The position numbers and the translations under genes are program-made. DNA of 64,000 nt from contig JAAFAB010000004.1 of assembly GCA_018222585.1 (NCBI GenBank), positions 1-64,000 on the forward strand, written 5' to 3'. The stretch is from Paracoccaceae bacterium. GTDB lineage: Bacteria > Pseudomonadota > Alphaproteobacteria > Rhodobacterales > Rhodobacteraceae. Shown piece after piece: positions 1-64,000 of the stretch; position 1 is the stretch's first letter; every line of letters starts with the position of its first letter. Below the pieces are notes generated by a model. It searched no databases. It saw only the letters and a program-made list of their open reading frames with translations, and was not told where the DNA came from.

Positions 1-4
1 GTGA

Positions 5-30
5 GCAGCCGCCGAATGATCGGCGGCTGC
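5..30. terminator. Perfect 11-bp stem / 4-nt loop hairpin (GCAGCCGCCGA-ATGA-TCGGCGGCTGC)
   Basis: Direct inverted repeat read in sequence; no clear U-tract within the window. Confidence 0.45.
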
Positions 31-42
31 ATCATTTACTGC

Positions 43-72
43 AAAGGGCTGGGCCCCGGAGAGCCGCCCTTT
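43..72 (-). terminator. Putative gltA terminator (AAAGGGC...GCCCTTT stem)
   Basis: Inverted repeat 20 bp downstream of the gltA stop on the minus strand. Confidence 0.45.
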
Positions 73-92
73 TCCTGTCGTGTATCGCCGCC

Positions 93-1388
<1,296 letters not shown>

Positions 1389-1477
1389 TCTTGATATCCC
1401 TTCCTCTGTTCCCGCACCGGCCCGTCGCAGCGACAGCCCGGCGCCCCTTGTCTTTCACGGCGCCTCCCAACGATTGG

Positions 1478-2890
1478 TTAAGCGGTGCCGGTGCCGGTTG
1501 CATCCGCCAGCCTGAGAAGCACTTCTTCCCGGCCGAGGACCAGCATCATGTCGTAAACGCTCGGGGTTGCGGAACGGCCCGCCAGCGCGGCACGCATCGG
1601 TGCTGCAAGCTGGCCGAATTTCATCCCGTGATCCTCGGCGAACGTCGTCAGTTTCCCCTCCAGATCCTGACGCACCCAGCTAGCATTTTGCAAGTGCGGC
1701 GTCAATTCGCCCAGTATACCGATGGATACAGGGTCAAGCGATTTCGCCGCTTTCTCTTCAACCTCAAGTGGGCGATCCGCCAGGCAGAAATGCGCTTTAT
1801 CAAGGAGTTCCGGGTAGGTCTTGGCCCGTTCCTTGAGGACGGGCATCGCCGCCGCCAGACGGTCATTTTTTTGCTGGTCGAGCGGGGCAAGGCCGATGGT
1901 GTCGCGGAATGCCAGCAGATCTTGCAGCAGTGCAGCATTGTCCGTGGCGGCGATATGCTGGCCGCAGATATTGGCCAGTTTCTTGAAGTCGAGCCGCGCC
2001 GGCGCCTTGTTCATGCCGGCGAAACCGAACCAGTCGCGGGCCTGGGCATCGGTGAAGTACTCGTCATCGCCATGGGACCAGCCGAGGCGGGCGAGGTAGT
2101 TGCGCAGGCCCGAGGCCGGGTAGCCCATGGCGCGGTATTCCTCGACGCCGAGGGCGCCGTGGCGCTTGGACAGCTTCTTGCCGTCCTCGCCGTGGATCAG
2201 CGAGATATGGGCATAGACCGGCAGGTCCCATCCCATTGCCATGTAGATCCCCATCTGGCGGGCGGCGTTGTTGAGGTGATCGTCACCGCGAATGACATGG
2301 GTGACGCCCATGTCGTGATCATCGACCACCACAGCCAGCATGTAGACCGGCGTGCCGTCCGAGCGCAGCAGCACCATGTCGTCCAGCTGGTCGTTGCGGA
2401 TGCGCACATCGCCCTGCACCTGGTCCGCGATCACCGTCTCGCCCTCCAGCGGGGTCTTCAGGCGGATCACGAAGGGCGCATCGGGATGGGTCGCCGGATC
2501 GGCGTCGCGCCAGGGGCTCTGGAACAGGGTCGAGCGTTTCTCGGCCCGCGCCGCCTCGCGGAAGGCTTCGATCTCTTCCTGGGTCGAGAAGCACTTGTAG
2601 GCCGCGCCGCGCTCCAGCATCTCCAGCGCCACGGCGCGGTGGCGGTCGGCGCGGTCGAACTGGCTGACGATCTCGCCGTCATGGTCCAGGCCCAGCCAGG
2701 CCAGCCCGTCGATGATCGCCGCCGTCGCCTCGGGGGTCGACCGGGCGCGGTCGGTATCCTCGATGCGGATCAGGAAGCGGCCGCCGTGATGGCGCGCGAA
2801 AAGCCAGTTGAACAGCGCCGTGCGGGCGCCGCCGATATGCAGGAAGCCCGTGGGAGAGGGGGCGAAGCGGGTGACGATCTGCTCGGACAA
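1478..2890 (-). CDS. gltX: Glutamyl-tRNA synthetase
   Basis: 470 aa; [21 protein letters not shown] and KLSKRHGA class I signatures. Confidence 0.97.
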
Positions 2891-2917
2891 GACGACGATC
2901 CTAACGTTTGATTAACC

Positions 2918-5059
2918 ATGCGCTGTGTAGCGTTCCGGGCAATGTCTATCGGCGGGCCGGAGGCGAGACAAGTGCGGCAGGTGGCAGAGCGGTTGAGGCA
3001 GGCGGCGCTGGTACAGCGCGGTCATCTCTTTCCCTGGGTGCCGGTCTGTCTGGGTGTCGGCATCGGCTGGTACTTCGCCCTGCGGGTCGAGCCGGGGCCG
3101 GGCGCGCGCCTGCTGCTGGTGGTGCTGGCGGCGGGCCTCGCGCTTCTGGGGCTCTGGGCGGTGCGGCGCGGCATGGGCGTGCTGCAACCGGTGTTGCTTT
3201 TGCTGGCGCTGGTGGCGGGCGGGGTGGCTCTGGCCTCCTGGCGCGCCCAGTCGGTCGCCGCGCCGGTGCTCTCGTTCCGCTACTACGGCCCCATCGAGGG
3301 GCGGATCGTCGGCATCGACCGCTCGGCCTCGGACGCGGTGCGCCTGACGCTGGACCACGTGCGCCTCGACCGCGTGCCGCCGGCGCGCACCCCGGCGCGG
3401 GTGCGCCTGTCGCTGCATGGCCCGGAGGGGACACGGATCCGTCCGGGCGGGCGGGTGATGACCACGGGCCATCTCTCGCCCCCCGGCGGCGCGGTCGAGC
3501 CGGGAGGCTTCGACTTCCGCCGCCATGCCTGGTTTCAGCGCCTCGGCGCGGTCGGCTACACGCGGGTGCCGGTACTCTCCGTCGCGCTGCCGAGCCCCGG
3601 CGCGACGCGGATCTTCAGCGCCCGCATGGCCCTGTCGCAGGCGTTCCAGCGCGGGTTGCCGGGCGAAACCGGCGCCTTCGCCGCTGCCGTCACCGCCGGG
3701 GACCGCTCGGGCATGGGGCAGGAGACCCTGCTGGCGCTGCGGGTGTCGAACCTGGCGCATCTGCTGGCCATCTCGGGGCTGCACATGGGGCTGCTGACCG
3801 GCTTCGTCTTCCTCGCCCTGCGCCGCCTGCTGGCCTTGTCGGAGCGCCTCGCGCTCTACTGGCCGGTCAGGAGCCTGGCGGCGGCGGGGGCGCTGGCGGT
3901 GGCGACGGTCTACCTGGCGCTTTCGGGCGGGGCGATCGCCACGGAACGTGCCTATGTCATGGCCGCCGTGGTACTGATCGCCGCCATGGCGCTGCGCCGG
4001 GCGCTGACGCTGCGCGCGGTGGCGCTGGCGGCTCTGGTGGTACTGGGACTGCGCCCCGAGGCGCTGCTGTCGCCCGGCTTCCAGATGTCCTTCGCCGCGA
4101 CCCTGGCGCTGGTCTGGATCTTCGCGCTGATGAAGGACCGCGACTGGCCGGGGCGGGGGCCGGGCGGCAGGATCGCGACTCTGGTGATCTCCTCTGCGGT
4201 CGCCGGGCTGGCGACGGCACCGGTGGCGGCGGCCCATTTCAACCAGATCGCCCACTACGGTCTGCTGGCGAACCTGCTTTCGGTGCCGGTGATGGGCACG
4301 CTGGTGATGCCGGCGGCCCTGGTCTCGGTTCTGCTGATGCCGCTCGGTCTGGAGGCGCTGCCGATGGCCGTCATGGGCTGGGGGCTGGACTGGATCCTGG
4401 CGGTGGCGCGTTTCACCGCCGCACTGGAGGGCGCGCGGGGCACGGTGCCGGCGCCGCCTGCGGGCGCGCTGCCGCTGCTCTGCTTCGGGGCGCTGGTGGT
4501 CTTTCTCTGGGTCGGCTGGGGGCGCTGGCTGGGTCTGGCGCCGATCCTGCTGGCGCTCGTGCTCTGGAGCCGGGCCGAGCGTCCCGCGGTGCTGATCGCC
4601 GAGACTGGGGGCCTCGTCGGGGTGATGACCGCCGAAGGGCGGGCCTTGTCGCGCGAGCGCTCCGAAAGCTTCACGGCGCAGGTCTGGCTTGAGAATGACG
4701 GTGATGCGGGCGCGCAGGCGGAGGCGGCGTCGCGTTGGTCCGCCGTGCCCGGGATCCGCCATGTCACCGGCAAGCGCGCCGCCGCCGGGGCCGGCCCCTG
4801 CGCGCCGGGCGGCCTGCTGGTGCTGAACGTCGCGGCCGAACTGGCGCCGGGGGCGGCGGGCTGCGAGATCTACGACCTGGCCCGCCTGCGCCGCAGCGGC
4901 GCGGTGGCGATCCTGGGGAACGGGCGGGTGGTGACGGCTGCGGCCCTCTCGGGCACGCGGTTCTGGAACACGCCGGAGCTGAGCCGGCGCCCGGGCCTGC
5001 TGACCTCGGTCCGCGCGGGCCTGGCACACCGGTGGCCAGTTGCAGGTGTCGGTGGTTGA
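2918..5059 (+). CDS. comEC: ComEC/Rec2-family competence protein
   Basis: 713 aa; multi-TM; LAISGLHMGLLTG motif typical of ComEC. Confidence 0.9.
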   Translation: MRCVAFRAMSIGGPEARQVRQVAERLRQAALVQRGHLFPWVPVCLGVGIGWYFALRVEPGPGARLLLVVLAAGLALLGLWAVRRGMGVLQPVLLLLALVAGGVALASWRAQSVAAPVLSFRYYGPIEGRIVGIDRSASDAVRLTLDHVRLDRVPPARTPARVRLSLHGPEGTRIRPGGRVMTTGHLSPPGGAVEPGGFDFRRHAWFQRLGAVGYTRVPVLSVALPSPGATRIFSARMALSQAFQRGLPGETGAFAAAVTAGDRSGMGQETLLALRVSNLAHLLAISGLHMGLLTGFVFLALRRLLALSERLALYWPVRSLAAAGALAVATVYLALSGGAIATERAYVMAAVVLIAAMALRRALTLRAVALAALVVLGLRPEALLSPGFQMSFAATLALVWIFALMKDRDWPGRGPGGRIATLVISSAVAGLATAPVAAAHFNQIAHYGLLANLLSVPVMGTLVMPAALVSVLLMPLGLEALPMAVMGWGLDWILAVARFTAALEGARGTVPAPPAGALPLLCFGALVVFLWVGWGRWLGLAPILLALVLWSRAERPAVLIAETGGLVGVMTAEGRALSRERSESFTAQVWLENDGDAGAQAEAASRWSAVPGIRHVTGKRAAAGAGPCAPGGLLVLNVAAELAPGAAGCEIYDLARLRRSGAVAILGNGRVVTAAALSGTRFWNTPELSRRPGLLTSVRAGLAHRWPVAGVGG

Positions 5060-5188
5060 CGGAGCGACAGATCGCCGGCCCGCAGGCTTGCGGACAAGGC
5101 CCGCCATGGGCCGGGCAAGGCCGCGACGCGCGTCATCCCGGGCGCCGGGGCCCGGCGCAGATCGGCGGGCCCCGGCCTCTTGTCCCGA

Positions 5189-5890
5189 TCAGTAGCTGCG
5201 GATCAGGCCGACCAGCCGGCCCTGCACCCGCACCTTGTCGGCAGGCAGCGAACGGGTGGCATAGGCGGGATTCGCCGCCACCAGGTCGACCGAGCCGGAT
5301 TTGCGATAGATCTTCTTCAGGGTCGCTTCCTGTTCCTCCACCAGCGCCACGACGATATCGCCGTCATCGGCGGTGGCGGTTTCACGGATGATCACCACGT
5401 CGCCGTCGTTGATCCCGGCCTCGATCATCGAATCGCCGCTGACCTCCAGCGCATAGTGATCGCCACCGCGCGACAGCATGGCCCCGGGCACGGCAATGCG
5501 CGAGGAGACCTGCGAGATCGCCTCGATCGGGACGCCTGCGGCTATCTTGCCCATCACCTGCAACTCCTGCGCATGGAGTACCTCCAGCGCCTGACCGTCG
5601 GCGGGGCGGTCGCCGCCGCCATCGATCACCCGGGGACGGAAGCCGCGGCTGGCGGCTGCCTCCTTGGCGACCAGGCTTTCGGGCAGCTTCACGATCTCGA
5701 TGGCGCGGGCGCGATGCGCCAGGCGGCGGATGAAGCCACGTTCTTCCAGGGCGGTGATCAACCGGTGAATCCCGGACTTGGAACGCAGATCCAGCGCCTC
5801 CTTCATCTCGTCGAAGGAGGGGGGCACCCCGTCGCGCGACATGCGCTTGTGAATGAATTCCAACAGATCAAGCTGCTTTTTCGTCAGCAT
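5189..5890 (-). CDS. lexA: LexA repressor
   Basis: 233 aa; [17 protein letters not shown]-terminal HTH and S24 peptidase domain ([18 protein letters not shown]). Confidence 0.97.
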
Positions 5891-5920
5891 CGGGCGCTCC
5901 TGCTCAAGTCCTCTGTCTTC

Positions 5921-5949
5921 GTTCTACAGGTGTTCCCGTTTTGTGTCAA
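5921..5949 (-). promoter_or_regulatory. lexA promoter with embedded LexA box (GTTC-N7-GTTC, 5921-5935)
   Basis: Minus strand: TTGACA, 17-bp spacer, TAGAAC; GAAC-ACCTGTA-GAAC overlaps the -10. Confidence 0.85.
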
Positions 5950-5979
5950 CGGATTGACGCAAGCCACGATGGCCCGGGA

Positions 5980-7164
5980 TCAGAGCGGCAGATAGGGCAG
6001 GATCTCGCCCGCGCGGGCAGGCGGGGCTTCGGGTGGGCGGACGATCAGGGCGCCGGCCTGCGACAGCAGCGACAGAAGCGAACTGTCCTGGGATCCCGCC
6101 GGGCGCAGGCCCTCGGGCTCCAGAAGGGCGCGCATGTAGTGCGCGCGGGGCCCGTTGGCGGGCAGGTCTTCCAGCAGCGGCGCGTGGGACAGCGGCGCGG
6201 GGGCGGGCGGCAGGCCCTGCAGGGCGCGCAGCACCGGCGCCAGGAAGACATGGCCGCAGACCATGGCCGAGACGGGATTGCCGGGCAGGCCGATCATCAT
6301 CGCGCCGCCCATGTCCGGCCCCATGCGCCCCGCCATCAGCGGCTTGCCGGGCCGCATGGCGACCTTGTAGAAACTCTGCTCCATCCCGAGATCGGCCGCC
6401 ACCTTGCCGACAAGGTCATGATCCCCGACCGAGGCACCGCCGATGGTCACCACCAGGTCGGCGCCACGGGCCAGGGCAAAGGTCGCCTCCAGCGAGGCGC
6501 GGCTGTCCCGCGCCAGCGGCAGCAGGCGCACCCGGGCGCCATGGCTGCGGAACAGCGCCTCCAGCCCGAAGGTATTGGAGGCGATGATCTGGTCGGGGCC
6601 GGGGTCTTCGCCCGGCAGCACCAGTTCGTCGCCGGTCGAGATCACCGCGACCTCGGGGCGGCGCGCGACCGTCACGGTCGGGGCGTTCATCGCCGCCAGC
6701 AGGGCGATATCGGCCGGGCGCAGCAGGCGGGGCGCCGAGAGGCGGTCGCCGGCGCGGAAGTCGATGCCGACGGGGCGGATGTGGGGACCGGCGTCCAGCC
6801 TGTCACCAAGGGTGATCCGGTCGCCGTCGCGGGTCACGTCCTCTTGCAGCACGACGCGGGTGGCGCCTTCGGGCACCGGGGCGCCTGTGAAGATGCGCAC
6901 CGCCTGACCCGGGCCGACGGTGCCGTCAAAGCGATGCCCGGCAGCACTTTCGCCTATGACATCGAAGCCGGCGCCCACGACCGCCTCGTCGGCGATCAGC
7001 GCATAGCCATCCATGGCCGAGCCGGCGAAGGGCAGCTGGTCCCGGCGCGCCACCGCATCGGTGCGCAGCACGCGGCCCGCGGCCTCGCGCAGGGGGACCT
7101 CTTCGGTGCCGAGAGGGTGGGCCAGAGCGAAAAGCAGCGACAGGGCCTCGTCGACGGAGATCAT
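5980..7164 (-). CDS. moeA: Molybdopterin molybdenumtransferase MoeA
   Basis: 394 aa; [12 protein letters not shown] and STGDELV motifs. Confidence 0.95.
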
Positions 7165-7637
7165 TGCGCCTCGTAGCGGCCCGACTTGCCGCCGTCCTTC
7201 AGCAGCAGACGGATGGCGGTGATTTCCATCGCCTTGTCCGCCGCCTTGACCATGTCGTAGACGGTCAGCGCGGCGGTCGAGACGGCGGTCAGCGCCTCCA
7301 TCTCGACGCCGGTCTGGCCCGAGGTCTTCACGGTGGCCTCTATGCGCAGGCCCGGCAGGGTGTCGTCCGGGGTGATCTCGATTGCGACCTTGGTGATCGG
7401 CAGCGGGTGGCAGAGCGGGATCAGGTCAGAGGTCCTCTTGGCCCCCATGATCCCCGCCAGCCGGGCGATCCCGGCGACATCGCCCTTCTTCGCCTCGCCC
7501 GAGGTGATCAGCGCCAGCGTTTCGGGCGCCATGCGGACAAAGCCCTCGGCCACGGCCATGCGGGCGGTCACGGCCTTGTCGGAGACATCGACCATATGGG
7601 CATCGCCCTTGCCGTCGAAGTGGCTCAGCGTCATCAC
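7161..7637 (-). CDS. moaC: Cyclic pyranopterin monophosphate synthase MoaC
   Basis: 158 aa; [13 protein letters not shown] and [10 protein letters not shown] motifs. Confidence 0.96.
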
Positions 7638-8443
7638 ATCACTCCGCCGGTCGGCTGCGCCAGCAGCCTGCGGGTGGCGCCGGTCACGTCGTCCTGCCGC
7701 ATCAGGCTTTCGCCGATCAGGAAGCAGCGGGCGCCGAAACGGGCCATGTCCGCAAGGTCGTCGGGGCTGTGCAGCCCGCTTTCCGAGATCAGGATCCGGT
7801 CCTCGGGGGCCAGCCGCGACAAGGTGCGCGTGGTGTCCAGCGAGGTCTCGAAGGTCTTCAGGTCGCGGTTGTTGATACCCAGCAGGCGGCTGCCGAGCCC
7901 GGCAGCACGGTCAAGTTCCTCGCGGTTGTGCACCTCGATCAGCGCATCCATGCCCCAGTCAGTCGCCGCGGCCTCAAGCTCGGAGGCCTGGGCATCGCTG
8001 ACCGAGGCCATGATGATCAGGACGCAATCGGCGCCCATGGCACGGGCCTCGGCCACCTGGTAGGTGTCGTAGATGAAATCCTTGCGCAGCACCGGCAGGC
8101 TGCAGGCGTTGCGGGCCAGCGGAAGGAACTCCTTCGCGCCCTGGAACGAGGGGGTATCGGTCAGCACCGACAGGCAGGCCGCGCCGCCGTCCTCATAGGC
8201 TTTCGCGATCCATTCGGGATCGAAGTCCTCACGGATCAGCCCCTTGGAGGGCGAGGCCTTCTTGACCTCGGCGATCAGCCCGTAGCCCTGGCGCGAGGCC
8301 TCGTGGAGGGCCTCGGCGAAGGGACGCACGGGGCTGGCCTGCCTGGCCTCGGCCTCGACCTCGGAGAGCGGCTTGGCGGCCTTGTCGGCGGCGACCTCTT
8401 CCAGCTTGTAGGCCTTGATGCGGTCCAGCACGGTTTCGCTCAT
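7634..8443 (-). CDS. trpC: Indole-3-glycerol phosphate synthase
   Basis: 269 aa; [36 protein letters not shown]. Confidence 0.96.
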
Positions 8444-9132
8444 GTGGCGGCTCCCTTCTGCCCGGACCCCTGGCCGGTCCAGTTGATTTCGGTCTCTCCT
8501 CTCGCTCTAAGCCACTTGTTGACCTTTGAAAATGGGCGCGAGCCGAAAAATCCCCGGCGCGCCGACAGCGGAGAGGGGTGGGGCGAGCTCACCAGCAAGT
8601 GATCCTCCCCGGCGATATAACGTGCATAGGACTGTGCGGGTTTCCCCCAAAGCAGGAAGGCGCGTGGCCGGTCCGAGAGGCGCGCCATGACCTGCGCGGT
8701 CAGGGCGGACCAGCCGAGTTTCGCGTGCGCCCCCGCTTCGCCCGCCGGAACGGACAGCGCGGTATTCAGCAGCAGCACGCCCTGGGCGGCGAGGAAGCGC
8801 AGGTCGGCGTCCTCCGGGCAGGCGCCCAGGTCCTCGACCATCTCCTTGTAGATATTGCCCAGCGACCGGGGCAGGGGCCGCACATGGGGCTCTGCCGAGA
8901 AGGCGAGTCCGTGGGCATGTCCCGGCGTCGGATAGGGGTCCTGGCCGAGGATCACCACCCGCACCGCCTCGGGCGGGCAGGCGTCCAGCGCGGCAAACCG
9001 CTGCGGTGCCGGGGGCAGGATCTGGCGTTTCTCTCCGGCCAGCGCCTGGGCGATTGCCGGGTAGCTCTCGGTGAAGAAGGGCAGGTCGGCCCAGGCGGCG
9101 GGGGCGGCGGGCTGGCTGTCGGGACGGCTCAT
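8440..9132 (-). CDS. ung: Uracil-DNA glycosylase (family 1)
   Basis: 230 aa; [21 protein letters not shown] and [16 protein letters not shown] motifs. Confidence 0.95.
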
Positions 9133-10151
9133 CCGGCGGCAGAGGTCAGCGCGGCCAGCGCCTCGATCCGCGCCTTCGCGGCGCCGCTGTCGATGCTTTC
9201 GGCGGCGATGCCGGCGCCTTCCTTCAGGTCCGCCGCGCGGCCCGCGACCACCAGAGCCGCCGCCGAATTCAGCAGCACCGCGTCGCGATAGGCCGAGGTC
9301 TCGCCCGCCAGCAGGGCGCGCAGGGCGCGGGCGTTTTCCTCGGGCTGGCCGCCGATGATGGCCTCGAACGGATGGACGGGCAGGCCGGCCTCCTCGGGAT
9401 GGACCTCGAATTCGCGCACCGTGCCGTCTTCCTCCAGCGCCGCGACCCAGGAATGCCCCGAGATCGCCAGTTCGTCCGTGCCGTCCGAGCCATGCACCAG
9501 CCAGGCCCGTTCGGAGCCGAGCGCGCCGAGCGTCTCGGCCATGGCGCGGATGATGTCCTTCGAGAAGGCGCCGGTCAGCTGGCGGCGTACGCCCGCAGGG
9601 TTGGTCAGCGGCCCGAGGATGTTGAAGATCGTGCGGGTGCCCAGCTCGGCGCGGGCCGGGCCGACATGGGCCATGGCCGGGTGATGCATGGGCGCCATCA
9701 TGAAGGCGATGCCGGTCTTCTCCAGCGCCTCCTCGACGATGCGGGCGCCGACCATGACGTTGATGCCCATCTGGCCAAGCGCATCCGCCGCGCCCGACTT
9801 GGACGACAGGTTGCGGTTGCCGTGCTTGGCCACCGGCACCCCGGCGCCGGCCACCACGAAGGCCGTGGCGGTCGAGATGTTCAGCGTGCCCTTGCCGTCA
9901 CCGCCGGTGCCGACGATGTCCATGGCGCCCGCGGGTGCGCTGACCTTGTGGCACTTCGATCGCATCACCGAGGCGGCGGCAGTATATTCGTCCACCGTCT
10001 CGCCCCGGGTGCGCAGCGCCATCAGGAAGCCGCCGATCTGCGCCGGGGTCGCCTCGCCCTCGAAGAGGATCTGGAAGGCGCGGGCGGCCTCCTCGCGGCT
10101 GAGGGGGCGGTCGGCGGCGGCGGCGATGAGCGGCTTCAGGGCGTCGGACAT
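9129..10151 (-). CDS. trpD: Anthranilate phosphoribosyltransferase
   Basis: [14 protein letters not shown] motif; start taken at [11 protein letters not shown] rather than the longer ORF start. Confidence 0.95.
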
Positions 10152-10432
10152 TCGGGCTCTCCTCACCCCCTTTCCGAGGGCGGATATGGTGGTATAGTTC
10201 GCCGACACCCCAAGGGGCGTGGTCTGTCACGGGATGCCATCGGGCCGAAGCCCGGCGGCGGCAGGCGGCACGAACCGGGGGCGAGGCCCCGCAGTCGCGG
10301 GCCGTTGCATTGATCCCGCGCCAGCCGGGCAGCGTCAAGGGCTGTTCGCGGAGCGACAAGGGCGAAGAGGGGCGGGCCGTGCAGGTCCGGCGGAACACCG
10401 GGCACGAGACCCGGAGAGAGCGAGTAGGGCAA

Positions 10433-12103
10433 GTGGCACGCGGCGCGATTACGGGATTTGTCTGGGGCACCCTGCTCTCTGGTGTTGCGGTGGCGACGGC
10501 CTCGCTGACCACGCCGATACAGATGAGCGCGCCCGGGCCGGCCGCGCAGGCGGACGCGCAGCCCGGGGGTGCGGCGCCGGATGCCGGGCCGGATGTCGGG
10601 CCGGAGGTGGCGCCCGACGCGGCACCGGACCTGGACCCGACCGACGGTCCCGACAGCGAGGGCGAGGGCGCCCCGGAGGTCACCGAAACCGGTCCCGACC
10701 CCGCGACTGAACGGGAGAGCGGACCCGAACCGGGCGCCGAAGGCGTGCCGGATGTGGATGCGCCGCGCTCCGGGGGCGGTGAGGAGGCGCCGGATGACGA
10801 TGGCCGCGCCGTCGACCCGGCGGCTGCGCAGGGGGACGAACCGGGCTCCCTCCCGTCCGAGGCGGGGATGGCACCGCAGGAGCGCCCGCGCCCGGCGGGG
10901 GAAGAGCCGACCGCCGAGAGCCCCCGGGACCCGGACCCGGTCGCCTCCGAACCAGAGCCCGAACCCGAGCCCGAGGTGCAGCTGCAGGCGCTGAGCCCGG
11001 CCTCTCCGCCGTCTGCCGCCGATGAGGCTGTCGATACGCCCGCGGCAGAGGATCGTGCCGAGGTGCCGGCGCCGACCGGCTTCCCGGCGAGCGACCTCGA
11101 CGCTCTGGACATTGCCCCCGAGATCGCCCCTGACCGCGCGCCGGAAATCACCACAGGGCGCGCGCCCGATGCGATGACACGCCCACCCCTCTCTGCCGGA
11201 GAGCCTGACGCGGACGGCGCAGGGACGGCGCCGGGTGCCCCCGCTGCCGAGGCGCCCCGGGACGCGCCCGCCGTGAGCCCGCGCCTGCCGCAGGTCGGCA
11301 CCGGGGCGGGCGAGGATGTGGCCTCTACCGCGCAGGCGCCGCGCCTGCCGGGGCAGGCGGTCGACGGACCGCTGAGCGACCGGGGCGGCCCTGCCGACGG
11401 CGGTATGGCGGTGGCGCAGGACGACCTGCCTCCGATCCGCGCCTTCGCCGCCGATTACGACGCCTCCGACACCCGCCCGCGCATGGCGGTGGTGCTGATC
11501 GACACCGGCGACAGCCCGGTGACCTTCAACGCCCTGCGCAGCTTCCCCTATCCGCTGAGCTTCGCGCTGGATCCCGCGCGGCCCGATGCGCTGCAGGCGA
11601 TGCGGGCCTATCGCGACGCGGGCTTCGAGGTGTTGCTGCGCAGCGACCTGCCGGAGGGCGCCGCGCCGGCGGATGTCGAGACCTCGGCGCAGAGCTGGCA
11701 ACAGGCGCTGCCCGAGGCGGTGGCGGTGATGGAAGCCGAGCCGGGCGGGCTGCAGAAAGGCCGCGAGACGTCGGAGCAGCTGGCCGAGGTGCTGGCGGAC
11801 GCCGGGCGGGGGCTGGTGCTCTATCCCGAGGGGCTGGACACGGCGCGCAAGCTGGCCGAGCGCGAGGGCGTGCCCGCCGCGACCCTGTTCCGGGATTTCG
11901 ACGCCCAGGGCGAGGATCAGAAGGTGATCCGACGCTTCCTCGATTATGCCGCGCTGAAGGCGGACCAGGAGGGCGGGGTGATCATGGTGGGCCGGCTGCG
12001 CCCCGAGACGGTCTCGGCGCTGCTGGTCTGGGGGCTGGCCGATCGCGCCAGCCAGGTGCAGCTGGTGCCGGTCTCGGCGGTGCTGACGGAACGGGCGCAG
12101 TGA
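10433..12103 (+). CDS. Divergent polysaccharide deacetylase family protein with long Pro/Asp/Glu/Ala-rich linker
   Basis: N-terminal TM (VARGAITGFVWGTLLSGVAVATASL), low-complexity acidic linker, C-terminal domain (PRMAVVLIDTGDSPVTFNALRSFPYPLSFALDP). GTG start chosen. Confidence 0.75.
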   Translation: MARGAITGFVWGTLLSGVAVATASLTTPIQMSAPGPAAQADAQPGGAAPDAGPDVGPEVAPDAAPDLDPTDGPDSEGEGAPEVTETGPDPATERESGPEPGAEGVPDVDAPRSGGGEEAPDDDGRAVDPAAAQGDEPGSLPSEAGMAPQERPRPAGEEPTAESPRDPDPVASEPEPEPEPEVQLQALSPASPPSAADEAVDTPAAEDRAEVPAPTGFPASDLDALDIAPEIAPDRAPEITTGRAPDAMTRPPLSAGEPDADGAGTAPGAPAAEAPRDAPAVSPRLPQVGTGAGEDVASTAQAPRLPGQAVDGPLSDRGGPADGGMAVAQDDLPPIRAFAADYDASDTRPRMAVVLIDTGDSPVTFNALRSFPYPLSFALDPARPDALQAMRAYRDAGFEVLLRSDLPEGAAPADVETSAQSWQQALPEAVAVMEAEPGGLQKGRETSEQLAEVLADAGRGLVLYPEGLDTARKLAEREGVPAATLFRDFDAQGEDQKVIRRFLDYAALKADQEGGVIMVGRLRPETVSALLVWGLADRASQVQLVPVSAVLTERAQ

Positions 12104-12209
12104 TCCTGCGCCGGGGCGCACCCGGGGTGCGGCGTGATCCGGCGGAATGGCCCGCTGCGCGGCCCATGCGCCATGCTTTCGCCGCGCCCGGGCGGGCGCG
12201 GGGCCCCTG

Positions 12210-13106
12210 ATGGCGGGGACTGTCCATTCGGTCTGGAGGGGCGCGGCGGGCCGCGTCGGGCAGACCGGGACGCCCGAGCGGATCTTTCCCTGGTGGAGCT
12301 TCACCAAGACGGTGATCGCGATCTGTGCCCTGCGCGCCGCAGAGCGCGGCCTGCTGGACCTGGACCTGCCCCGGGACGGGATGACGCTGCGCCAGCTGCT
12401 GCGCCACGAGGCGGGGCTGGCCGACTATGGCGCCCTGCCTGGCTACAAGGCCGATGTCGCGGCGGGCCGCCCGCCCTGGAGCCGGGCGCGCCTGCTGGCC
12501 GAACTGCCGCCGCCGCCGCACCCGCCGGGGCAGGGCTGGCGCTATTCCAACCCCGGGTACATGCTGGCGCGGGAGCGCGTCGAGGCCGCGACCGGGCGGG
12601 ACCTTGCCACGCTGGTGGCCGAGGATATCTGCGCGCCGCTCGGCCTGCGGGGCCTGCGCCTGGCGCGGGACCTGTCGGACATGGCGGCGATCCACTGGCC
12701 CGCCGGGCGGCAGTATCACCCGGGCTGGGTCTATCACGGGCTGCTGATCGGGCCGGCAGGGGCGGCGGCCGAGCTGCTGCACGGGCTGGCCATGGGCCGC
12801 CTGCTGAGCCCCGACAGCCTGGCGCAGATGCGGCAGCGTCATCCCCTCGGCGGCGCGATCCCGGGGCGGCCCTGGGAGGACACCGGCTATGGCCTGGGGC
12901 TGATGAGCGGGACGTTGCGCGGCGCGGGCCGGGTCTGGGGCCATTCCGGCGCCGGTCCCTTCAGCGTCAACGCGGTCTATCACTTCGCCGACCTCGCAGA
13001 GCCGCTGACCGTCGCCAGCTTCACCGATGGCCATGACGAGGGACGCGCGGAATGGGCGGCGGTGCGCATCGCCACGGGCGGGGGCGTTGCCCGGGGACCG
13101 GGCTGA
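12210..13106 (+). CDS. Class C beta-lactamase-like serine hydrolase
   Basis: SxxK (SFTK), YSN and HSG motifs; start may be 12147. Confidence 0.8.
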   Translation: MAGTVHSVWRGAAGRVGQTGTPERIFPWWSFTKTVIAICALRAAERGLLDLDLPRDGMTLRQLLRHEAGLADYGALPGYKADVAAGRPPWSRARLLAELPPPPHPPGQGWRYSNPGYMLARERVEAATGRDLATLVAEDICAPLGLRGLRLARDLSDMAAIHWPAGRQYHPGWVYHGLLIGPAGAAAELLHGLAMGRLLSPDSLAQMRQRHPLGGAIPGRPWEDTGYGLGLMSGTLRGAGRVWGHSGAGPFSVNAVYHFADLAEPLTVASFTDGHDEGRAEWAAVRIATGGGVARGPG

Positions 13107-13146
13107 GCTGGAGAAAGGGGCTGGCCCGGAGGCCGGGGCCGCCATG

Positions 13147-13170
13147 AAAAGGGGCGCCCGAAGGCGCCCC
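13147..13170 (-). terminator. ppiD terminator: GGGGCGCC-UUCG-GGCGCCCC followed by UUUU
   Basis: Perfect 8-bp stem with UUCG tetraloop on minus strand and T-tract, just after the ppiD stop. Confidence 0.85.
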
Positions 13171-13196
13171 GATTGCGGATCTGATCGCCGGCAAGC

Positions 13197-15050
13197 TCAG
13201 CGGAACTGGCTGTGGATGGCGTTCAGCGCTTCCTGGTCGATACGCACGTCCATGCTGCCCTGCACCTCGTCGGCATAGGCCGCGTAAAGATCCTGGGCGA
13301 GGCCGCTGGACACCTGGCCGGTGATCTGCTGGCGCAGCTGTGCGGTCTGCTCGTCACCCTCGGCGGGCGGGGTCACCGCGTCGAGCCGGGTAAGGATCAC
13401 CGCGCCGAAGGCGGAGGAGATCATCGTGGCGCCTTCCTCCATCCCGAAGACACTGGCGTTGTAGCCGGTGGCGGTGCCCAGCACGTTGCCGCCCCGGGTG
13501 ATGCCGGTCTCGGTGCGCAGCTCCAGACCCTCGGCTTCGGCGATGGCTTCAAGGCTCTCTCCGGCCTCGATGCGGGCGGTGATCGCCTCGGCGCGGGCGG
13601 TCAGGGCGGCGTCGGTCTGCTGCGCTTCCCAGTTGTTGAACACCCGGTCGCGCACCTCCTCGAAGGGCTCGGGGGCGGGGGGCACGACCTCGTCGAGGCG
13701 GAGGGCGAAGATACCGCCATCGTCGAGCTCGGCGATCTCGGGGTAATCCCCCTCGGCCACCGCGGCGGCGGCATCGTCGAAATCGGCATAGCCGGCGATG
13801 CCCTCGGAAAGACCGTCGAACCAGTCGATCGTGCCCAGCTCCATGCCGGTTTCCTCGGCCAGCTCTGCCAGCGTGGCGCCCCCGGCGAGCAGATCCTCGG
13901 CGGGCTCGGCCTGGCGCGCGACCTCGCGGCGGGCGGCATCGGCGGCCAGCTCTTCGCGGATCATCAGGCTGGCGGTGCCGTAATCGGTGTTGTTCGCCGC
14001 CAGCACCCCGTTCACCCTGAACAGCGCCGGCCCGAGGTCGGAGGGCAGCGGGCCGACGACATCGCCGCTTTCGGCGGCAAAGACGGCCTCACCCGCCGCG
14101 CCAAGCGCGGCCTGCGAGACATCGCCCCGGTCGACGTCGGTCAAGGTCAGGCCCCGGTCCTGCACCAGGGTCTCGAAGTCGGTTTCCCCGGCGTCCAGCG
14201 CGGTCTTGGCGGCCTCGGCGGCCTCCTCGCTGGCGAAGGCCAGGCGTTCGACCAGGCGCCGCTCGGGCTGCTCGAACTCGTCGATGCGGCTCTCGTAGAC
14301 CTCACGGACGCGCTCCGGGTCGATGGGCATGTCATCGACCAGCGAGTCGGGCGCCAGCACCGCGTAGGTGATGCGCTTCTTCTCGGGCGCGGTGAACTCG
14401 GCGATGTTTTCCTCATAGAAGGCGCGCAGCTCCTCCTCGGAGGGCTCGGCCAGCGGCTCGGGCAGGTTGTCCTGGTCGAGGCGCAGCAGGGTGATGTCGC
14501 GGGTTTCGGCGATGTAGTTGACCAGCGCACCGGCGTAGCTTTCCGGCATCCGGGTGGCGGCGATCACCGCAGCCTGCAGGACCGAACGGGCGGTCTCGTC
14601 GCGCAGGTCGCTTTCGAAGTCCTTCTCGGAGAGGCCGGCCTGCTGCAGGGCGAAGCTGTAGCTGTCGCGCGAGAAAGTGCCGTTCGGGCCCTGGAATGCC
14701 GGGATCTGCATGATCTGCTGGCTCAGGGTCTCATCGCCGACCGAGAGACCCAGCCGGGCGGCCTCGGCATCCAGCGCGCGGTCGCTGACCAGCTGGGCCA
14801 GCACGCCCTGGGGAATGCCGAAGCCCTCTGCTTCGGCTAGGGTCAGCGGGCGGCCCATCTGCGACTGGCCGATCTGGTTCATCTGGTTCTGAAGCTCGCG
14901 CGAATAGCTGTCGATGCGCACCGGCTTGCCCTCGACCTTGGCGACCGAGCTGACCGAGCCGGTGAAGCTGGTCGCCCCGAAGCCGCCGAGGCCCAGGATC
15001 AGCAGGGCCAGAAGAATGTAGACCAGCCCGTTGGATGCTTTGCTCGCCAT
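13197..15050 (-). CDS. ppiD: SurA_N/PpiD-like peptidylprolyl isomerase
   Basis: 617 aa; N-terminal TM (NGLVYILLALLILGLGGFG) and PpiD-like layout. Confidence 0.85.
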   Translation of the reverse strand: MASKASNGLVYILLALLILGLGGFGATSFTGSVSSVAKVEGKPVRIDSYSRELQNQMNQIGQSQMGRPLTLAEAEGFGIPQGVLAQLVSDRALDAEAARLGLSVGDETLSQQIMQIPAFQGPNGTFSRDSYSFALQQAGLSEKDFESDLRDETARSVLQAAVIAATRMPESYAGALVNYIAETRDITLLRLDQDNLPEPLAEPSEEELRAFYEENIAEFTAPEKKRITYAVLAPDSLVDDMPIDPERVREVYESRIDEFEQPERRLVERLAFASEEAAEAAKTALDAGETDFETLVQDRGLTLTDVDRGDVSQAALGAAGEAVFAAESGDVVGPLPSDLGPALFRVNGVLAANNTDYGTASLMIREELAADAARREVARQAEPAEDLLAGGATLAELAEETGMELGTIDWFDGLSEGIAGYADFDDAAAAVAEGDYPEIAELDDGGIFALRLDEVVPPAPEPFEEVRDRVFNNWEAQQTDAALTARAEAITARIEAGESLEAIAEAEGLELRTETGITRGGNVLGTATGYNASVFGMEEGATMISSAFGAVILTRLDAVTPPAEGDEQTAQLRQQITGQVSSGLAQDLYAAYADEVQGSMDVRIDQEALNAIHSQFR

Positions 15051-15188
15051 GCGGCGCCTCCGATCTTTTCGCCGCGCCAGGGGTTTGGCGGGCCATGTGG
15101 TATGCTTTGCCGGGCGCCGGACGCGCCCCGTTGCCGGTCTTGTTAAAGCCTTGCCCGGCAGGGAGCAAGACGCGCCACCGTGAGCGGG

Positions 15189-16370
15189 TCAGCGCGGCGC
15201 GCAGGTCTCGACGCGGGCCAGGAAGCTTTCGATGCCCGGCAGGTCGAGGTTGGCCACCGCGACGCGCATCTGGCGCTGCCCCGCGGCATCGCCGGCAGGG
15301 GTGAACATGGTGCCCGGCAGCATCAGGATCCCGGCCTCGCGCACCAGCTTCGGCGCCAGTTCGCCCGAGGAAATCGCGAAGGGATGGCTGAGGTAGGCGA
15401 AATAGGCGCCCGCCGAATGTAGCGTCCAGCCGGCCTGCGCCAGCCGCGCGCGCCCGGCCCAGAGCGCGCGACCCCGTGCCAGGATCTCGGCCCGCTCGCC
15501 CGCCAGCCATTGCGACAGGTTCTCCATCCCCCAGAGCGCGGCGATCTGGCCGGGCTGCGCGGGGCAGATGGCGACGCAGTCGAGGAACTTTTCGATCTCG
15601 CTGAGCAGCTTGACCGAGGCGACCACGGCGCCGGTGCGGTGCCCGGTCAGCCGGTAGGCCTTGGAGAAGGAGTAGAGATGCACCAGCACGTCGTCCCAGT
15701 CGGGATCAGTGAACAGGTCATGCGGCGCCTGCTCGGACGAGTGGAAATCGCGGTAGGTCTCGTCGAGGATCAGCGCGATGCCGCGCGCCCGGCAGAGGTC
15801 GCGGAAGGCGGTGATCAGCTCGGGCGGATATTCCACCCCCGCCGGGTTGTTGGGCGAGACCAGGGTGATCGCGCGGGTGCGCTCCGTGATCAGCGCGGCG
15901 GCCTGCTCGGGGTCGGGCAGCATGTCGGTGCCGCAGGGCAGGGGCACGGCGGCGACGCCGGACATGTCGAGCCACATCTTGTGATTGAAATACCAGGGCG
16001 TCGGCAGGATCACCTCGTCCCCCTCGGCGGCGAGGGCGAAGACGGTGGCACAGAACGCCTGGTTGCAGCCGGCGGTGATGGCGACCTGCGACGGCGCGAT
16101 CTGCCCGCCATAGGCCAGCGACCAGTCGGCGGCGATCTTCTCGCGCAGGGCGGGCAGGCCCAGCACGGGGCCGTAGAGATGGGTCTCGGGCCGCGCCATG
16201 GCCTCTTGCAGGGCGGCGATCAGGGGCGGCGGCGGCGGGGCTACCGGGGCGGCCTGGCTGACGTTGATCAGCGGACGATCGGCGGGAAAGTCGACCCCGT
16301 CCAGCCAGCGGCGGGCCTCCATCACCGGGGGCAGGAAAGTGGCGCTGGTGCGGGTCTTGGCGGCGATCAT
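15189..16370 (-). CDS. PLP-dependent aminotransferase (class I/II)
   Basis: VSPNNPAGVEYPPE, LILDETYRDF and SFSKAYRLTGHRTG motifs; start at MIAAKTRTSATFL. Confidence 0.9.
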   Translation of the reverse strand: MIAAKTRTSATFLPPVMEARRWLDGVDFPADRPLINVSQAAPVAPPPPPLIAALQEAMARPETHLYGPVLGLPALREKIAADWSLAYGGQIAPSQVAITAGCNQAFCATVFALAAEGDEVILPTPWYFNHKMWLDMSGVAAVPLPCGTDMLPDPEQAAALITERTRAITLVSPNNPAGVEYPPELITAFRDLCRARGIALILDETYRDFHSSEQAPHDLFTDPDWDDVLVHLYSFSKAYRLTGHRTGAVVASVKLLSEIEKFLDCVAICPAQPGQIAALWGMENLSQWLAGERAEILARGRALWAGRARLAQAGWTLHSAGAYFAYLSHPFAISSGELAPKLVREAGILMLPGTMFTPAGDAAGQRQMRVAVANLDLPGIESFLARVETCAPR

Positions 16371-16437
16371 CCGGGGCTCCTCGTGGCTCTGTCGCCGGAC
16401 GCTAGCAGCGGCGGCGCGCAAGGGGAAGCCCGGCCGC

Positions 16438-16878
16438 TCAGGGCGTGGCGGCGTCGAAGAGATGGCGGGCGTCGCGGATCTGGTCATGCGCCCCCGCCGC
16501 CCAGCTGACCAGCGCGGCGACCGGGGTCAGCGCCGACTCGCCAAGGGCGGTCAGCGAATATTCCACCGCCGGAGGCTTGGTCGGGAAGACCTGCCGCGCC
16601 ACCAGCCCGTCGCGCTCCAGCATCCGCAGCGACTGGGTCAGCATCCGCTTCGAGATATCGCCGACCTCGCGTTGCAGGGCGGCGAAGCGGAAGGGGCGTT
16701 GCGAGAGGGTGATCAGGATCAGCAGGCTCCACTTGTCGCCGACCCGGTCCAGCACGTTGCGCACCGGGCAGTCCTGCAATGTCCCCGCATCCTCGCTGGC
16801 CCGGCAGGAAAAGTCCGCCAGCACCGCGCGGGTGGCGGGGTCGAGGGCGACGGGGTTACCCGGACGTTCCCTTGTCAT
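16438..16878 (-). CDS. HxlR-family winged-helix transcriptional regulator
   Basis: 146 aa; [39 protein letters not shown]. Confidence 0.92.
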
Positions 16879-16942
16879 GAAAAAGTGCCTCCTTCACGGG
16901 GTGCTTCCTGCGGTCTACATCCGAGACTATATTCCATAATGA

Positions 16943-16963
16943 GACCGGCGTGAAGCGCCGGTC
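16943..16963. other. Perfect 8-bp hairpin (GACCGGCG-TGAAG-CGCCGGTC) in the hxlR/SDR divergent spacer
   Basis: Direct inverted repeat read in sequence, 20 bp before the SDR ATG. Confidence 0.7.
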
Positions 16964-16983
16964 CGCCAACATAGGAAAACGTG

Positions 16984-17844
16984 ATGAGTAAGAAGATCCT
17001 GGTAACCGGCGCCTCCGGTCAGCTTGGTGCGCTGGTGGTCGAGAGCCTGCTGGCGAAGACCGCCGTCGCCGATATCGTGGCGCTGGTGCGTCGTGAAGAG
17101 TCCGCCGCGCCGCTGCGCGACAAGGGTGTCGAAGTGCGCTTCGGGGATTACGAGGACGCTGGGTCGCTCTCTGCGGCGATGAGGGGCATCGACCGCGTCC
17201 TGCTGATCTCCAGCAGCGAGGTCGGCAAGGACCGGGCCGCCCAGCACGCGGCGGTGATCGACGCGGCAAGGGCCGAGGGGGTCGAACTGATCGCCTATAC
17301 CTCCATCCTCCACGCCGACCGCAGCCCGCTGTGGCTGGCCCAGGATCACCTGGCGACCGAGACACTGCTGGCCGCCAGTGGCCTGCCGACCGCCCTGCTG
17401 CGCAATGGCTGGTACACCGAGAACCTGACCGCCGGCCTGGCCCCGGCGCTGGAACATGGCGCGCTGATCGGCGCCAGCGGCGAGGGCCGTTACAGCCCCG
17501 CTACCCGCGCCGATTATGCCGAGGCGGCGGCGGCCGTGATGCTTTCGGACAGCCCCGTGGGTGTCTACGAACTGGCGGGGGGCGACAGCTTCTCGATGGC
17601 CGAGTTCGCCGCCGAGGTCAGCGCGGTGACGGGCAAGAATGTCGGCTATGCCGACATGCCCGAAGCGGCCCTGAAACAGGTCTACGTGGATGCCGGCCTG
17701 CCCCAGGTGGTGGCGCATATGCTGGCCGACAGCTCGGCCCATGCGGCTTCCGGCGCGCTGGAGGGCAGTGGCGCGGATCTTGAGGCGCTGATCGGGCGCA
17801 AGGCGACCGACTGGCGCCAGACCCTGCGCGCCGCATTGGGCTGA
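16984..17844 (+). CDS. NAD(P)H-binding SDR oxidoreductase (NmrA/QOR2-like)
   Basis: ILVTGASGQLGALVVESLL Rossmann motif; divergent from hxlR-type regulator. Confidence 0.88.
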   Translation: MSKKILVTGASGQLGALVVESLLAKTAVADIVALVRREESAAPLRDKGVEVRFGDYEDAGSLSAAMRGIDRVLLISSSEVGKDRAAQHAAVIDAARAEGVELIAYTSILHADRSPLWLAQDHLATETLLAASGLPTALLRNGWYTENLTAGLAPALEHGALIGASGEGRYSPATRADYAEAAAAVMLSDSPVGVYELAGGDSFSMAEFAAEVSAVTGKNVGYADMPEAALKQVYVDAGLPQVVAHMLADSSAHAASGALEGSGADLEALIGRKATDWRQTLRAALG

Positions 17845-17861
17845 GTGGGTGCCGAGGTGAA

Positions 17862-17902
17862 AACGACGAAGGGCGCCCCTTGGGGCGCCCTTTTGCGTCG
17901 TT
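17862..17902. terminator. Nested bidirectional terminator between convergent SDR and gpt
   Basis: Inner AAGGGCGCCCC-TT-GGGGCGCCCTT; outer AACGACG/CGTCGTT. Confidence 0.85.
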
Positions 17903-17912
17903 GTCCGGTCGC

Positions 17913-18437
17913 TCAGTCCTTGCCGCGATAGGGCTGGACGTATTGCAGGGCCATGTCCCAGGGGAAGAAGATCCAGGTATCCTGGCTGACCTCGGTGATG
18001 AAGGTCTGCACCTGCGGCCGGCCCTGCGGCTTGGCATAGACCGTGGCGACATGGGCCTTGGGGTAAAGCGAGCGGACCAGCTCCAGCGTCTTGCCGGTGT
18101 CGACCAGGTCGTCGATGATCAGGATGCCCTCGCCATCGCCCATGATCTCGGGGTCGGGGGACTTCAGCACCTCTGCCTCGCGCCGCTCGTCGGCCTTGCC
18201 GCCGCCCGAGTGGTAGGACTTGACCGAGATCGTGTCGACGGTGCGGATGTCCAGCTCTCGCGCGACGATCATCGCCGGGGCCATGCCGCCACGGGTGATG
18301 GCGACGACGGCCTTCCAGGTGCCGCCCTCCATGGGCCCGTGCTTGTCCAGCCGCCAGGCCAGCGCGCGCGAGTCGCGGTGGATCTGGTCCCAGGAGACGT
18401 GGAAGCCCTTTTCGTGGGGAAGGCGGTTATCGACCAT
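17913..18437 (-). CDS. gpt: Xanthine phosphoribosyltransferase
   Basis: 174 aa; [19 protein letters not shown]-binding motif. Confidence 0.93.
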
Positions 18438-18479
18438 GACGGCGGTCCTCTTCTTGGTCGCCTAGGCGGCGGTGTCGGT

Positions 18480-19112
18480 TCAGAAGGCGGCGATCTTGAC
18501 GCCGAGGGCGGCCAGCAGACCCCCCAGGACGCGGTCGATGCGCGATTTCAGGCGGGTATAGCCCAGCCGGGCGCTCTCGAGCGAGAAAATCCGCGCCACG
18601 ATCAGGTTCCAGGTGACCTCGTTGATGAAGACCACGGCCAGGATCGCGGCGAAGAGGCCGGGACCGGCACCGGCGGGCACGAGGGTGACGAAGACCGCGC
18701 CGAAGAAGATGGCGGGCTTCGGGTTGGCCAGCTGGGTGGTCAGGCCGCGCAGCGTCAGCCGGACGAGCTGCCGCGCGGTGAGCCGGGGCAGGGTGGCGGC
18801 AGAGGCGGCGGCCCCGACGCTGAGCGGGGCATCGGCGCCGCGCCACATCTTCCAGGCCAGTCGGATCAGGTAGGCGGCGCCGGCGATCTTCAGCGCGATC
18901 AGCAGGCGCGGCGCCAGTTCGAAGAGGGTCGCCAGGCCCAGCACGGCGGCGCTTGCCCAGGCCACGGCGCCGAGCGCCACGCCGAAGGCGAAGCCCGCAC
19001 CGCGCGCCATGCCGCCCGTCATCGCCACCCGCATGGTCATCAGCACTGCAGGACCGGGCGAGATCGCGGCGACGAGATGAACGGCGAAGACGGAGAGAAG
19101 GACGGCGGACAA
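18480..19112 (-). CDS. LysE-family amino acid exporter
   Basis: 210 aa; AISPGPAVLMTMRVAMTGG. Confidence 0.9.
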   Translation of the reverse strand: MSAVLLSVFAVHLVAAISPGPAVLMTMRVAMTGGMARGAGFAFGVALGAVAWASAAVLGLATLFELAPRLLIALKIAGAAYLIRLAWKMWRGADAPLSVGAAASAATLPRLTARQLVRLTLRGLTTQLANPKPAIFFGAVFVTLVPAGAGPGLFAAILAVVFINEVTWNLIVARIFSLESARLGYTRLKSRIDRVLGGLLAALGVKIAAF

Positions 19113-19119
19113 GGCGGCG

Positions 19120-19926
19120 TCAGCTCTTGTCGATGTCCGGCGCGTCGACGGCTTTCATGCCGACGATGTGATAGCCCGAGTCGACGTGCAGGTTCTCGCC
19201 CGTGACGCCCGACGCGAGGTCGGACAGCAGATAGAGCGCGGATTTGCCCACGTCGTCGATGGTCACGTTGCGCCGCAGCGGCGAGTTCAGCTCGTTCCAC
19301 TTCAGGATATAGCGGAAGTCGCCGATTCCGCTCGCCGCCAGGGTCTTGATGGGCCCGGCAGAGATCGCGTTGACGCGGATGTTGTCCTTGCCGAGGTCCT
19401 CGGCCAGGTACTTGACCGAGGCTTCCAGCGCGGCCTTGGCGACGCCCATGACGTTGTAGTGGGGCATCACCTGCTCGGCGCCGTAGTAGGTCAGCGTCAG
19501 CATGGAGCCACCGTTCGGCATCAGCTTCTCGGCGCGCTGTGCGACGGCGGTGAAGCTGTAGACCGAGATATCCATGGTCATCTGGAAGTTGCTGCGGCTG
19601 GTGTCGATGTAGCGACCTCGCAGCTCGGACTTGTCCGAGAAACCGATGGCGTGGACGATGAAATCGATGTCGCCCAGGTCGGCCTTCACCGCCTCGAAGG
19701 CGGCGTCGATCGAGGCCTCGTCGGAGACATCGCAGTCATAGAGGTGACTGACGCCCAGTTGGTCGGCCAGCGGAATGACGCGCTTCTTGAACTGCTCACC
19801 CATGTAGGTAAAGGCCAGCTCTGCGCCTGCATCGGCGAGGGCCTTCGCGATCCCCCAGGCGATGGATTTGTCATTGGCCAGGCCCATGATCAGACCCTTC
19901 TTGCCTGCCATGAGGTTGTTCGACAT
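19120..19926 (-). CDS. fabI: Enoyl-[acyl-carrier-protein] reductase
   Basis: 268 aa; GLANDKSIAWGIAKAL; catalytic region YYGAEQVMPHYNVMGVAKAALE. Confidence 0.96.
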   Translation of the reverse strand: MSNNLMAGKKGLIMGLANDKSIAWGIAKALADAGAELAFTYMGEQFKKRVIPLADQLGVSHLYDCDVSDEASIDAAFEAVKADLGDIDFIVHAIGFSDKSELRGRYIDTSRSNFQMTMDISVYSFTAVAQRAEKLMPNGGSMLTLTYYGAEQVMPHYNVMGVAKAALEASVKYLAEDLGKDNIRVNAISAGPIKTLAASGIGDFRYILKWNELNSPLRRNVTIDDVGKSALYLLSDLASGVTGENLHVDSGYHIVGMKAVDAPDIDKS

Positions 19927-20059
19927 AGCGCGCTCTCCGCCCTGTAACTTCCGGTCAAACTCCCTTAAGCGATAGGTCAGGGCGCTTCAAGCCTGCCCGG
20001 GCCCGAAGGGCCGGGAGAGCTGGCAAGCGAGACCCGCAAGACGCAGGAGGAGACTGCTC

Positions 20060-20665
20060 ATGTCGGATCGTGACGGGATTTTCGCCGGGGACGACCCTTT
20101 CGCAATCGCCCGGGCCTGGCTGGCCGAGGCCGAGTCCGCCGAGGTCAACGACCCGAACGCCATCGCCCTGTCGACCGTGGATGAAACCGGACTGCCGAAT
20201 GCGCGGATGGTGCTGCTGAAGGACATCCTGAAGGACGGTTTCGTATTTTACACGAATTATGAAAGTCAGAAGGCCAAAGAGCTTGACCTAAGCGGCAAGG
20301 CAGCTTTTGTCATGCACTGGAAATCACTGCGGAGGCAGATTCGGGTTCGGGGCCAGGTGACACGTTTCGACGGTCCCGAAGCGGATGCCTACTACGAATC
20401 GAGATCGCTGAAGTCCCGGCTGGGTGCCTGGGCCTCGGCGCAGTCTCGACCGCTGGCCTCCCGGGGCGTTCTCATGGCCGAGGTGGCACGCGTCACCGCG
20501 AAGCATGGGACCCATCCGAAGCGGCCTCCGTTCTGGGGCGGGTACAGGATCGACCCGACGGAGATCGAATTCTGGGCGGACGGTGCGTTTCGCCTGCACG
20601 ACCGTTTCCGTTGGACACGCGCGGATATGACGTCGAATTGGGACATCCAGCGGTTGAATCCCTGA
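20060..20665 (+). CDS. pdxH: Pyridoxamine 5'-phosphate oxidase
   Basis: 201 aa; C-terminal [10 protein letters not shown]...W.IQRLNP signature. Confidence 0.96.
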
Positions 20666-20799
20666 TTACCGGCCGTTCAACGGCCAGAAAGCGCGTTTGG
20701 CGGGTTGCCGTTCGTACGCGAATGTTGTTGATAAAAAAAGTGGGGGTTTCCCGCGCCGGGATTGGGGACAGGCGCGGGGGATGCAATGCGGGGTGTGAA

Positions 20800-21324
20800 G
20801 TGAATAATCATGACGATACCACCCGGAAGCTGGAGGGCCGCGTGAAGTGGTTCGATCCGGCGCGAGGGTTCGGCTTTGTCGTGGCCGAGGAGGGAGGGCC
20901 GGACATTCTGCTGCACGCCAACGTGCTGCGGAATTTCGGTCAGAGTTCCGTTGCAGACGGCGCGCTGGTGGACATCATGGTCCAGCGGACTCAGCGGGGC
21001 GTGCAGGCGATCGAGGTGCTGTCGATCACGCCGCCCGAAGGTGCGGGCACGGCGGTGCTGGAGGATTTCCGGTCTCTCGACCCGGCCGAAATCCAGGCGA
21101 TGCCGATGGAGCCGGCGCGGGTGAAGTGGTTCGACAAGCTGAAGGGGTTCGGCTTCGCCAATGTCTTCGGCCGCGACGAAGACGTCTTCATCCATGTCGA
21201 GGTGCTGCGCGCCTCGGGCCTGGCGGACCTGGCTCCGGGCGAAGCCGTCGCCCTGCGGGTGATCGACGGCAAGCGGGGCCGCATGGCCACCGAGATCTGT
21301 GCCTGGGAGGCGGCGGCCCGTTAG
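20800..21324 (+). CDS. Tandem two-domain cold-shock protein
   Basis: Two CSDs (EGRVKWFDPARGFGFV and PARVKWFDKLKGFGFANV); GTG start inferred. Confidence 0.85.
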   Translation: MNNHDDTTRKLEGRVKWFDPARGFGFVVAEEGGPDILLHANVLRNFGQSSVADGALVDIMVQRTQRGVQAIEVLSITPPEGAGTAVLEDFRSLDPAEIQAMPMEPARVKWFDKLKGFGFANVFGRDEDVFIHVEVLRASGLADLAPGEAVALRVIDGKRGRMATEICAWEAAAR

Positions 21325-21340
21325 GCCGCCGGAAGTTGTC

Positions 21341-21808
21341 ATGCGTCGCTCTTTCCTGTCTCTTGCCCTGCTGGCCTTTCTGACGCCCTCGGGTCTTCTG
21401 GCCGCCTGCCGCGCCGACCGGGTCGAGGTGCTGACCGACAGTGGCCTGCAGGCGTTCCGGGTCGAGATCGCCGACGACCCGGCCGAGCAGCAGCGCGGCC
21501 TGATGTACCGCGAGAGCATGGCCCTGTCGCAGGGGATGCTGTTTGTCTACGACAGCCCGCGGTCGCTGTCCTTCTGGATGCGCAATACCCTCATCCCGCT
21601 CGACATCCTGTTCTTCGACGAGACCGGCACGCTGGTCACGGTGCAGCCGATGGCGACGCCGCTGGACGAGACGCCCCTGCCTGGCGGGGTCAGCCAGTTC
21701 GTGCTCGAGATCAACGGTGGTCTGGCGGCCCGGATGGGCATCACCGAGGGCAGCCGTCTGCGTCACCCTGCGGTCGACCAGGCTGTTGCCGCCGCCCCCT
21801 GCGAGTGA
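21341..21808 (+). CDS. DUF192-domain exported protein
   Basis: Signal peptide; QQRGLMYRESMALSQGMLFVYD...FWMRNTLIPLDILF. Confidence 0.93.
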   Translation: MRRSFLSLALLAFLTPSGLLAACRADRVEVLTDSGLQAFRVEIADDPAEQQRGLMYRESMALSQGMLFVYDSPRSLSFWMRNTLIPLDILFFDETGTLVTVQPMATPLDETPLPGGVSQFVLEINGGLAARMGITEGSRLRHPAVDQAVAAAPCE

Positions 21809-21809
21809 T

Positions 21810-21836
21810 CCCGATTCAGTCCAATCGGGGCCTTTT
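21810..21836 (+). terminator. Rho-independent terminator (CCCGATT-CAGTCC-AATCGGG...TTTT)
   Basis: Inverted repeat plus T-tract directly after DUF192 stop. Confidence 0.75.
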
Positions 21837-21872
21837 CAACCGGGTTCCGACAGGCTAGAGAGGCGCACGGTC

Positions 21873-21949
21873 CGGGGCGTAGCGCAGTCTGGTAGCGCAC
21901 CTGTTTTGGGTACAGGGGGTCGTGAGTTCGAATCTCGCCGCCCCGACCA
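21873..21949 (+). tRNA. tRNA-Pro(TGG)
   Basis: 77 nt cloverleaf; anticodon stem CCTGT/ACAGG with loop TTTGGGT; T-loop GTTCGAATC; encoded CCA. Confidence 0.95.
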
Positions 21950-22024
21950 CACCATCACTGACTTGCAAGGCGCTTCCGTTGAAACGGATTGGCTCGCTGA
22001 AACGGTCGTGAGACAAGTCGTTCT

Positions 22025-22560
22025 CTAGAGGTTCCGTAGCTTCACCACTTTCGCGATCGCTTCTTTCCTGCCTCGGGCATGGCTGTCGGTGGTTGAAACC
22101 TCCAAGTGCTGGCCGGCATCGCGCAGATCGAATGGTGCAACGCCCATATTTTTTGCCTCGGTGGTAGCGCGACACGGAATTTTGCGGTGTGCGACACCGA
22201 AGGTTGCAGCAGACGACTTTTCGCATCCGGCGTCGGCCGAGAGCGCAGCGACGGTCGGGTGGGCGAGGACGGGGGCACAGAGAAGCCAGCGCATCAGCTC
22301 AGCCCCTCAAGGCGGCCGAGCAGCTCGCGTAGGGTCTCGCGGTCGATCATCAGGGCGGTCATGGGCGCTCTCCGAGGAAGATCTCGGGGGCGACATGCTG
22401 CCCGGCGGTTCCCGAGGTCAGGTAGAGGGCGAAGGAGACAGCCGCAGCCCCGGCGGCGATCCAGAACGGCCCGGCGGCGACAATCTCGCCAAGCGGGCGC
22501 CGGCGGCGCCTCGTGGCGCTCAGACAGATGGTCGATCATGCCTCGGGTTCTTCGGGTGCG
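22025..22560 (-). pseudogene. Degenerate small-gene cluster (possible phage-type remnant)
   Basis: Minus strand: TM-like LGEIVAAGPFWIAAGAAAVSFALYLTSGTAGQHVAPEIFLGERP* has no in-frame start (upstream stop; MIDHLSERHEA in the other frame), then ATGA overlap to MTALMIDRETLRELLGRLEGLS*, then TGATG overlap to an 89-aa ORF. Confidence 0.35.
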
Positions 22561-23310
22561 GGCGCTGGCCGTGCCAGCTCCTCGGCGCGGGCGGCGTACT
22601 CGGGCGCTGCGGCGCGGGTGGCCGAGCGGTGCAGTGGCGATACGGCATCTTCCCCACTCCTCTGATCCGATCGGCCAGACGATACTTCAAGCACACTCTC
22701 TCGACACTTGCGCGACGGCACGGCTGGGCCTGGCCCGCGCTTCGTCGGCGGCGCTGAGGACAGGGCGCGAAGATGTGCCAGGGCCCGGGGCCATCCAGGG
22801 TTCCGGCGCAGCATGTTTCCCCGCACCTGCACACAGGGCGGGAAGCGGTCGTTTGCTGCGCTTGCCACCTACGCCTGCAAGGCGGACCTTCTTGCCCTTC
22901 GCCGCGAGTGCTCGATTAGCGCTGCCGCTGCGAAGACCGTCGGGAAAGAGGGCGGAGAGTCGACCTCCGCTGCCTGTGAGACATCTGGCAGTGATGCGCA
23001 GGAGATGGCGGCCGCTCTCGGCACGCGGCGCCCGGCACCCCTCGCGCTTCCGGCCTGGTCGCCGACGTTGGGCCGCAGCGCAACCAACAGCAGATCTGAG
23101 CGCTCCCGACCAATCGTCCCGGCTCGGCGACAGGTTATTATCGCGCCTAGCCCCTTGAAAATCTGTCAGGCGAGCACCATTTGAGAACTGCTTAGGTTTC
23201 TTCTCTTCGTTATTCCGCCGCCAGTGGCTTGGTTTCGGTTGATCGGCTTGGATCGACTATGCCGGGCTGCCGCGATCTTGTGGGCAGCGTTTATCAAGGA
23301 GACCACGGAC

Positions 23311-23517
23311 ATGGCCAATGGCACCGTGAAATGGTTCAACAGCACCAAAGGCTTCGGCTTCATTCAACCTGAACATGGCAGCAAGGATATTTTCCTGCAC
23401 ATCTCTGCCGTCGAACGCGCCGGGATCAGCCGGATTGAAGACGGTCAGGCTGTCACCTTCGACATCGAGAGCGGCCGTGACGGTCGCGAATCCGCCAGCA
23501 ACCTGGCACTTGCATGA
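23311..23517 (+). CDS. Cold-shock protein, CspA family
   Basis: 68 aa; MANGTVKWFNSTKGFGFIQPEHGSKDIFLHISAVERAG. Confidence 0.97.
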   Translation: MANGTVKWFNSTKGFGFIQPEHGSKDIFLHISAVERAGISRIEDGQAVTFDIESGRDGRESASNLALA

Positions 23518-23753
23518 AGACGGATCTGGAAGACCTGCTTAGAGGTGTTCCGGCTCAAGAAGGAAACGGTGGGCGGCTTCTGGCCCCCACCGTTTCCGCT
23601 TCGGCTGCAAAAGCCAATGAGCCGATGACTGCGCTTGACAAGACAACCGCAAGTGTCCGGCGCTTGCTGGATGAAGAGGCCCTGGTCCGGTCTGAAAAGA
23701 CGGCACGCCTGAAGGCTGCCCGCGAGAATCGCGACAAGGGCGGCAACGACTGA
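23514..23753 (+). CDS. Small hypothetical protein overlapping csp stop (ATGA)
   Basis: 79 aa; charged C-terminus; 4-bp overlap. Confidence 0.6.
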   Translation: MKTDLEDLLRGVPAQEGNGGRLLAPTVSASAAKANEPMTALDKTTASVRRLLDEEALVRSEKTARLKAARENRDKGGND

Positions 23754-23855
23754 TCCCCGCCCCCGCACCGCCGCGTTCCACGTTGCTGGCCGCGCGAAAT
23801 TCTCCGAATGAATTCGTGCGGCTCATCGCAATCAAATCAACACGAGGAGACGGTC

Positions 23856-24020
23856 ATGGGCTATTCCCAGCCGAAAAAGCAGTTCGATCTCAAGGAATTC
23901 CTGAGCACACCTGCGAAGAAACGTCCCTACAATCGCAAGTTTGGCGCAATGAAGCCGCAAGCGGCAACGTCGAAACCGACCGCAACGTCGGAAGCCGAAC
24001 CGGACGACGCGGCAAGCTGA
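23856..24020 (+). CDS. Small basic hypothetical protein
   Basis: 54 aa MGYSQPKKQFDLKEFLSTPAKKRPYNRKFGAMKPQ...; upstream AGGAG (cacgaggagacggtc-ATG). Confidence 0.55.
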   Translation: MGYSQPKKQFDLKEFLSTPAKKRPYNRKFGAMKPQAATSKPTATSEAEPDDAAS

Positions 24021-24225
24021 GCGTCTCGATATCTCTGCCTCCGGATCCCGGAGCGGCATAACAGGGTTGGTTCCGAGCATTCGGAGCCGACAGAGTCCCT
24101 GATGAGGGACCTGGCGCGACCATCGTCGCGCCGAACAGGCGATCTCCTCCATTTTCGAAGAGCGTTGCGGACTGCCCTGCCGGGCAGGCTGCGCCGGGAT
24201 CGCGTTAACAAACAAGGACAACAGA

Positions 24226-24477
24226 ATGATTGAAATACAATGGGGTGTCCCGATCACCCTTTACCCGGCACACAATGGTGTCGCCGAACGCTTCAGCACG
24301 ATCGAAAAGGCGCGTCACTGGCTGCGCCGCAACTGGCCCATCGTGGACGATGCGCGTCAGGCCGCCCTGGAGAAGATAGACTCTGCCATGGATTGTATGA
24401 GCCCGGTGAAGGAAGCACGCAGCGCCTTCGTCACTGCGGCACTGTCTGCCGGGTTCGTTCCCGACCGCGCGTCCTGA
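24226..24477 (+). CDS. DUF982 domain-containing protein
   Basis: 83 aa; FSTIEKARHWLRRNWP...KEARSAFVTAALSAGFVP pattern. Confidence 0.75.
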   Translation: MIEIQWGVPITLYPAHNGVAERFSTIEKARHWLRRNWPIVDDARQAALEKIDSAMDCMSPVKEARSAFVTAALSAGFVPDRAS

Positions 24478-24570
24478 GGCCCGCCGGACATTCGGGGACG
24501 CGCATTGGACCATAGAAATTCGCTAACAGGTCAAGTAGCTTGCGCTGAAACCACTCTTCCGGCCAGACGC

Positions 24571-25785
24571 ATGTTGCCCAATATTGATCCCCTCCACGAA
24601 AGTATCCGGCAGGTCGAGCTTGTCTCGGATATTTCCATGATCCTCGATGCCTGCGGGGCTGCAACCGGCATGGGCTTTGTTGCTGTCGCTCGCGTGACCG
24701 AAGACCGCTGGCTGACCTGCGCGTCCCGCGATCAGGTGAATTTCGGCCTGACAGCGGGCGACGAGCTTGATGTCGCATCGACCATCTGTCGCGAAGTACG
24801 GGCCTGTCGCAGCATCATCACGATTCCGGATGTGGATGACAGCGAGGTCTATCGCGATCACCCCACGCCCCGGCAATACGGTTTCAAGAGCTACATCTCG
24901 GTTCCGATCATCAGAAGCGATGACAGTATCTGGGGCACCCTGTGTGCCATCGACCCCGACCCGCGGGAGCTCGGGCCGCAGGCGGAACAGCTCTTTGCGA
25001 TCTTTGCCAGATCAATCGCCCGAGAGCTCGACCGCCAGGACGAGCTTACCAAGGGGCGGCAAGAGATCGCAGAGGGTCGCGCCAGCCTTCAGACCGAACG
25101 CGATACCGCACGGCTGCGGGAAGAGTTCATTGCCATCGTCGGGCACGACCTGCGCAATCCGATCGCCGCGGTTACATCCGGCTTGCGAATGATCGAGAAA
25201 CGCGATCTGTCGCCGGAGCGCCGGGCGATGCTGGTGCTCGAGATGCAGCGTGCGCTGACGCGGGCCAGCCAGATCATCGCCAACCTGATGGATTTCGCCC
25301 GTGGCCGCCTTGGCGCCGGGATCGAAGTGAATGCGCCCGTGCCGGTCGATCTTGAGCCGGTGTTCCGCGACGTGATTGGCGAGATCGAACAGGTTGCCGG
25401 TCAGCCGGTCCTGCCTTCGATCGACTTGCCGCGCGCTCTGGTCGCCGATCCGCAGCGGCTTGGCCAGCTGTTGTCAAATCTTCTGGGCAATGCCGTGGCC
25501 CACGGTGCCCCCGATCAACCAATTGCGGTCGACATCGCAGAGCGCGACGGTGAGCTGGTTGCCAGCGTCACGAACCAGGGCACGCCGATCCCGCCGGAGG
25601 TACAGGCGTCATTGTTTCAGCCGTTCTCACGCAATGAAAGCAAGCAGAAAGGCCCTCAAGGTCTGGGGCTTGGCCTTTACATCGCGTCACAGATCGCCAT
25701 GGCGCACGGCGGACGGATCAATGTGTCGTCTTCCGCGGAGGCGGGCACGACCTTCACCCTGTATCTGCCAGCCAAGCCGGCCTGA
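24571..25785 (+). CDS. GAF-domain sensor histidine kinase
   Basis: GAF-like N-terminus; H-box IVGHDLRNPIAAV; HATPase GLGLGLYIASQIAMAHGG; ATG at 24571 chosen. Confidence 0.9.
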   Translation: MLPNIDPLHESIRQVELVSDISMILDACGAATGMGFVAVARVTEDRWLTCASRDQVNFGLTAGDELDVASTICREVRACRSIITIPDVDDSEVYRDHPTPRQYGFKSYISVPIIRSDDSIWGTLCAIDPDPRELGPQAEQLFAIFARSIARELDRQDELTKGRQEIAEGRASLQTERDTARLREEFIAIVGHDLRNPIAAVTSGLRMIEKRDLSPERRAMLVLEMQRALTRASQIIANLMDFARGRLGAGIEVNAPVPVDLEPVFRDVIGEIEQVAGQPVLPSIDLPRALVADPQRLGQLLSNLLGNAVAHGAPDQPIAVDIAERDGELVASVTNQGTPIPPEVQASLFQPFSRNESKQKGPQGLGLGLYIASQIAMAHGGRINVSSSAEAGTTFTLYLPAKPA

Positions 25786-25787
25786 AA

Positions 25788-26150
25788 TCACGGCATCCGG
25801 ACAAGCGCCGCAACGATGTCCTTGGCTGCGAGAGGTTTTTCAAGAAACGGACTGTTTTGCGGCATGGCATGAGGTGCGGGAGGCGTGCCACCCGACATGA
25901 TGACGATACGGCAACTGTCAGACCGCCGCCGCACTTCCGACGCGAGGGCAATACCGTTGATTTCGCCCGGCATGTCGATATCGGTGACAAGCACGTCGAC
26001 GGCATCGCTGCCGTCCATGACGCGCAGTGCCGTTGCCGCATCTCCCGCTTCCAGAACGTTGTATCCAAAATCCGCAAGACCGAGTGCCAGATCCATGCGA
26101 ATTATAGGCTCGTCCTCGACAACGAGGATCGTCAGGCTCTTTTCGATCAT
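25788..26150 (-). CDS. Single-domain response regulator
   Basis: 120 aa REC domain; VVEDEPIIRMDLA, VTDIDMPG, FLEKPL. Confidence 0.93.
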   Translation of the reverse strand: MIEKSLTILVVEDEPIIRMDLALGLADFGYNVLEAGDAATALRVMDGSDAVDVLVTDIDMPGEINGIALASEVRRRSDSCRIVIMSGGTPPAPHAMPQNSPFLEKPLAAKDIVAALVRMP

Positions 26151-26663
26151 GCGGGCGTTCCAATGCTACAGGTGAAGTGCACGCAGCCTGCACTCGCGCG
26201 CCCTACGATACCTAGGCCAACGGCTCGGGGGGGCATACGCGTTCCGGTTTTCTTTTGTGTCTGTGACATTTTTCGAGCAAGTCTGGCTATAAATGCCAAA
26301 GATCATACTGTGCGCCCCGATGCGATGGTCGGTGACGCAGGACGATCAGATGCTTTCGATCGTGACAGCCAGCGCCGTTGTAATTCAGGCAAGACATCCT
26401 ATATGTTGTTGAAGCGTTACGTGCATATCCCAAATTTAGAGGGTTTGAGGGAAGAGCGGACCCTGCCGATTGTCCGGCAATCACTATCCCACTACCGGAG
26501 CTCTCACCGAGCTGCTCGTTTCCGTAGAACACCCCTATCCTCAGACATTTGCCGAGCCCGCGTGGAAGTCCTTGGTGGGATGGCTTTCAGGCAGACCTGT
26601 TCTGCCGCGCCCTTGATCAAGCAACTGCAACGACCTCTTGCGAGGTGATTGAAAGGAACGTCC

Positions 26664-27545
26664 GTGAACAAGGACACGCGCCCCTCGACGATGGCAGGCC
26701 GTACGTCGGCGTTGCGCATGAATATCGGGTGCCGCATCACCCACACCCTGACCCAGCCGACCCCATTGGTCGCGCTGTTGAACGTCCATTATTCGCGGTT
26801 CGGCGACCTCGAACGCGCGGATTACCTCGTGACCCAGCCCAGCGTTCCGCTCGAAAGCTACCGCGATGGTTTCGGCAACTGGTGCGCGCGCATGGTGGCC
26901 CCTCCGGGCGAGTTCACCCTGACGACCGATGGCATCTTCCGCGATGCAGGTCAGCTCGACCCCCATTGCCCGGATGCACAGCAACATGCCGTGGAGGACT
27001 TGCCCTTCGATACGCTCGTCTACCTGCTGGGCAGCCGCTATTGCGATACGGACTTGTTGTCGGAGCGCGCCTGGGAGCTGTTCGAAAAGACCGATCCGGG
27101 CTGGTCGCGCGTGCAGGCCATCTGCGACTACGTGCATGACACCATAACCTTCGACTACATGAAGGCCGACGCAACCCGTACCGCATCGCAGACACTGGCC
27201 GGAGGCTTTGGGGTCTGCCGCGATTTCACCCATCTCGGCATCACGCTGTGTCGCTGCATGAACATCCCAGCCCGGTACTGCACAGGCTACCTGAGCGAGA
27301 TCGGCGAACCGCTGCCCCATGCCGAAGACGATTTCGCGGCATGGATGGAGGTCTACCTGGGCGGCCAATGGTGGGTGTTCGATCCTCGAAACAACAGACG
27401 GCGCACCGGGCGCATTCTTGTCGCGCGCGGCAGAGACGCCGCAGACGTGCCGCTGACACAAATCTTCGGGCCGGGAACCCTGTCCGGGTTTGAAGTGTGG
27501 ACTCAGGAAGTTCACGGCGAAGGGCCCGTCACTCCCGATACCTGA
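26664..27545 (+). CDS. Transglutaminase-like cysteine protease-fold protein A
   Basis: TASQTLAGGFGVCRDFTHLGI...AAWMEVYLGGQWWVFDPRNNRRRTGRI; GTG start inferred. Confidence 0.85.
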   Translation: MNKDTRPSTMAGRTSALRMNIGCRITHTLTQPTPLVALLNVHYSRFGDLERADYLVTQPSVPLESYRDGFGNWCARMVAPPGEFTLTTDGIFRDAGQLDPHCPDAQQHAVEDLPFDTLVYLLGSRYCDTDLLSERAWELFEKTDPGWSRVQAICDYVHDTITFDYMKADATRTASQTLAGGFGVCRDFTHLGITLCRCMNIPARYCTGYLSEIGEPLPHAEDDFAAWMEVYLGGQWWVFDPRNNRRRTGRILVARGRDAADVPLTQIFGPGTLSGFEVWTQEVHGEGPVTPDT

Positions 27546-27632
27546 CCTTCAGGGCCAGAGACCACGTATCACCTCACTTTGGGGCGCGTGCCAACTGGCC
27601 CTTTGCTTTCAATATTTCCAAGGAACTATCAA

Positions 27633-28097
27633 ATGAACCTCCAAGTCGATATGGCAACCCTTCCGCGCATGTCAGGCGAGTGCCTCTCTATCAGCCTCAG
27701 GTCATCGGATGAGGCTTTCGGCGGCCGACCTGCCCCCTGCAAACAACATGACGCAACCGCCAAGCCTCTTGCCGCGCTGTGGCGGTCGAACCTCGCAGGA
27801 CACAGCGTCAGTCGGATTTTGCCCGGAACTAGCAGCGATGGCACCGAAGGCCTGGATCAGGACAGGGAACCGACCGCAATCTTCGTTGAGCGGATGTTGG
27901 CGGACCCGATCATTCATCTCGTCATGCTGGCGGATGGAGTGTCGGAACAAGAGATCAGGACCCTCTACGGGATGCGTCTCCCGACGAAGATAGATGGGCG
28001 CGACCGACCTGATACATCAGTGTTGTCGATGCAGGAGAGGGACATTCCCGAACAGGGGCCGCGACCCGGCAGCCCTCGGCCGGGTATCGGTGAATGA
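27633..28097 (+). CDS. Hypothetical protein
   Basis: ORF between two transglutaminases; FVERMLADPIIHLVMLADGVSEQEIRTLYG segment; ATGA overlap with next ORF. Confidence 0.55.
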   Translation: MNLQVDMATLPRMSGECLSISLRSSDEAFGGRPAPCKQHDATAKPLAALWRSNLAGHSVSRILPGTSSDGTEGLDQDREPTAIFVERMLADPIIHLVMLADGVSEQEIRTLYGMRLPTKIDGRDRPDTSVLSMQERDIPEQGPRPGSPRPGIGE

Positions 28098-28381
28098 GCC
28101 TTGCAGGCGAACATCTTGCCCAAAAGGCCGCCACAGCAGACGTCGACGTGAGGAGGAAGCGGCACGTGACGGAAGAGCACTTCACATCGCCGGACGATAT
28201 GATCACGCCTGCCAAAGCGGACGTGGCCGCAGAACGCTTGTGCCTGTCTTGCCGCAAGACCTTTCCGAGCGACGGGTTCGGACACCGGATCTGCCCTCGC
28301 TGCAAAGGGTCGAGTGTCTGGCGGAGCTCTGTCCCGGATCGCGGCTCGACCGGGCGCCAGCGCGGTGCCCGGACGTCGTGA
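28094..28381 (+). CDS. Small C-terminal zinc-ribbon protein
   Basis: 95 aa; CLSCRKTFPSDGFGHRICPRCKG (CxxC...CxxC). Confidence 0.65.
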   Translation: MSLAGEHLAQKAATADVDVRRKRHVTEEHFTSPDDMITPAKADVAAERLCLSCRKTFPSDGFGHRICPRCKGSSVWRSSVPDRGSTGRQRGARTS

Positions 28382-28388
28382 TTTCGCC

Positions 28389-29291
28389 ATGACCCGTCTC
28401 TCCATCACCCACAGGACACGCTATCGCTTTTACAACCCGGTGGTTCTGGCGCCACACCGGATGATGCTGCGCCCCCGCGAGACACCCGACCTGAGACTTC
28501 TTTCATTCAAACTGGATATTCGGCCTGAGGCGGTCATCGACTGGGCCCATGACGTGGCTGGCAATGTCGTGGCTTCGGCCAGCTTCCAGTCCAAAGTGCA
28601 GGAGCTGGAAATCATATCGCAGTCCCGCGTCGATCTGCGCGCGCCCGTCTGGCCGGTCTTTCCCATCTCGGCTTCCGCAGCATCCTATCCCTTCGCCTAT
28701 TCGCCAGACGAAAGGGCCGACCTCGGCGCGCTCATCCTGCCGCAGTACGAAGATCAAGGGCAGCGCCTGCAAGGCTGGGTCGAGTCTATCGTCGCGACGA
28801 GGCCAACCGACACGCTGGCCCTTCTGAAGGATGTCAGCAACGCGATCACAACGCAGATCGCCTATCAGGGACGCGAAACCGAAGGCACGCAGGGCCCGCT
28901 CGAGACGCTGGACCGTGGCTGGGGCACCTGCCGCGACTTCGCCGTACTCTTTGCCGAGGCTGTCCGGACTTTGGGGTTCGGAGCGCGGCTTGTCTCGGGT
29001 TACCTTTTCGATCCCTTCGAAAATACCGTCGGAACAACGGAGGCGGGCGCAACCCATGCCTGGGTGGAGGTTTTTGTCCCGGGAGCGGGATGGATACCTT
29101 TTGATCCAACGAACAGGTCTTTCGGTTCCGCAAATCTTGTGTCCGTCGCTGTTGCCCGGAATATTCATCAAATCTCGCCGGTTTCAGGCAGTTTCAGAGG
29201 CACGAACTCTGATTTCCGCGACCTTGACGTGACGGTAGATGTTCGCGCCGATGACAATCCTCAGACTGCGGACGGCAGCGGAGAAAGCTGA
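28389..29291 (+). CDS. Transglutaminase-like protein B
   Basis: MTRLSITHRTRYRFYNPVVLAPHRMMLRPRE N-terminal domain; GWGTCRDFAVLFAEA; THAWVEVFVPGAGWIPFDPTN. Confidence 0.92.
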   Translation: MTRLSITHRTRYRFYNPVVLAPHRMMLRPRETPDLRLLSFKLDIRPEAVIDWAHDVAGNVVASASFQSKVQELEIISQSRVDLRAPVWPVFPISASAASYPFAYSPDERADLGALILPQYEDQGQRLQGWVESIVATRPTDTLALLKDVSNAITTQIAYQGRETEGTQGPLETLDRGWGTCRDFAVLFAEAVRTLGFGARLVSGYLFDPFENTVGTTEAGATHAWVEVFVPGAGWIPFDPTNRSFGSANLVSVAVARNIHQISPVSGSFRGTNSDFRDLDVTVDVRADDNPQTADGSGES

Positions 29292-29784
29292 TGCGTTGAA
29301 ACCGGAAGACGGTGTTAGGGAATGCGCGCATGGTCTTGGAAAAATACGCATGTCGTCCCCCCCCCTGCTTCAAAACTTTATTCGGTCAGCTTGACTTTAT
29401 TGCAGGTGCTGCGCCGACGACCTCTCGGTCACTTGGTGATACTCCCCCTTTGCCTCGCGGCGGTCCCGCAGGTCCGCATCCCCGATGGAATTCGCGTCCG
29501 AAGCACTGACGCAACCGAACCCGGCGGGATGTCGCAGGGTATGGCTATCGGAAGGTCACGGGTCGCATTGAGACATTGGATCAGCGGCCTGATGTCAGGA
29601 TAGGGCCTGTTGCGACTGGGCTGCCGATGCTGCAACTGCGAACTCAAGCAAAATCGACGTGGTCAGTTTGGGTTCGTCGCCGACCTTCGCCGCGCAAGGG
29701 TGAGAAGGTCCGGCCTGCGGGCGTCCGGTGCGGGGCATCCCCGAAGATCCCGGGAGTCTCAGCCCGGATGAGCCACCGCCGCCG

Positions 29785-30435
29785 TCACGAGACAGCGGAG
29801 AGGAAGGTCGAGAGGCCGTAGTTGAACCGCTGTTCCCAATCCCGGGTCGACGGTCTCTCCCGCGGGCTGACCAGCACCTCGAGCATCGGCAGATGAAGCA
29901 TGTCCATCAGCAGCGCAGCCGCCGCGCAGGTGTCGGCGATCTTCAACTCGCCACGGGCGACAGCCAGGTCGAGTTCCCGTTTCAGCCGGGCCTGCTTGGT
30001 GCGGGGGCCGTTTTCCAGGCAGCGACTTGCCAGCCGCGGGTGGTGCTCGGCTTCGGCGATGGCCAGGCGCAGCAGGGCGATCGGCAGGTCCCAGGCTTCC
30101 GAGGGTTCGTCGAAGCGGAAGAGCCTTCGCACACGTGTTTCGAACGCCGCGCCGTCGTCCTCCAGCACATCCTGGCAGTGCAGCAAGGCGAACCGGCGTT
30201 CAAGATAGGCATCAAACAGCGAGTCGCGGTCCTGGAAGATGTCGTAAAGCGTCTGTTTCGACATTCCCGCGCGGCGGGCGATGGCGGACATGGTCATACC
30301 GGCCAGCCCGACCTCGCGGAACAGGTCGTCCAGCGCCGACAGGATGCGGTCGCGCCGCTCGCCCGGATCCATCGCGACGGGTCGCCCACGGGCCCGGCGC
30401 GGTTCGGCGGCGTCTTTCTGTGCATCCTCGGTCAT
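29785..30435 (-). CDS. TetR/AcrR-family regulator
   Basis: 216 aa; GMTMSAIARRAGMSKQTLYDIFQDRDSLF. Confidence 0.93.
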   Translation of the reverse strand: MTEDAQKDAAEPRRARGRPVAMDPGERRDRILSALDDLFREVGLAGMTMSAIARRAGMSKQTLYDIFQDRDSLFDAYLERRFALLHCQDVLEDDGAAFETRVRRLFRFDEPSEAWDLPIALLRLAIAEAEHHPRLASRCLENGPRTKQARLKRELDLAVARGELKIADTCAAAALLMDMLHLPMLEVLVSPRERPSTRDWEQRFNYGLSTFLSAVS

Positions 30436-30509
30436 TGCGGCCCTCCCTCCAGCTCTGCCCGCGCGGACGGGACGGATTGGGCTTGCAGATGGCCCGTCGC
30501 ACGATTTAA

Positions 30510-30538
30510 GAGACTCGCGAGTCTCATATGTGAGTCAC
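30510..30538. promoter_or_regulatory. Putative TetR operator: GAGACTCGCGAGTCTC (30510-30525) plus GTGAGTCAC (30530-30538)
   Basis: Perfect palindromes in the divergent tetR/RND spacer. Confidence 0.7.
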
Positions 30539-30585
30539 GGGCAGCCGCCAAGCGTTTTCCCTGTCTTCCCCGAAAGGAGCCTGAA

Positions 30586-31731
30586 ATGGCCCAGATCGTC
30601 CAGTCGCCCCTTCGGGCGTTCGTCACCGTGTTTGCCATCGTCCTTGCCGGATCGGTCCAGGCCCAGCAGGGGGGCGGAATGCCGCCGCCCGCCGTGACGG
30701 TGGAGACGATGCAGCCGCAGTCCCTGACACTCACCTCGACGCTGCCGGGCCGGGTTCGCGCCTCGGCCGAGGCAGAGGTCCGACCCCAGGTGAACGGCAT
30801 CATCACCGAACGCCTGTTCCGCGAAGGGTCCATGGTCAGCGAGGGCGATGTGCTGTTCCGCATCGATCCGACCAGCTACGAGGCCGCGGTGGCGCAGGCC
30901 CGCGCCTCGGTCAGCGCCGCGCAGGCCCAGTTGAGCGCCGCCGAACGCGACTATTCGCGCGTCACCGAGTTGAACGAGAGGGGCGTGGCGACCCAGGCGG
31001 CGATGGACACCGCCGTGTCGGCCCGCGATACCGCGCTGGCGCAGGTCAACGTGGCCGAGGCCGCCCTGCGGGCCGCCCAGATCCAGCTGGATCACAGCGA
31101 AGTCCGGGCCCGGCTCTCGGGGCGCATCGGCCTGTCCGAAGCCTCGCCCGGGTCGCTGGTCACCGCCAGCCAGGCGACCGCCTTGGCGACGATCCGCAAG
31201 CTGGACGTGGTGCATGTGGACGTCACCCAATCCGCCGCCGAGGTGCTGCAGCGCCGCCGCGGCGCCGGCGATGGTCTTGATGAGGCGCCGGTCTCGCTGA
31301 CCCTGGCCGATGGCACGGCCTTCGAGCACACCGGCCTGCTGACCGCGGCGGAGCCGCATGTCGACGAGCAGACCGGCGTGGTCGTCCTGCGGATCGAGTT
31401 CGTCAATCCCGACATGCTGCTGCTGCCCGGCATGTACGTCCAGGTCGAGATGCCGACCCGCCAGGTCGACGATGCCTTCCTCGTTCCGCAGGAAGCCGTC
31501 ACCCGCGACCGGCGCGGCAATCCGCAGACCATGGTGGTCGGCGCGGACGGCACGGTCGAGGTGCGGCCGCTGACGGTCCTGCAGGACCGGGGCGCCGACT
31601 GGGTGGTGATCGAGGGGCTGACGGCCGGCGACAAGGTCATCGTCGCCGGGCTGCAGCGGGCGGCACCGGGCGCGAAGGTCGCGCCCGAGGAACGCGAACG
31701 CACGGCCTCGGCCGCGGCGCTGACGGAGTAA
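30586..31731 (+). CDS. RND efflux periplasmic adaptor subunit (MexA/AcrA-like)
   Basis: VRPQVNGIITERLFREGSMVSEGDVLFRIDP; start at MAQIVQSPLRAF. Confidence 0.95.
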   Translation: MAQIVQSPLRAFVTVFAIVLAGSVQAQQGGGMPPPAVTVETMQPQSLTLTSTLPGRVRASAEAEVRPQVNGIITERLFREGSMVSEGDVLFRIDPTSYEAAVAQARASVSAAQAQLSAAERDYSRVTELNERGVATQAAMDTAVSARDTALAQVNVAEAALRAAQIQLDHSEVRARLSGRIGLSEASPGSLVTASQATALATIRKLDVVHVDVTQSAAEVLQRRRGAGDGLDEAPVSLTLADGTAFEHTGLLTAAEPHVDEQTGVVVLRIEFVNPDMLLLPGMYVQVEMPTRQVDDAFLVPQEAVTRDRRGNPQTMVVGADGTVEVRPLTVLQDRGADWVVIEGLTAGDKVIVAGLQRAAPGAKVAPEERERTASAAALTE

Positions 31732-31740
31732 GGGTCGGAC

Positions 31741-34700
31741 ATGGCACGTTTCTTCATCGACCGGCCCATCTTCGCATGGGTCATCTCGATCATCATCATG
31801 GGGGTCGGCGTCCTGTCGATCCTGACCCTGCCGGTGGCGCAGTATCCGCAGATCGCGCCGCCCTCGATCAGCGTCAGCGCGGTCTATCCGGGCGCCTCGG
31901 CGCAGACGGTGGCCAATACCGTCACCCAGGTCATCGAGCAGCAGATGACCGGGCTGGACGGGATGCGCTACATGTCCTCCAACTCGTCCTCGGCGGGGAC
32001 ATCCTCCACCACCCTGACCTTCGAGACCGGAACCGACCCGGACATCGCGCAGGTGCAGGTGCAGAACAAGTTGTCACAGGCGATGCCCCTGCTGCCCGAA
32101 AGCGTGCAGCGGCAGGGGGTCACGGTGCGCAAGTCCTCGGCCGGGTTCCTGATGGTGATCTCGCTGATCTCGCCGGACGGGACGATGGACGAGACCGACC
32201 TTGCAGACTACCTGCAGACCAACCTCATCGACGAGATGTCGCGCATCGAGGGCGTGGGCTCGGTCCAGGTGTTCGGCTCGCAATACGCGATGCGGATCTG
32301 GCTCGATCCTTCCAAGCTGTCGGCCTACGAACTGACGCCCTCGGACGTGGTCGCCGCCGTGTCCTCGGAGAATGCCCAGATCTCGGCCGGTGCCTTCGGC
32401 AACAGGCCGGCGCCCGAAGGGCAGATGCTGAACGCCACGATCACCGCGCAATCGCTGCTGCAGACGCCCGAGGATTTCCGCCAGATCGTCCTGCGCGCCG
32501 AACCCAACGGTGGGCTCGTCCTGCTGGGGGACGTGGCCGAAGTCGAGATCGGCTCAGAGGGCTACAACTTCTCGGCCAGCTACAACGGCCAGGCCGCGAC
32601 CGGCATGGCAATCAGCCTGGCGCCGGGTGCCAACGCGCTCGATACCTCCGAACTGGTGCATGAGCGGATGGCCGAGTTCTCGGAGTTCTTCCCCGAGGGC
32701 ATCGACTACGTCGTGCCCTACGACACCACGCCCTTCGTCGAGATCTCGATCGAATCCGTGATCCACACGCTGATCGAGGCCATCGTGCTGGTGTTCCTGG
32801 TGATGTACCTGTTCCTGCAGAACTTCCGGGCGACACTTATCCCGACCCTGGCGGTGCCGGTGGTGCTTCTGGGCACCTTCGGGATCATGGCGGCCATGGG
32901 GTTCACCATCAACACCCTGACCATGCTGGCCATGGTGCTGGCCATCGGCCTGCTGGTCGATGACGCCATCGTGGTGGTCGAGAACGTCGAGCGGGTGATG
33001 GAAGAGGACGGCCTTGGCCCCTACGAGGCGACGAAGAAATCCATGGGCCAGATCACCGGGGCACTGATCGGCATCGCCATGGTGCTTTCGGCGGTCTTCG
33101 TGCCGATGGCCTTCTTCGGCGGGTCGACCGGGGTGATCTACCAGCAGTTCGCGATCACCATCGTCTCGGCCATGGCGCTGTCGGTGGTCGTCGCGCTGAC
33201 GCTGACGCCGGCGCTCTGCGCCACGATGCTGAAGCAGAGCCACGGCAAGCGGGGCGGTTTCTTCGGCCTGTTCAACCGCGGGTTCGATGCCACCCTGCGC
33301 GGCTATGGCCGTACGGTCGGCGGCATCGTCAAGCGGCCGGTGCGGGTCGGGATTATCTACCTCGCCCTGGTCGCGGCGATGGCGATGCTGTTCATGCGGA
33401 CCCCGACCGGCTTCCTGCCGGATGAGGACCAGGGGATCATGCTGGTGATGGTGCAGGCCCCGACCGGCGCGACGCTGGACCGGACCGAGGCGGTGATCGA
33501 GACGATCCAGCAGCACTTCCTGGAAAACGAGGCCGATGCGGTCGAGGCGGTGTTCGGCGTGGCGGGCTTCGGCTTTGCCGGGCAGGGGCAGAACATGGGT
33601 CTGGCCTTCGTGCGGATGAAGGACTGGTCCGAGCGCGAGGATCCCGCGCTCTCGGTGCAGGCCGTCGCCGGGCGGGCCTATGGCGCGCTGTCGCAGATCC
33701 AGGATGCCATGGTCTTCCCGATCGTGCCGCCCTCGGTGCCGGAACTGGGCAATGCCTCGGGCTTTGACATGTACCTGCAGGCCCGCGGCGGCCAGAGCCA
33801 CGAGGAACTGGTGGCCGCGCGCAACCAGCTTCTCGGGATGGCCTCGCAAAGCCCGCTGCTGGCCGGGGTGCGTCCCAACGGGCTCGAGGATGCCTCGCAG
33901 TTCAACCTGGACATCGACTGGCGCAAGGCGGGGGCCATGGGGGTCTCGGCCAGCGACGTGTCGCAGCTCCTGGGCATCGCCTGGGCCGGGTCCTACGTGA
34001 ACGACTTCCTCGACCAGGGCCGGATCAAGCGGGTTTATGTCCAGGGCGAGGCCGCCAGCCGTGCCACCCCCTCGGATATCGCCAAGTGGCGGGTGCGCAA
34101 CGCGACCGGCGGCCTTGTGCCCTTCGCCAACTTCGCCGAAGGCAACTGGCAGCTCGGAGCGCAGGGCGTCTATCGCTACAACGGCGTGCCCGCGTTGCAG
34201 ATCCAGGGCAATCCCGCACCCGGCGTCACCTCGGGCGAGGCGATGGCCGAGCTCGAGCGCCTGGCGGCCCAGCTTCCGCCGGGCTTTGGCATCTCCTGGA
34301 CCGGTCTCTCGCTGGAAGAACGCCAGTCGGGCAGCCAGGCACCGCTGCTCTATGCGCTGTCGCTCGCCGCGGTTTTCCTGTCGCTGGCCGCGCTCTACGA
34401 AAGCTGGTCGATCCCCTTCGCGGTGATGCTGGCGATGCCGATCGGGGTGCTTGGCGCCCTGGCCGGGGCCTGGCTGGGGGGCTACGAGAACGGCGTCTTC
34501 TTCCAGGTCGGCCTGCTGACCGTGATCGGCCTGACCGGCAAGAACGCGATCCTGATCGTCGAGTTCGCCCGGGACCGGATCGAGTCGGGCGAAGATCTTC
34601 TCTCGGCCACGGTCGAGTCCGCCCGCCAGAGGTTCCGGCCCATCGTGATGACCTCGATGGCCTTCTCGCTTGGCGTGCTGCCGTTGGTGCTGTCCATCGG

Positions 34701-34866
34701 GGCCGGCTCTGGCGGGCGCAATGCCATCGGCGCCGGGGTGCTGGGCGGGACGATCTCGGCCACCATCCTGGGTGTTCTGCTGGTGCCGCTGTTCTTCGTC
34801 ATCGTGACGCGCCTGTTCACCAGGCGGCGGACCCAGCAGGCACGCGGCGCGACGGCCAAGGTCTGA
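31741..34866 (+). CDS. RND efflux transporter permease (HAE-1, MexB/AcrB-like)
   Basis: 1041 aa; [37 protein letters not shown]. Confidence 0.97.
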
Positions 34867-34945
34867 GCACGCCAAGGCTCCGGCAGGGGCGCGGGCGGAG
34901 GATCTGCCCCAAGCGCCCGCACCGTCCCGCTGGAGGGAATTCAGA

Positions 34946-34973
34946 AGAGCGGCCCCCGTGCGGGCCGCTCTTT
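34946..34973 (+). terminator. Terminator AGAGCGGCCC-CCGTGC-GGGCCGCTCT-TT
   Basis: 10-bp perfect stem with short T-tract after the RND operon. Confidence 0.8.
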
Positions 34974-35041
34974 GCCGTCGGTGCGAAGGCGATACGCCGG
35001 GGGTGATCTGTCGGAGACGGGAAGGCGCGGGCCACGGCGGC

Positions 35042-35413
35042 TCAGGCGCTGCTGATCGCTTCAGCAGAGGATTGCCCCGTGTCCGGGGCCAGGGCGGCGG
35101 CGTCCGGAGTCTCCGTCTCGGACGTATAGATCGGGAAATCCCCGTGCTTCAGGATATAGGCGCGGGAGGCCGCGGGCGTCTTGCAGGGGCGCCGGTCGAT
35201 GACGCCGCCGAGAATCGTCAGCCGGTAGACCGGCGCGCCATCCCAGTCGGTGCTCTGGAAGATCACCCGGTGGCAGATCAACTCCTGCAGCACCTCCAGC
35301 ACCTGCGGGCTTGGGCAGGTCTGCGCCATGTCGAAGGTCAGGCGATCACGGGGACCGTGAAAGCATTTTCCCAGCAAGGCGCGCGCCCGAGGCGACAGGT
35401 CCGGGGTCCGCAT
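35042..35413 (-). CDS. Hypothetical protein
   Basis: 123 aa; MRTPDLSPRARALLGKCFHGPRDRLTFDMAQ...; start inferred. Confidence 0.55.
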   Translation of the reverse strand: MRTPDLSPRARALLGKCFHGPRDRLTFDMAQTCPSPQVLEVLQELICHRVIFQSTDWDGAPVYRLTILGGVIDRRPCKTPAASRAYILKHGDFPIYTSETETPDAAALAPDTGQSSAEAISSA

Positions 35414-35477
35414 GATGTCCTCCCACATTTTGTTCCGCAAATGTTCTAGGTGCTGCGGCGGGGGAAGACAAGGCCGC

Positions 35478-35498
35478 CCGGGCAATAAACTTGCCCGG
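35478..35498. terminator. Hairpin CCGGGCAA-TAAAC-TTGCCCGG downstream of xylD
   Basis: Perfect 8-bp stem; no U-tract. Confidence 0.4.
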
Positions 35499-35533
35499 TC
35501 CAGATGGTCGGGCCCCCGTCGCGCGCTGCGTGG

Positions 35534-35567
35534 CGGGGGCTTGCGACGGGGGCTTGCGACGGGGGCT
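35534..35567. repeat. 13-bp tandem repeat (GGGGGCTTGCGAC) x2 plus partial third copy
   Basis: Read directly; ends 3 bp from the xylD stop codon. Confidence 0.9.
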
Positions 35568-35570
35568 TCG

Positions 35571-37340
35571 TCAGTGGTTGTGACGGGGCGGCGTGCGGGC
35601 GATGCGGTGGAACCCTTCGGCGGATCGCAGGACCGCACCGTCGCTCAGCTGGTTGGTCTCGGCGCGGAAGATCTTCTGCCAGGGGGTCTGCGTCACGGGC
35701 ACGGGCGGCACGGTCTGCGCGCGCCGTCTGGCGATTTCCTCCTCTTCGACCAGCATGTCGCAGCGCCCGGCGGCAAGGTCGATGCGGATCCTGTCCCCGG
35801 TGCGCAGCCAGGCCAGGCCGCCACCTTCGGCGCTTTCCGGCGAGGCATGGACGATCGACGGGCTGTCGGCGGTGCCCGACTGACGCCCGTCGCCGATGGT
35901 CGGCAGGCTGGTGATCCCGGCGCGGATCAGACGGTCCGGCGGCTGCATGTTCACCACCTCTGCCGCGCCCGGCCAGCCGAGCGGACCCGATCCGCGGATC
36001 ACCAGGATCGACCGCTCGTCGATTTCCAGCGCCGGGTCGTTGATGCGGGCGTGATAGTCCTCGGAGCCGTCGAAGATCACCGCGCGGCCCTCGAAACAGT
36101 TCTCGTTGCCCGGGTCCGACAGGAAGCGGCGGCGGAAGTCGTCCGAGATCACGCAGGTCTTCATGATGGCGAAATCGAAGAGGTTGCCCGAGAGCACCCG
36201 GAAGCCCGCCCGCTCCATCAGGGGGTCGGCATAGGGGCGGATGACCTCGCGGTCCTTGGCCTCGCGGCCCGCGAGGTTCTCGGCCATGCTTTGGCCGGTG
36301 ACGGTCTGACAGCCTGTGTCCAGCACCCCGGCCTCGGCCAGCTCCCACATGATCGCGGGCACGCCGCCGGCACGGTGGAACCGTTCGGACAGGAAACGCC
36401 CGGCGGGCTGGACATCTGCCAGCAGCGGGATGTCGTAGCCGTGGACCTGCCAGTCGTCATGGTTGAGGGTCACGCCCGCGGTCGCGGCGATGGCGGCGAT
36501 ATGGGGCTGGGCATTGGTCGAACCGCCGATGGCGGCATTGACCCGCACCGCGTTCAGGATCGCCTCGCGGGTCAGGATCTGCGACGGGCGCAGGTCCTCC
36601 TCGACCAGTTCCACCGCGCGCCTGCCGGTGCGATAGGCCATCTGGCCGCGTTCGCGATAGGCGGCGGGTATGGCGGCGCAGCCGGTCAGCGACAGGCCCA
36701 TGGCCTCGGCCAGGGCGTTCATCGTCGAGGCGGTGCCCATGGTGTTGCAATGTCCGATGGAGGGGGCCGAGTCCATTGCCGCCTCGAGGAATTCGGCCCG
36801 GTCGATCTCACCTGCCGCATAGCGGCGGCGGGATTGCCAGATCACCGTGCCCGATCCTGCCAGGCGCCCCTCGTGCACCGAATCCAGCATCGCGCCGCCA
36901 GAGAGGACGATGGCGGGGATGTCGACGGTGGCCGCCGCCATGATCGCGGCGGGAGTGGTCTTGTCGCAGCCCGTGGTCAGCACAACCCCGTCGATGGGAT
37001 AGCCATGCAGCACCTCCACCAGTCCGAGATAGGACAGGTTGCGGTCGAGCGCCGCCGTCGGGCGGCGGCAGTTCTCGAAGATCGGATGGGTCGGGAATTC
37101 GATGGGGATCCCGCCGGCGTCGCGGATCCCGTCCCGGACGCGCTTGGCGAGGTCGAGGTGATGGCGGTTGCAGGGCGAGAGATCGCTGCCCGACTGCGCG
37201 ATGCCGATGATCGGGCGGCCCTCGCTCAGCTCTTCCGGGGTCAGGCCGTAGTTCATGAACCGTTCGAGATACAGCGCGGTCATGTCGGCGTGATCGGGAT
37301 TGTCGAACCAGTCCTGGCTTCTCAGGCGGCGTCTGGTCAT
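35571..37340 (-). CDS. xylD: IlvD/Edd-family sugar-acid dehydratase, XylD (xylonate dehydratase)-like
   Basis: 589 aa; SQDWFDNPDHADMTALYLERFMNYG...PPRHNH closely resembles remembered Caulobacter XylD. Confidence 0.85.
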   Translation of the reverse strand: MTRRRLRSQDWFDNPDHADMTALYLERFMNYGLTPEELSEGRPIIGIAQSGSDLSPCNRHHLDLAKRVRDGIRDAGGIPIEFPTHPIFENCRRPTAALDRNLSYLGLVEVLHGYPIDGVVLTTGCDKTTPAAIMAAATVDIPAIVLSGGAMLDSVHEGRLAGSGTVIWQSRRRYAAGEIDRAEFLEAAMDSAPSIGHCNTMGTASTMNALAEAMGLSLTGCAAIPAAYRERGQMAYRTGRRAVELVEEDLRPSQILTREAILNAVRVNAAIGGSTNAQPHIAAIAATAGVTLNHDDWQVHGYDIPLLADVQPAGRFLSERFHRAGGVPAIMWELAEAGVLDTGCQTVTGQSMAENLAGREAKDREVIRPYADPLMERAGFRVLSGNLFDFAIMKTCVISDDFRRRFLSDPGNENCFEGRAVIFDGSEDYHARINDPALEIDERSILVIRGSGPLGWPGAAEVVNMQPPDRLIRAGITSLPTIGDGRQSGTADSPSIVHASPESAEGGGLAWLRTGDRIRIDLAAGRCDMLVEEEEIARRRAQTVPPVPVTQTPWQKIFRAETNQLSDGAVLRSAEGFHRIARTPPRHNH

Positions 37341-38512
37341 TTCAGCACTCCTCTGGCTGCGAGGTTGGACATCAGCGCCCGGGTGCCGAAGCTCCAGGGA
37401 GCGACCGCATCGCAGGGTCGCACCCGGTTCACCAGGCGCCCCAGGGCAGGCGAGGAGACGGTGACGATGTCGCCGGTCTTGTGGGTGAACCCCATGCCCG
37501 GACCCATCCGGTCCCGGGTGGGGGCGAACATCGTCCCGAGGTAGAGCATCGCGCCATCGGGGTACTGGTGCGTCGCGTTCAGCAGCTGCGCCGCGAGGTC
37601 GGCCGGCCGGCGCGAGATCTGCGACATATCCGAATGGTCCGACAGGGCAAAGCCGTCCTCGCCGGTGATCTCCAGCCCGACGCGCAGGCCGGCGAGGTCC
37701 TCCAGCGTGAAGGTGGTGTCGAAGAGCCGGATGAAGGGGCCGAGAGAGGCCGAGGCATTGTTGTCCTTCGCCTTGCCGAGCAGCAGGGCGGAGCGGCCCT
37801 CGAAATCGCGCAGGTTCACGTCGTTGCCGAGCGTGGCGCCAAGGATCTCTCCGCGCGAGTTGAGGGCCAGCACCACCTCGGGCTCGGGGTTGTTCCAGTG
37901 CGATCCGGGGTGCACCCCGATCTGTGCGCCGCAGCCCACGGCGGACATCGGCTGCGCCTTGGTGAAAATCTCGGCGTCGGGGCCGATCCCGACCTCGAGG
38001 TACTGCGACCAGAGCCCGGCCTTCTGCAGATGCGCCTTCACCTCGGCCGCCTTGTCCGAACCGGGCACCAGGCCGCGCAGGTTGCCGTCGAGGATCTCGG
38101 ACAGCTCGGCGCGGATCGCCTCGGCCAGCGCGGGGTCGCCCTTGGCGCGTTCCTCGATCACCCGTTCGATCATCGACCCGGCGAAGGTCACCCCCGCCGC
38201 CTTCACCGCCTGCAGGTCGCAGGGGGCAAGCAGCTGGCCCAGCTCTCCGGTGCCGTCGCCCCGGTCGAGATAGCGGTCGAGCGGGCCGAGCGAGGGACCG
38301 CCGTCGCGCAGCGCCCCGGCGAGGTCGGGCAGGTCCAGCAGGCCCGACATGGTCGGGGCGATAGGGGTCAGGTCCAGCACCTCGCCGTCGCGCAGCAGCA
38401 CGGGGCAGGGACCCTCGGCGGCATGGGACCAGACCCGGCCGAGAAGCAGCGGTGCGGGGGCCTCGGGCAGGATGTCCTTGGCGGTCAGGGCCAGCGGCTT
38501 GGGTGTTGTCAT
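37337..38512 (-). CDS. xylX: FAH-family protein, XylX (2-keto-3-deoxy-pentonate dehydratase)-like
   Basis: 391 aa; GLWSQYLEVGIGPDAEIFTK...SHWNNPEPEVVL...GNDVNLRDFEGRSALLL. Confidence 0.85.
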   Translation of the reverse strand: MTTPKPLALTAKDILPEAPAPLLLGRVWSHAAEGPCPVLLRDGEVLDLTPIAPTMSGLLDLPDLAGALRDGGPSLGPLDRYLDRGDGTGELGQLLAPCDLQAVKAAGVTFAGSMIERVIEERAKGDPALAEAIRAELSEILDGNLRGLVPGSDKAAEVKAHLQKAGLWSQYLEVGIGPDAEIFTKAQPMSAVGCGAQIGVHPGSHWNNPEPEVVLALNSRGEILGATLGNDVNLRDFEGRSALLLGKAKDNNASASLGPFIRLFDTTFTLEDLAGLRVGLEITGEDGFALSDHSDMSQISRRPADLAAQLLNATHQYPDGAMLYLGTMFAPTRDRMGPGMGFTHKTGDIVTVSSPALGRLVNRVRPCDAVAPWSFGTRALMSNLAARGVLK

Positions 38513-38660
38513 TGCGAAAGTCCTGTTGCGGGTCCTTGGCCGGCCACGGAGGGGCCGCGGACCGATGGGGGGATGGCGGCGGGCGGTGGCCCTCCGGCGG
38601 ACGCGTGACCGCCGTCTCGTGGCCTGCGTCTCAGGCGGGGGGCCTTCTGTCGCCGCGCGC

Positions 38661-39473
38661 TCATGGGGTCTGTCGCGCCCGTTCGTCGCGTCCGGGCGGG
38701 GTGGGGAAGGTTGCCAGGCCCTTCCTGAGGTGCGTGCGCATCAGGTACTGGTAGGCAAGATGGTCCGCGGCCTCCAACGCCTGCAGGACCGCATCATGTT
38801 CCCGGTAGGTCTCGCCCTCGATGATCCGGCGGGTCTTGCCGTGCTGCATGATACGCAGGATCACGGGTTTCATGATACCGTAGATGTCGAGGATCGACTG
38901 GTTGCCGGTCAGCGAGATCAGCTTGATGTGGTACTGGAAATCGACCTCGGAGGCTTCGACGATGCTGCGTGCCTGGACCATGCTGCGGTTGAGGTCGCGC
39001 AGCTCGGCCAGGTCCTCGGCAGTCACCGCATCGAAGATCGCCAGCGCCGAGCCGGTCTCGATCAGTTCGCGGAAGCCCTGGATGTCGGCGAAGGTCCGGC
39101 GCGAGATCTCGCCCACGTTGAACGAGAAGATGTCCAGCGCGCGGTTGATCCGCTGGTCGATCAGCGTGGCGCCGACCTTCGGCCGCACGTCGACGATGCC
39201 GTAGGCCTTCAGCATCCGCATCGCCTCGCGCACGGTGTTGCGGCTGGTCGCGAAGCGGTCGCAGAGCTCGCGCTCGGTCGGAAGCTTGTCACCGACGGTC
39301 AGCCCGTCGGCGTCGATCAGCTCCCGGATCTGGGCCACCACCTGATCGACGGCCGAGCCGCCGCCAGACTCCTCGGTCGCACTGTCCTCCGCCGCAGTGT
39401 CTTCGGTTGCCCTGTCCTCGGTCGGGTCGTCCACGTCTGCTGTCTCTGCCCTGTCACTCATGCTGCCGCTCAT
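38661..39473 (-). CDS. FadR-subfamily GntR transcriptional regulator
   Basis: LPTERELCDRFATSRNTVREAMRMLKAYGIV; FCD-like C-terminal domain. Confidence 0.92.
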   Translation of the reverse strand: MSGSMSDRAETADVDDPTEDRATEDTAAEDSATEESGGGSAVDQVVAQIRELIDADGLTVGDKLPTERELCDRFATSRNTVREAMRMLKAYGIVDVRPKVGATLIDQRINRALDIFSFNVGEISRRTFADIQGFRELIETGSALAIFDAVTAEDLAELRDLNRSMVQARSIVEASEVDFQYHIKLISLTGNQSILDIYGIMKPVILRIMQHGKTRRIIEGETYREHDAVLQALEAADHLAYQYLMRTHLRKGLATFPTPPGRDERARQTP

Positions 39474-40780
39474 ATCAGCCAGGTGGCGATCGGCGGGAAG
39501 AACAGGATCGTCGCCAGGACCACCAGTTGCAAGGCGATGAAGGGCAGCAGGGCGACATAGATGTGCTTCAGCGTGATCTCCTTCGGCGCCACGCTCTTCA
39601 GGTAGAAGGCGGCGGGGCCGAAGGGCGGTGTCAGGTACGAGACCTGCATGTTCACCGCGAAGAGGATACCGAACCAGATCGGATCATAGCCGAGTTGCAC
39701 GACGATGGGCACGAAGATCGGCAGGGTCAGCAGGGCGATGCCGATCCAGTCGAGGAACATGCCCAGCACCAGCAGGATCAGCATCATCACCATGATGATC
39801 ACCACGGGCGCCGCGTCGATCCCCAGGATCGCCTGGGCCACGAAGCGGTTGCCGCCCATCAGGTTGTAGACACCCACGAGGACGGCGGCGGCAATGCCGA
39901 TCCAGATGATCATGCCGCAGGTCTGCAGCGTGTGCACAAGGCTGTCCTGCAGCATCTTCAGGCTCAGCTCGCGGCGCAGCAGCGAGATGATCAGCACCGC
40001 CGAAACCCCCATGGCCGCTGCCTCGGTGATCGAGGCGATGCCGCCGTAGATCGAACCCAGCACGACGAAGACGATGAAGAGGGGCGCCGCCAGAGAGCGG
40101 AGGGCGGAGAGCAGCGACTCCTGCGCCGCCTCGTCGCGCGACATCGGTGGGCCGAGCTGCGGGTTGCGCCAGCAGATGAACAGGACGTAGGTCACGTAGA
40201 ACCCCAGCAGCAGCAGCGCCGGGGTGATGGCGGCGACGAAGAGATCGGCGATGGAGGTGCTGGCGACCAGGCCGTAGATGATCAGCACGATGGAGGGCGG
40301 CATCATCGTGCCGAGGGACCCGCCGGCACAGACCACGCCGATGGAGAGGCTGCGGTCATAGCCGAGGCGCAGCATCTGGGGCAGGGCGAGGATGCCCAGC
40401 AGGACGATCTCGCCGCCGATGACCCCGGACATGGCAGCCATCAGGATCGCCACGATCAGGGTCTGCACCGCGACGCCGCCGGGCAGTCGCCCGGCCAGGA
40501 TGCGCATTCCGTTGAACAGCGACTTCGCGATGCCTGAGCGGTCGAGCAGCGCCGCCATCAGGATGAACATCGGGATGGCGACAAGGGAATACTCGGTGAT
40601 GAAGCCGAAGATCCGCGAGGTCACCAGCGGCAGGGCCATGGGGCCGAACCAGCCGTAGGTGAAGATGAGCGCGACGAAGCCGGTGACCCAGGCCAGCGGC
40701 TGCCCGGTCAGCAGCAGCAGGAAGATCGCGCCGACGAGGAGGTAGGAGCCGTATTCGATTCCGATAGTGCTGAGGCCCAT
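39470..40780 (-). CDS. dctM: TRAP transporter large permease (DctM)
   Basis: 436 aa; multi-TM; GGSLGTMMPPSIVLIIYG. Confidence 0.93.
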   Translation of the reverse strand: MGLSTIGIEYGSYLLVGAIFLLLLTGQPLAWVTGFVALIFTYGWFGPMALPLVTSRIFGFITEYSLVAIPMFILMAALLDRSGIAKSLFNGMRILAGRLPGGVAVQTLIVAILMAAMSGVIGGEIVLLGILALPQMLRLGYDRSLSIGVVCAGGSLGTMMPPSIVLIIYGLVASTSIADLFVAAITPALLLLGFYVTYVLFICWRNPQLGPPMSRDEAAQESLLSALRSLAAPLFIVFVVLGSIYGGIASITEAAAMGVSAVLIISLLRRELSLKMLQDSLVHTLQTCGMIIWIGIAAAVLVGVYNLMGGNRFVAQAILGIDAAPVVIIMVMMLILLVLGMFLDWIGIALLTLPIFVPIVVQLGYDPIWFGILFAVNMQVSYLTPPFGPAAFYLKSVAPKEITLKHIYVALLPFIALQLVVLATILFFPPIATWLI

Positions 40781-40782
40781 GG

Positions 40783-41352
40783 TCAGTTGTCCCCTTCGGT
40801 CGCGGAGGTGTCGCGCCGGATCGCGGCGACCAGGTGGAAGACCGTCTGGACGAACATCAGACCCACGCAGAGCAGCACCAGCAGCTTCAGCAGCGCCGGG
40901 GTCGGCGGGTTCCAGGAGGTCCCGGTGCCTTCAAGGTGCAGGGCGCCCGAGGGGTTGAACCAGGACTTCTCGACCATGATCCAGCTGGCAAAGGCCAGGC
41001 CGGCGAAGAACATCAGCGCCACCACCGAGTTGACGATGTCGAGCAGTCGGCGGCGAGCAGGGCTGACGGAATCGTAGATCATCCGCACCCGGATATGCTT
41101 GTCCCGCGCCAGGGCGACGGGGCCGCCGATCAGGAAGATCGCGGCAATCAGGAAGCTTGTCGTCTCGTGCGCCCAGAAGGTCGGGCTGCTGAACACGTAG
41201 CGCGCGACGACTTCGACCACGGTGATGAGAAAGGCCACGAAGATCGCCCAGGCCAGGACCTTGGTCGATGCGGAAACCGCCTGGTCCAACCCCGTGCGGA
41301 TCTCGGTTTCTTCATCCTCGATGGCATGTATGATATCGCTCTGTTCGGCCAT
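40783..41352 (-). CDS. dctQ: TRAP transporter small permease (DctQ)
   Basis: 189 aa; 4 TM; next to dctM/dctP. Confidence 0.9.
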   Translation of the reverse strand: MAEQSDIIHAIEDEETEIRTGLDQAVSASTKVLAWAIFVAFLITVVEVVARYVFSSPTFWAHETTSFLIAAIFLIGGPVALARDKHIRVRMIYDSVSPARRRLLDIVNSVVALMFFAGLAFASWIMVEKSWFNPSGALHLEGTGTSWNPPTPALLKLLVLLCVGLMFVQTVFHLVAAIRRDTSATEGDN

Positions 41353-41432
41353 TTTCGGCTCTCCCCCTGCCTACAGGGACCGCGTCCGGCACAGGGCCGG
41401 CCGGGCGCGGTCGTTTCGTTTTCAGTGAAGGA

Positions 41433-42458
41433 TCAAAGCAGGTTGCGGCCCTTGAGATAGGCCGTCACGGCGTCATAGTAACGCTGTGTCATCTCGGTCT
41501 TGGGCGCCCAGTTCTGCCATTCCTGCTGCGCGATGCGGCGGAACTTGGCACGTTCGTCACCCGACCAGTTGATGATCTCGATCTCTGGGTTTTCCTTGGC
41601 TTTTTCGACCGCGGCGGCATCCAGCTGACGGACCGAGTAGATGTGGTCGAAGCTGAACTGCTTGACGGAAACCTTCATGATCTCCTGCAGGTCCTCGGGC
41701 AGACCGTCCCAGATCGCCTTGTTCATCGAGATGTCGATCATCGGCAGCGAGTGGAAGCCCGGGTAGAGCGGATAATGCGCGATGTCGTTCATGCCGAGCG
41801 ACTGGTTGGTCGCGAAGACGGTGTTGTCCGCGGCATCCACCACGCCCTTGTCGAGCGCCGAGAAGATCTCGGACCCCGGCAGGGACACCGGCGCGGCGCC
41901 GGCTTTCGAGAAGATCTCGTAGACCATGCCTTCGGGCGCGCGCAGCTTGACGCCTTTCAGGTCCTCGACCGTGCGGATCGGAATCCGGGACACGAAGGCC
42001 TCCGGCTCGGTCGCGGCCGCACCGATGAACTGGACGCCATAGGGCTCGACCAGCTCTGCATAAAGCTCGTTGCCGCCGCCGCTTTCCATGAAGCCCAGCA
42101 GTTCGAAGGGATCGCTCCAGGCGCCGACGAGGTTGCCCATCATGGCGAAGGCCGGGTCCTTGCCCGAGAAGTAGCTGGGGTCGGTCAGGTGGCCTTGCAG
42201 GATGCCCGCGCCGACCGCTTCAAGTGTGTCCGAATGGGGCACGACCGCGCCGATCGGCAGGATCTCGATCTCGATGCGGCCGCCCGAAAGCTTGCCGACC
42301 TCGTCAGCCCACTTCTGCTTGTTGACGAACCCCGGCTCACCGGCGGTTTCCGAGGTCTGGAATGTCCAGTTGTAGTCCGCGGACATCGCCGGACCGGCCA
42401 GGCCGAGCGCCGAAATCGTCACGGCCGCCAGCCCGAAAAGCCTCTTGATGAAAGTCAT
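41433..42458 (-). CDS. dctP: TRAP transporter substrate-binding protein (DctP)
   Basis: Signal peptide MTFIKRLFGLAAVTISALGLAGPAMSA; IPIRTVEDLKGVKLRAP. Confidence 0.93.
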   Translation of the reverse strand: MTFIKRLFGLAAVTISALGLAGPAMSADYNWTFQTSETAGEPGFVNKQKWADEVGKLSGGRIEIEILPIGAVVPHSDTLEAVGAGILQGHLTDPSYFSGKDPAFAMMGNLVGAWSDPFELLGFMESGGGNELYAELVEPYGVQFIGAAATEPEAFVSRIPIRTVEDLKGVKLRAPEGMVYEIFSKAGAAPVSLPGSEIFSALDKGVVDAADNTVFATNQSLGMNDIAHYPLYPGFHSLPMIDISMNKAIWDGLPEDLQEIMKVSVKQFSFDHIYSVRQLDAAAVEKAKENPEIEIINWSGDERAKFRRIAQQEWQNWAPKTEMTQRYYDAVTAYLKGRNLL

Positions 42459-42525
42459 GTCTTCCTCCCTTTGATCCAGTCCCGGCCAACTCCTCCAGAG
42501 GGTCGGGAAGGGCGTCTCGCCCCTG

Positions 42526-42536
42526 TGGTTGGACAA
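42526..42536 (-). promoter_or_regulatory. Putative FadR/GntR box TTGTCCAACCA (minus strand)
   Basis: Fits TNGTNNNACNA; 68 bp upstream of dctP. Confidence 0.5.
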
Positions 42537-42877
42537 ATAAGGCATAGACCGGATTTGATTTCAATCGCCTCTGAGCGGTTGGCCGGGCGAGATTGCGGGG
42601 AGAGCTGTGGGTGGAAGGGTGCAAAATATTGTTTTAAATAGTATATTGAGGGGGCATTGAAAATTTCTTGGCAGCCGCTTTCTGACGAGTGGAGGGCGTC
42701 AGAGGTCACGATCCGGCGAATCTCATGCATTGGCGTCTTATTTGTCGCCCAGATTGACGGGTGCGGAAATCGGGGCTGACGCGAGGCCCGCTGCCGGGGC
42801 AGGGGCATCGCGCTCGCTACAGCTTGGGGACCTGGGTCACCGCCTGTCCGCCCTCCAGGGACGGGGCGGCGCCGTGG

Positions 42878-43315
42878 TCAGCGCGCCGGGCTCCAGCCCG
42901 TCGGTGCCCAGTCTTCCGGCGCCAGTTCCCAGCCCGAGACATCGAAGCCCGGCGAGACGACGCAGGTGACGAGTGTCCAGCCCGACACCGGGCGGGCCGT
43001 CTGCCAGAGGTCCTTCGCCACGAAGCCCTGGGGGTGAAGCGGGTCGACCCTCTGGGCGGTCACCGGGCCGTCCCGGCTCTCGCAGGTCTCGATGATCAGC
43101 GGGTGTCCCGCGTGCCAGAGCCACATCTCGGCAAAGGTATTGCGGTGCCAGTGGCTCTTCTGGCCCTCCTCCAGCAGGTAGTAGATCGCGGAGGCGGAGC
43201 CGCGTTCGGTGCCGTCATCCTCGCGCCAGGTGCGGTTGTACCAGCCACCTTCCGCGTGGGGTTGCAGGCCGAGTTCGCGGATGTAGTCCGCAGGGGTCAG
43301 GTCTTCATAGCTCAT
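42878..43315 (-). CDS. DUF985 cupin-domain protein
   Basis: MSYEDLTPADYIRELGLQPHAEGGWYNRTWRED...SHWHRNTFAEMWLWHAG. Confidence 0.88.
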   Translation of the reverse strand: MSYEDLTPADYIRELGLQPHAEGGWYNRTWREDDGTERGSASAIYYLLEEGQKSHWHRNTFAEMWLWHAGHPLIIETCESRDGPVTAQRVDPLHPQGFVAKDLWQTARPVSGWTLVTCVVSPGFDVSGWELAPEDWAPTGWSPAR

Positions 43316-43325
43316 CTGTCGCTCC

Positions 43326-44156
43326 TCAATAGGGGGTGTCGCCGCCGTCGACATTGATCGCCTGGCCCCGGATCGGCATGGCGGCGTCGCTCAGCAGGAA
43401 GGAGATGGCGCCGGCTACCTCGGCGGGCTGAACGTGGCGATGCAGCTGGGTGCTGATCATGCTCTGGAAGATGTCCGCCCGGTCGCCGCCGGTCATGCCC
43501 GAGAACTGCTCGGCCACGTCCTGCAGCATCGGGGTGGCGACGCTGCCGGGGCAGAGGCAGTTGACGTTGATGTCATGGGGGGCCAGCGCCTCGGACAGCA
43601 TCCGGGTCAGGCTGATGACAGCCGCCTTGCTGACGCTGTAGGCCAGCATGGTTTCGGAATGCCCCTTCTTGCCGGCCTCCGAAGCGATGTTGACGATGGC
43701 CCCGGGGTGCCCGGCGGCGATCATGTGCTTGGCCACCAGCGCCGCTGCCTCGTAGCCGCCGATCACGTTGATCTCCATCGTGCGGCGCCATTCGTCGCGG
43801 GTCGTGTCCAGGGGCGCGAAGTGCTCGGCGATGCCGATGCAGTTCACCAGCCCGTCCAGCCCGCCCAGCGAGGCGATCGCCCGGGCAACCGCCTCGGCCG
43901 TCTCGGTCTCGTCCGAGATGTCCGCAGTCGTGCCCGCGATGGACAGGTCCGCCGTCAGCGCGGCGATCTTCGCGGGCGAGAGATCGACGGCAAACACCTG
44001 TGCGCCCTGGGCCTGCAGCAGCGCGCAGGTTTGCGCGCCGACCCCGCCTGTCGCCCCGAGGACGAGATAGCGCCGCCCGGAATGTATCGGGTGCGGATCG
44101 CCGCCGCGCACCGGCAGGGGGTGCCGGGTCTCTGAGGAAAAGGTGAATGCTGCCAT
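43326..44156 (-). CDS. SDR-family oxidoreductase
   Basis: LVLGATGGVGAQTCALL; AYSVSKAAVISLTRML; start at MAAFTFSS. Confidence 0.92.
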   Translation of the reverse strand: MAAFTFSSETRHPLPVRGGDPHPIHSGRRYLVLGATGGVGAQTCALLQAQGAQVFAVDLSPAKIAALTADLSIAGTTADISDETETAEAVARAIASLGGLDGLVNCIGIAEHFAPLDTTRDEWRRTMEINVIGGYEAAALVAKHMIAAGHPGAIVNIASEAGKKGHSETMLAYSVSKAAVISLTRMLSEALAPHDINVNCLCPGSVATPMLQDVAEQFSGMTGGDRADIFQSMISTQLHRHVQPAEVAGAISFLLSDAAMPIRGQAINVDGGDTPY

Positions 44157-44225
44157 GGGCTGCTCCGCTGTCTGTCGGTTCCTGTCACGGACCGCCGGCG
44201 GCAGGTCCTGCCCACAGAAGGCAGA

Positions 44226-44244
44226 AAGCTGACACATGTGTCAA
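44226..44244 (-). promoter_or_regulatory. Operator TTGACACATGTGTCAGCTT upstream of SDR-cupin
   Basis: Perfect TGACAC-N2-GTGTCA core; near-identical to 45056-45074. Confidence 0.8.
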
Positions 44245-44288
44245 CATAGAGCAGTTGATTTTCTGACGATGCTGTCAGGACATGCCGC

Positions 44289-44954
44289 CTAGAGAAGCAC
44301 TCCCGAAAGCACGATGCCGGAAATCGTCCGGGCCGCGGCGTCGAAGTCGGCGGGTCGCAGGGTGCCGGTTTCCAGCGTGTCGCAGGCCAGTGGCTCGGAG
44401 AGGGACAGGAATTGCGTGGCGCCCCAGAGCAGCATCAGCAGGTGCCGGGCATCGACCTTGCGGATGTGGCCCTCGGCCATCCATTGCTCCAGCACCAGGA
44501 CCCGCTCCCTGGTGAGGGCATGCATGTAATCGCGATCACGGCGGGTCAGGAACTTGGCGCCGCCCAGGATCTCGCTGGCGAACAGGCGCGACTGGATCGG
44601 GTGAAGGCGTGCGTAGTCTAGTTTTGCGTGCACATAGGCCGTCAGTGCCTGCTCGGGGCTGTTTTCGGGCGAAATATGGCGCAGGGCAAGCTCCCAGCCG
44701 TGGATCAGCTCGCTGATCAGGGCGCGGTAGATGTCTTCCTTGGTGTCGAAGTAATAGTAGACGTTCGCGCGCGGCAGACCCGTGGCTTTGGCGATCTGCA
44801 ACATGCTGACCCCCTCGTAGCCCTTTTCCGCGAAGAGTTCGGCCGAGGCCCGCAGGATCGCGCGGGTGTTGCGCTCGCGGATGCGCTCGTCGCCGGCCTC
44901 TGCGCCGCGCCCCCGTCGTGTCTTGGCCGGTGCCTTCTCCGAACCTTCGCCCAT
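44289..44954 (-). CDS. TetR-family regulator with RutR/YcdC-like C-terminal domain
   Basis: VSMLQIAKATGLPRANVYYYFDTKEDIY; C-terminal HPIQSRLFASEILGGAKFL resembles remembered RutR. Confidence 0.88.
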   Translation of the reverse strand: MGEGSEKAPAKTRRGRGAEAGDERIRERNTRAILRASAELFAEKGYEGVSMLQIAKATGLPRANVYYYFDTKEDIYRALISELIHGWELALRHISPENSPEQALTAYVHAKLDYARLHPIQSRLFASEILGGAKFLTRRDRDYMHALTRERVLVLEQWMAEGHIRKVDARHLLMLLWGATQFLSLSEPLACDTLETGTLRPADFDAAARTISGIVLSGVLL

Positions 44955-45050
44955 GATCCGACCCCCTGTCCTGGTCCCTCTGCCTGCGGAATGCGCAAAA
45001 AGACGCCTCCACAGACAGCTATCATCCCGACAGCGGCAGGTCACGGCCAA

Positions 45051-45076
45051 ATAAGTTGACACCTGTGTCAGCTTAT
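45051..45076 (+). promoter_or_regulatory. Operator ATAAGTTGACAC-CT-GTGTCAGCTTAT upstream of BMP transporter
   Basis: 26-bp palindrome with one mismatched pair; contains TTGACACCTGTGTCAGCTT. Confidence 0.85.
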
Positions 45077-45135
45077 ATCTAGCCCAGAGGGGCAGCCTTC
45101 GCTTGGCTGATCAACGAGAACAGGGAAGGGACGTC

Positions 45136-46197
45136 ATGACGCACGATAGAAAGACCCGCCGGATCCGGCTGAACCTCCGCCGCCGCGGCCTGCTGAAGGG
45201 CGCTGCCGCCGGGCTGGCATTGACGTTGGCGCTCGGCTTCGGCGCACCTCAGGCCCGGGCCGCAGAGGGGCTGCTGGCATTGGTTCATACGCAGGCGGCG
45301 GGGGACAACGGGCCGGTGGATTCGATGATCGCCCGCCTCAACGAACTGGCGGAAGAGACGGGCATGACCGCCCGGGCGATCTACGCCCAGGACCCCGCGA
45401 CCTACGAGACGATCTTCCGCACCCTCGGCGATGCCGGCGCCACGGTGATCGTCACCACCTTCGCCGAGGTGGGCGAGCCGGTGAAGGCGCTGGCGCCGCT
45501 CTATCCCGAGACCCGCTGGATCGAGCTCTATGCCGACCCGGTCGAGCCCGCGCTGCCAAATGTCGCCACGGTCTCCTACGACTATCACCTCGGGTGCTAC
45601 CTCGCCGGCGTCTTCGGCGCGCTGATCAGCGAAAGCGGCACGATCGGCTACGTCGGCGGGGCCTCTCTGCCGACGCTCAATGCCGATCTGAACGCGCTGC
45701 GCGCCGGGGCGCTGTCGGTGGACCCGGACATCACCGTCCTGTCCGCCTTTGCCGGGTCCTTCCAGGATCCCGCCAAGGGGCAGGAGATCGCGACGCAGAT
45801 GTACACGGAAGGGGCCGATTTCATCCAGACCGACTCGGCCGCGACCGACGCGGGCATCATTGCCGCCGCCAACGAGGCGGAGGGCCGCATGGTCAGTGCC
45901 ATCTCCCCGGCGCAGTACCGGCTGGGGCCGTCGACCGTGGCGACGCTGGTCTCTCTCGATTTCGGCCAGTCGCTTTATAACGAGGTGTCGCGCGCGCTGG
46001 ACCCCGGCTGGAGCGGTGGCCACGTTAGCACGGGCCTGGGCTCCGGCGTGATCGATTTCCTCGCCTCCCCGGTGTTCGCCGAGGAGGGCCCGGAGGCGCT
46101 TGCTGCCAAGGTCCGGGCGGTCTGGCCCGAGGTCGAGGCGATCCGGCAGAAGATCATCGACGGCGAGATCGAGGTGCCTTTCGACACCACGCTCTGA
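45136..46197 (+). CDS. BMP-family ABC transporter substrate-binding protein
   Basis: Tat-like RRRGLLKG signal; YDYHLGCYLAGVFGALISESGTIGYVGG. Confidence 0.9.
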   Translation: MTHDRKTRRIRLNLRRRGLLKGAAAGLALTLALGFGAPQARAAEGLLALVHTQAAGDNGPVDSMIARLNELAEETGMTARAIYAQDPATYETIFRTLGDAGATVIVTTFAEVGEPVKALAPLYPETRWIELYADPVEPALPNVATVSYDYHLGCYLAGVFGALISESGTIGYVGGASLPTLNADLNALRAGALSVDPDITVLSAFAGSFQDPAKGQEIATQMYTEGADFIQTDSAATDAGIIAAANEAEGRMVSAISPAQYRLGPSTVATLVSLDFGQSLYNEVSRALDPGWSGGHVSTGLGSGVIDFLASPVFAEEGPEALAAKVRAVWPEVEAIRQKIIDGEIEVPFDTTL

Positions 46198-46272
46198 CCG
46201 TCCGGCGCGCCGTGGCGGCCCGATGGCCCCGGCGCGCCCAGATGCCCCATTTTGCCAGCAGGAAGCCCGGCC

Positions 46273-47889
46273 ATGCCCCCAGACTCTCCCGCCGCCGCTG
46301 TTGCGGCGCTCGACTGCCGTGACGTGACCGTCCGCTATGGTGCCGTCACCGCTCTCTCCGGAATCACGGCCGCCTTCGCGCCCGGCCTGATCCATGCCGT
46401 CGTCGGCCAGAACGGCGCGGGCAAGACCACCTTTGCCCGGGTGGCCGCCGGCCTGGTGCAGCCGGCCGAGGGGGAGGTGTCCATTCTCGGTACGCCAATC
46501 CGCACCGGGCATGTCAGCGAGAGCCGGGCGGCCGGGGTGGAGCTTGTCCACCAGAGTTTCGCGCTGCCGCCCTCGTTCACCGTTTCCGAGGCGATGGAGT
46601 TCGGCGCGACGGGGCGGGGCGGCCTGTTCACCGCACGCCGGTTGCGACGCAGGTGGCAGGCCCATCTGGCCGAGCTGGACGTGACGGCCGGACCAACGCA
46701 GCGGATCCGCGATCTGCCGGTCGAGACCCAGCAGGCGGTCGAGATCGCCAGGGCGCTGATCACCGACGCCCGGGTGCTGATCCTGGACGAGCCGACGGCG
46801 GTGCTGACGCCGGCGGGGATCGAAACCCTGTTCGACAGGGTGCGCCGGCTGAAGGCCAGCGGCGTCACCGTCCTGCTGATCCTGCACAAGATCCGCGAGG
46901 TGCTGGCCATCGCCGACACACTGACCGTGCTGCGGGCCGGTCAGCTTGTCGATGGCCCGCGTCCTGCCGCGACGGTCGACGAGGCCGAGCTGACGCGCCT
47001 GATCGTCGGCCAGTCCGATCCTGCCGCGGGCCGGAGCGGGGCAGGGCCGGCAGGCCAGCCAGTTTCTCCGCCCGTGTCCCCTTCTGTATCGCCCTCGGGG
47101 CCCGGGGCGTCGCCCATGGTGCCCGCCGCCGGAAGCCACCCGCCCGCCCTTGGGATCTACGCGCTGCGCACCCGCGCCGACAGCGAGGGGCCGGCCCTGG
47201 AGGACGTCGACCTTGAGGTCGCCCCGGGGGAAATACTCGGTATTGCCGGGGTCGAGGGGAATGGCCAGAAATCCCTGGTCCGGGCCATCGCCGGGCTGGC
47301 CGAGGTCGAAAGCGGACGCATCATGCTGGGCGGGCGCGACATCGGTCCGCGCAGCCTGGGCGAGCGGCGGGCGGCGGGGCTGCGCATCATTCCCTTCGAA
47401 CGCAACACCGAGGGGCTGAGCCTGCGCAGCAGTCTCTGGGAGAACTGGAGCGCCGGCGCGCTGCTGCAGCGCCCCCTGCTGAGCCCGGTGCGGCCGGATC
47501 ATCTGCGTCGGGATTGCGCCGCGGCGCTGCGCGAATGGCAGGTCCGATATCACAGCCCGGCGCAGCCGGCGGGGTCGCTGTCGGGGGGCAATGCCCAGAA
47601 GGTGATCCTGGCCCGCGAGATCGACGAGGCGGCGCGGCTGATCATCGCCGCCCAGCCGACGCGTGGGCTGGATATCGGCGCCACGGCCTTCGTCTGGCGG
47701 GCGCTGCGTGCGGCGCGCGACCGGGGCGCGGCCGTGCTGGTGATCTCGTCCGATCTGGATGAGCTCTTCGACATTTCCGACCGGGTGGTGGTGATGCTGT
47801 CGGGGCGCGTCTCCGGCCGGTTCGCCCCGCCCTACAGTCTGACCCGGGTCGGTGCGGCGATGACCGGCGCCGAAGGAGCGTTCGCATGA
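46273..47889 (+). CDS. ABC transporter ATP-binding protein (two fused NBDs, nucleoside/sugar type)
   Basis: VVGQNGAGKTTFARVAAG; VLILDEPTAVLTP; second NBD LSGGNAQKVILAREI. Confidence 0.95.
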   Translation: MPPDSPAAAVAALDCRDVTVRYGAVTALSGITAAFAPGLIHAVVGQNGAGKTTFARVAAGLVQPAEGEVSILGTPIRTGHVSESRAAGVELVHQSFALPPSFTVSEAMEFGATGRGGLFTARRLRRRWQAHLAELDVTAGPTQRIRDLPVETQQAVEIARALITDARVLILDEPTAVLTPAGIETLFDRVRRLKASGVTVLLILHKIREVLAIADTLTVLRAGQLVDGPRPAATVDEAELTRLIVGQSDPAAGRSGAGPAGQPVSPPVSPSVSPSGPGASPMVPAAGSHPPALGIYALRTRADSEGPALEDVDLEVAPGEILGIAGVEGNGQKSLVRAIAGLAEVESGRIMLGGRDIGPRSLGERRAAGLRIIPFERNTEGLSLRSSLWENWSAGALLQRPLLSPVRPDHLRRDCAAALREWQVRYHSPAQPAGSLSGGNAQKVILAREIDEAARLIIAAQPTRGLDIGATAFVWRALRAARDRGAAVLVISSDLDELFDISDRVVVMLSGRVSGRFAPPYSLTRVGAAMTGAEGAFA

Positions 47890-48923
47890 GCAGCCATCTC
47901 GTCACCATCACCCGCAGCCTGGTCTTTGTCTGCCTCGCGCTGCTGCTCTGCGCCGCCCTGATGCAGGGGCTGGGCTTCAATGCGCTGCTGATGCTGACCT
48001 CGGTGGCGGAGGGGGCTTTCCTGCGCCCCGGCGCTATCGAGAACAGCCTTCGCTGGGGGCTGCCGCTGTTTCTCAGCGCGGCGGGCGTCAGCATCGCCTT
48101 CCGGGCCGGCTTCTTCAACATCGGCGCACAGGGACAGTTCTACCTCGGGGCGATCTTCGCCGCCACCGCCGCGCACTGGCTGCAGGGCGGGGCGCCGCTG
48201 CTGGTGATCCCCGCGATCCTCTGCGCGGGCTTTCTCGGCGGCGCCCTCTGGGCGCTCTGGCCGGGGCTGATGAAACTCGGCTCGGGTACGGACGAGGTCA
48301 TCACCACCCTGATGGGCAATTTCATCGCCGGCCTGCTGCTGGTCTGGGTCACCTCGGGGCCGTTGAAGGATCCGGCGGGATCGGGGCAGCAGGCGTCGAG
48401 CCCGGTGCTGGCGGCGCCCTACCGCATTTCCGACAGCAGCGGTGTGTCCGCGACCACGCTGGGGATCGCGCTCGGCGTGGGGATCCTGCTGTGGCTGCTG
48501 GTCAACCGCACGGCCTTCGGCGTGCTCTCGGGGCTGGCGGGGCGCAACGGCACAATGGTGCGCTGGCAGGGGGCGTCGTCCTGGCGGATCGGGCTGACCA
48601 GTTTCCTGCTCTCCGGCGGTCTGGCCGGCCTCGCCGGAGCGGTCGAGTTCGCCGGGCCGACCGGACGTATCGCCTCGGGCTTCCTGCCGGGCCACGGCTT
48701 TACGGCGACCTTGGTCGCGCTGGTGGCGAATTTCTCGATCCTCGGGACGGCGGTCACGGCGCTGTTCTTCGGCGGCCTTGCGGCTGCCGCGCTCTACCTG
48801 CCGATCATGGCGGGGCTGCCCGCCGCCGCGATCGAGGTCATCAACGCGTCGATCGCCCTCTTCATCACCGCCCGGTCGCGCCTGGTCGACCGCCTGGCCG
48901 GCCGCAAGGAGACCTCCTCATGA
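47886..48923 (+). CDS. ABC transporter permease
   Basis: FRAGFFNIGAQGQFYLGAI; ATGA overlaps on both sides. Confidence 0.94.
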   Translation: MSSHLVTITRSLVFVCLALLLCAALMQGLGFNALLMLTSVAEGAFLRPGAIENSLRWGLPLFLSAAGVSIAFRAGFFNIGAQGQFYLGAIFAATAAHWLQGGAPLLVIPAILCAGFLGGALWALWPGLMKLGSGTDEVITTLMGNFIAGLLLVWVTSGPLKDPAGSGQQASSPVLAAPYRISDSSGVSATTLGIALGVGILLWLLVNRTAFGVLSGLAGRNGTMVRWQGASSWRIGLTSFLLSGGLAGLAGAVEFAGPTGRIASGFLPGHGFTATLVALVANFSILGTAVTALFFGGLAAAALYLPIMAGLPAAAIEVINASIALFITARSRLVDRLAGRKETSS

Positions 48924-49810
48924 TCGACCTTCTCATCGCGATCCTGCGTTCGGGGACACCCCTTGTCTATATCACCCTGGCGGGCGTGATCGCCCAGCGG
49001 TCGGGAGTCTGGCACCTGGGCCTCGAGGGGATCATGATCATCGGCGCCTGCGCCACGATCCTCGGCATCGTCGCCACCGGCTCCTTCGCGCTGGCGCTGC
49101 TGATTGCGGTCCTGCTCTGCGTGGCGGCCTCGGTTCTGCTCTGGGTGGTGATCGAAAAGCTGCGGGCCAATCCGATCATCGCGGGCCTGGGCATGACCGG
49201 TCTCGGCCTCGGCGGTACGGCACTGGCGGTCGAGGCGATCTTCGGCAGCCAGGCCACTGTCAGCGCCCCCTTCGGCGTGCCGCGCATTGGCGACAGCTTC
49301 GGTCGCTTCGGTGTGCTGTCGATCTTCGTGGTTGCCCTGCCGGTGGTCGTCGCCCTGTTCTGGGTGCTGCTGCGGCGTACCCGCTTCGGCCTGCGCCTTG
49401 CGGCCAGTGGAGAACATCCCTTCGCCCTGCGCAGCATCGGCGGCAACCCCTCGGCGATGCGCCTCGCGGCGCTGGTCATCGGTGGCGTCCTCTGCGCGAT
49501 CGGTGGCGCCGAGCTTGCGGGTGGATCCCTGCAGTTCTTCGCTCAGGGGATGACGGCGGGACGCGGGTTCATGGCCTTTGCCGCCGTGGTCTTCGGGGCG
49601 GCGCACCCGGTGGCGGCGCCGGCCGCCGCGCTGCTCTTTGCCATCCTCGGCACCCTGGGCATCCGTGCGCAACTTCTCTTCGGCGAGAAGGTGCCCCATG
49701 ACCTGCTCCAGGCGGTGCCCTACCTCACGACGGTGGTGGGGGTCTGGCTGTCCAGCCGTCTGCGCGGCGGCGGCGATGGCGGGGGCTACGGCGAGCTGCG
49801 CGACCGCTGA
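48920..49810 (+). CDS. ABC transporter permease
   Basis: MIDLLIAILRSGTPLVYITLAGVIAQRSGVWHLGLEGIMIIGA; start inside longer ORF. Confidence 0.94.
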   Translation: MIDLLIAILRSGTPLVYITLAGVIAQRSGVWHLGLEGIMIIGACATILGIVATGSFALALLIAVLLCVAASVLLWVVIEKLRANPIIAGLGMTGLGLGGTALAVEAIFGSQATVSAPFGVPRIGDSFGRFGVLSIFVVALPVVVALFWVLLRRTRFGLRLAASGEHPFALRSIGGNPSAMRLAALVIGGVLCAIGGAELAGGSLQFFAQGMTAGRGFMAFAAVVFGAAHPVAAPAAALLFAILGTLGIRAQLLFGEKVPHDLLQAVPYLTTVVGVWLSSRLRGGGDGGGYGELRDR

Positions 49811-50195
49811 GCGCCGCCGTGGCCCGTCGGTCCCTGACACCTTCGGCGATGACGAGACGGGGGAGGGCGCCGAGGGCGGATCGGTGGCCTGCATGCGATT
49901 CTCGATCAGACGGCCAGGGCGGGCGGGCAGGACATTTTTGCAATCCCGCAGCTACCAGATGTGGGGGTGCAGCGGGTCAATCCGCAGGCATTTTGTGTGC
50001 CCTCCGGGCGACAAATCGCTCTCCCGCCGGTTGCGTCACGCTGAGGTCTCTTCAGCCGCAACCTGAGGGATTTGCGGAAATCGACTGAGCGCAAAGGCTT
50101 TTTCCGGCTCGGCGCTGCGGACCAGAATCGCTAGGCCACACGGTGATCACGTCAAGGAAATTTTCTGCAATAACTGCGTTGAAAACAGCTCCCAA

Positions 50196-50242
50196 ATACC
50201 GCAGATTGTTACGGCAGGCGGGGTGCCCACTAGATATTGTGA
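50196..50242 (+). promoter_or_regulatory. Tandem NrdR-box-like sites (50196-50211 degenerate; 50227-50242 strong)
   Basis: ATACCGCAGATTGTTA and CCACTAGATATTGTGA, start-to-start 31 bp. Confidence 0.65.
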
Positions 50243-50416
50243 GCTTCGCAGCAAGACAAGACAGCGCAGTCAAGACCCTGTCCCGAGGGTCTAAGCCGGT
50301 TTCCGGGCCGGTGCGTCGTGGACTCTTGCGCGGCCACGCCTGGGGCGGCGGATCAGAATGGCCGAAGTCATGGCCGCGGGTTCGTGGACAGGAACCAGTA
50401 TTGGGGCAAAGAAATC

Positions 50417-53400
50417 ATGAAGATCGAACGCAGGTTTACCGAGGCAGGTCAGGATGCCTATGCGGGCATTCCCTTCATCACCACCACCAGCGAGATCCGC
50501 AACCCGGACGGCACGGTGGTGTTCAAGCTGGACGCGCTGGAAGTTCCGCAAAGCTGGTCGCAGGTGGCGTCCGACGTCATCGCGCAGAAGTATTTCCGCA
50601 AGGCGGGCGTGCCCTCGAAGCTGAAGCGCGTCCGCGAAAAGGGTGTGCCGGAATTCCTCTGGCGCTCGGTCGCGGATGAGGGCGCCGAGATTGGCGGCGA
50701 GACCTCCTCGAAACAGGTCTTCGACCGTCTTGCCGGGGCCTGGGCCTACTGGGGCTGGAAGGGTGGGTATTTCACCACCGAGGACGACGCCCGCGCCTAT
50801 TACGACGAGATGCGGCACATGCTGGCGACGCAGCGCGCCGCGCCGAACAGCCCGCAGTGGTTCAATACCGGCCTTCATTGGGCCTACGGGATCGACGGGC
50901 CGGGGCAGGGCCACTACTACGTCGATTACAAGACCGGCAAGCTGACCCGGTCGAAATCCTCCTACGAGCACCCGCAGCCACACGCCTGCTTCATCCAGTC
51001 GGTGAAGGACGACCTGGTTTCGGACGGCGGTATCATGGATCTCTGGGTGCGCGAGGCGCGGCTGTTCAAGTACGGCTCGGGCACCGGCACCAACTTCTCC
51101 TCCCTGCGCGCCGAGGGAGAGCGCCTGTCGGGCGGTGGCAAGTCCTCCGGCTTGATGGGCTTCCTGAAGATCGGTGACCGGGCGGCGGGCGCGATCAAGT
51201 CCGGCGGCACCACCCGGCGCGCGGCGAAGATGGTCATCGTCGACGCCGATCACCCCGACATCCAGGAATACATCAACTGGAAGGTGAAGGAGGAACAGAA
51301 GGTCGCCTCCATCGTCGCCGGGTCCAAGATGCACGAGCAGAAGCTGAACGGCATCTTCGCGGCGATCCGGCAATGGGACGGGGCCGAGGCTGATGCCTAC
51401 GACCCCGCCGCTAATGCGGGTCTGAAGAGCGCGGTGCGCGAGGCGAAGAAATCCGCCATCCCCGAGACCTACATCAAGCGCGTGCTGGACTACGCGCGCC
51501 AGGGGTATGACAGCATCGAGTTTCCAACCTATGATACCGACTGGGATTCCGAAGCCTATGCCTCGGTTTCTGGGCAAAATTCGAACAATTCCGTCCGTGT
51601 CACCGATGCCTTCCTCGAAGCGGTCCGCAACGACGACGACTGGGCGCTGATCAACCGCACCGACGGCAAGGTCGCCAGGACGATCAAGGCGCGCGACCTT
51701 TGGGAAGACATCGGCCATGCCGCCTGGGCCTGCGCCGACCCCGGCATCCAGTTCCACGACACCGTCAACGCCTGGCACACCTGCCCCGAAGACGGCGAGA
51801 TCCGGGGCTCGAACCCCTGTTCCGAATACATGTTCCTGGACGACACGGCCTGCAACCTGGCCTCGATGAACCTGCTGACCTTCCTCAAGGACGGCAAGTT
51901 CCAGGCGGATGACTACATCCACGCCACGCGCCTCTGGACGCTGACGCTGGAAATCTCCGTCACCATGGCGCAGTTCCCCAGCCAGGAAATCGCCCAGCTT
52001 TCCTACGATTTCCGCACCCTGGGCCTGGGCTATGCCAACATCGGCGGCCTGCTGATGAACATGGGCTATGGCTATGACAGCGACGAGGGCCGCGCCCTTG
52101 GCGCCGCGCTGACCGCGATCATGACCGGGGTCGCCTATGCCACCTCGGCCGAGATGGCGGGCGAGCTGGGTGCCTTCTCGGGCTACGAGCGCAACGCCAG
52201 GCACATGCTGCGCGTCATGCGCAACCACCGCAACGCCGCCTATGGCGCCAGCGAGGGCTACGAGGATCTGGCCGTGAAGCCGGTGCCGCTGGATCTGGGC
52301 AACTGCCCCGATCAGGAGCTGGTGACGCTGGCCATGGCCAGCTGGGACGAGGCCGTGCGCCTCGGCGAACAACATGGCTATCGCAACGCCCAGACCAGCG
52401 TGATCGCCCCGACCGGCACCATCGGCCTGGTCATGGACTGCGACACCACCGGGATCGAGCCCGATTTCGCGCTGGTGAAGTTCAAGAAGCTGGCCGGGGG
52501 CGGCTACTTCAAGATCATCAACCGCTCGGTCCCCGCCGCGCTGGCCAAGCTGGGCTACAGCCCCGCGCAGGTCGAAGAGATCGTCTCCTACGCCGTCGGT
52601 CACGCCAGCCTTGGCAACTGCCCGGGCATCAACACCACCTCGCTGGTCGGCCATGGCTTCGGCCCGGAAGAGCTGAAGAAGGTGGACGGGGCGCTGAAAT
52701 CGGCCTTCGACATCCGCTTCGTCTTCAACCAGTGGACCCTTGGCGAAGAGTTCTGCACCAAGACCCTGGGCATCCCGGCGGCCAAGCTGAACGATCCCAG
52801 CTTCGACATGCTGCGTCACCTCGGCTTCACCAAGGCCGAGATCGACGCCGCCAACGACCACGTCTGCGGGACCATGACGCTGGAGGGCGCGCCCTTCCTG
52901 AAGGAAGAGCACTACGCGATCTTCGACTGCGCCAACCCCTGCGGGAAGAAGGGCAAGCGCTTCCTCTCGGTCGACAGCCACATCAAGATGATGGCGGCGG
53001 CGCAGAGCTTCATCTCGGGTGCGATCTCCAAGACGATCAACATGCCCAACGATGCCACCATCGAGGACTGCAAGGCGGCTTACGAGCTGTCCTGGTCTCT
53101 TGGCGTCAAGGCCAATGCGCTTTACCGCGACGGCTCGAAGCTCAGCCAGCCTCTGGCCGCCGCGCTGGTCGAGGATGACGACGAGGCCGCAGAGGTGCTG
53201 GAAACCGGCACCCCGCAGGAAAAGGCCGCCGTGCTGGCCGAGAAGGTGATCGAGAAGATCATCGTCAAGGAAGTGGCCCGTGGCCGCGAGAAGATGCCGA
53301 TGCGCCGCAAGGGGTACACCCAGAAGGCCAGCGTCGGCGGTCACAAGGTCTATCTGCGGACGGGCGAGTACGAGGATGGCTCGCTTGGCGAGATCTTCAT

Positions 53401-54055
53401 CGACATGCACAAGGAAGGCGCCGGCTTCCGGGCGATGATGAACAACTTCGCCATCGCGGTCTCGGTCGGCCTGCAATACGGCGTGCCGCTGGAAGAGTTC
53501 GTGGATGCCTTCACCTTCACCAAGTTTGAACCGGCGGGCATGGTGCAGGGCAATGACAGCATCAAGAACGCGACCTCGATCCTCGACTACATCTTCCGCG
53601 AGCTGGCGGTCTCCTACCTTGACCGCACCGACCTGGCCCATGTGAAGCCGCAGGGCGCGTCCTTTGACGACCTGGGCCGCGGTGAAGAGGAAGGTGTCAG
53701 CAATATCAAGGAGATGAGCGAGAGCGCCGCGACCAAGTCGCTGGAAGTGCTGAAGCAGATCAGCTCGACCGGCTACCTGCGCAAGCGCCTGCCGCAGGAG
53801 TTGCTGGTGATGAACGGCACCGTCGGTGACGTGACGGTACAGGTCAGCAAGCCGGCCGTGCCGGCGCCGGCCGCCGCAAGCGCCACCTCGGGCGCGGCGA
53901 TCTCTGCCGGGGTTGCCTCGATGGATGCGCGCACCAAGGCGAAGATCCAGGGCTACGAGGGCGAAGCCTGCGGCGAATGCGGCAATTACACCCTTGTGCG
54001 CAACGGCACCTGCATGAAGTGCAACACCTGCGGCGGCACCTCGGGCTGCAGCTGA
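50417..54055 (+). CDS. nrdJ: Vitamin B12-dependent (class II) ribonucleotide reductase
   Basis: 1212 aa; [21 protein letters not shown]-terminal [28 protein letters not shown]. Confidence 0.96.
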
Positions 54056-54173
54056 CAAGGACAGGTGGCGGGCCTTTGGGCCTGCCGCCCCCAGGTCCCG
54101 GGATGGGACGTCGGCCGGGGCAGGCAAAGCCACATCGAGCAGTGTGCAGAGAGAGCCCGGCCGGACAGACTGA

Positions 54174-54199
54174 GGAGAGGCGGGAGCCTCTCCTTTTTC
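54174..54199 (+). terminator. nrdJ terminator GGAGAGGC-GGGA-GCCTCTCC-TTTTT
   Basis: Perfect 8-bp stem plus T-tract. Confidence 0.85.
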
Positions 54200-54269
54200 T
54201 TTGCCCGCAAGGATGTCGGGGCGGGGAAGGTGGGGTGGCCTCCACCCTACGCCCGTGTCGGGCGCGGTC

Positions 54270-54734
54270 TCAGGCGCGCTGGTCGCGCCAGGCCCAGAGC
54301 CAGACACCCACCAGGACCAGCGACAGCAGCGCGTTCCAGCTGGCCATCGACAGGCCGAGGAACTGGAAGGCGACTTCGTCGCAGCGGATCAGCGGCGCCG
54401 ACATGATCTGGTCGAAAAGCTGATCGGCACTGACCGAGGCGGTGCTGGAGGACGTGCAGGAGGTCGGTCCCTCGAAGATGTCACGCTCGACCCCGGTGTG
54501 ATAGAGGCCGATGCCGGCGGTGACGGCGGCGGCGAGGGCGCCGAGCAGGGCCAGCAGGCGCTGGCCGGTGGCCAGGGCGGCGCCGGCGATGATGATCGCC
54601 GCCAGGTGCGGCCAGCGTTGCAGCAGACACAGGTGGCAGGGCGCCAGCCCGCCGATGAATTGCGACCCCAGGGCACCAAGCAGAAGCGCAGCGGATCCGG
54701 CGCCCGCGAGGGCAGTCTTCAGACGGAAATTCAT
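54270..54734 (-). CDS. dsbB: Disulfide bond formation protein B family
   Basis: 154 aa; 4 TM; LAPCHLCLLQRWPH (CxxC). Confidence 0.88.
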   Translation of the reverse strand: MNFRLKTALAGAGSAALLLGALGSQFIGGLAPCHLCLLQRWPHLAAIIIAGAALATGQRLLALLGALAAAVTAGIGLYHTGVERDIFEGPTSCTSSSTASVSADQLFDQIMSAPLIRCDEVAFQFLGLSMASWNALLSLVLVGVWLWAWRDQRA

Positions 54735-55309
54735 AGGTATCTCACCAGCAGGAAGCCGGCGAGGAGAATGACGAAAAACACCGTGAAGACAAGGCCGAGA
54801 CGCTTCTCGATGAAGTCACGAACGGGTGAGCCGAATTTCCACAGCAGCGCGGCGATGATGTAGAAACGCAGGCCGCGCGCGATGATCGAGGTCACCACGA
54901 AGGTGCCCAGGGACATGCCTGTCCAGCCCGACATGATGGTGATCACCTTGTAGGGGAAGGGGGTGATGCCCGCCCCCAGCACCGCCCAGAACCCGGCCTC
55001 GTTGAAGCGCTGGTTGAACTCGGCGATCCTGTCGGCCTTGCCCATGCTTTCGAGGATCGGCTGGCCGATGCTGTCGAAGGCGAAGGCGCCGATGGCGTAG
55101 CCCAGCATCCCGCCGGCGACCGAGGCCGCCATGGCGACGGCGGCGATGGTGAAGGCGCGCGAGGGGCGGGCGATGATCATCGGGATCATCAGCAGGTCCG
55201 GCGGAATGGGGAAGAAGGAGCTTTCCACGAAGGCGACCAGGGCCAGGACCCAGAGCGCATGAGGATGGTCCGCCATGCGGATGGTCCAGTCGTAGAGCCG
55301 TCTGATCAC
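54731..55309 (-). CDS. YqaA/DedA-type VTT-domain membrane protein
   Basis: IRRLYDWTIRMADHPHALWVLALVAFVESSFFPIPPDLLMIPM; GTG start inferred; ATGA overlap with dsbB. Confidence 0.88.
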   Translation of the reverse strand: MIRRLYDWTIRMADHPHALWVLALVAFVESSFFPIPPDLLMIPMIIARPSRAFTIAAVAMAASVAGGMLGYAIGAFAFDSIGQPILESMGKADRIAEFNQRFNEAGFWAVLGAGITPFPYKVITIMSGWTGMSLGTFVVTSIIARGLRFYIIAALLWKFGSPVRDFIEKRLGLVFTVFFVILLAGFLLVRYL

Positions 55310-55608
55310 GGGAGAGGTCCTTTGCGGCGGGGGATGCTGTCTCGACGCGGCCCAGAGACCACGGCGCCCCCGGGGGGTCAAGCCGCGGCGCGGGCCAGGA
55401 GGCGCTTCCGGGGGGGGCGCGGCGCGACTTTGCCGCAAGACGGGCAGGGGGGACCTATCCGAAGGGATAGGAACCTGTCCTTTCTTGCCCTTCGCTCTCC
55501 CCTTGCGCCCCTGACGCGACGGGAAAGGACCATGTAAAAGGATTGCAACAGAGGCGCTGATGGCCTCGACAGGACAAACGGCCGGCGGCCGAAAGAGGAG
55601 AGAAGACA

Positions 55609-55848
55609 ATGCGCAACAAGATCGCCCGTGACCGCAACGTGACCCTCGAGATGCTGACCTCCGCCGTAGACGACGCCATGCAGCAGCTGGCCTCGGCCCC
55701 CGCCGACGCGGCCCCCGCCCGTGGCGCCCGCCGGGTGCTGGAGAAATCCGGCGTCTATGCCCTGCGCCAGGCACTGAGCCGCCGCGGCGGCATCGCCCGC
55801 CTGCCGCAGGAGGCAGATATCTGCCTGCAGACCACCTGCGCCGCCTGA
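55609..55848 (+). CDS. Small hypothetical protein
   Basis: 79 aa; strong SD (agaggagagaagaca-ATG). Confidence 0.6.
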   Translation: MRNKIARDRNVTLEMLTSAVDDAMQQLASAPADAAPARGARRVLEKSGVYALRQALSRRGGIARLPQEADICLQTTCAA

Positions 55849-56005
55849 TCACCGAATTCCGCTCACGGAACAGGGGCCTGACCCGCGCCTCGCTTCATCT
55901 GGAAGCCAAGCGGGTCATTTGCCTGTCCGATGCCCCCCGCATCGCGACCGGCCCGCAGACCGACGGCCAGTAGCGCGCCGGTCCCCGAGGGGTCCCTTTC
56001 AGATC

Positions 56006-57010
56006 TCACGCCGCGACGGGCCCGGGCAGGGCGCGGGTTTCGAGGCAGCCAAGCGCCGCGAGGCTTTCGCGGACCGCCTCCTCCAGCGGGGTATGGGGTT
56101 CACTGCCCAGAAGCGCCAGCAGGCGGTGATTGTCCAGCCGAACCGGGTGGCTCCAGCAGGGGGCGATTTCGGCCGCCTCGCGGGCAAAGCCGCCGAAGGG
56201 CGCGGCGAGGGTCATCAGCCACCAAGGGAAACGACGGACCGGCAGGTCGCGGCCTGCGGCACGACGGATCGCATCGGTCATCTGGTGCCCGTCAATATCC
56301 TGGTGCCCGGCGAATTGCACCTCTTCGAAGGCTGCGAGCGTTTCGGCCCGGTCCAGCAGCCGGGCGGCGGTCTCGGCGAGATCCGGCATGTAGGCCCAGC
56401 TGTGCCCGGCGCTGCGGGCCGGGTTGACGATGCGGCGCAGCGGGCGTCCGGGCGTCACCATGGCCTGAGAGAACCAGCTGGACCGGCTGCCGGGGCCAAA
56501 GTAGTCCCCCGCCCGCAGGATCAGCACCGGCGCCTCTGCTGACGCCTCCCTGAGCCGCTTTTCCAGGGCGACGCGGACGCGGCCCTTGCGGCTGCGCGGC
56601 TGTTGGGGACTGCGCTCCGAGATCACCGGGACCTGCGCCGGATCGAAGTTGTAGATCGTGCCGGGCAGCAGGATCCGGGCGCCCTCGGCGCGGGCGGCGG
56701 CGATGGTGTTGTCGATCATCGGCAGGACCAGGCGGCCCCAGTTGCGGTATCCCGGCGGATTGACCGCATGGACGATCACCGAGACGCCGCGCGCGGCGCG
56801 GGCCACATCCTCGGCGCGCATCGCGTCACCGGTCACCCAGTCGATGCCGTCTCTGCCCGGCTGAGGCTGCCGGACCATGCCACGTACCTGCCAGCCGTGC
56901 CGCAGCAGCGCCCGGGCGACAGAGCCGCCCACACCCCCGGTGGCGCCAAGAACCAATGCGATCTTGCCAGTCTTTTCGGCCGTGCCAGCCTTTTCGTCCG
57001 TACCAGTCAT
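56006..57010 (-). CDS. NAD(P)-dependent epimerase/reductase
   Basis: IALVLGATGGVGGSVARALL; start at MTGTDEKAG. Confidence 0.88.
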   Translation of the reverse strand: MTGTDEKAGTAEKTGKIALVLGATGGVGGSVARALLRHGWQVRGMVRQPQPGRDGIDWVTGDAMRAEDVARAARGVSVIVHAVNPPGYRNWGRLVLPMIDNTIAAARAEGARILLPGTIYNFDPAQVPVISERSPQQPRSRKGRVRVALEKRLREASAEAPVLILRAGDYFGPGSRSSWFSQAMVTPGRPLRRIVNPARSAGHSWAYMPDLAETAARLLDRAETLAAFEEVQFAGHQDIDGHQMTDAIRRAAGRDLPVRRFPWWLMTLAAPFGGFAREAAEIAPCWSHPVRLDNHRLLALLGSEPHTPLEEAVRESLAALGCLETRALPGPVAA

Positions 57011-57104
57011 GTCGTCATCCTTTCGTTGCGGGATGCCCCGACTTTGCGGCCGCCGCGCCTGAAAGGGAATTGCAAGAAATCCTCCTGCAGGTAGAAAGAA
57101 ATAT

Positions 57105-57998
57105 ATGAGCAAACCGATATCCTGGGACGACCAGCGCATCTTCCTCGCCATCCTCGAAGAGGGCAGCCTGTCGGCCGCGGCACGCCGGCTGGGGGTTTCG
57201 CATCCCACCGTGCGCGCCCGCCTGGAGGGGCTGGAACATGATCTGGGCACGGTCCTCTTCACCCGCTCGGTCAACGGGCTGACGCCGACCGCTGCGGCGG
57301 AGGCATTGCGCGAACCGGCGCGTACCATGGCCATGGCCTCGGATCTCTTCGTGCGCCAGGCCTCAGCCAGGGGTGCAGAGGTGGCGGGGTCGGTGCGCAT
57401 CAGCGTGCCGGACCTGATGGGGATCGAGGTCGTTCCACCGATGCTGGCGGCCCTGCGCCAGGCCCATCCGGCATTGCGGATCGAGCTGGAGCTGAGCAAT
57501 CGCATGGCCAACCTGCTGGCCCAGGAGGTCGACGTGGCGGTGCGCACCGTGACCCCGGGCCAGAACGCGCTGGTCGCCCGCAAGGTGGCCGACATCCCGC
57601 TGGGGTTCTTTGCCACGCGCGACTACGTTGCCCGGAAGGGGATGCCCCTGACCGCGCAGGAGCTGCAGCAGCACGACCTGATTGGCCCGGACCGCAGCGC
57701 TGCCGACCTGGCCCTGGCGCGCCGCCTCCCGGTCTTCGGCGAGGCGCCCGAGTTTGCCATGGTGACCGACAGCCACCCGGCGCAGCTGGCCGCCGCCCGG
57801 GCCGGTCTCGGCATCGCCGCCACACAGGTGCCGATCGGAGAGAGGGATCCCGGCTTGCTGCGTATCCTGCCGGAGCTGGTGCTTGCGCGGCTGCCGGTCT
57901 GGATCGTGATGCATGAGAACCTGGCGCGGCTCCCCCGGGTGCGAGCGGTCTTCGATCACCTTGCCGAAAGCTATCGGGCCCTGGCACGGGCTGGCTGA
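57105..57998 (+). CDS. LysR-family transcriptional regulator
   Basis: 297 aa; LAILEEGSLSAAARRLGVSHPTVRARLEGLEHDLG. Confidence 0.94.
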   Translation: MSKPISWDDQRIFLAILEEGSLSAAARRLGVSHPTVRARLEGLEHDLGTVLFTRSVNGLTPTAAAEALREPARTMAMASDLFVRQASARGAEVAGSVRISVPDLMGIEVVPPMLAALRQAHPALRIELELSNRMANLLAQEVDVAVRTVTPGQNALVARKVADIPLGFFATRDYVARKGMPLTAQELQQHDLIGPDRSAADLALARRLPVFGEAPEFAMVTDSHPAQLAAARAGLGIAATQVPIGERDPGLLRILPELVLARLPVWIVMHENLARLPRVRAVFDHLAESYRALARAG

Positions 57999-58043
57999 GG
58001 GCAGCCGCTCGGCATCACCTGCGGGCGACTGCCGGGACGGCCC

Positions 58044-60800
58044 TCAGGCAGGCTGCCGGCTGGCTTCTTCGCTCATCAGTTGGTCGATCAGGTCGCGCAT
58101 GGCGCGCAGCTGATCCAGCAGGTCGCGGATCAGCTGGGTCGCTTCGCTGCGCGGGTCCGGCAGCGTTTCCAGCAGGCGGCTCTGGGTGGCGAGTGTCTCG
58201 CACTCCAGCGTCGAGAAGATCCCGACGAGGGCGTGGAAGGACCGCCGCAGGGCGTCGCCGTCGGCAACCTTCTCCGGCAAGGCCAGCTGGCTGGTCAGCA
58301 CGCCGATGTGGCGTTCGATGTCGCGCCGGGTGGCGGCCAGCATCTTCTCGGCCAGGCCACCGTTGAATTCACGGTTGAGAGACTCCAGCCGGGCGCGGAA
58401 GGGGGCCGCATCGATGAAGACGGCAGCGCCGTTCGTCGCCGAAGGGGTGTCGGGCGTCGCGGCCGCGTCCTGCGGGGACGGTCCCGGCGCCGCGGCGCCG
58501 TGGTCTTCAGCGGTCGTGTCGGACTGCTGCGCGACGTCGGCCCCGGGGCTGGCGACGCTGTCATCGCTGGCGGCAGGGCGAAGCGGCGCCTCGGGGCGCG
58601 ATGCGGTCGGGAGGGGCTCTGCGGCGGCCTTTCGGGCAGGCGCGGCCTTGTCCCGTGGTTGGCCGGGGAGCGGGCCGGGATTGGCGGTCAGGGCGGGGGC
58701 CGGATCCGGCGCGGCCGCCTGTTCCTGGACGGTGCCATCCATGTTGTCGGGCTGCCAGCGGTCCAGCGCGGCGGCCAGCTGGCGGGTCAGGATCGGCTTG
58801 GTCAGCACCTGGTCGAAGCCGGCGTCAAGATAGAAGGAATGCTGATCGGCCCCGGCATATGCCGTCAGTCCGACGATGGGAAGGTGCCGCCCGGTCGCGC
58901 GCAGGGCCCGGATCTCGCGGGTGGCCGAAGTGCCGTCCTGCACCGGCATGGAGACATCCATCAGCACCAGGTCGTAGCTGTGGCTACGCACCGCCTGCAC
59001 CGCCTCGGCGCCGTTCACCACCATGTCGACGTTCTGCCCCATGCGTTCCAGCATCGAGCGGATCACCAGCTGGTTGGTGCCATTGTCCTCTGCCACGAGG
59101 ATGCGCATCCGGGGCAGCTCGGGCAGGTCGCAATCGTGGTCTTCGCCATCCAGCGGCTCGGAGGCGGTGACCGGCAGGTCGAGCCAGAAGTGCGAGCCTT
59201 CCTGTTCGCGGCTTTCAAAGCCCATCTGGCCGCCCATCAGTTCCGCCAGGCTGAGGCTGATCGACAGCCCGAGGCCGGTGCCGGCCATGCGGTTGGAATA
59301 GGAGGCGCCAAGCTGTTCGAAGCGGCCGAACACGCGCGAGTGGTACTCTTTGGGGATGCCGGTGCCGGTGTCTTTCACGCCGAGGCGCAGGTGCAGCTTG
59401 CCGTCGGTGGCCAGGGCGCAGCGATCGACCGAGAGGATCACGCTGCCTTCCGAGGTGAACTTGATCGCGTTGCTGACGAGGTTCGAGAGGATCTGCCGGA
59501 TACGCCCGGCGTCCGCCCGGATCCAGGCCGGCACGGTCTCGTCGATGTGGCTGTCCAGGTGCAGGCCCTTTTCCTGCGCCTTCTGGGCATAGAGGTGGAT
59601 GACGGAGCGCACGAGTCCCTGCAGTTCGAAGGTCTCTTCCTCGATCTGCAGCCGGCCGGCCTCGATCTTGGAGGCATCGAGGATGTCGTTCAGGATCACC
59701 AGCAGGGCGTTGGCGCTGCTGCGGGCGATCTTCACCTGGCTGCGCTGTTCGCCGTCCAGCCGCCCGTCTTCCAGCGCGCTGAGCATCCCGAGAACCCCAT
59801 TCAGCGGCGTTCGCAGCTCGTGGCTGATCACGGCGAGGAATTCGCTCTTCGTCTGGTTGGCGCGCTCGGCGGCGGTGACCGCCTCCTGCAGCTTGGCCTC
59901 CTGGGCCAGTTCCTCGTTGATTTCGCGCAGCACGCCGTGGACGCTGACAAGTTCGCGGTTCTCGTCCAGCTGGGCTTCCAGGTAGGCCCGCACATGCATG
60001 TCCTGTCCATCCTCGCGCAGCAGGCGCAGGTTGGTGGCATAGTTCGCGGTGCCCTTCGGCCCGGCCTCGTCGCGCTGGCTTTCCAGCACCTTTTCCAGCC
60101 GCGCCAGATCTTCCGGGTGCACGTACTGTTTGAGTGTCATCGGCTTGGCCCCCTCGGGGCGGCCCAGCAGGCGATTCATGTTGGCCGACCAGGTGACATC
60201 CTGCGAAGGGTGCTCCTGGCGCAGCCAGTGCAGGTCGGCGACCCGCATCGCGGCCGACAGGTTCTGTTCGCTCTCGCGCAACTTGGTCTGTTGACGGCGC
60301 TTTTCGGAGACATCGCGCACGGTCGAGATCAGGTAGAGCGGCCGGCCCTCGCGGTCGGCCATCAGCTCCGAGACGGCGGCCACGTCGATGACCCGGCCAT
60401 CGCGCGCCCTGAGCTTGTAGACGATTTCCCGCTGCGCCGGCTTACCGGTCTCGGCCGAGGTGGCCAGGGCGATCCGTTCGCTTTCCACCACGAGGGTTTC
60501 ATACTCGGGCATCAACATGCCCTGGAACTCGCCGCCGGTCATGTGGCCGCCGTAGGGCAGGGCCATCAGGCGGGCATATTCGTCGGTCCATTCGACCCTG
60601 TCACGCAGGAAATCCCAGCGGACCGTGCCGATACGCGCGATGCGCTGCGATTCCTGCAGATCCTGGGCCAGTTGCGCGACCCGGCGGCCCCGGGCACGGT
60701 AGGCGCGGCTCTGGATCAGCAGGGCGAGGACCGCAAGCAGGGTCACGCCGACGGCGAGCAGGTAGCGCGTTTCCAGTTCGATGAGCTCTGCCAGGGTCAT
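58044..60800 (-). CDS. Hybrid sensor histidine kinase/response regulator (TM-PAS-HisKA-HATPase-REC-linker-HPt-like)
   Basis: VISHELRTPLNGVLGM; AGTGLGLSIS; VLMDVSMPVQDG; C-terminal HPt-like segment. Confidence 0.92.
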   Translation of the reverse strand: MTLAELIELETRYLLAVGVTLLAVLALLIQSRAYRARGRRVAQLAQDLQESQRIARIGTVRWDFLRDRVEWTDEYARLMALPYGGHMTGGEFQGMLMPEYETLVVESERIALATSAETGKPAQREIVYKLRARDGRVIDVAAVSELMADREGRPLYLISTVRDVSEKRRQQTKLRESEQNLSAAMRVADLHWLRQEHPSQDVTWSANMNRLLGRPEGAKPMTLKQYVHPEDLARLEKVLESQRDEAGPKGTANYATNLRLLREDGQDMHVRAYLEAQLDENRELVSVHGVLREINEELAQEAKLQEAVTAAERANQTKSEFLAVISHELRTPLNGVLGMLSALEDGRLDGEQRSQVKIARSSANALLVILNDILDASKIEAGRLQIEEETFELQGLVRSVIHLYAQKAQEKGLHLDSHIDETVPAWIRADAGRIRQILSNLVSNAIKFTSEGSVILSVDRCALATDGKLHLRLGVKDTGTGIPKEYHSRVFGRFEQLGASYSNRMAGTGLGLSISLSLAELMGGQMGFESREQEGSHFWLDLPVTASEPLDGEDHDCDLPELPRMRILVAEDNGTNQLVIRSMLERMGQNVDMVVNGAEAVQAVRSHSYDLVLMDVSMPVQDGTSATREIRALRATGRHLPIVGLTAYAGADQHSFYLDAGFDQVLTKPILTRQLAAALDRWQPDNMDGTVQEQAAAPDPAPALTANPGPLPGQPRDKAAPARKAAAEPLPTASRPEAPLRPAASDDSVASPGADVAQQSDTTAEDHGAAAPGPSPQDAAATPDTPSATNGAAVFIDAAPFRARLESLNREFNGGLAEKMLAATRRDIERHIGVLTSQLALPEKVADGDALRRSFHALVGIFSTLECETLATQSRLLETLPDPRSEATQLIRDLLDQLRAMRDLIDQLMSEEASRQPA

Positions 60801-61428
60801 GCGGTCTCCTCCGAAACGCGCCCGAACCCCTTGCAGGCAAGCGGCGCAAGCCCCTGTGCCGTCACGAGAAAGAGGGAGGCGACGGGGAAACTTGCCGCAG
60901 CGTAACCCGATGGTCCGCGGCCTCCGGCGAGAGCGGGCGCCGCCGGTCTGCTGGTCGATTGCATCTGCCGGGTGGACGGCTTTGCCATGCGTCTCGTTCC
61001 GTTCCGTCGCTTGCCTGAATTCAGTCAGCCGGGTTTCTACCCGACCCTGTTTCGATAATGACAAATGATGGCGATTCTGGGACGCAAAAATAGGGAAGAT
61101 CGGGCACGATTATTGCAATTGCGGGATTTCTCTTCGCCTTGAACAGGGGGGCGTCGGCGGGCTGACGCGACCCGGCGTCAATTATGTCGATCCTGCTTGC
61201 CGCACGGGGCACGCTCTGCCAGCCTCGGGCGGCGACTGTTGAAAAATTGGGCGGGATTCTGCCAATGCCCCAGGGGCATGAAGCATGTGCATTGCCGATC
61301 CGCTTGAACCCCGAAGATGGCTCAATAGTGTGCCGCAACTCGCCCGGCGGCCCCGGAGAGGGGGCAATCCCGCCATGGGACCCCGGGCGGAACAGGGCGC
61401 TACGGCCCGATCAGAATAGGAGAGGATT

Positions 61429-63051
61429 ATGAAACCCATTGCGAAGCTGGCCATCGCGGCCCTGCTGTCGGGGACGGCATTGTCGGGGGTCCAGGCGGCC
61501 ACCCATCCCGAGACCGGTGAGGAACTGGCGGCCGACCAGACCTTCACCTACCGGCTGCTGGACGACATCAGTTCCTTCGATCCCCAGGTCGTCGAGGACG
61601 TGGATGGCTCTTCCGTGTCGCGTGACCTCTTCGAGGGCCTGATGAACCAGGACGAGGACGGCAACCTGGTGCCCGGCGTCGCCACCGGCTACGAGGTCTC
61701 GGACGACAAGCTGACCTATACCTTCACCCTGCGCGACACGGCGGTGTGGTCCAACGGCGATCCGGTTGTCGCCGGGGACTTCGTCTACGGCTGGCGCCGC
61801 GCAGCCGATCCGGCAACCGCCTCTCCCTACCAGTGGTTCATCGAGCTGATGTCGATCGAGAACGCATCGGCCGTCATCGCCGGCGACATGGCGCCCGAAG
61901 ACCTTGGCGTCTCGGCTCCCGACGATCACACGCTGGTGGTCAAGCTGACCACCCCGCTGCCCTACTTCCCGCAGATGACCACCCATTCCACCACCTTCCC
62001 CGCGCCCCAGAAGGTGATCGAGGAGTTCGGTGCCGAATGGACCCGGCCCGAGAACATCGTCTCGAACGGGGCCTATGTGCTGACCGAGTACATGCCCGGC
62101 GAGCGCATCGTGCGCGAGCGCAACACCTCCTACTGGGACAACGAGAACACGATCATCGACCGGACCGTCGGCCTGATCATCAACGACGAGAACGTCGCGC
62201 TGACCCGCTATCTCGCCGGTGAGCTGGACCGCACCGACGTGCCCGCAGGCCAGTATCCGCGCCTGAAGGAAGAGCACCCGGACGAGGCGATCTCCTTCCC
62301 GCGCCTGTGCAACTACTACTACACCTTCAACCTGTCGGATTCGGGCCCCGAGGCGTTCAAGAACCCGATGGTGCGCGAAGCCCTGTCCCTCGCCGTCGAC
62401 CGCAAGGTCATCGTCGAGAACGTCATGGCAGGAGGTCAGCCCGAAGCCTACAGCTTCACCCCCGAAGCGGTTGCGGGCTTCACTCCGCCGTCTTCGGCCA
62501 TGGCCGAGATGACCCAGGCCGAGCGTGATGCCAGGGCCAAGGAACTGCTGGCCGAAGCCGGCTACAGCTCCGACAACCCGCTGTCCTTCGAGATGGTCTA
62601 CAACACCTCGGAGGCGCACGAGAAGGTCGCCGTTGTGCTTTCCCAGATGTGGAAGCAGAAGCTGGGCGTCCAGGCCACCCTTGCCAACATGGAGTGGAAG
62701 GTCTTCCTCGAAGAGCGCGGCAACCAGAACTTCGACATGGCGCGTGGCGCCTGGTGTGGTGACTACAACGAGGCCTCGACCTTCCTCGACCTGATCACCA
62801 CCCCCTCGGGCTACAATGACGGCAAGTTCTCGAATGCCGAGTACGATCAGCTGATCGCCGACGCCAAGACCGCCGAGGACACCACGCCGCTCTATACCCG
62901 CGCCGAAGAGATCATCGCCGAGGAAACCCCGGTGATCCCGATCTACCACTACGCGGGCGTCTACATGATGGACAGCGACGTGGGGAACTGGCCCGTCGAT
63001 AACGTCGAGCAGAACTGGTATTCCAAGAACCTCTACAAGCTCGCCGAGTAA
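61429..63051 (+). CDS. oppA: Oligopeptide ABC transporter substrate-binding protein
   Basis: 540 aa SBP_bac_5 type; signal peptide; YTFTLRDTAVWSNGDPVVAGDFVYGWRRAADP. Confidence 0.94.
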   Translation: MKPIAKLAIAALLSGTALSGVQAATHPETGEELAADQTFTYRLLDDISSFDPQVVEDVDGSSVSRDLFEGLMNQDEDGNLVPGVATGYEVSDDKLTYTFTLRDTAVWSNGDPVVAGDFVYGWRRAADPATASPYQWFIELMSIENASAVIAGDMAPEDLGVSAPDDHTLVVKLTTPLPYFPQMTTHSTTFPAPQKVIEEFGAEWTRPENIVSNGAYVLTEYMPGERIVRERNTSYWDNENTIIDRTVGLIINDENVALTRYLAGELDRTDVPAGQYPRLKEEHPDEAISFPRLCNYYYTFNLSDSGPEAFKNPMVREALSLAVDRKVIVENVMAGGQPEAYSFTPEAVAGFTPPSSAMAEMTQAERDARAKELLAEAGYSSDNPLSFEMVYNTSEAHEKVAVVLSQMWKQKLGVQATLANMEWKVFLEERGNQNFDMARGAWCGDYNEASTFLDLITTPSGYNDGKFSNAEYDQLIADAKTAEDTTPLYTRAEEIIAEETPVIPIYHYAGVYMMDSDVGNWPVDNVEQNWYSKNLYKLAE

Positions 63052-63071
63052 CCTCGTCCGTTAACCCGTCT

Positions 63072-63111
63072 GGCCCCCGGATCCGCCGCGCAAGCGGCCG
63101 AACCGGGGGCC
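63072..63111 (+). terminator. Intercistronic hairpin between oppA and oppB (GGCCCCCGG...CCGGGGGCC)
   Basis: 9-bp perfect outer stem with inner CCGC/GCGG. Confidence 0.7.
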
Positions 63112-63131
63112 ATCCCAATTCCGGTACCCCC

Positions 63132-64000
63132 ATGCTCGCATATGTCGTGCGCCGCCTGCTGGTCGCGATCCCCACCATCCTTTTGCTGGTGATCGCCTCC
63201 TTCTTCCTGATGCATACCGCACCGGGTGGCCCCTTCACCTCGGAACGACCGCTGCCGCCGGCCGTCCTCGCCAATATCCAGGCCCAGTACGGGCTGGACC
63301 AGCCGCTGTGGAAACAGCTCTGGGACTATCTCTACAACATCGTGGTGCATTTCGATTTCGGTCCCTCCTTCGTGCAGAAGGATCGCAGCGTGAACGACAT
63401 CATCGCCCGCGGGTTCCCGATCTCGCTGACCTACGGCACGCTCTCGTTCCTCGCGGCCTCGCTGGTCGGCGTGGCGCTCGGCATCGCCGCCGCGATCCGT
63501 CACAACACCTGGCTGGACTACTTCGCCGTCTCCCTTGGTATCGCCGCCCAGGCCCTGCCGAACTTCATCATGGGCCCGATCCTGATCCTGACCTTCACCC
63601 TCTGGCTGGGCCTCTTGCCGGGCGGCGGCTGGAACGGCGGACAGTGGGAATACCTGATCATGCCGGTGATCGCGCTCTCGACCTCCTACATGGGCAATAT
63701 CGCCCGGATCACCCGGTCCTCGATGCTCGAGATCCTGAACTCGAACTTCATCCGCACCGCGCGGGCCAAGGGCCTGCCGACCCGCTCGATCATCTGGCGC
63801 CATGCGATGAAGCCGACGCTGCTGCCCGTGGTCAGCTACCTCGGTCCGGTCTTCGTCTACGTGCTGACCGGCTCGGTCTTCGTCGATCTCTACTTCTCGA
63901 CCGGCGGACTGGGGCAAAGCTACGTCAGCTCGGCGCTGACGCGGGACTATGCCGTCCTGCTGGGGGTGACGATCCTCTACGGCGCGCTGACCGTCGTCGT
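63132..64000 (+). CDS. oppB: Oligopeptide ABC transporter permease (OppB), truncated by window end
   Basis: MLAYVVRRLLVAIPTILLLVIASFFLMHTAPGGPF...; frame open to window end. Confidence 0.93.
   Translation, partial: MLAYVVRRLLVAIPTILLLVIASFFLMHTAPGGPFTSERPLPPAVLANIQAQYGLDQPLWKQLWDYLYNIVVHFDFGPSFVQKDRSVNDIIARGFPISLTYGTLSFLAASLVGVALGIAAAIRHNTWLDYFAVSLGIAAQALPNFIMGPILILTFTLWLGLLPGGGWNGGQWEYLIMPVIALSTSYMGNIARITRSSMLEILNSNFIRTARAKGLPTRSIIWRHAMKPTLLPVVSYLGPVFVYVLTGSVFVDLYFSTGGLGQSYVSSALTRDYAVLLGVTILYGALTVV

Follow-up and report, generated by a model that had tools for sequence, protein, structure and literature searches.

A predicted local TetR switch of the RutR sister clade, with three TGAC-N6-GTCA sites beside a BMP-type ABC transporter operon and an SDR-cupin gene pair

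The closest described relative of the regulator considered here is E. coli RutR (YcdC; TIGR03613, PF08362), whose operator is TTGACCANNTGGTCAA and whose ligand is uracil. In RutR structures, W77 and W167 sandwich uracil, which bonds with Q171 and, via water, with Y97; Q179 from the other subunit makes a further contact (PMC10891134). On the transport side, the nearest known systems are the nucleoside-binding ABC transporters of the BMP/PnrA/BmpA type, and the contact residues of BmpA used for comparison were taken from PMC13325309. For one DUF985 cupin, a structure with bound GDP, 3LZZ, is listed in PMC11594714. In this study, we analyzed a 64,000-nucleotide stretch of contig JAAFAB010000004.1 from a Paracoccaceae bacterium (the window), in which a tetR gene lies between an SDR-cupin gene pair and a divergent BMP ABC operon. 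The locus is apparently an undescribed example of a well-known kind, an ordinary genetic switch run by a local TetR repressor. Taken as a whole, it is probably best explained as a self-contained switch, in which a repressor from the sister group of RutR would respond to a pyrimidine-like inducer.

The window TetR shares with RutR the fold and the PF08362 C-terminal domain (TetR_C_3, 103.6 bits; TetR_N, 57.8 bits; gathering scores 25 and 24, respectively). The top eight PDB matches of its AlphaFold model (pLDDT 89) were all RutR, with a TM of 0.8, which bears out the RutR-like C-terminus noticed in the first-pass annotation. The wider RutR-like label holds at the level of sister kinship but not of identity. 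The protein scored 120.8 bits against the RutR equivalog TIGR03613, whose curated cut-off is 368, and in a maximum-likelihood tree, for which the program warned of long branches, it formed one clade with eight relatives (100/99), whereas the RutR-type proteins, including E. coli RutR, formed a separate sister group (100/99). By domain scores and tree, the window TetR is thus placed in a sister clade of RutR and not in RutR itself. The recognition helix also differs, being NVYYYF in the clade (NLYYYF in L040) and NLLYYF, NLHYYF or close variants in RutR-type proteins.

A second RutR-like paralog, often adjoining the standard RutR gene, occurs in L008, L013, L018, L021, L029, L031 and L032 (helix PKANLHYYF; PKANLLYYF in L013). 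This Rhodobacteraceae group (e.g., L008 and L021) is of the same family and has tandem sites 33-34 bases apart, but it forms another clade, its sites are TGACC-N4-GGTCA, and it retains H172 and Q179.

Table 1. Genes and predicted operators of the locus, with positions in the window (L036, the Pseudooceanicola antarcticus locus)
Feature	Position	Strand	Remarks
DUF985 (Cupin_5) protein, predicted target sharing an operon with SDR	42878-43315	-	PF06172; 87% ortholog in L036
SDR oxidoreductase, predicted target	43326-44156	-	PF13561; 82% ortholog at the equivalent position of L036
SDR-proximal predicted operator TTGACACATGTGTCAGCTT	44226-44244, core 44230-44243	-	Possible -35 TTGACA facing the SDR gene; kept at L036:5912
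SDR-distal predicted operator TGACGATGCTGTCA	44264-44277	.	Counterpart L036:5878, with the same 34-base distance to its partner
TetR-family predicted repressor, sister clade of RutR	44289-44954	-	PF08362, PF00440; tree; AlphaFold model
Predicted operator TTGACACCTGTGTCAGCTT, tetR/BMP divergent promoter region	45056-45074, core 45057-45070	+	Kept in L036:5085
BMP-type substrate-binding protein, predicted target	45136-46197	+	PF02608; 57-81% relatives adjoin clade TetRs
ABC transporter ATP-binding protein	46252-47889	+	PF00005
ABC transporter permease 1	47886-48923	+	PF02653
ABC transporter permease 2	48923-49810	+	PF02653

Predicted operators occupy both intergenic stretches bordering tetR, with two sites towards the SDR-cupin genes and one towards the divergent BMP operon (Table 1). 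The two 19-base sites reported earlier, TTGACACATGTGTCAGCTT and TTGACACCTGTGTCAGCTT, were recovered at their places and on opposite strands with a single mismatch, and a repeat search returned this pair as the longest inverted repeat of the region (23 bases, 91% complementary). The site before the BMP operon does lie in a 26-base palindrome, ATAAGTTGACACCTGTGTCAGCTTAT (45051-45076), although an imperfect one, with 11 of 13 base pairs matching. A third site, TGACGATGCTGTCA, was found 34 bases upstream of the SDR-proximal one. The proposal of a 19-bp operator common to two promoters is therefore amended: both sites are real, but there are three sites, and the common core is TGAC-N6-GTCA rather than a fixed 19-mer. 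Since TTGACA resembles a common -35 box, the palindromes could in principle be alike by chance. We regard this as having a negligible probability, because three cores were observed in the two intergenic stretches against a mean of 0.008 expected from shuffled stretches, none of 20,000 shuffles reached three, and the sites are conserved in orthologs; chance origin is thereby refuted computationally.

Each main site is directed at its downstream gene, as first described, and this direction is conserved. The TTGACA half, constant in its orientation, may best be interpreted as a -35 element, and the pointing of each main site at its gene would then be accounted for. A simple sigma-70 promoter scan gave no match and no good consensus -10 box, and so the -35 reading is unproven.

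The same five-part locus is present in Pseudooceanicola antarcticus (L036), where the proteins are 80% (TetR), 82% (SDR), 87% (cupin), 81% (BMP) and 79% (ABC) identical. All three sites are kept there, although the intergenic DNA has for the most part diverged. In the pairwise alignment with the window, GTTGACA and TGTCAGCTT are unchanged, whereas the bases at the center and most of the DNA around the site are changed; at the distal site, CTGACA...GTCA is retained amid diverged flanks. No SDR ortholog was found in 295 other genomes of the order, and the SDR-cupin version of the locus is thus rare. A DUF985 gene likewise follows the clade TetR in L056. Downstream of the cupin gene and on the same strand, the window holds genes for a GntR regulator, a TRAP transporter (DctP/Q/M) and an FAA-hydrolase-like protein (37337-42458). 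These genes are absent from the P. antarcticus locus and have no operator, and are therefore probably outside the unit.

Beyond this close relative, TetRs of 45-50% identity adjoin BMP proteins of 57-66% identity on S. meliloti pSymA, on two Ensifer plasmids, in G059, which comes from the same family as the window, and in G749 and its relatives, which belong to another family of the class. Each of these loci has TGAC-N6-GTCA sites before some operon or gene of the cluster. Across 17 clade promoter regions (4,159 bp), 26 such sites were counted against 0.11 expected, and the maximum in 400 shuffles was 2. The site at 45056-45074 is conserved at L063:8945 with the same asymmetric flanks; the S. 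meliloti main site, AAAGTTGACACTTTGGTCAGCTTT, retains these flanks. Tandem spacing of 33-34 bases recurs in L063, L065, L066, L080, L081 and L084. The arrangement of TetR, site and transporter is conserved in several bacterial families.

The layout of the sites parallels that of RutR, as had been pointed out, in its TTGAC ends and its 16-base inverted repeat, and a TTGAC...GTCAA inverted repeat lies near the window tetR gene, as expected of the RutR-like TetR family. The parallel fails at the fifth base, since the window sites are of the TGACA/G type and not the TTGACC-N4-GGTCAA of RutR. Among 52 half-sites of the clade, the fifth base was A in 27, G in 14, C in 7 and T in 4, whereas in RutR loci it was C in 77 of 82, a count that includes every TGAC-N6-GTCA in those loci. 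The change in the recognition helix co-occurs with this base change, as a correlation across one deep split that does not imply causation. An apparently undescribed RutR sister clade gains a concrete and testable regulon, with operators, probable targets, and a recognition-helix change paired with one operator position.

The genome also encodes a RutR of its own on contig C19, and the outer TTGAC/GTCAA and 16-base layout fit the RutR consensus, so that the sites might belong to this true RutR and the locus be an ordinary outlying target of it. We consider this very improbable: the genome's own RutR gene has a normal TTGACC-type site, TGACCTTTTGGTCA, upstream, the fifth base is not the C that prevails in RutR loci, and in several families the sites occur together with the clade of the local TetR. 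The tree and the operator type lead us to reject a true RutR site.

The genome scan suggested in the first-pass annotation showed the motif to be rare. Exactly three copies of TGACACNNGTGTCA were present in the entire genome of 5.15 Mb, two of them at this locus. The looser TGACANNNNTGTCA has eight matches genome-wide, and a reversed control pattern had none. Of the six matches away from the locus, four lie within predicted ORFs, one of which may be spurious, and two are paired at a distance of 17 bases directly before an RND efflux operon. That pair consists of two TGACA-N4-TGTCA palindromes (L038:7192-7222; G000:C35:435191-435221), and the RND operon ends with a TetR-family gene of another type. 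With the distant matches so placed, a genome-wide regulon was rejected. The narrower claim of a local regulon comprising tetR, SDR, DUF985 cupin and BMP transporter is strongly supported by the conserved sites at both promoters.

Considering these results, the window TetR is very likely a local repressor, and its three sites very probably allow it to shut down the adjacent transporter operon and the SDR and cupin genes. In the model that we propose, a TetR dimer would bind TGAC-N6-GTCA at the one site in the tetR/BMP region and at the two tandem sites before the SDR-cupin genes. Without inducer, it would occupy both SDR sites as well as the BMP/tetR promoter region, so that transcription stays low; the TTGACA half of each main site is probably the promoter -35 box, so that bound repressor would block RNA polymerase. 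A small pyrimidine-like inducer may bind between the two residues corresponding to the uracil-stacking W77 and W167 of RutR and release the repressor. Release would turn on uptake by the BMP ABC transporter together with oxidation by the SDR, with the cupin, and we infer that tetR itself would also be expressed (autoregulation).

Alternatively, the TetR could activate transcription, or have a dual role, with its tandem sites helping polymerase. Clade loci and the RutR-paralog group alike have kept the 33-34 base spacing, and the distal site stands upstream of the proximal one, which would suit such a role. This is nevertheless improbable, as the proximal site would lie over the -35 region, where repressors typically bind, and most studied TetR proteins are repressors.

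Four of the five uracil contacts of RutR (W77, Y97, W167 and Q171), including both stacking tryptophans, are identical in the window TetR and in all clade members. The position of Q179 is Leu in the window TetR and Leu, Val, Ile or Met across the clade, and that of H172 is Phe in the window TetR and Phe or Tyr across the clade. With four contacts kept and these two positions changed, a flat pyrimidine-like ligand is plausible, which is probably not handled exactly like uracil. The four residues are also present throughout the RutR/TetR_C_3 family sampled, and thus they do not fix the ligand. The predicted control likewise differs from that of RutR, being of a BMP ABC transporter and not of rut genes. 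The BMP protein has the PF02608 domain (119.5 bits vs. 24.1), which it shares with the BMP/PnrA/BmpA transporters, and retains Phe176 of BmpA. Unlike BmpA, it lacks the ribose contacts Asp225 and Lys242, which are Ser/Ala and Leu in its whole subfamily, and it has a distinctive HTQAAGD[NS]GP loop. A sensor whose pocket resembles that for uracil is in this way linked to DUF985/SDR enzymes and to an as yet unassigned subfamily of BMP transporters, and the ligand candidates are narrowed.

In sister operons of S. meliloti, Ensifer, G059 and G749-type genomes, the first gene encodes an Ung-like protein with GQDPYP and HPA motifs of catalytic type. In addition, S. meliloti and Agrobacterium larrymoorei have a nucleoside hydrolase closest to the pyrimidine-specific RihA/UriH, with scores below the cut-offs. 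The presence of one or both proteins in sister operons is suggestive of a pyrimidine-like ligand. The window's cluster has no nucleoside hydrolase, and the closest one in the genome (55%, contig C16) has no site nearby. The Ung-like enzyme module was not found elsewhere in the window's genome, where only a weak partial match inside the window was obtained.

The earlier assignment to a nucleoside- or nucleobase-derived compound is accordingly only suggestive: the pocket favors a pyrimidine-like ligand, and the BMP protein is without two BmpA ribose contacts. A pyrimidine-like inducer of the window TetR is our tentative proposal, falling a little short of an even chance, and a nucleoside as the transported compound is a more doubtful one. 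The inducer might also have nothing to do with pyrimidines (a sugar acid or a vitamin-B6-like ring would be examples), with the pocket residues conserved only with the fold. Besides the missing ribose contacts, the transporter subunits scored best, if far below the cut-off, against a putative B6 ABC family, and a 50% identical relative of the SDR in Ensifer has as its neighbors a different BMP system and a regulator of MocR type, which matched YczR best but scored below its cut-off. The retention of all four contacts and the Ung-like proteins and pyrimidine-type hydrolases of the sister operons speak against an unrelated inducer, which we hold to be possible but somewhat against expectation.

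A bolder and rather unlikely extension is that the clade governs a so far undescribed pathway that breaks down a pyrimidine-type or modified N-glycoside. In it, an Ung-fold protein would act on a small molecule, not on DNA, alongside a GMC oxidoreductase, a NIPSNAP protein and a new BMP subfamily; in the Pseudooceanicola version, the enzyme module would have been swapped for SDR and DUF985 cupin, with regulator, operators and transporter kept. A literature search, in which few subscription journals were covered, returned nothing relevant on the sister operon in rhizobia or on a link between BMP and TetR.

Further gene arrangements were also observed. An operon encoding an Ung-like protein, a choline-dehydrogenase-like GMC oxidoreductase and a NIPSNAP protein is conserved at L063:9003-11816, L065:8904-11809, L067:5968-8789 and L040:4459-7252, where it is linked with the BMP transporter under the clade TetR. 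The Ensifer cluster with the SDR relative is a second BMP ABC cluster of Ensifer sp. PDNC004 (L065:18370-24945), which also contains a cupin-domain gene. On the pTi of A. larrymoorei (L064:4558-12948), genes for a ferredoxin, a cytochrome P450 and an FAD oxidoreductase adjoin the same BMP transporter subfamily, in a cluster that includes the RihA-like nucleoside hydrolase and lacks the TetR.
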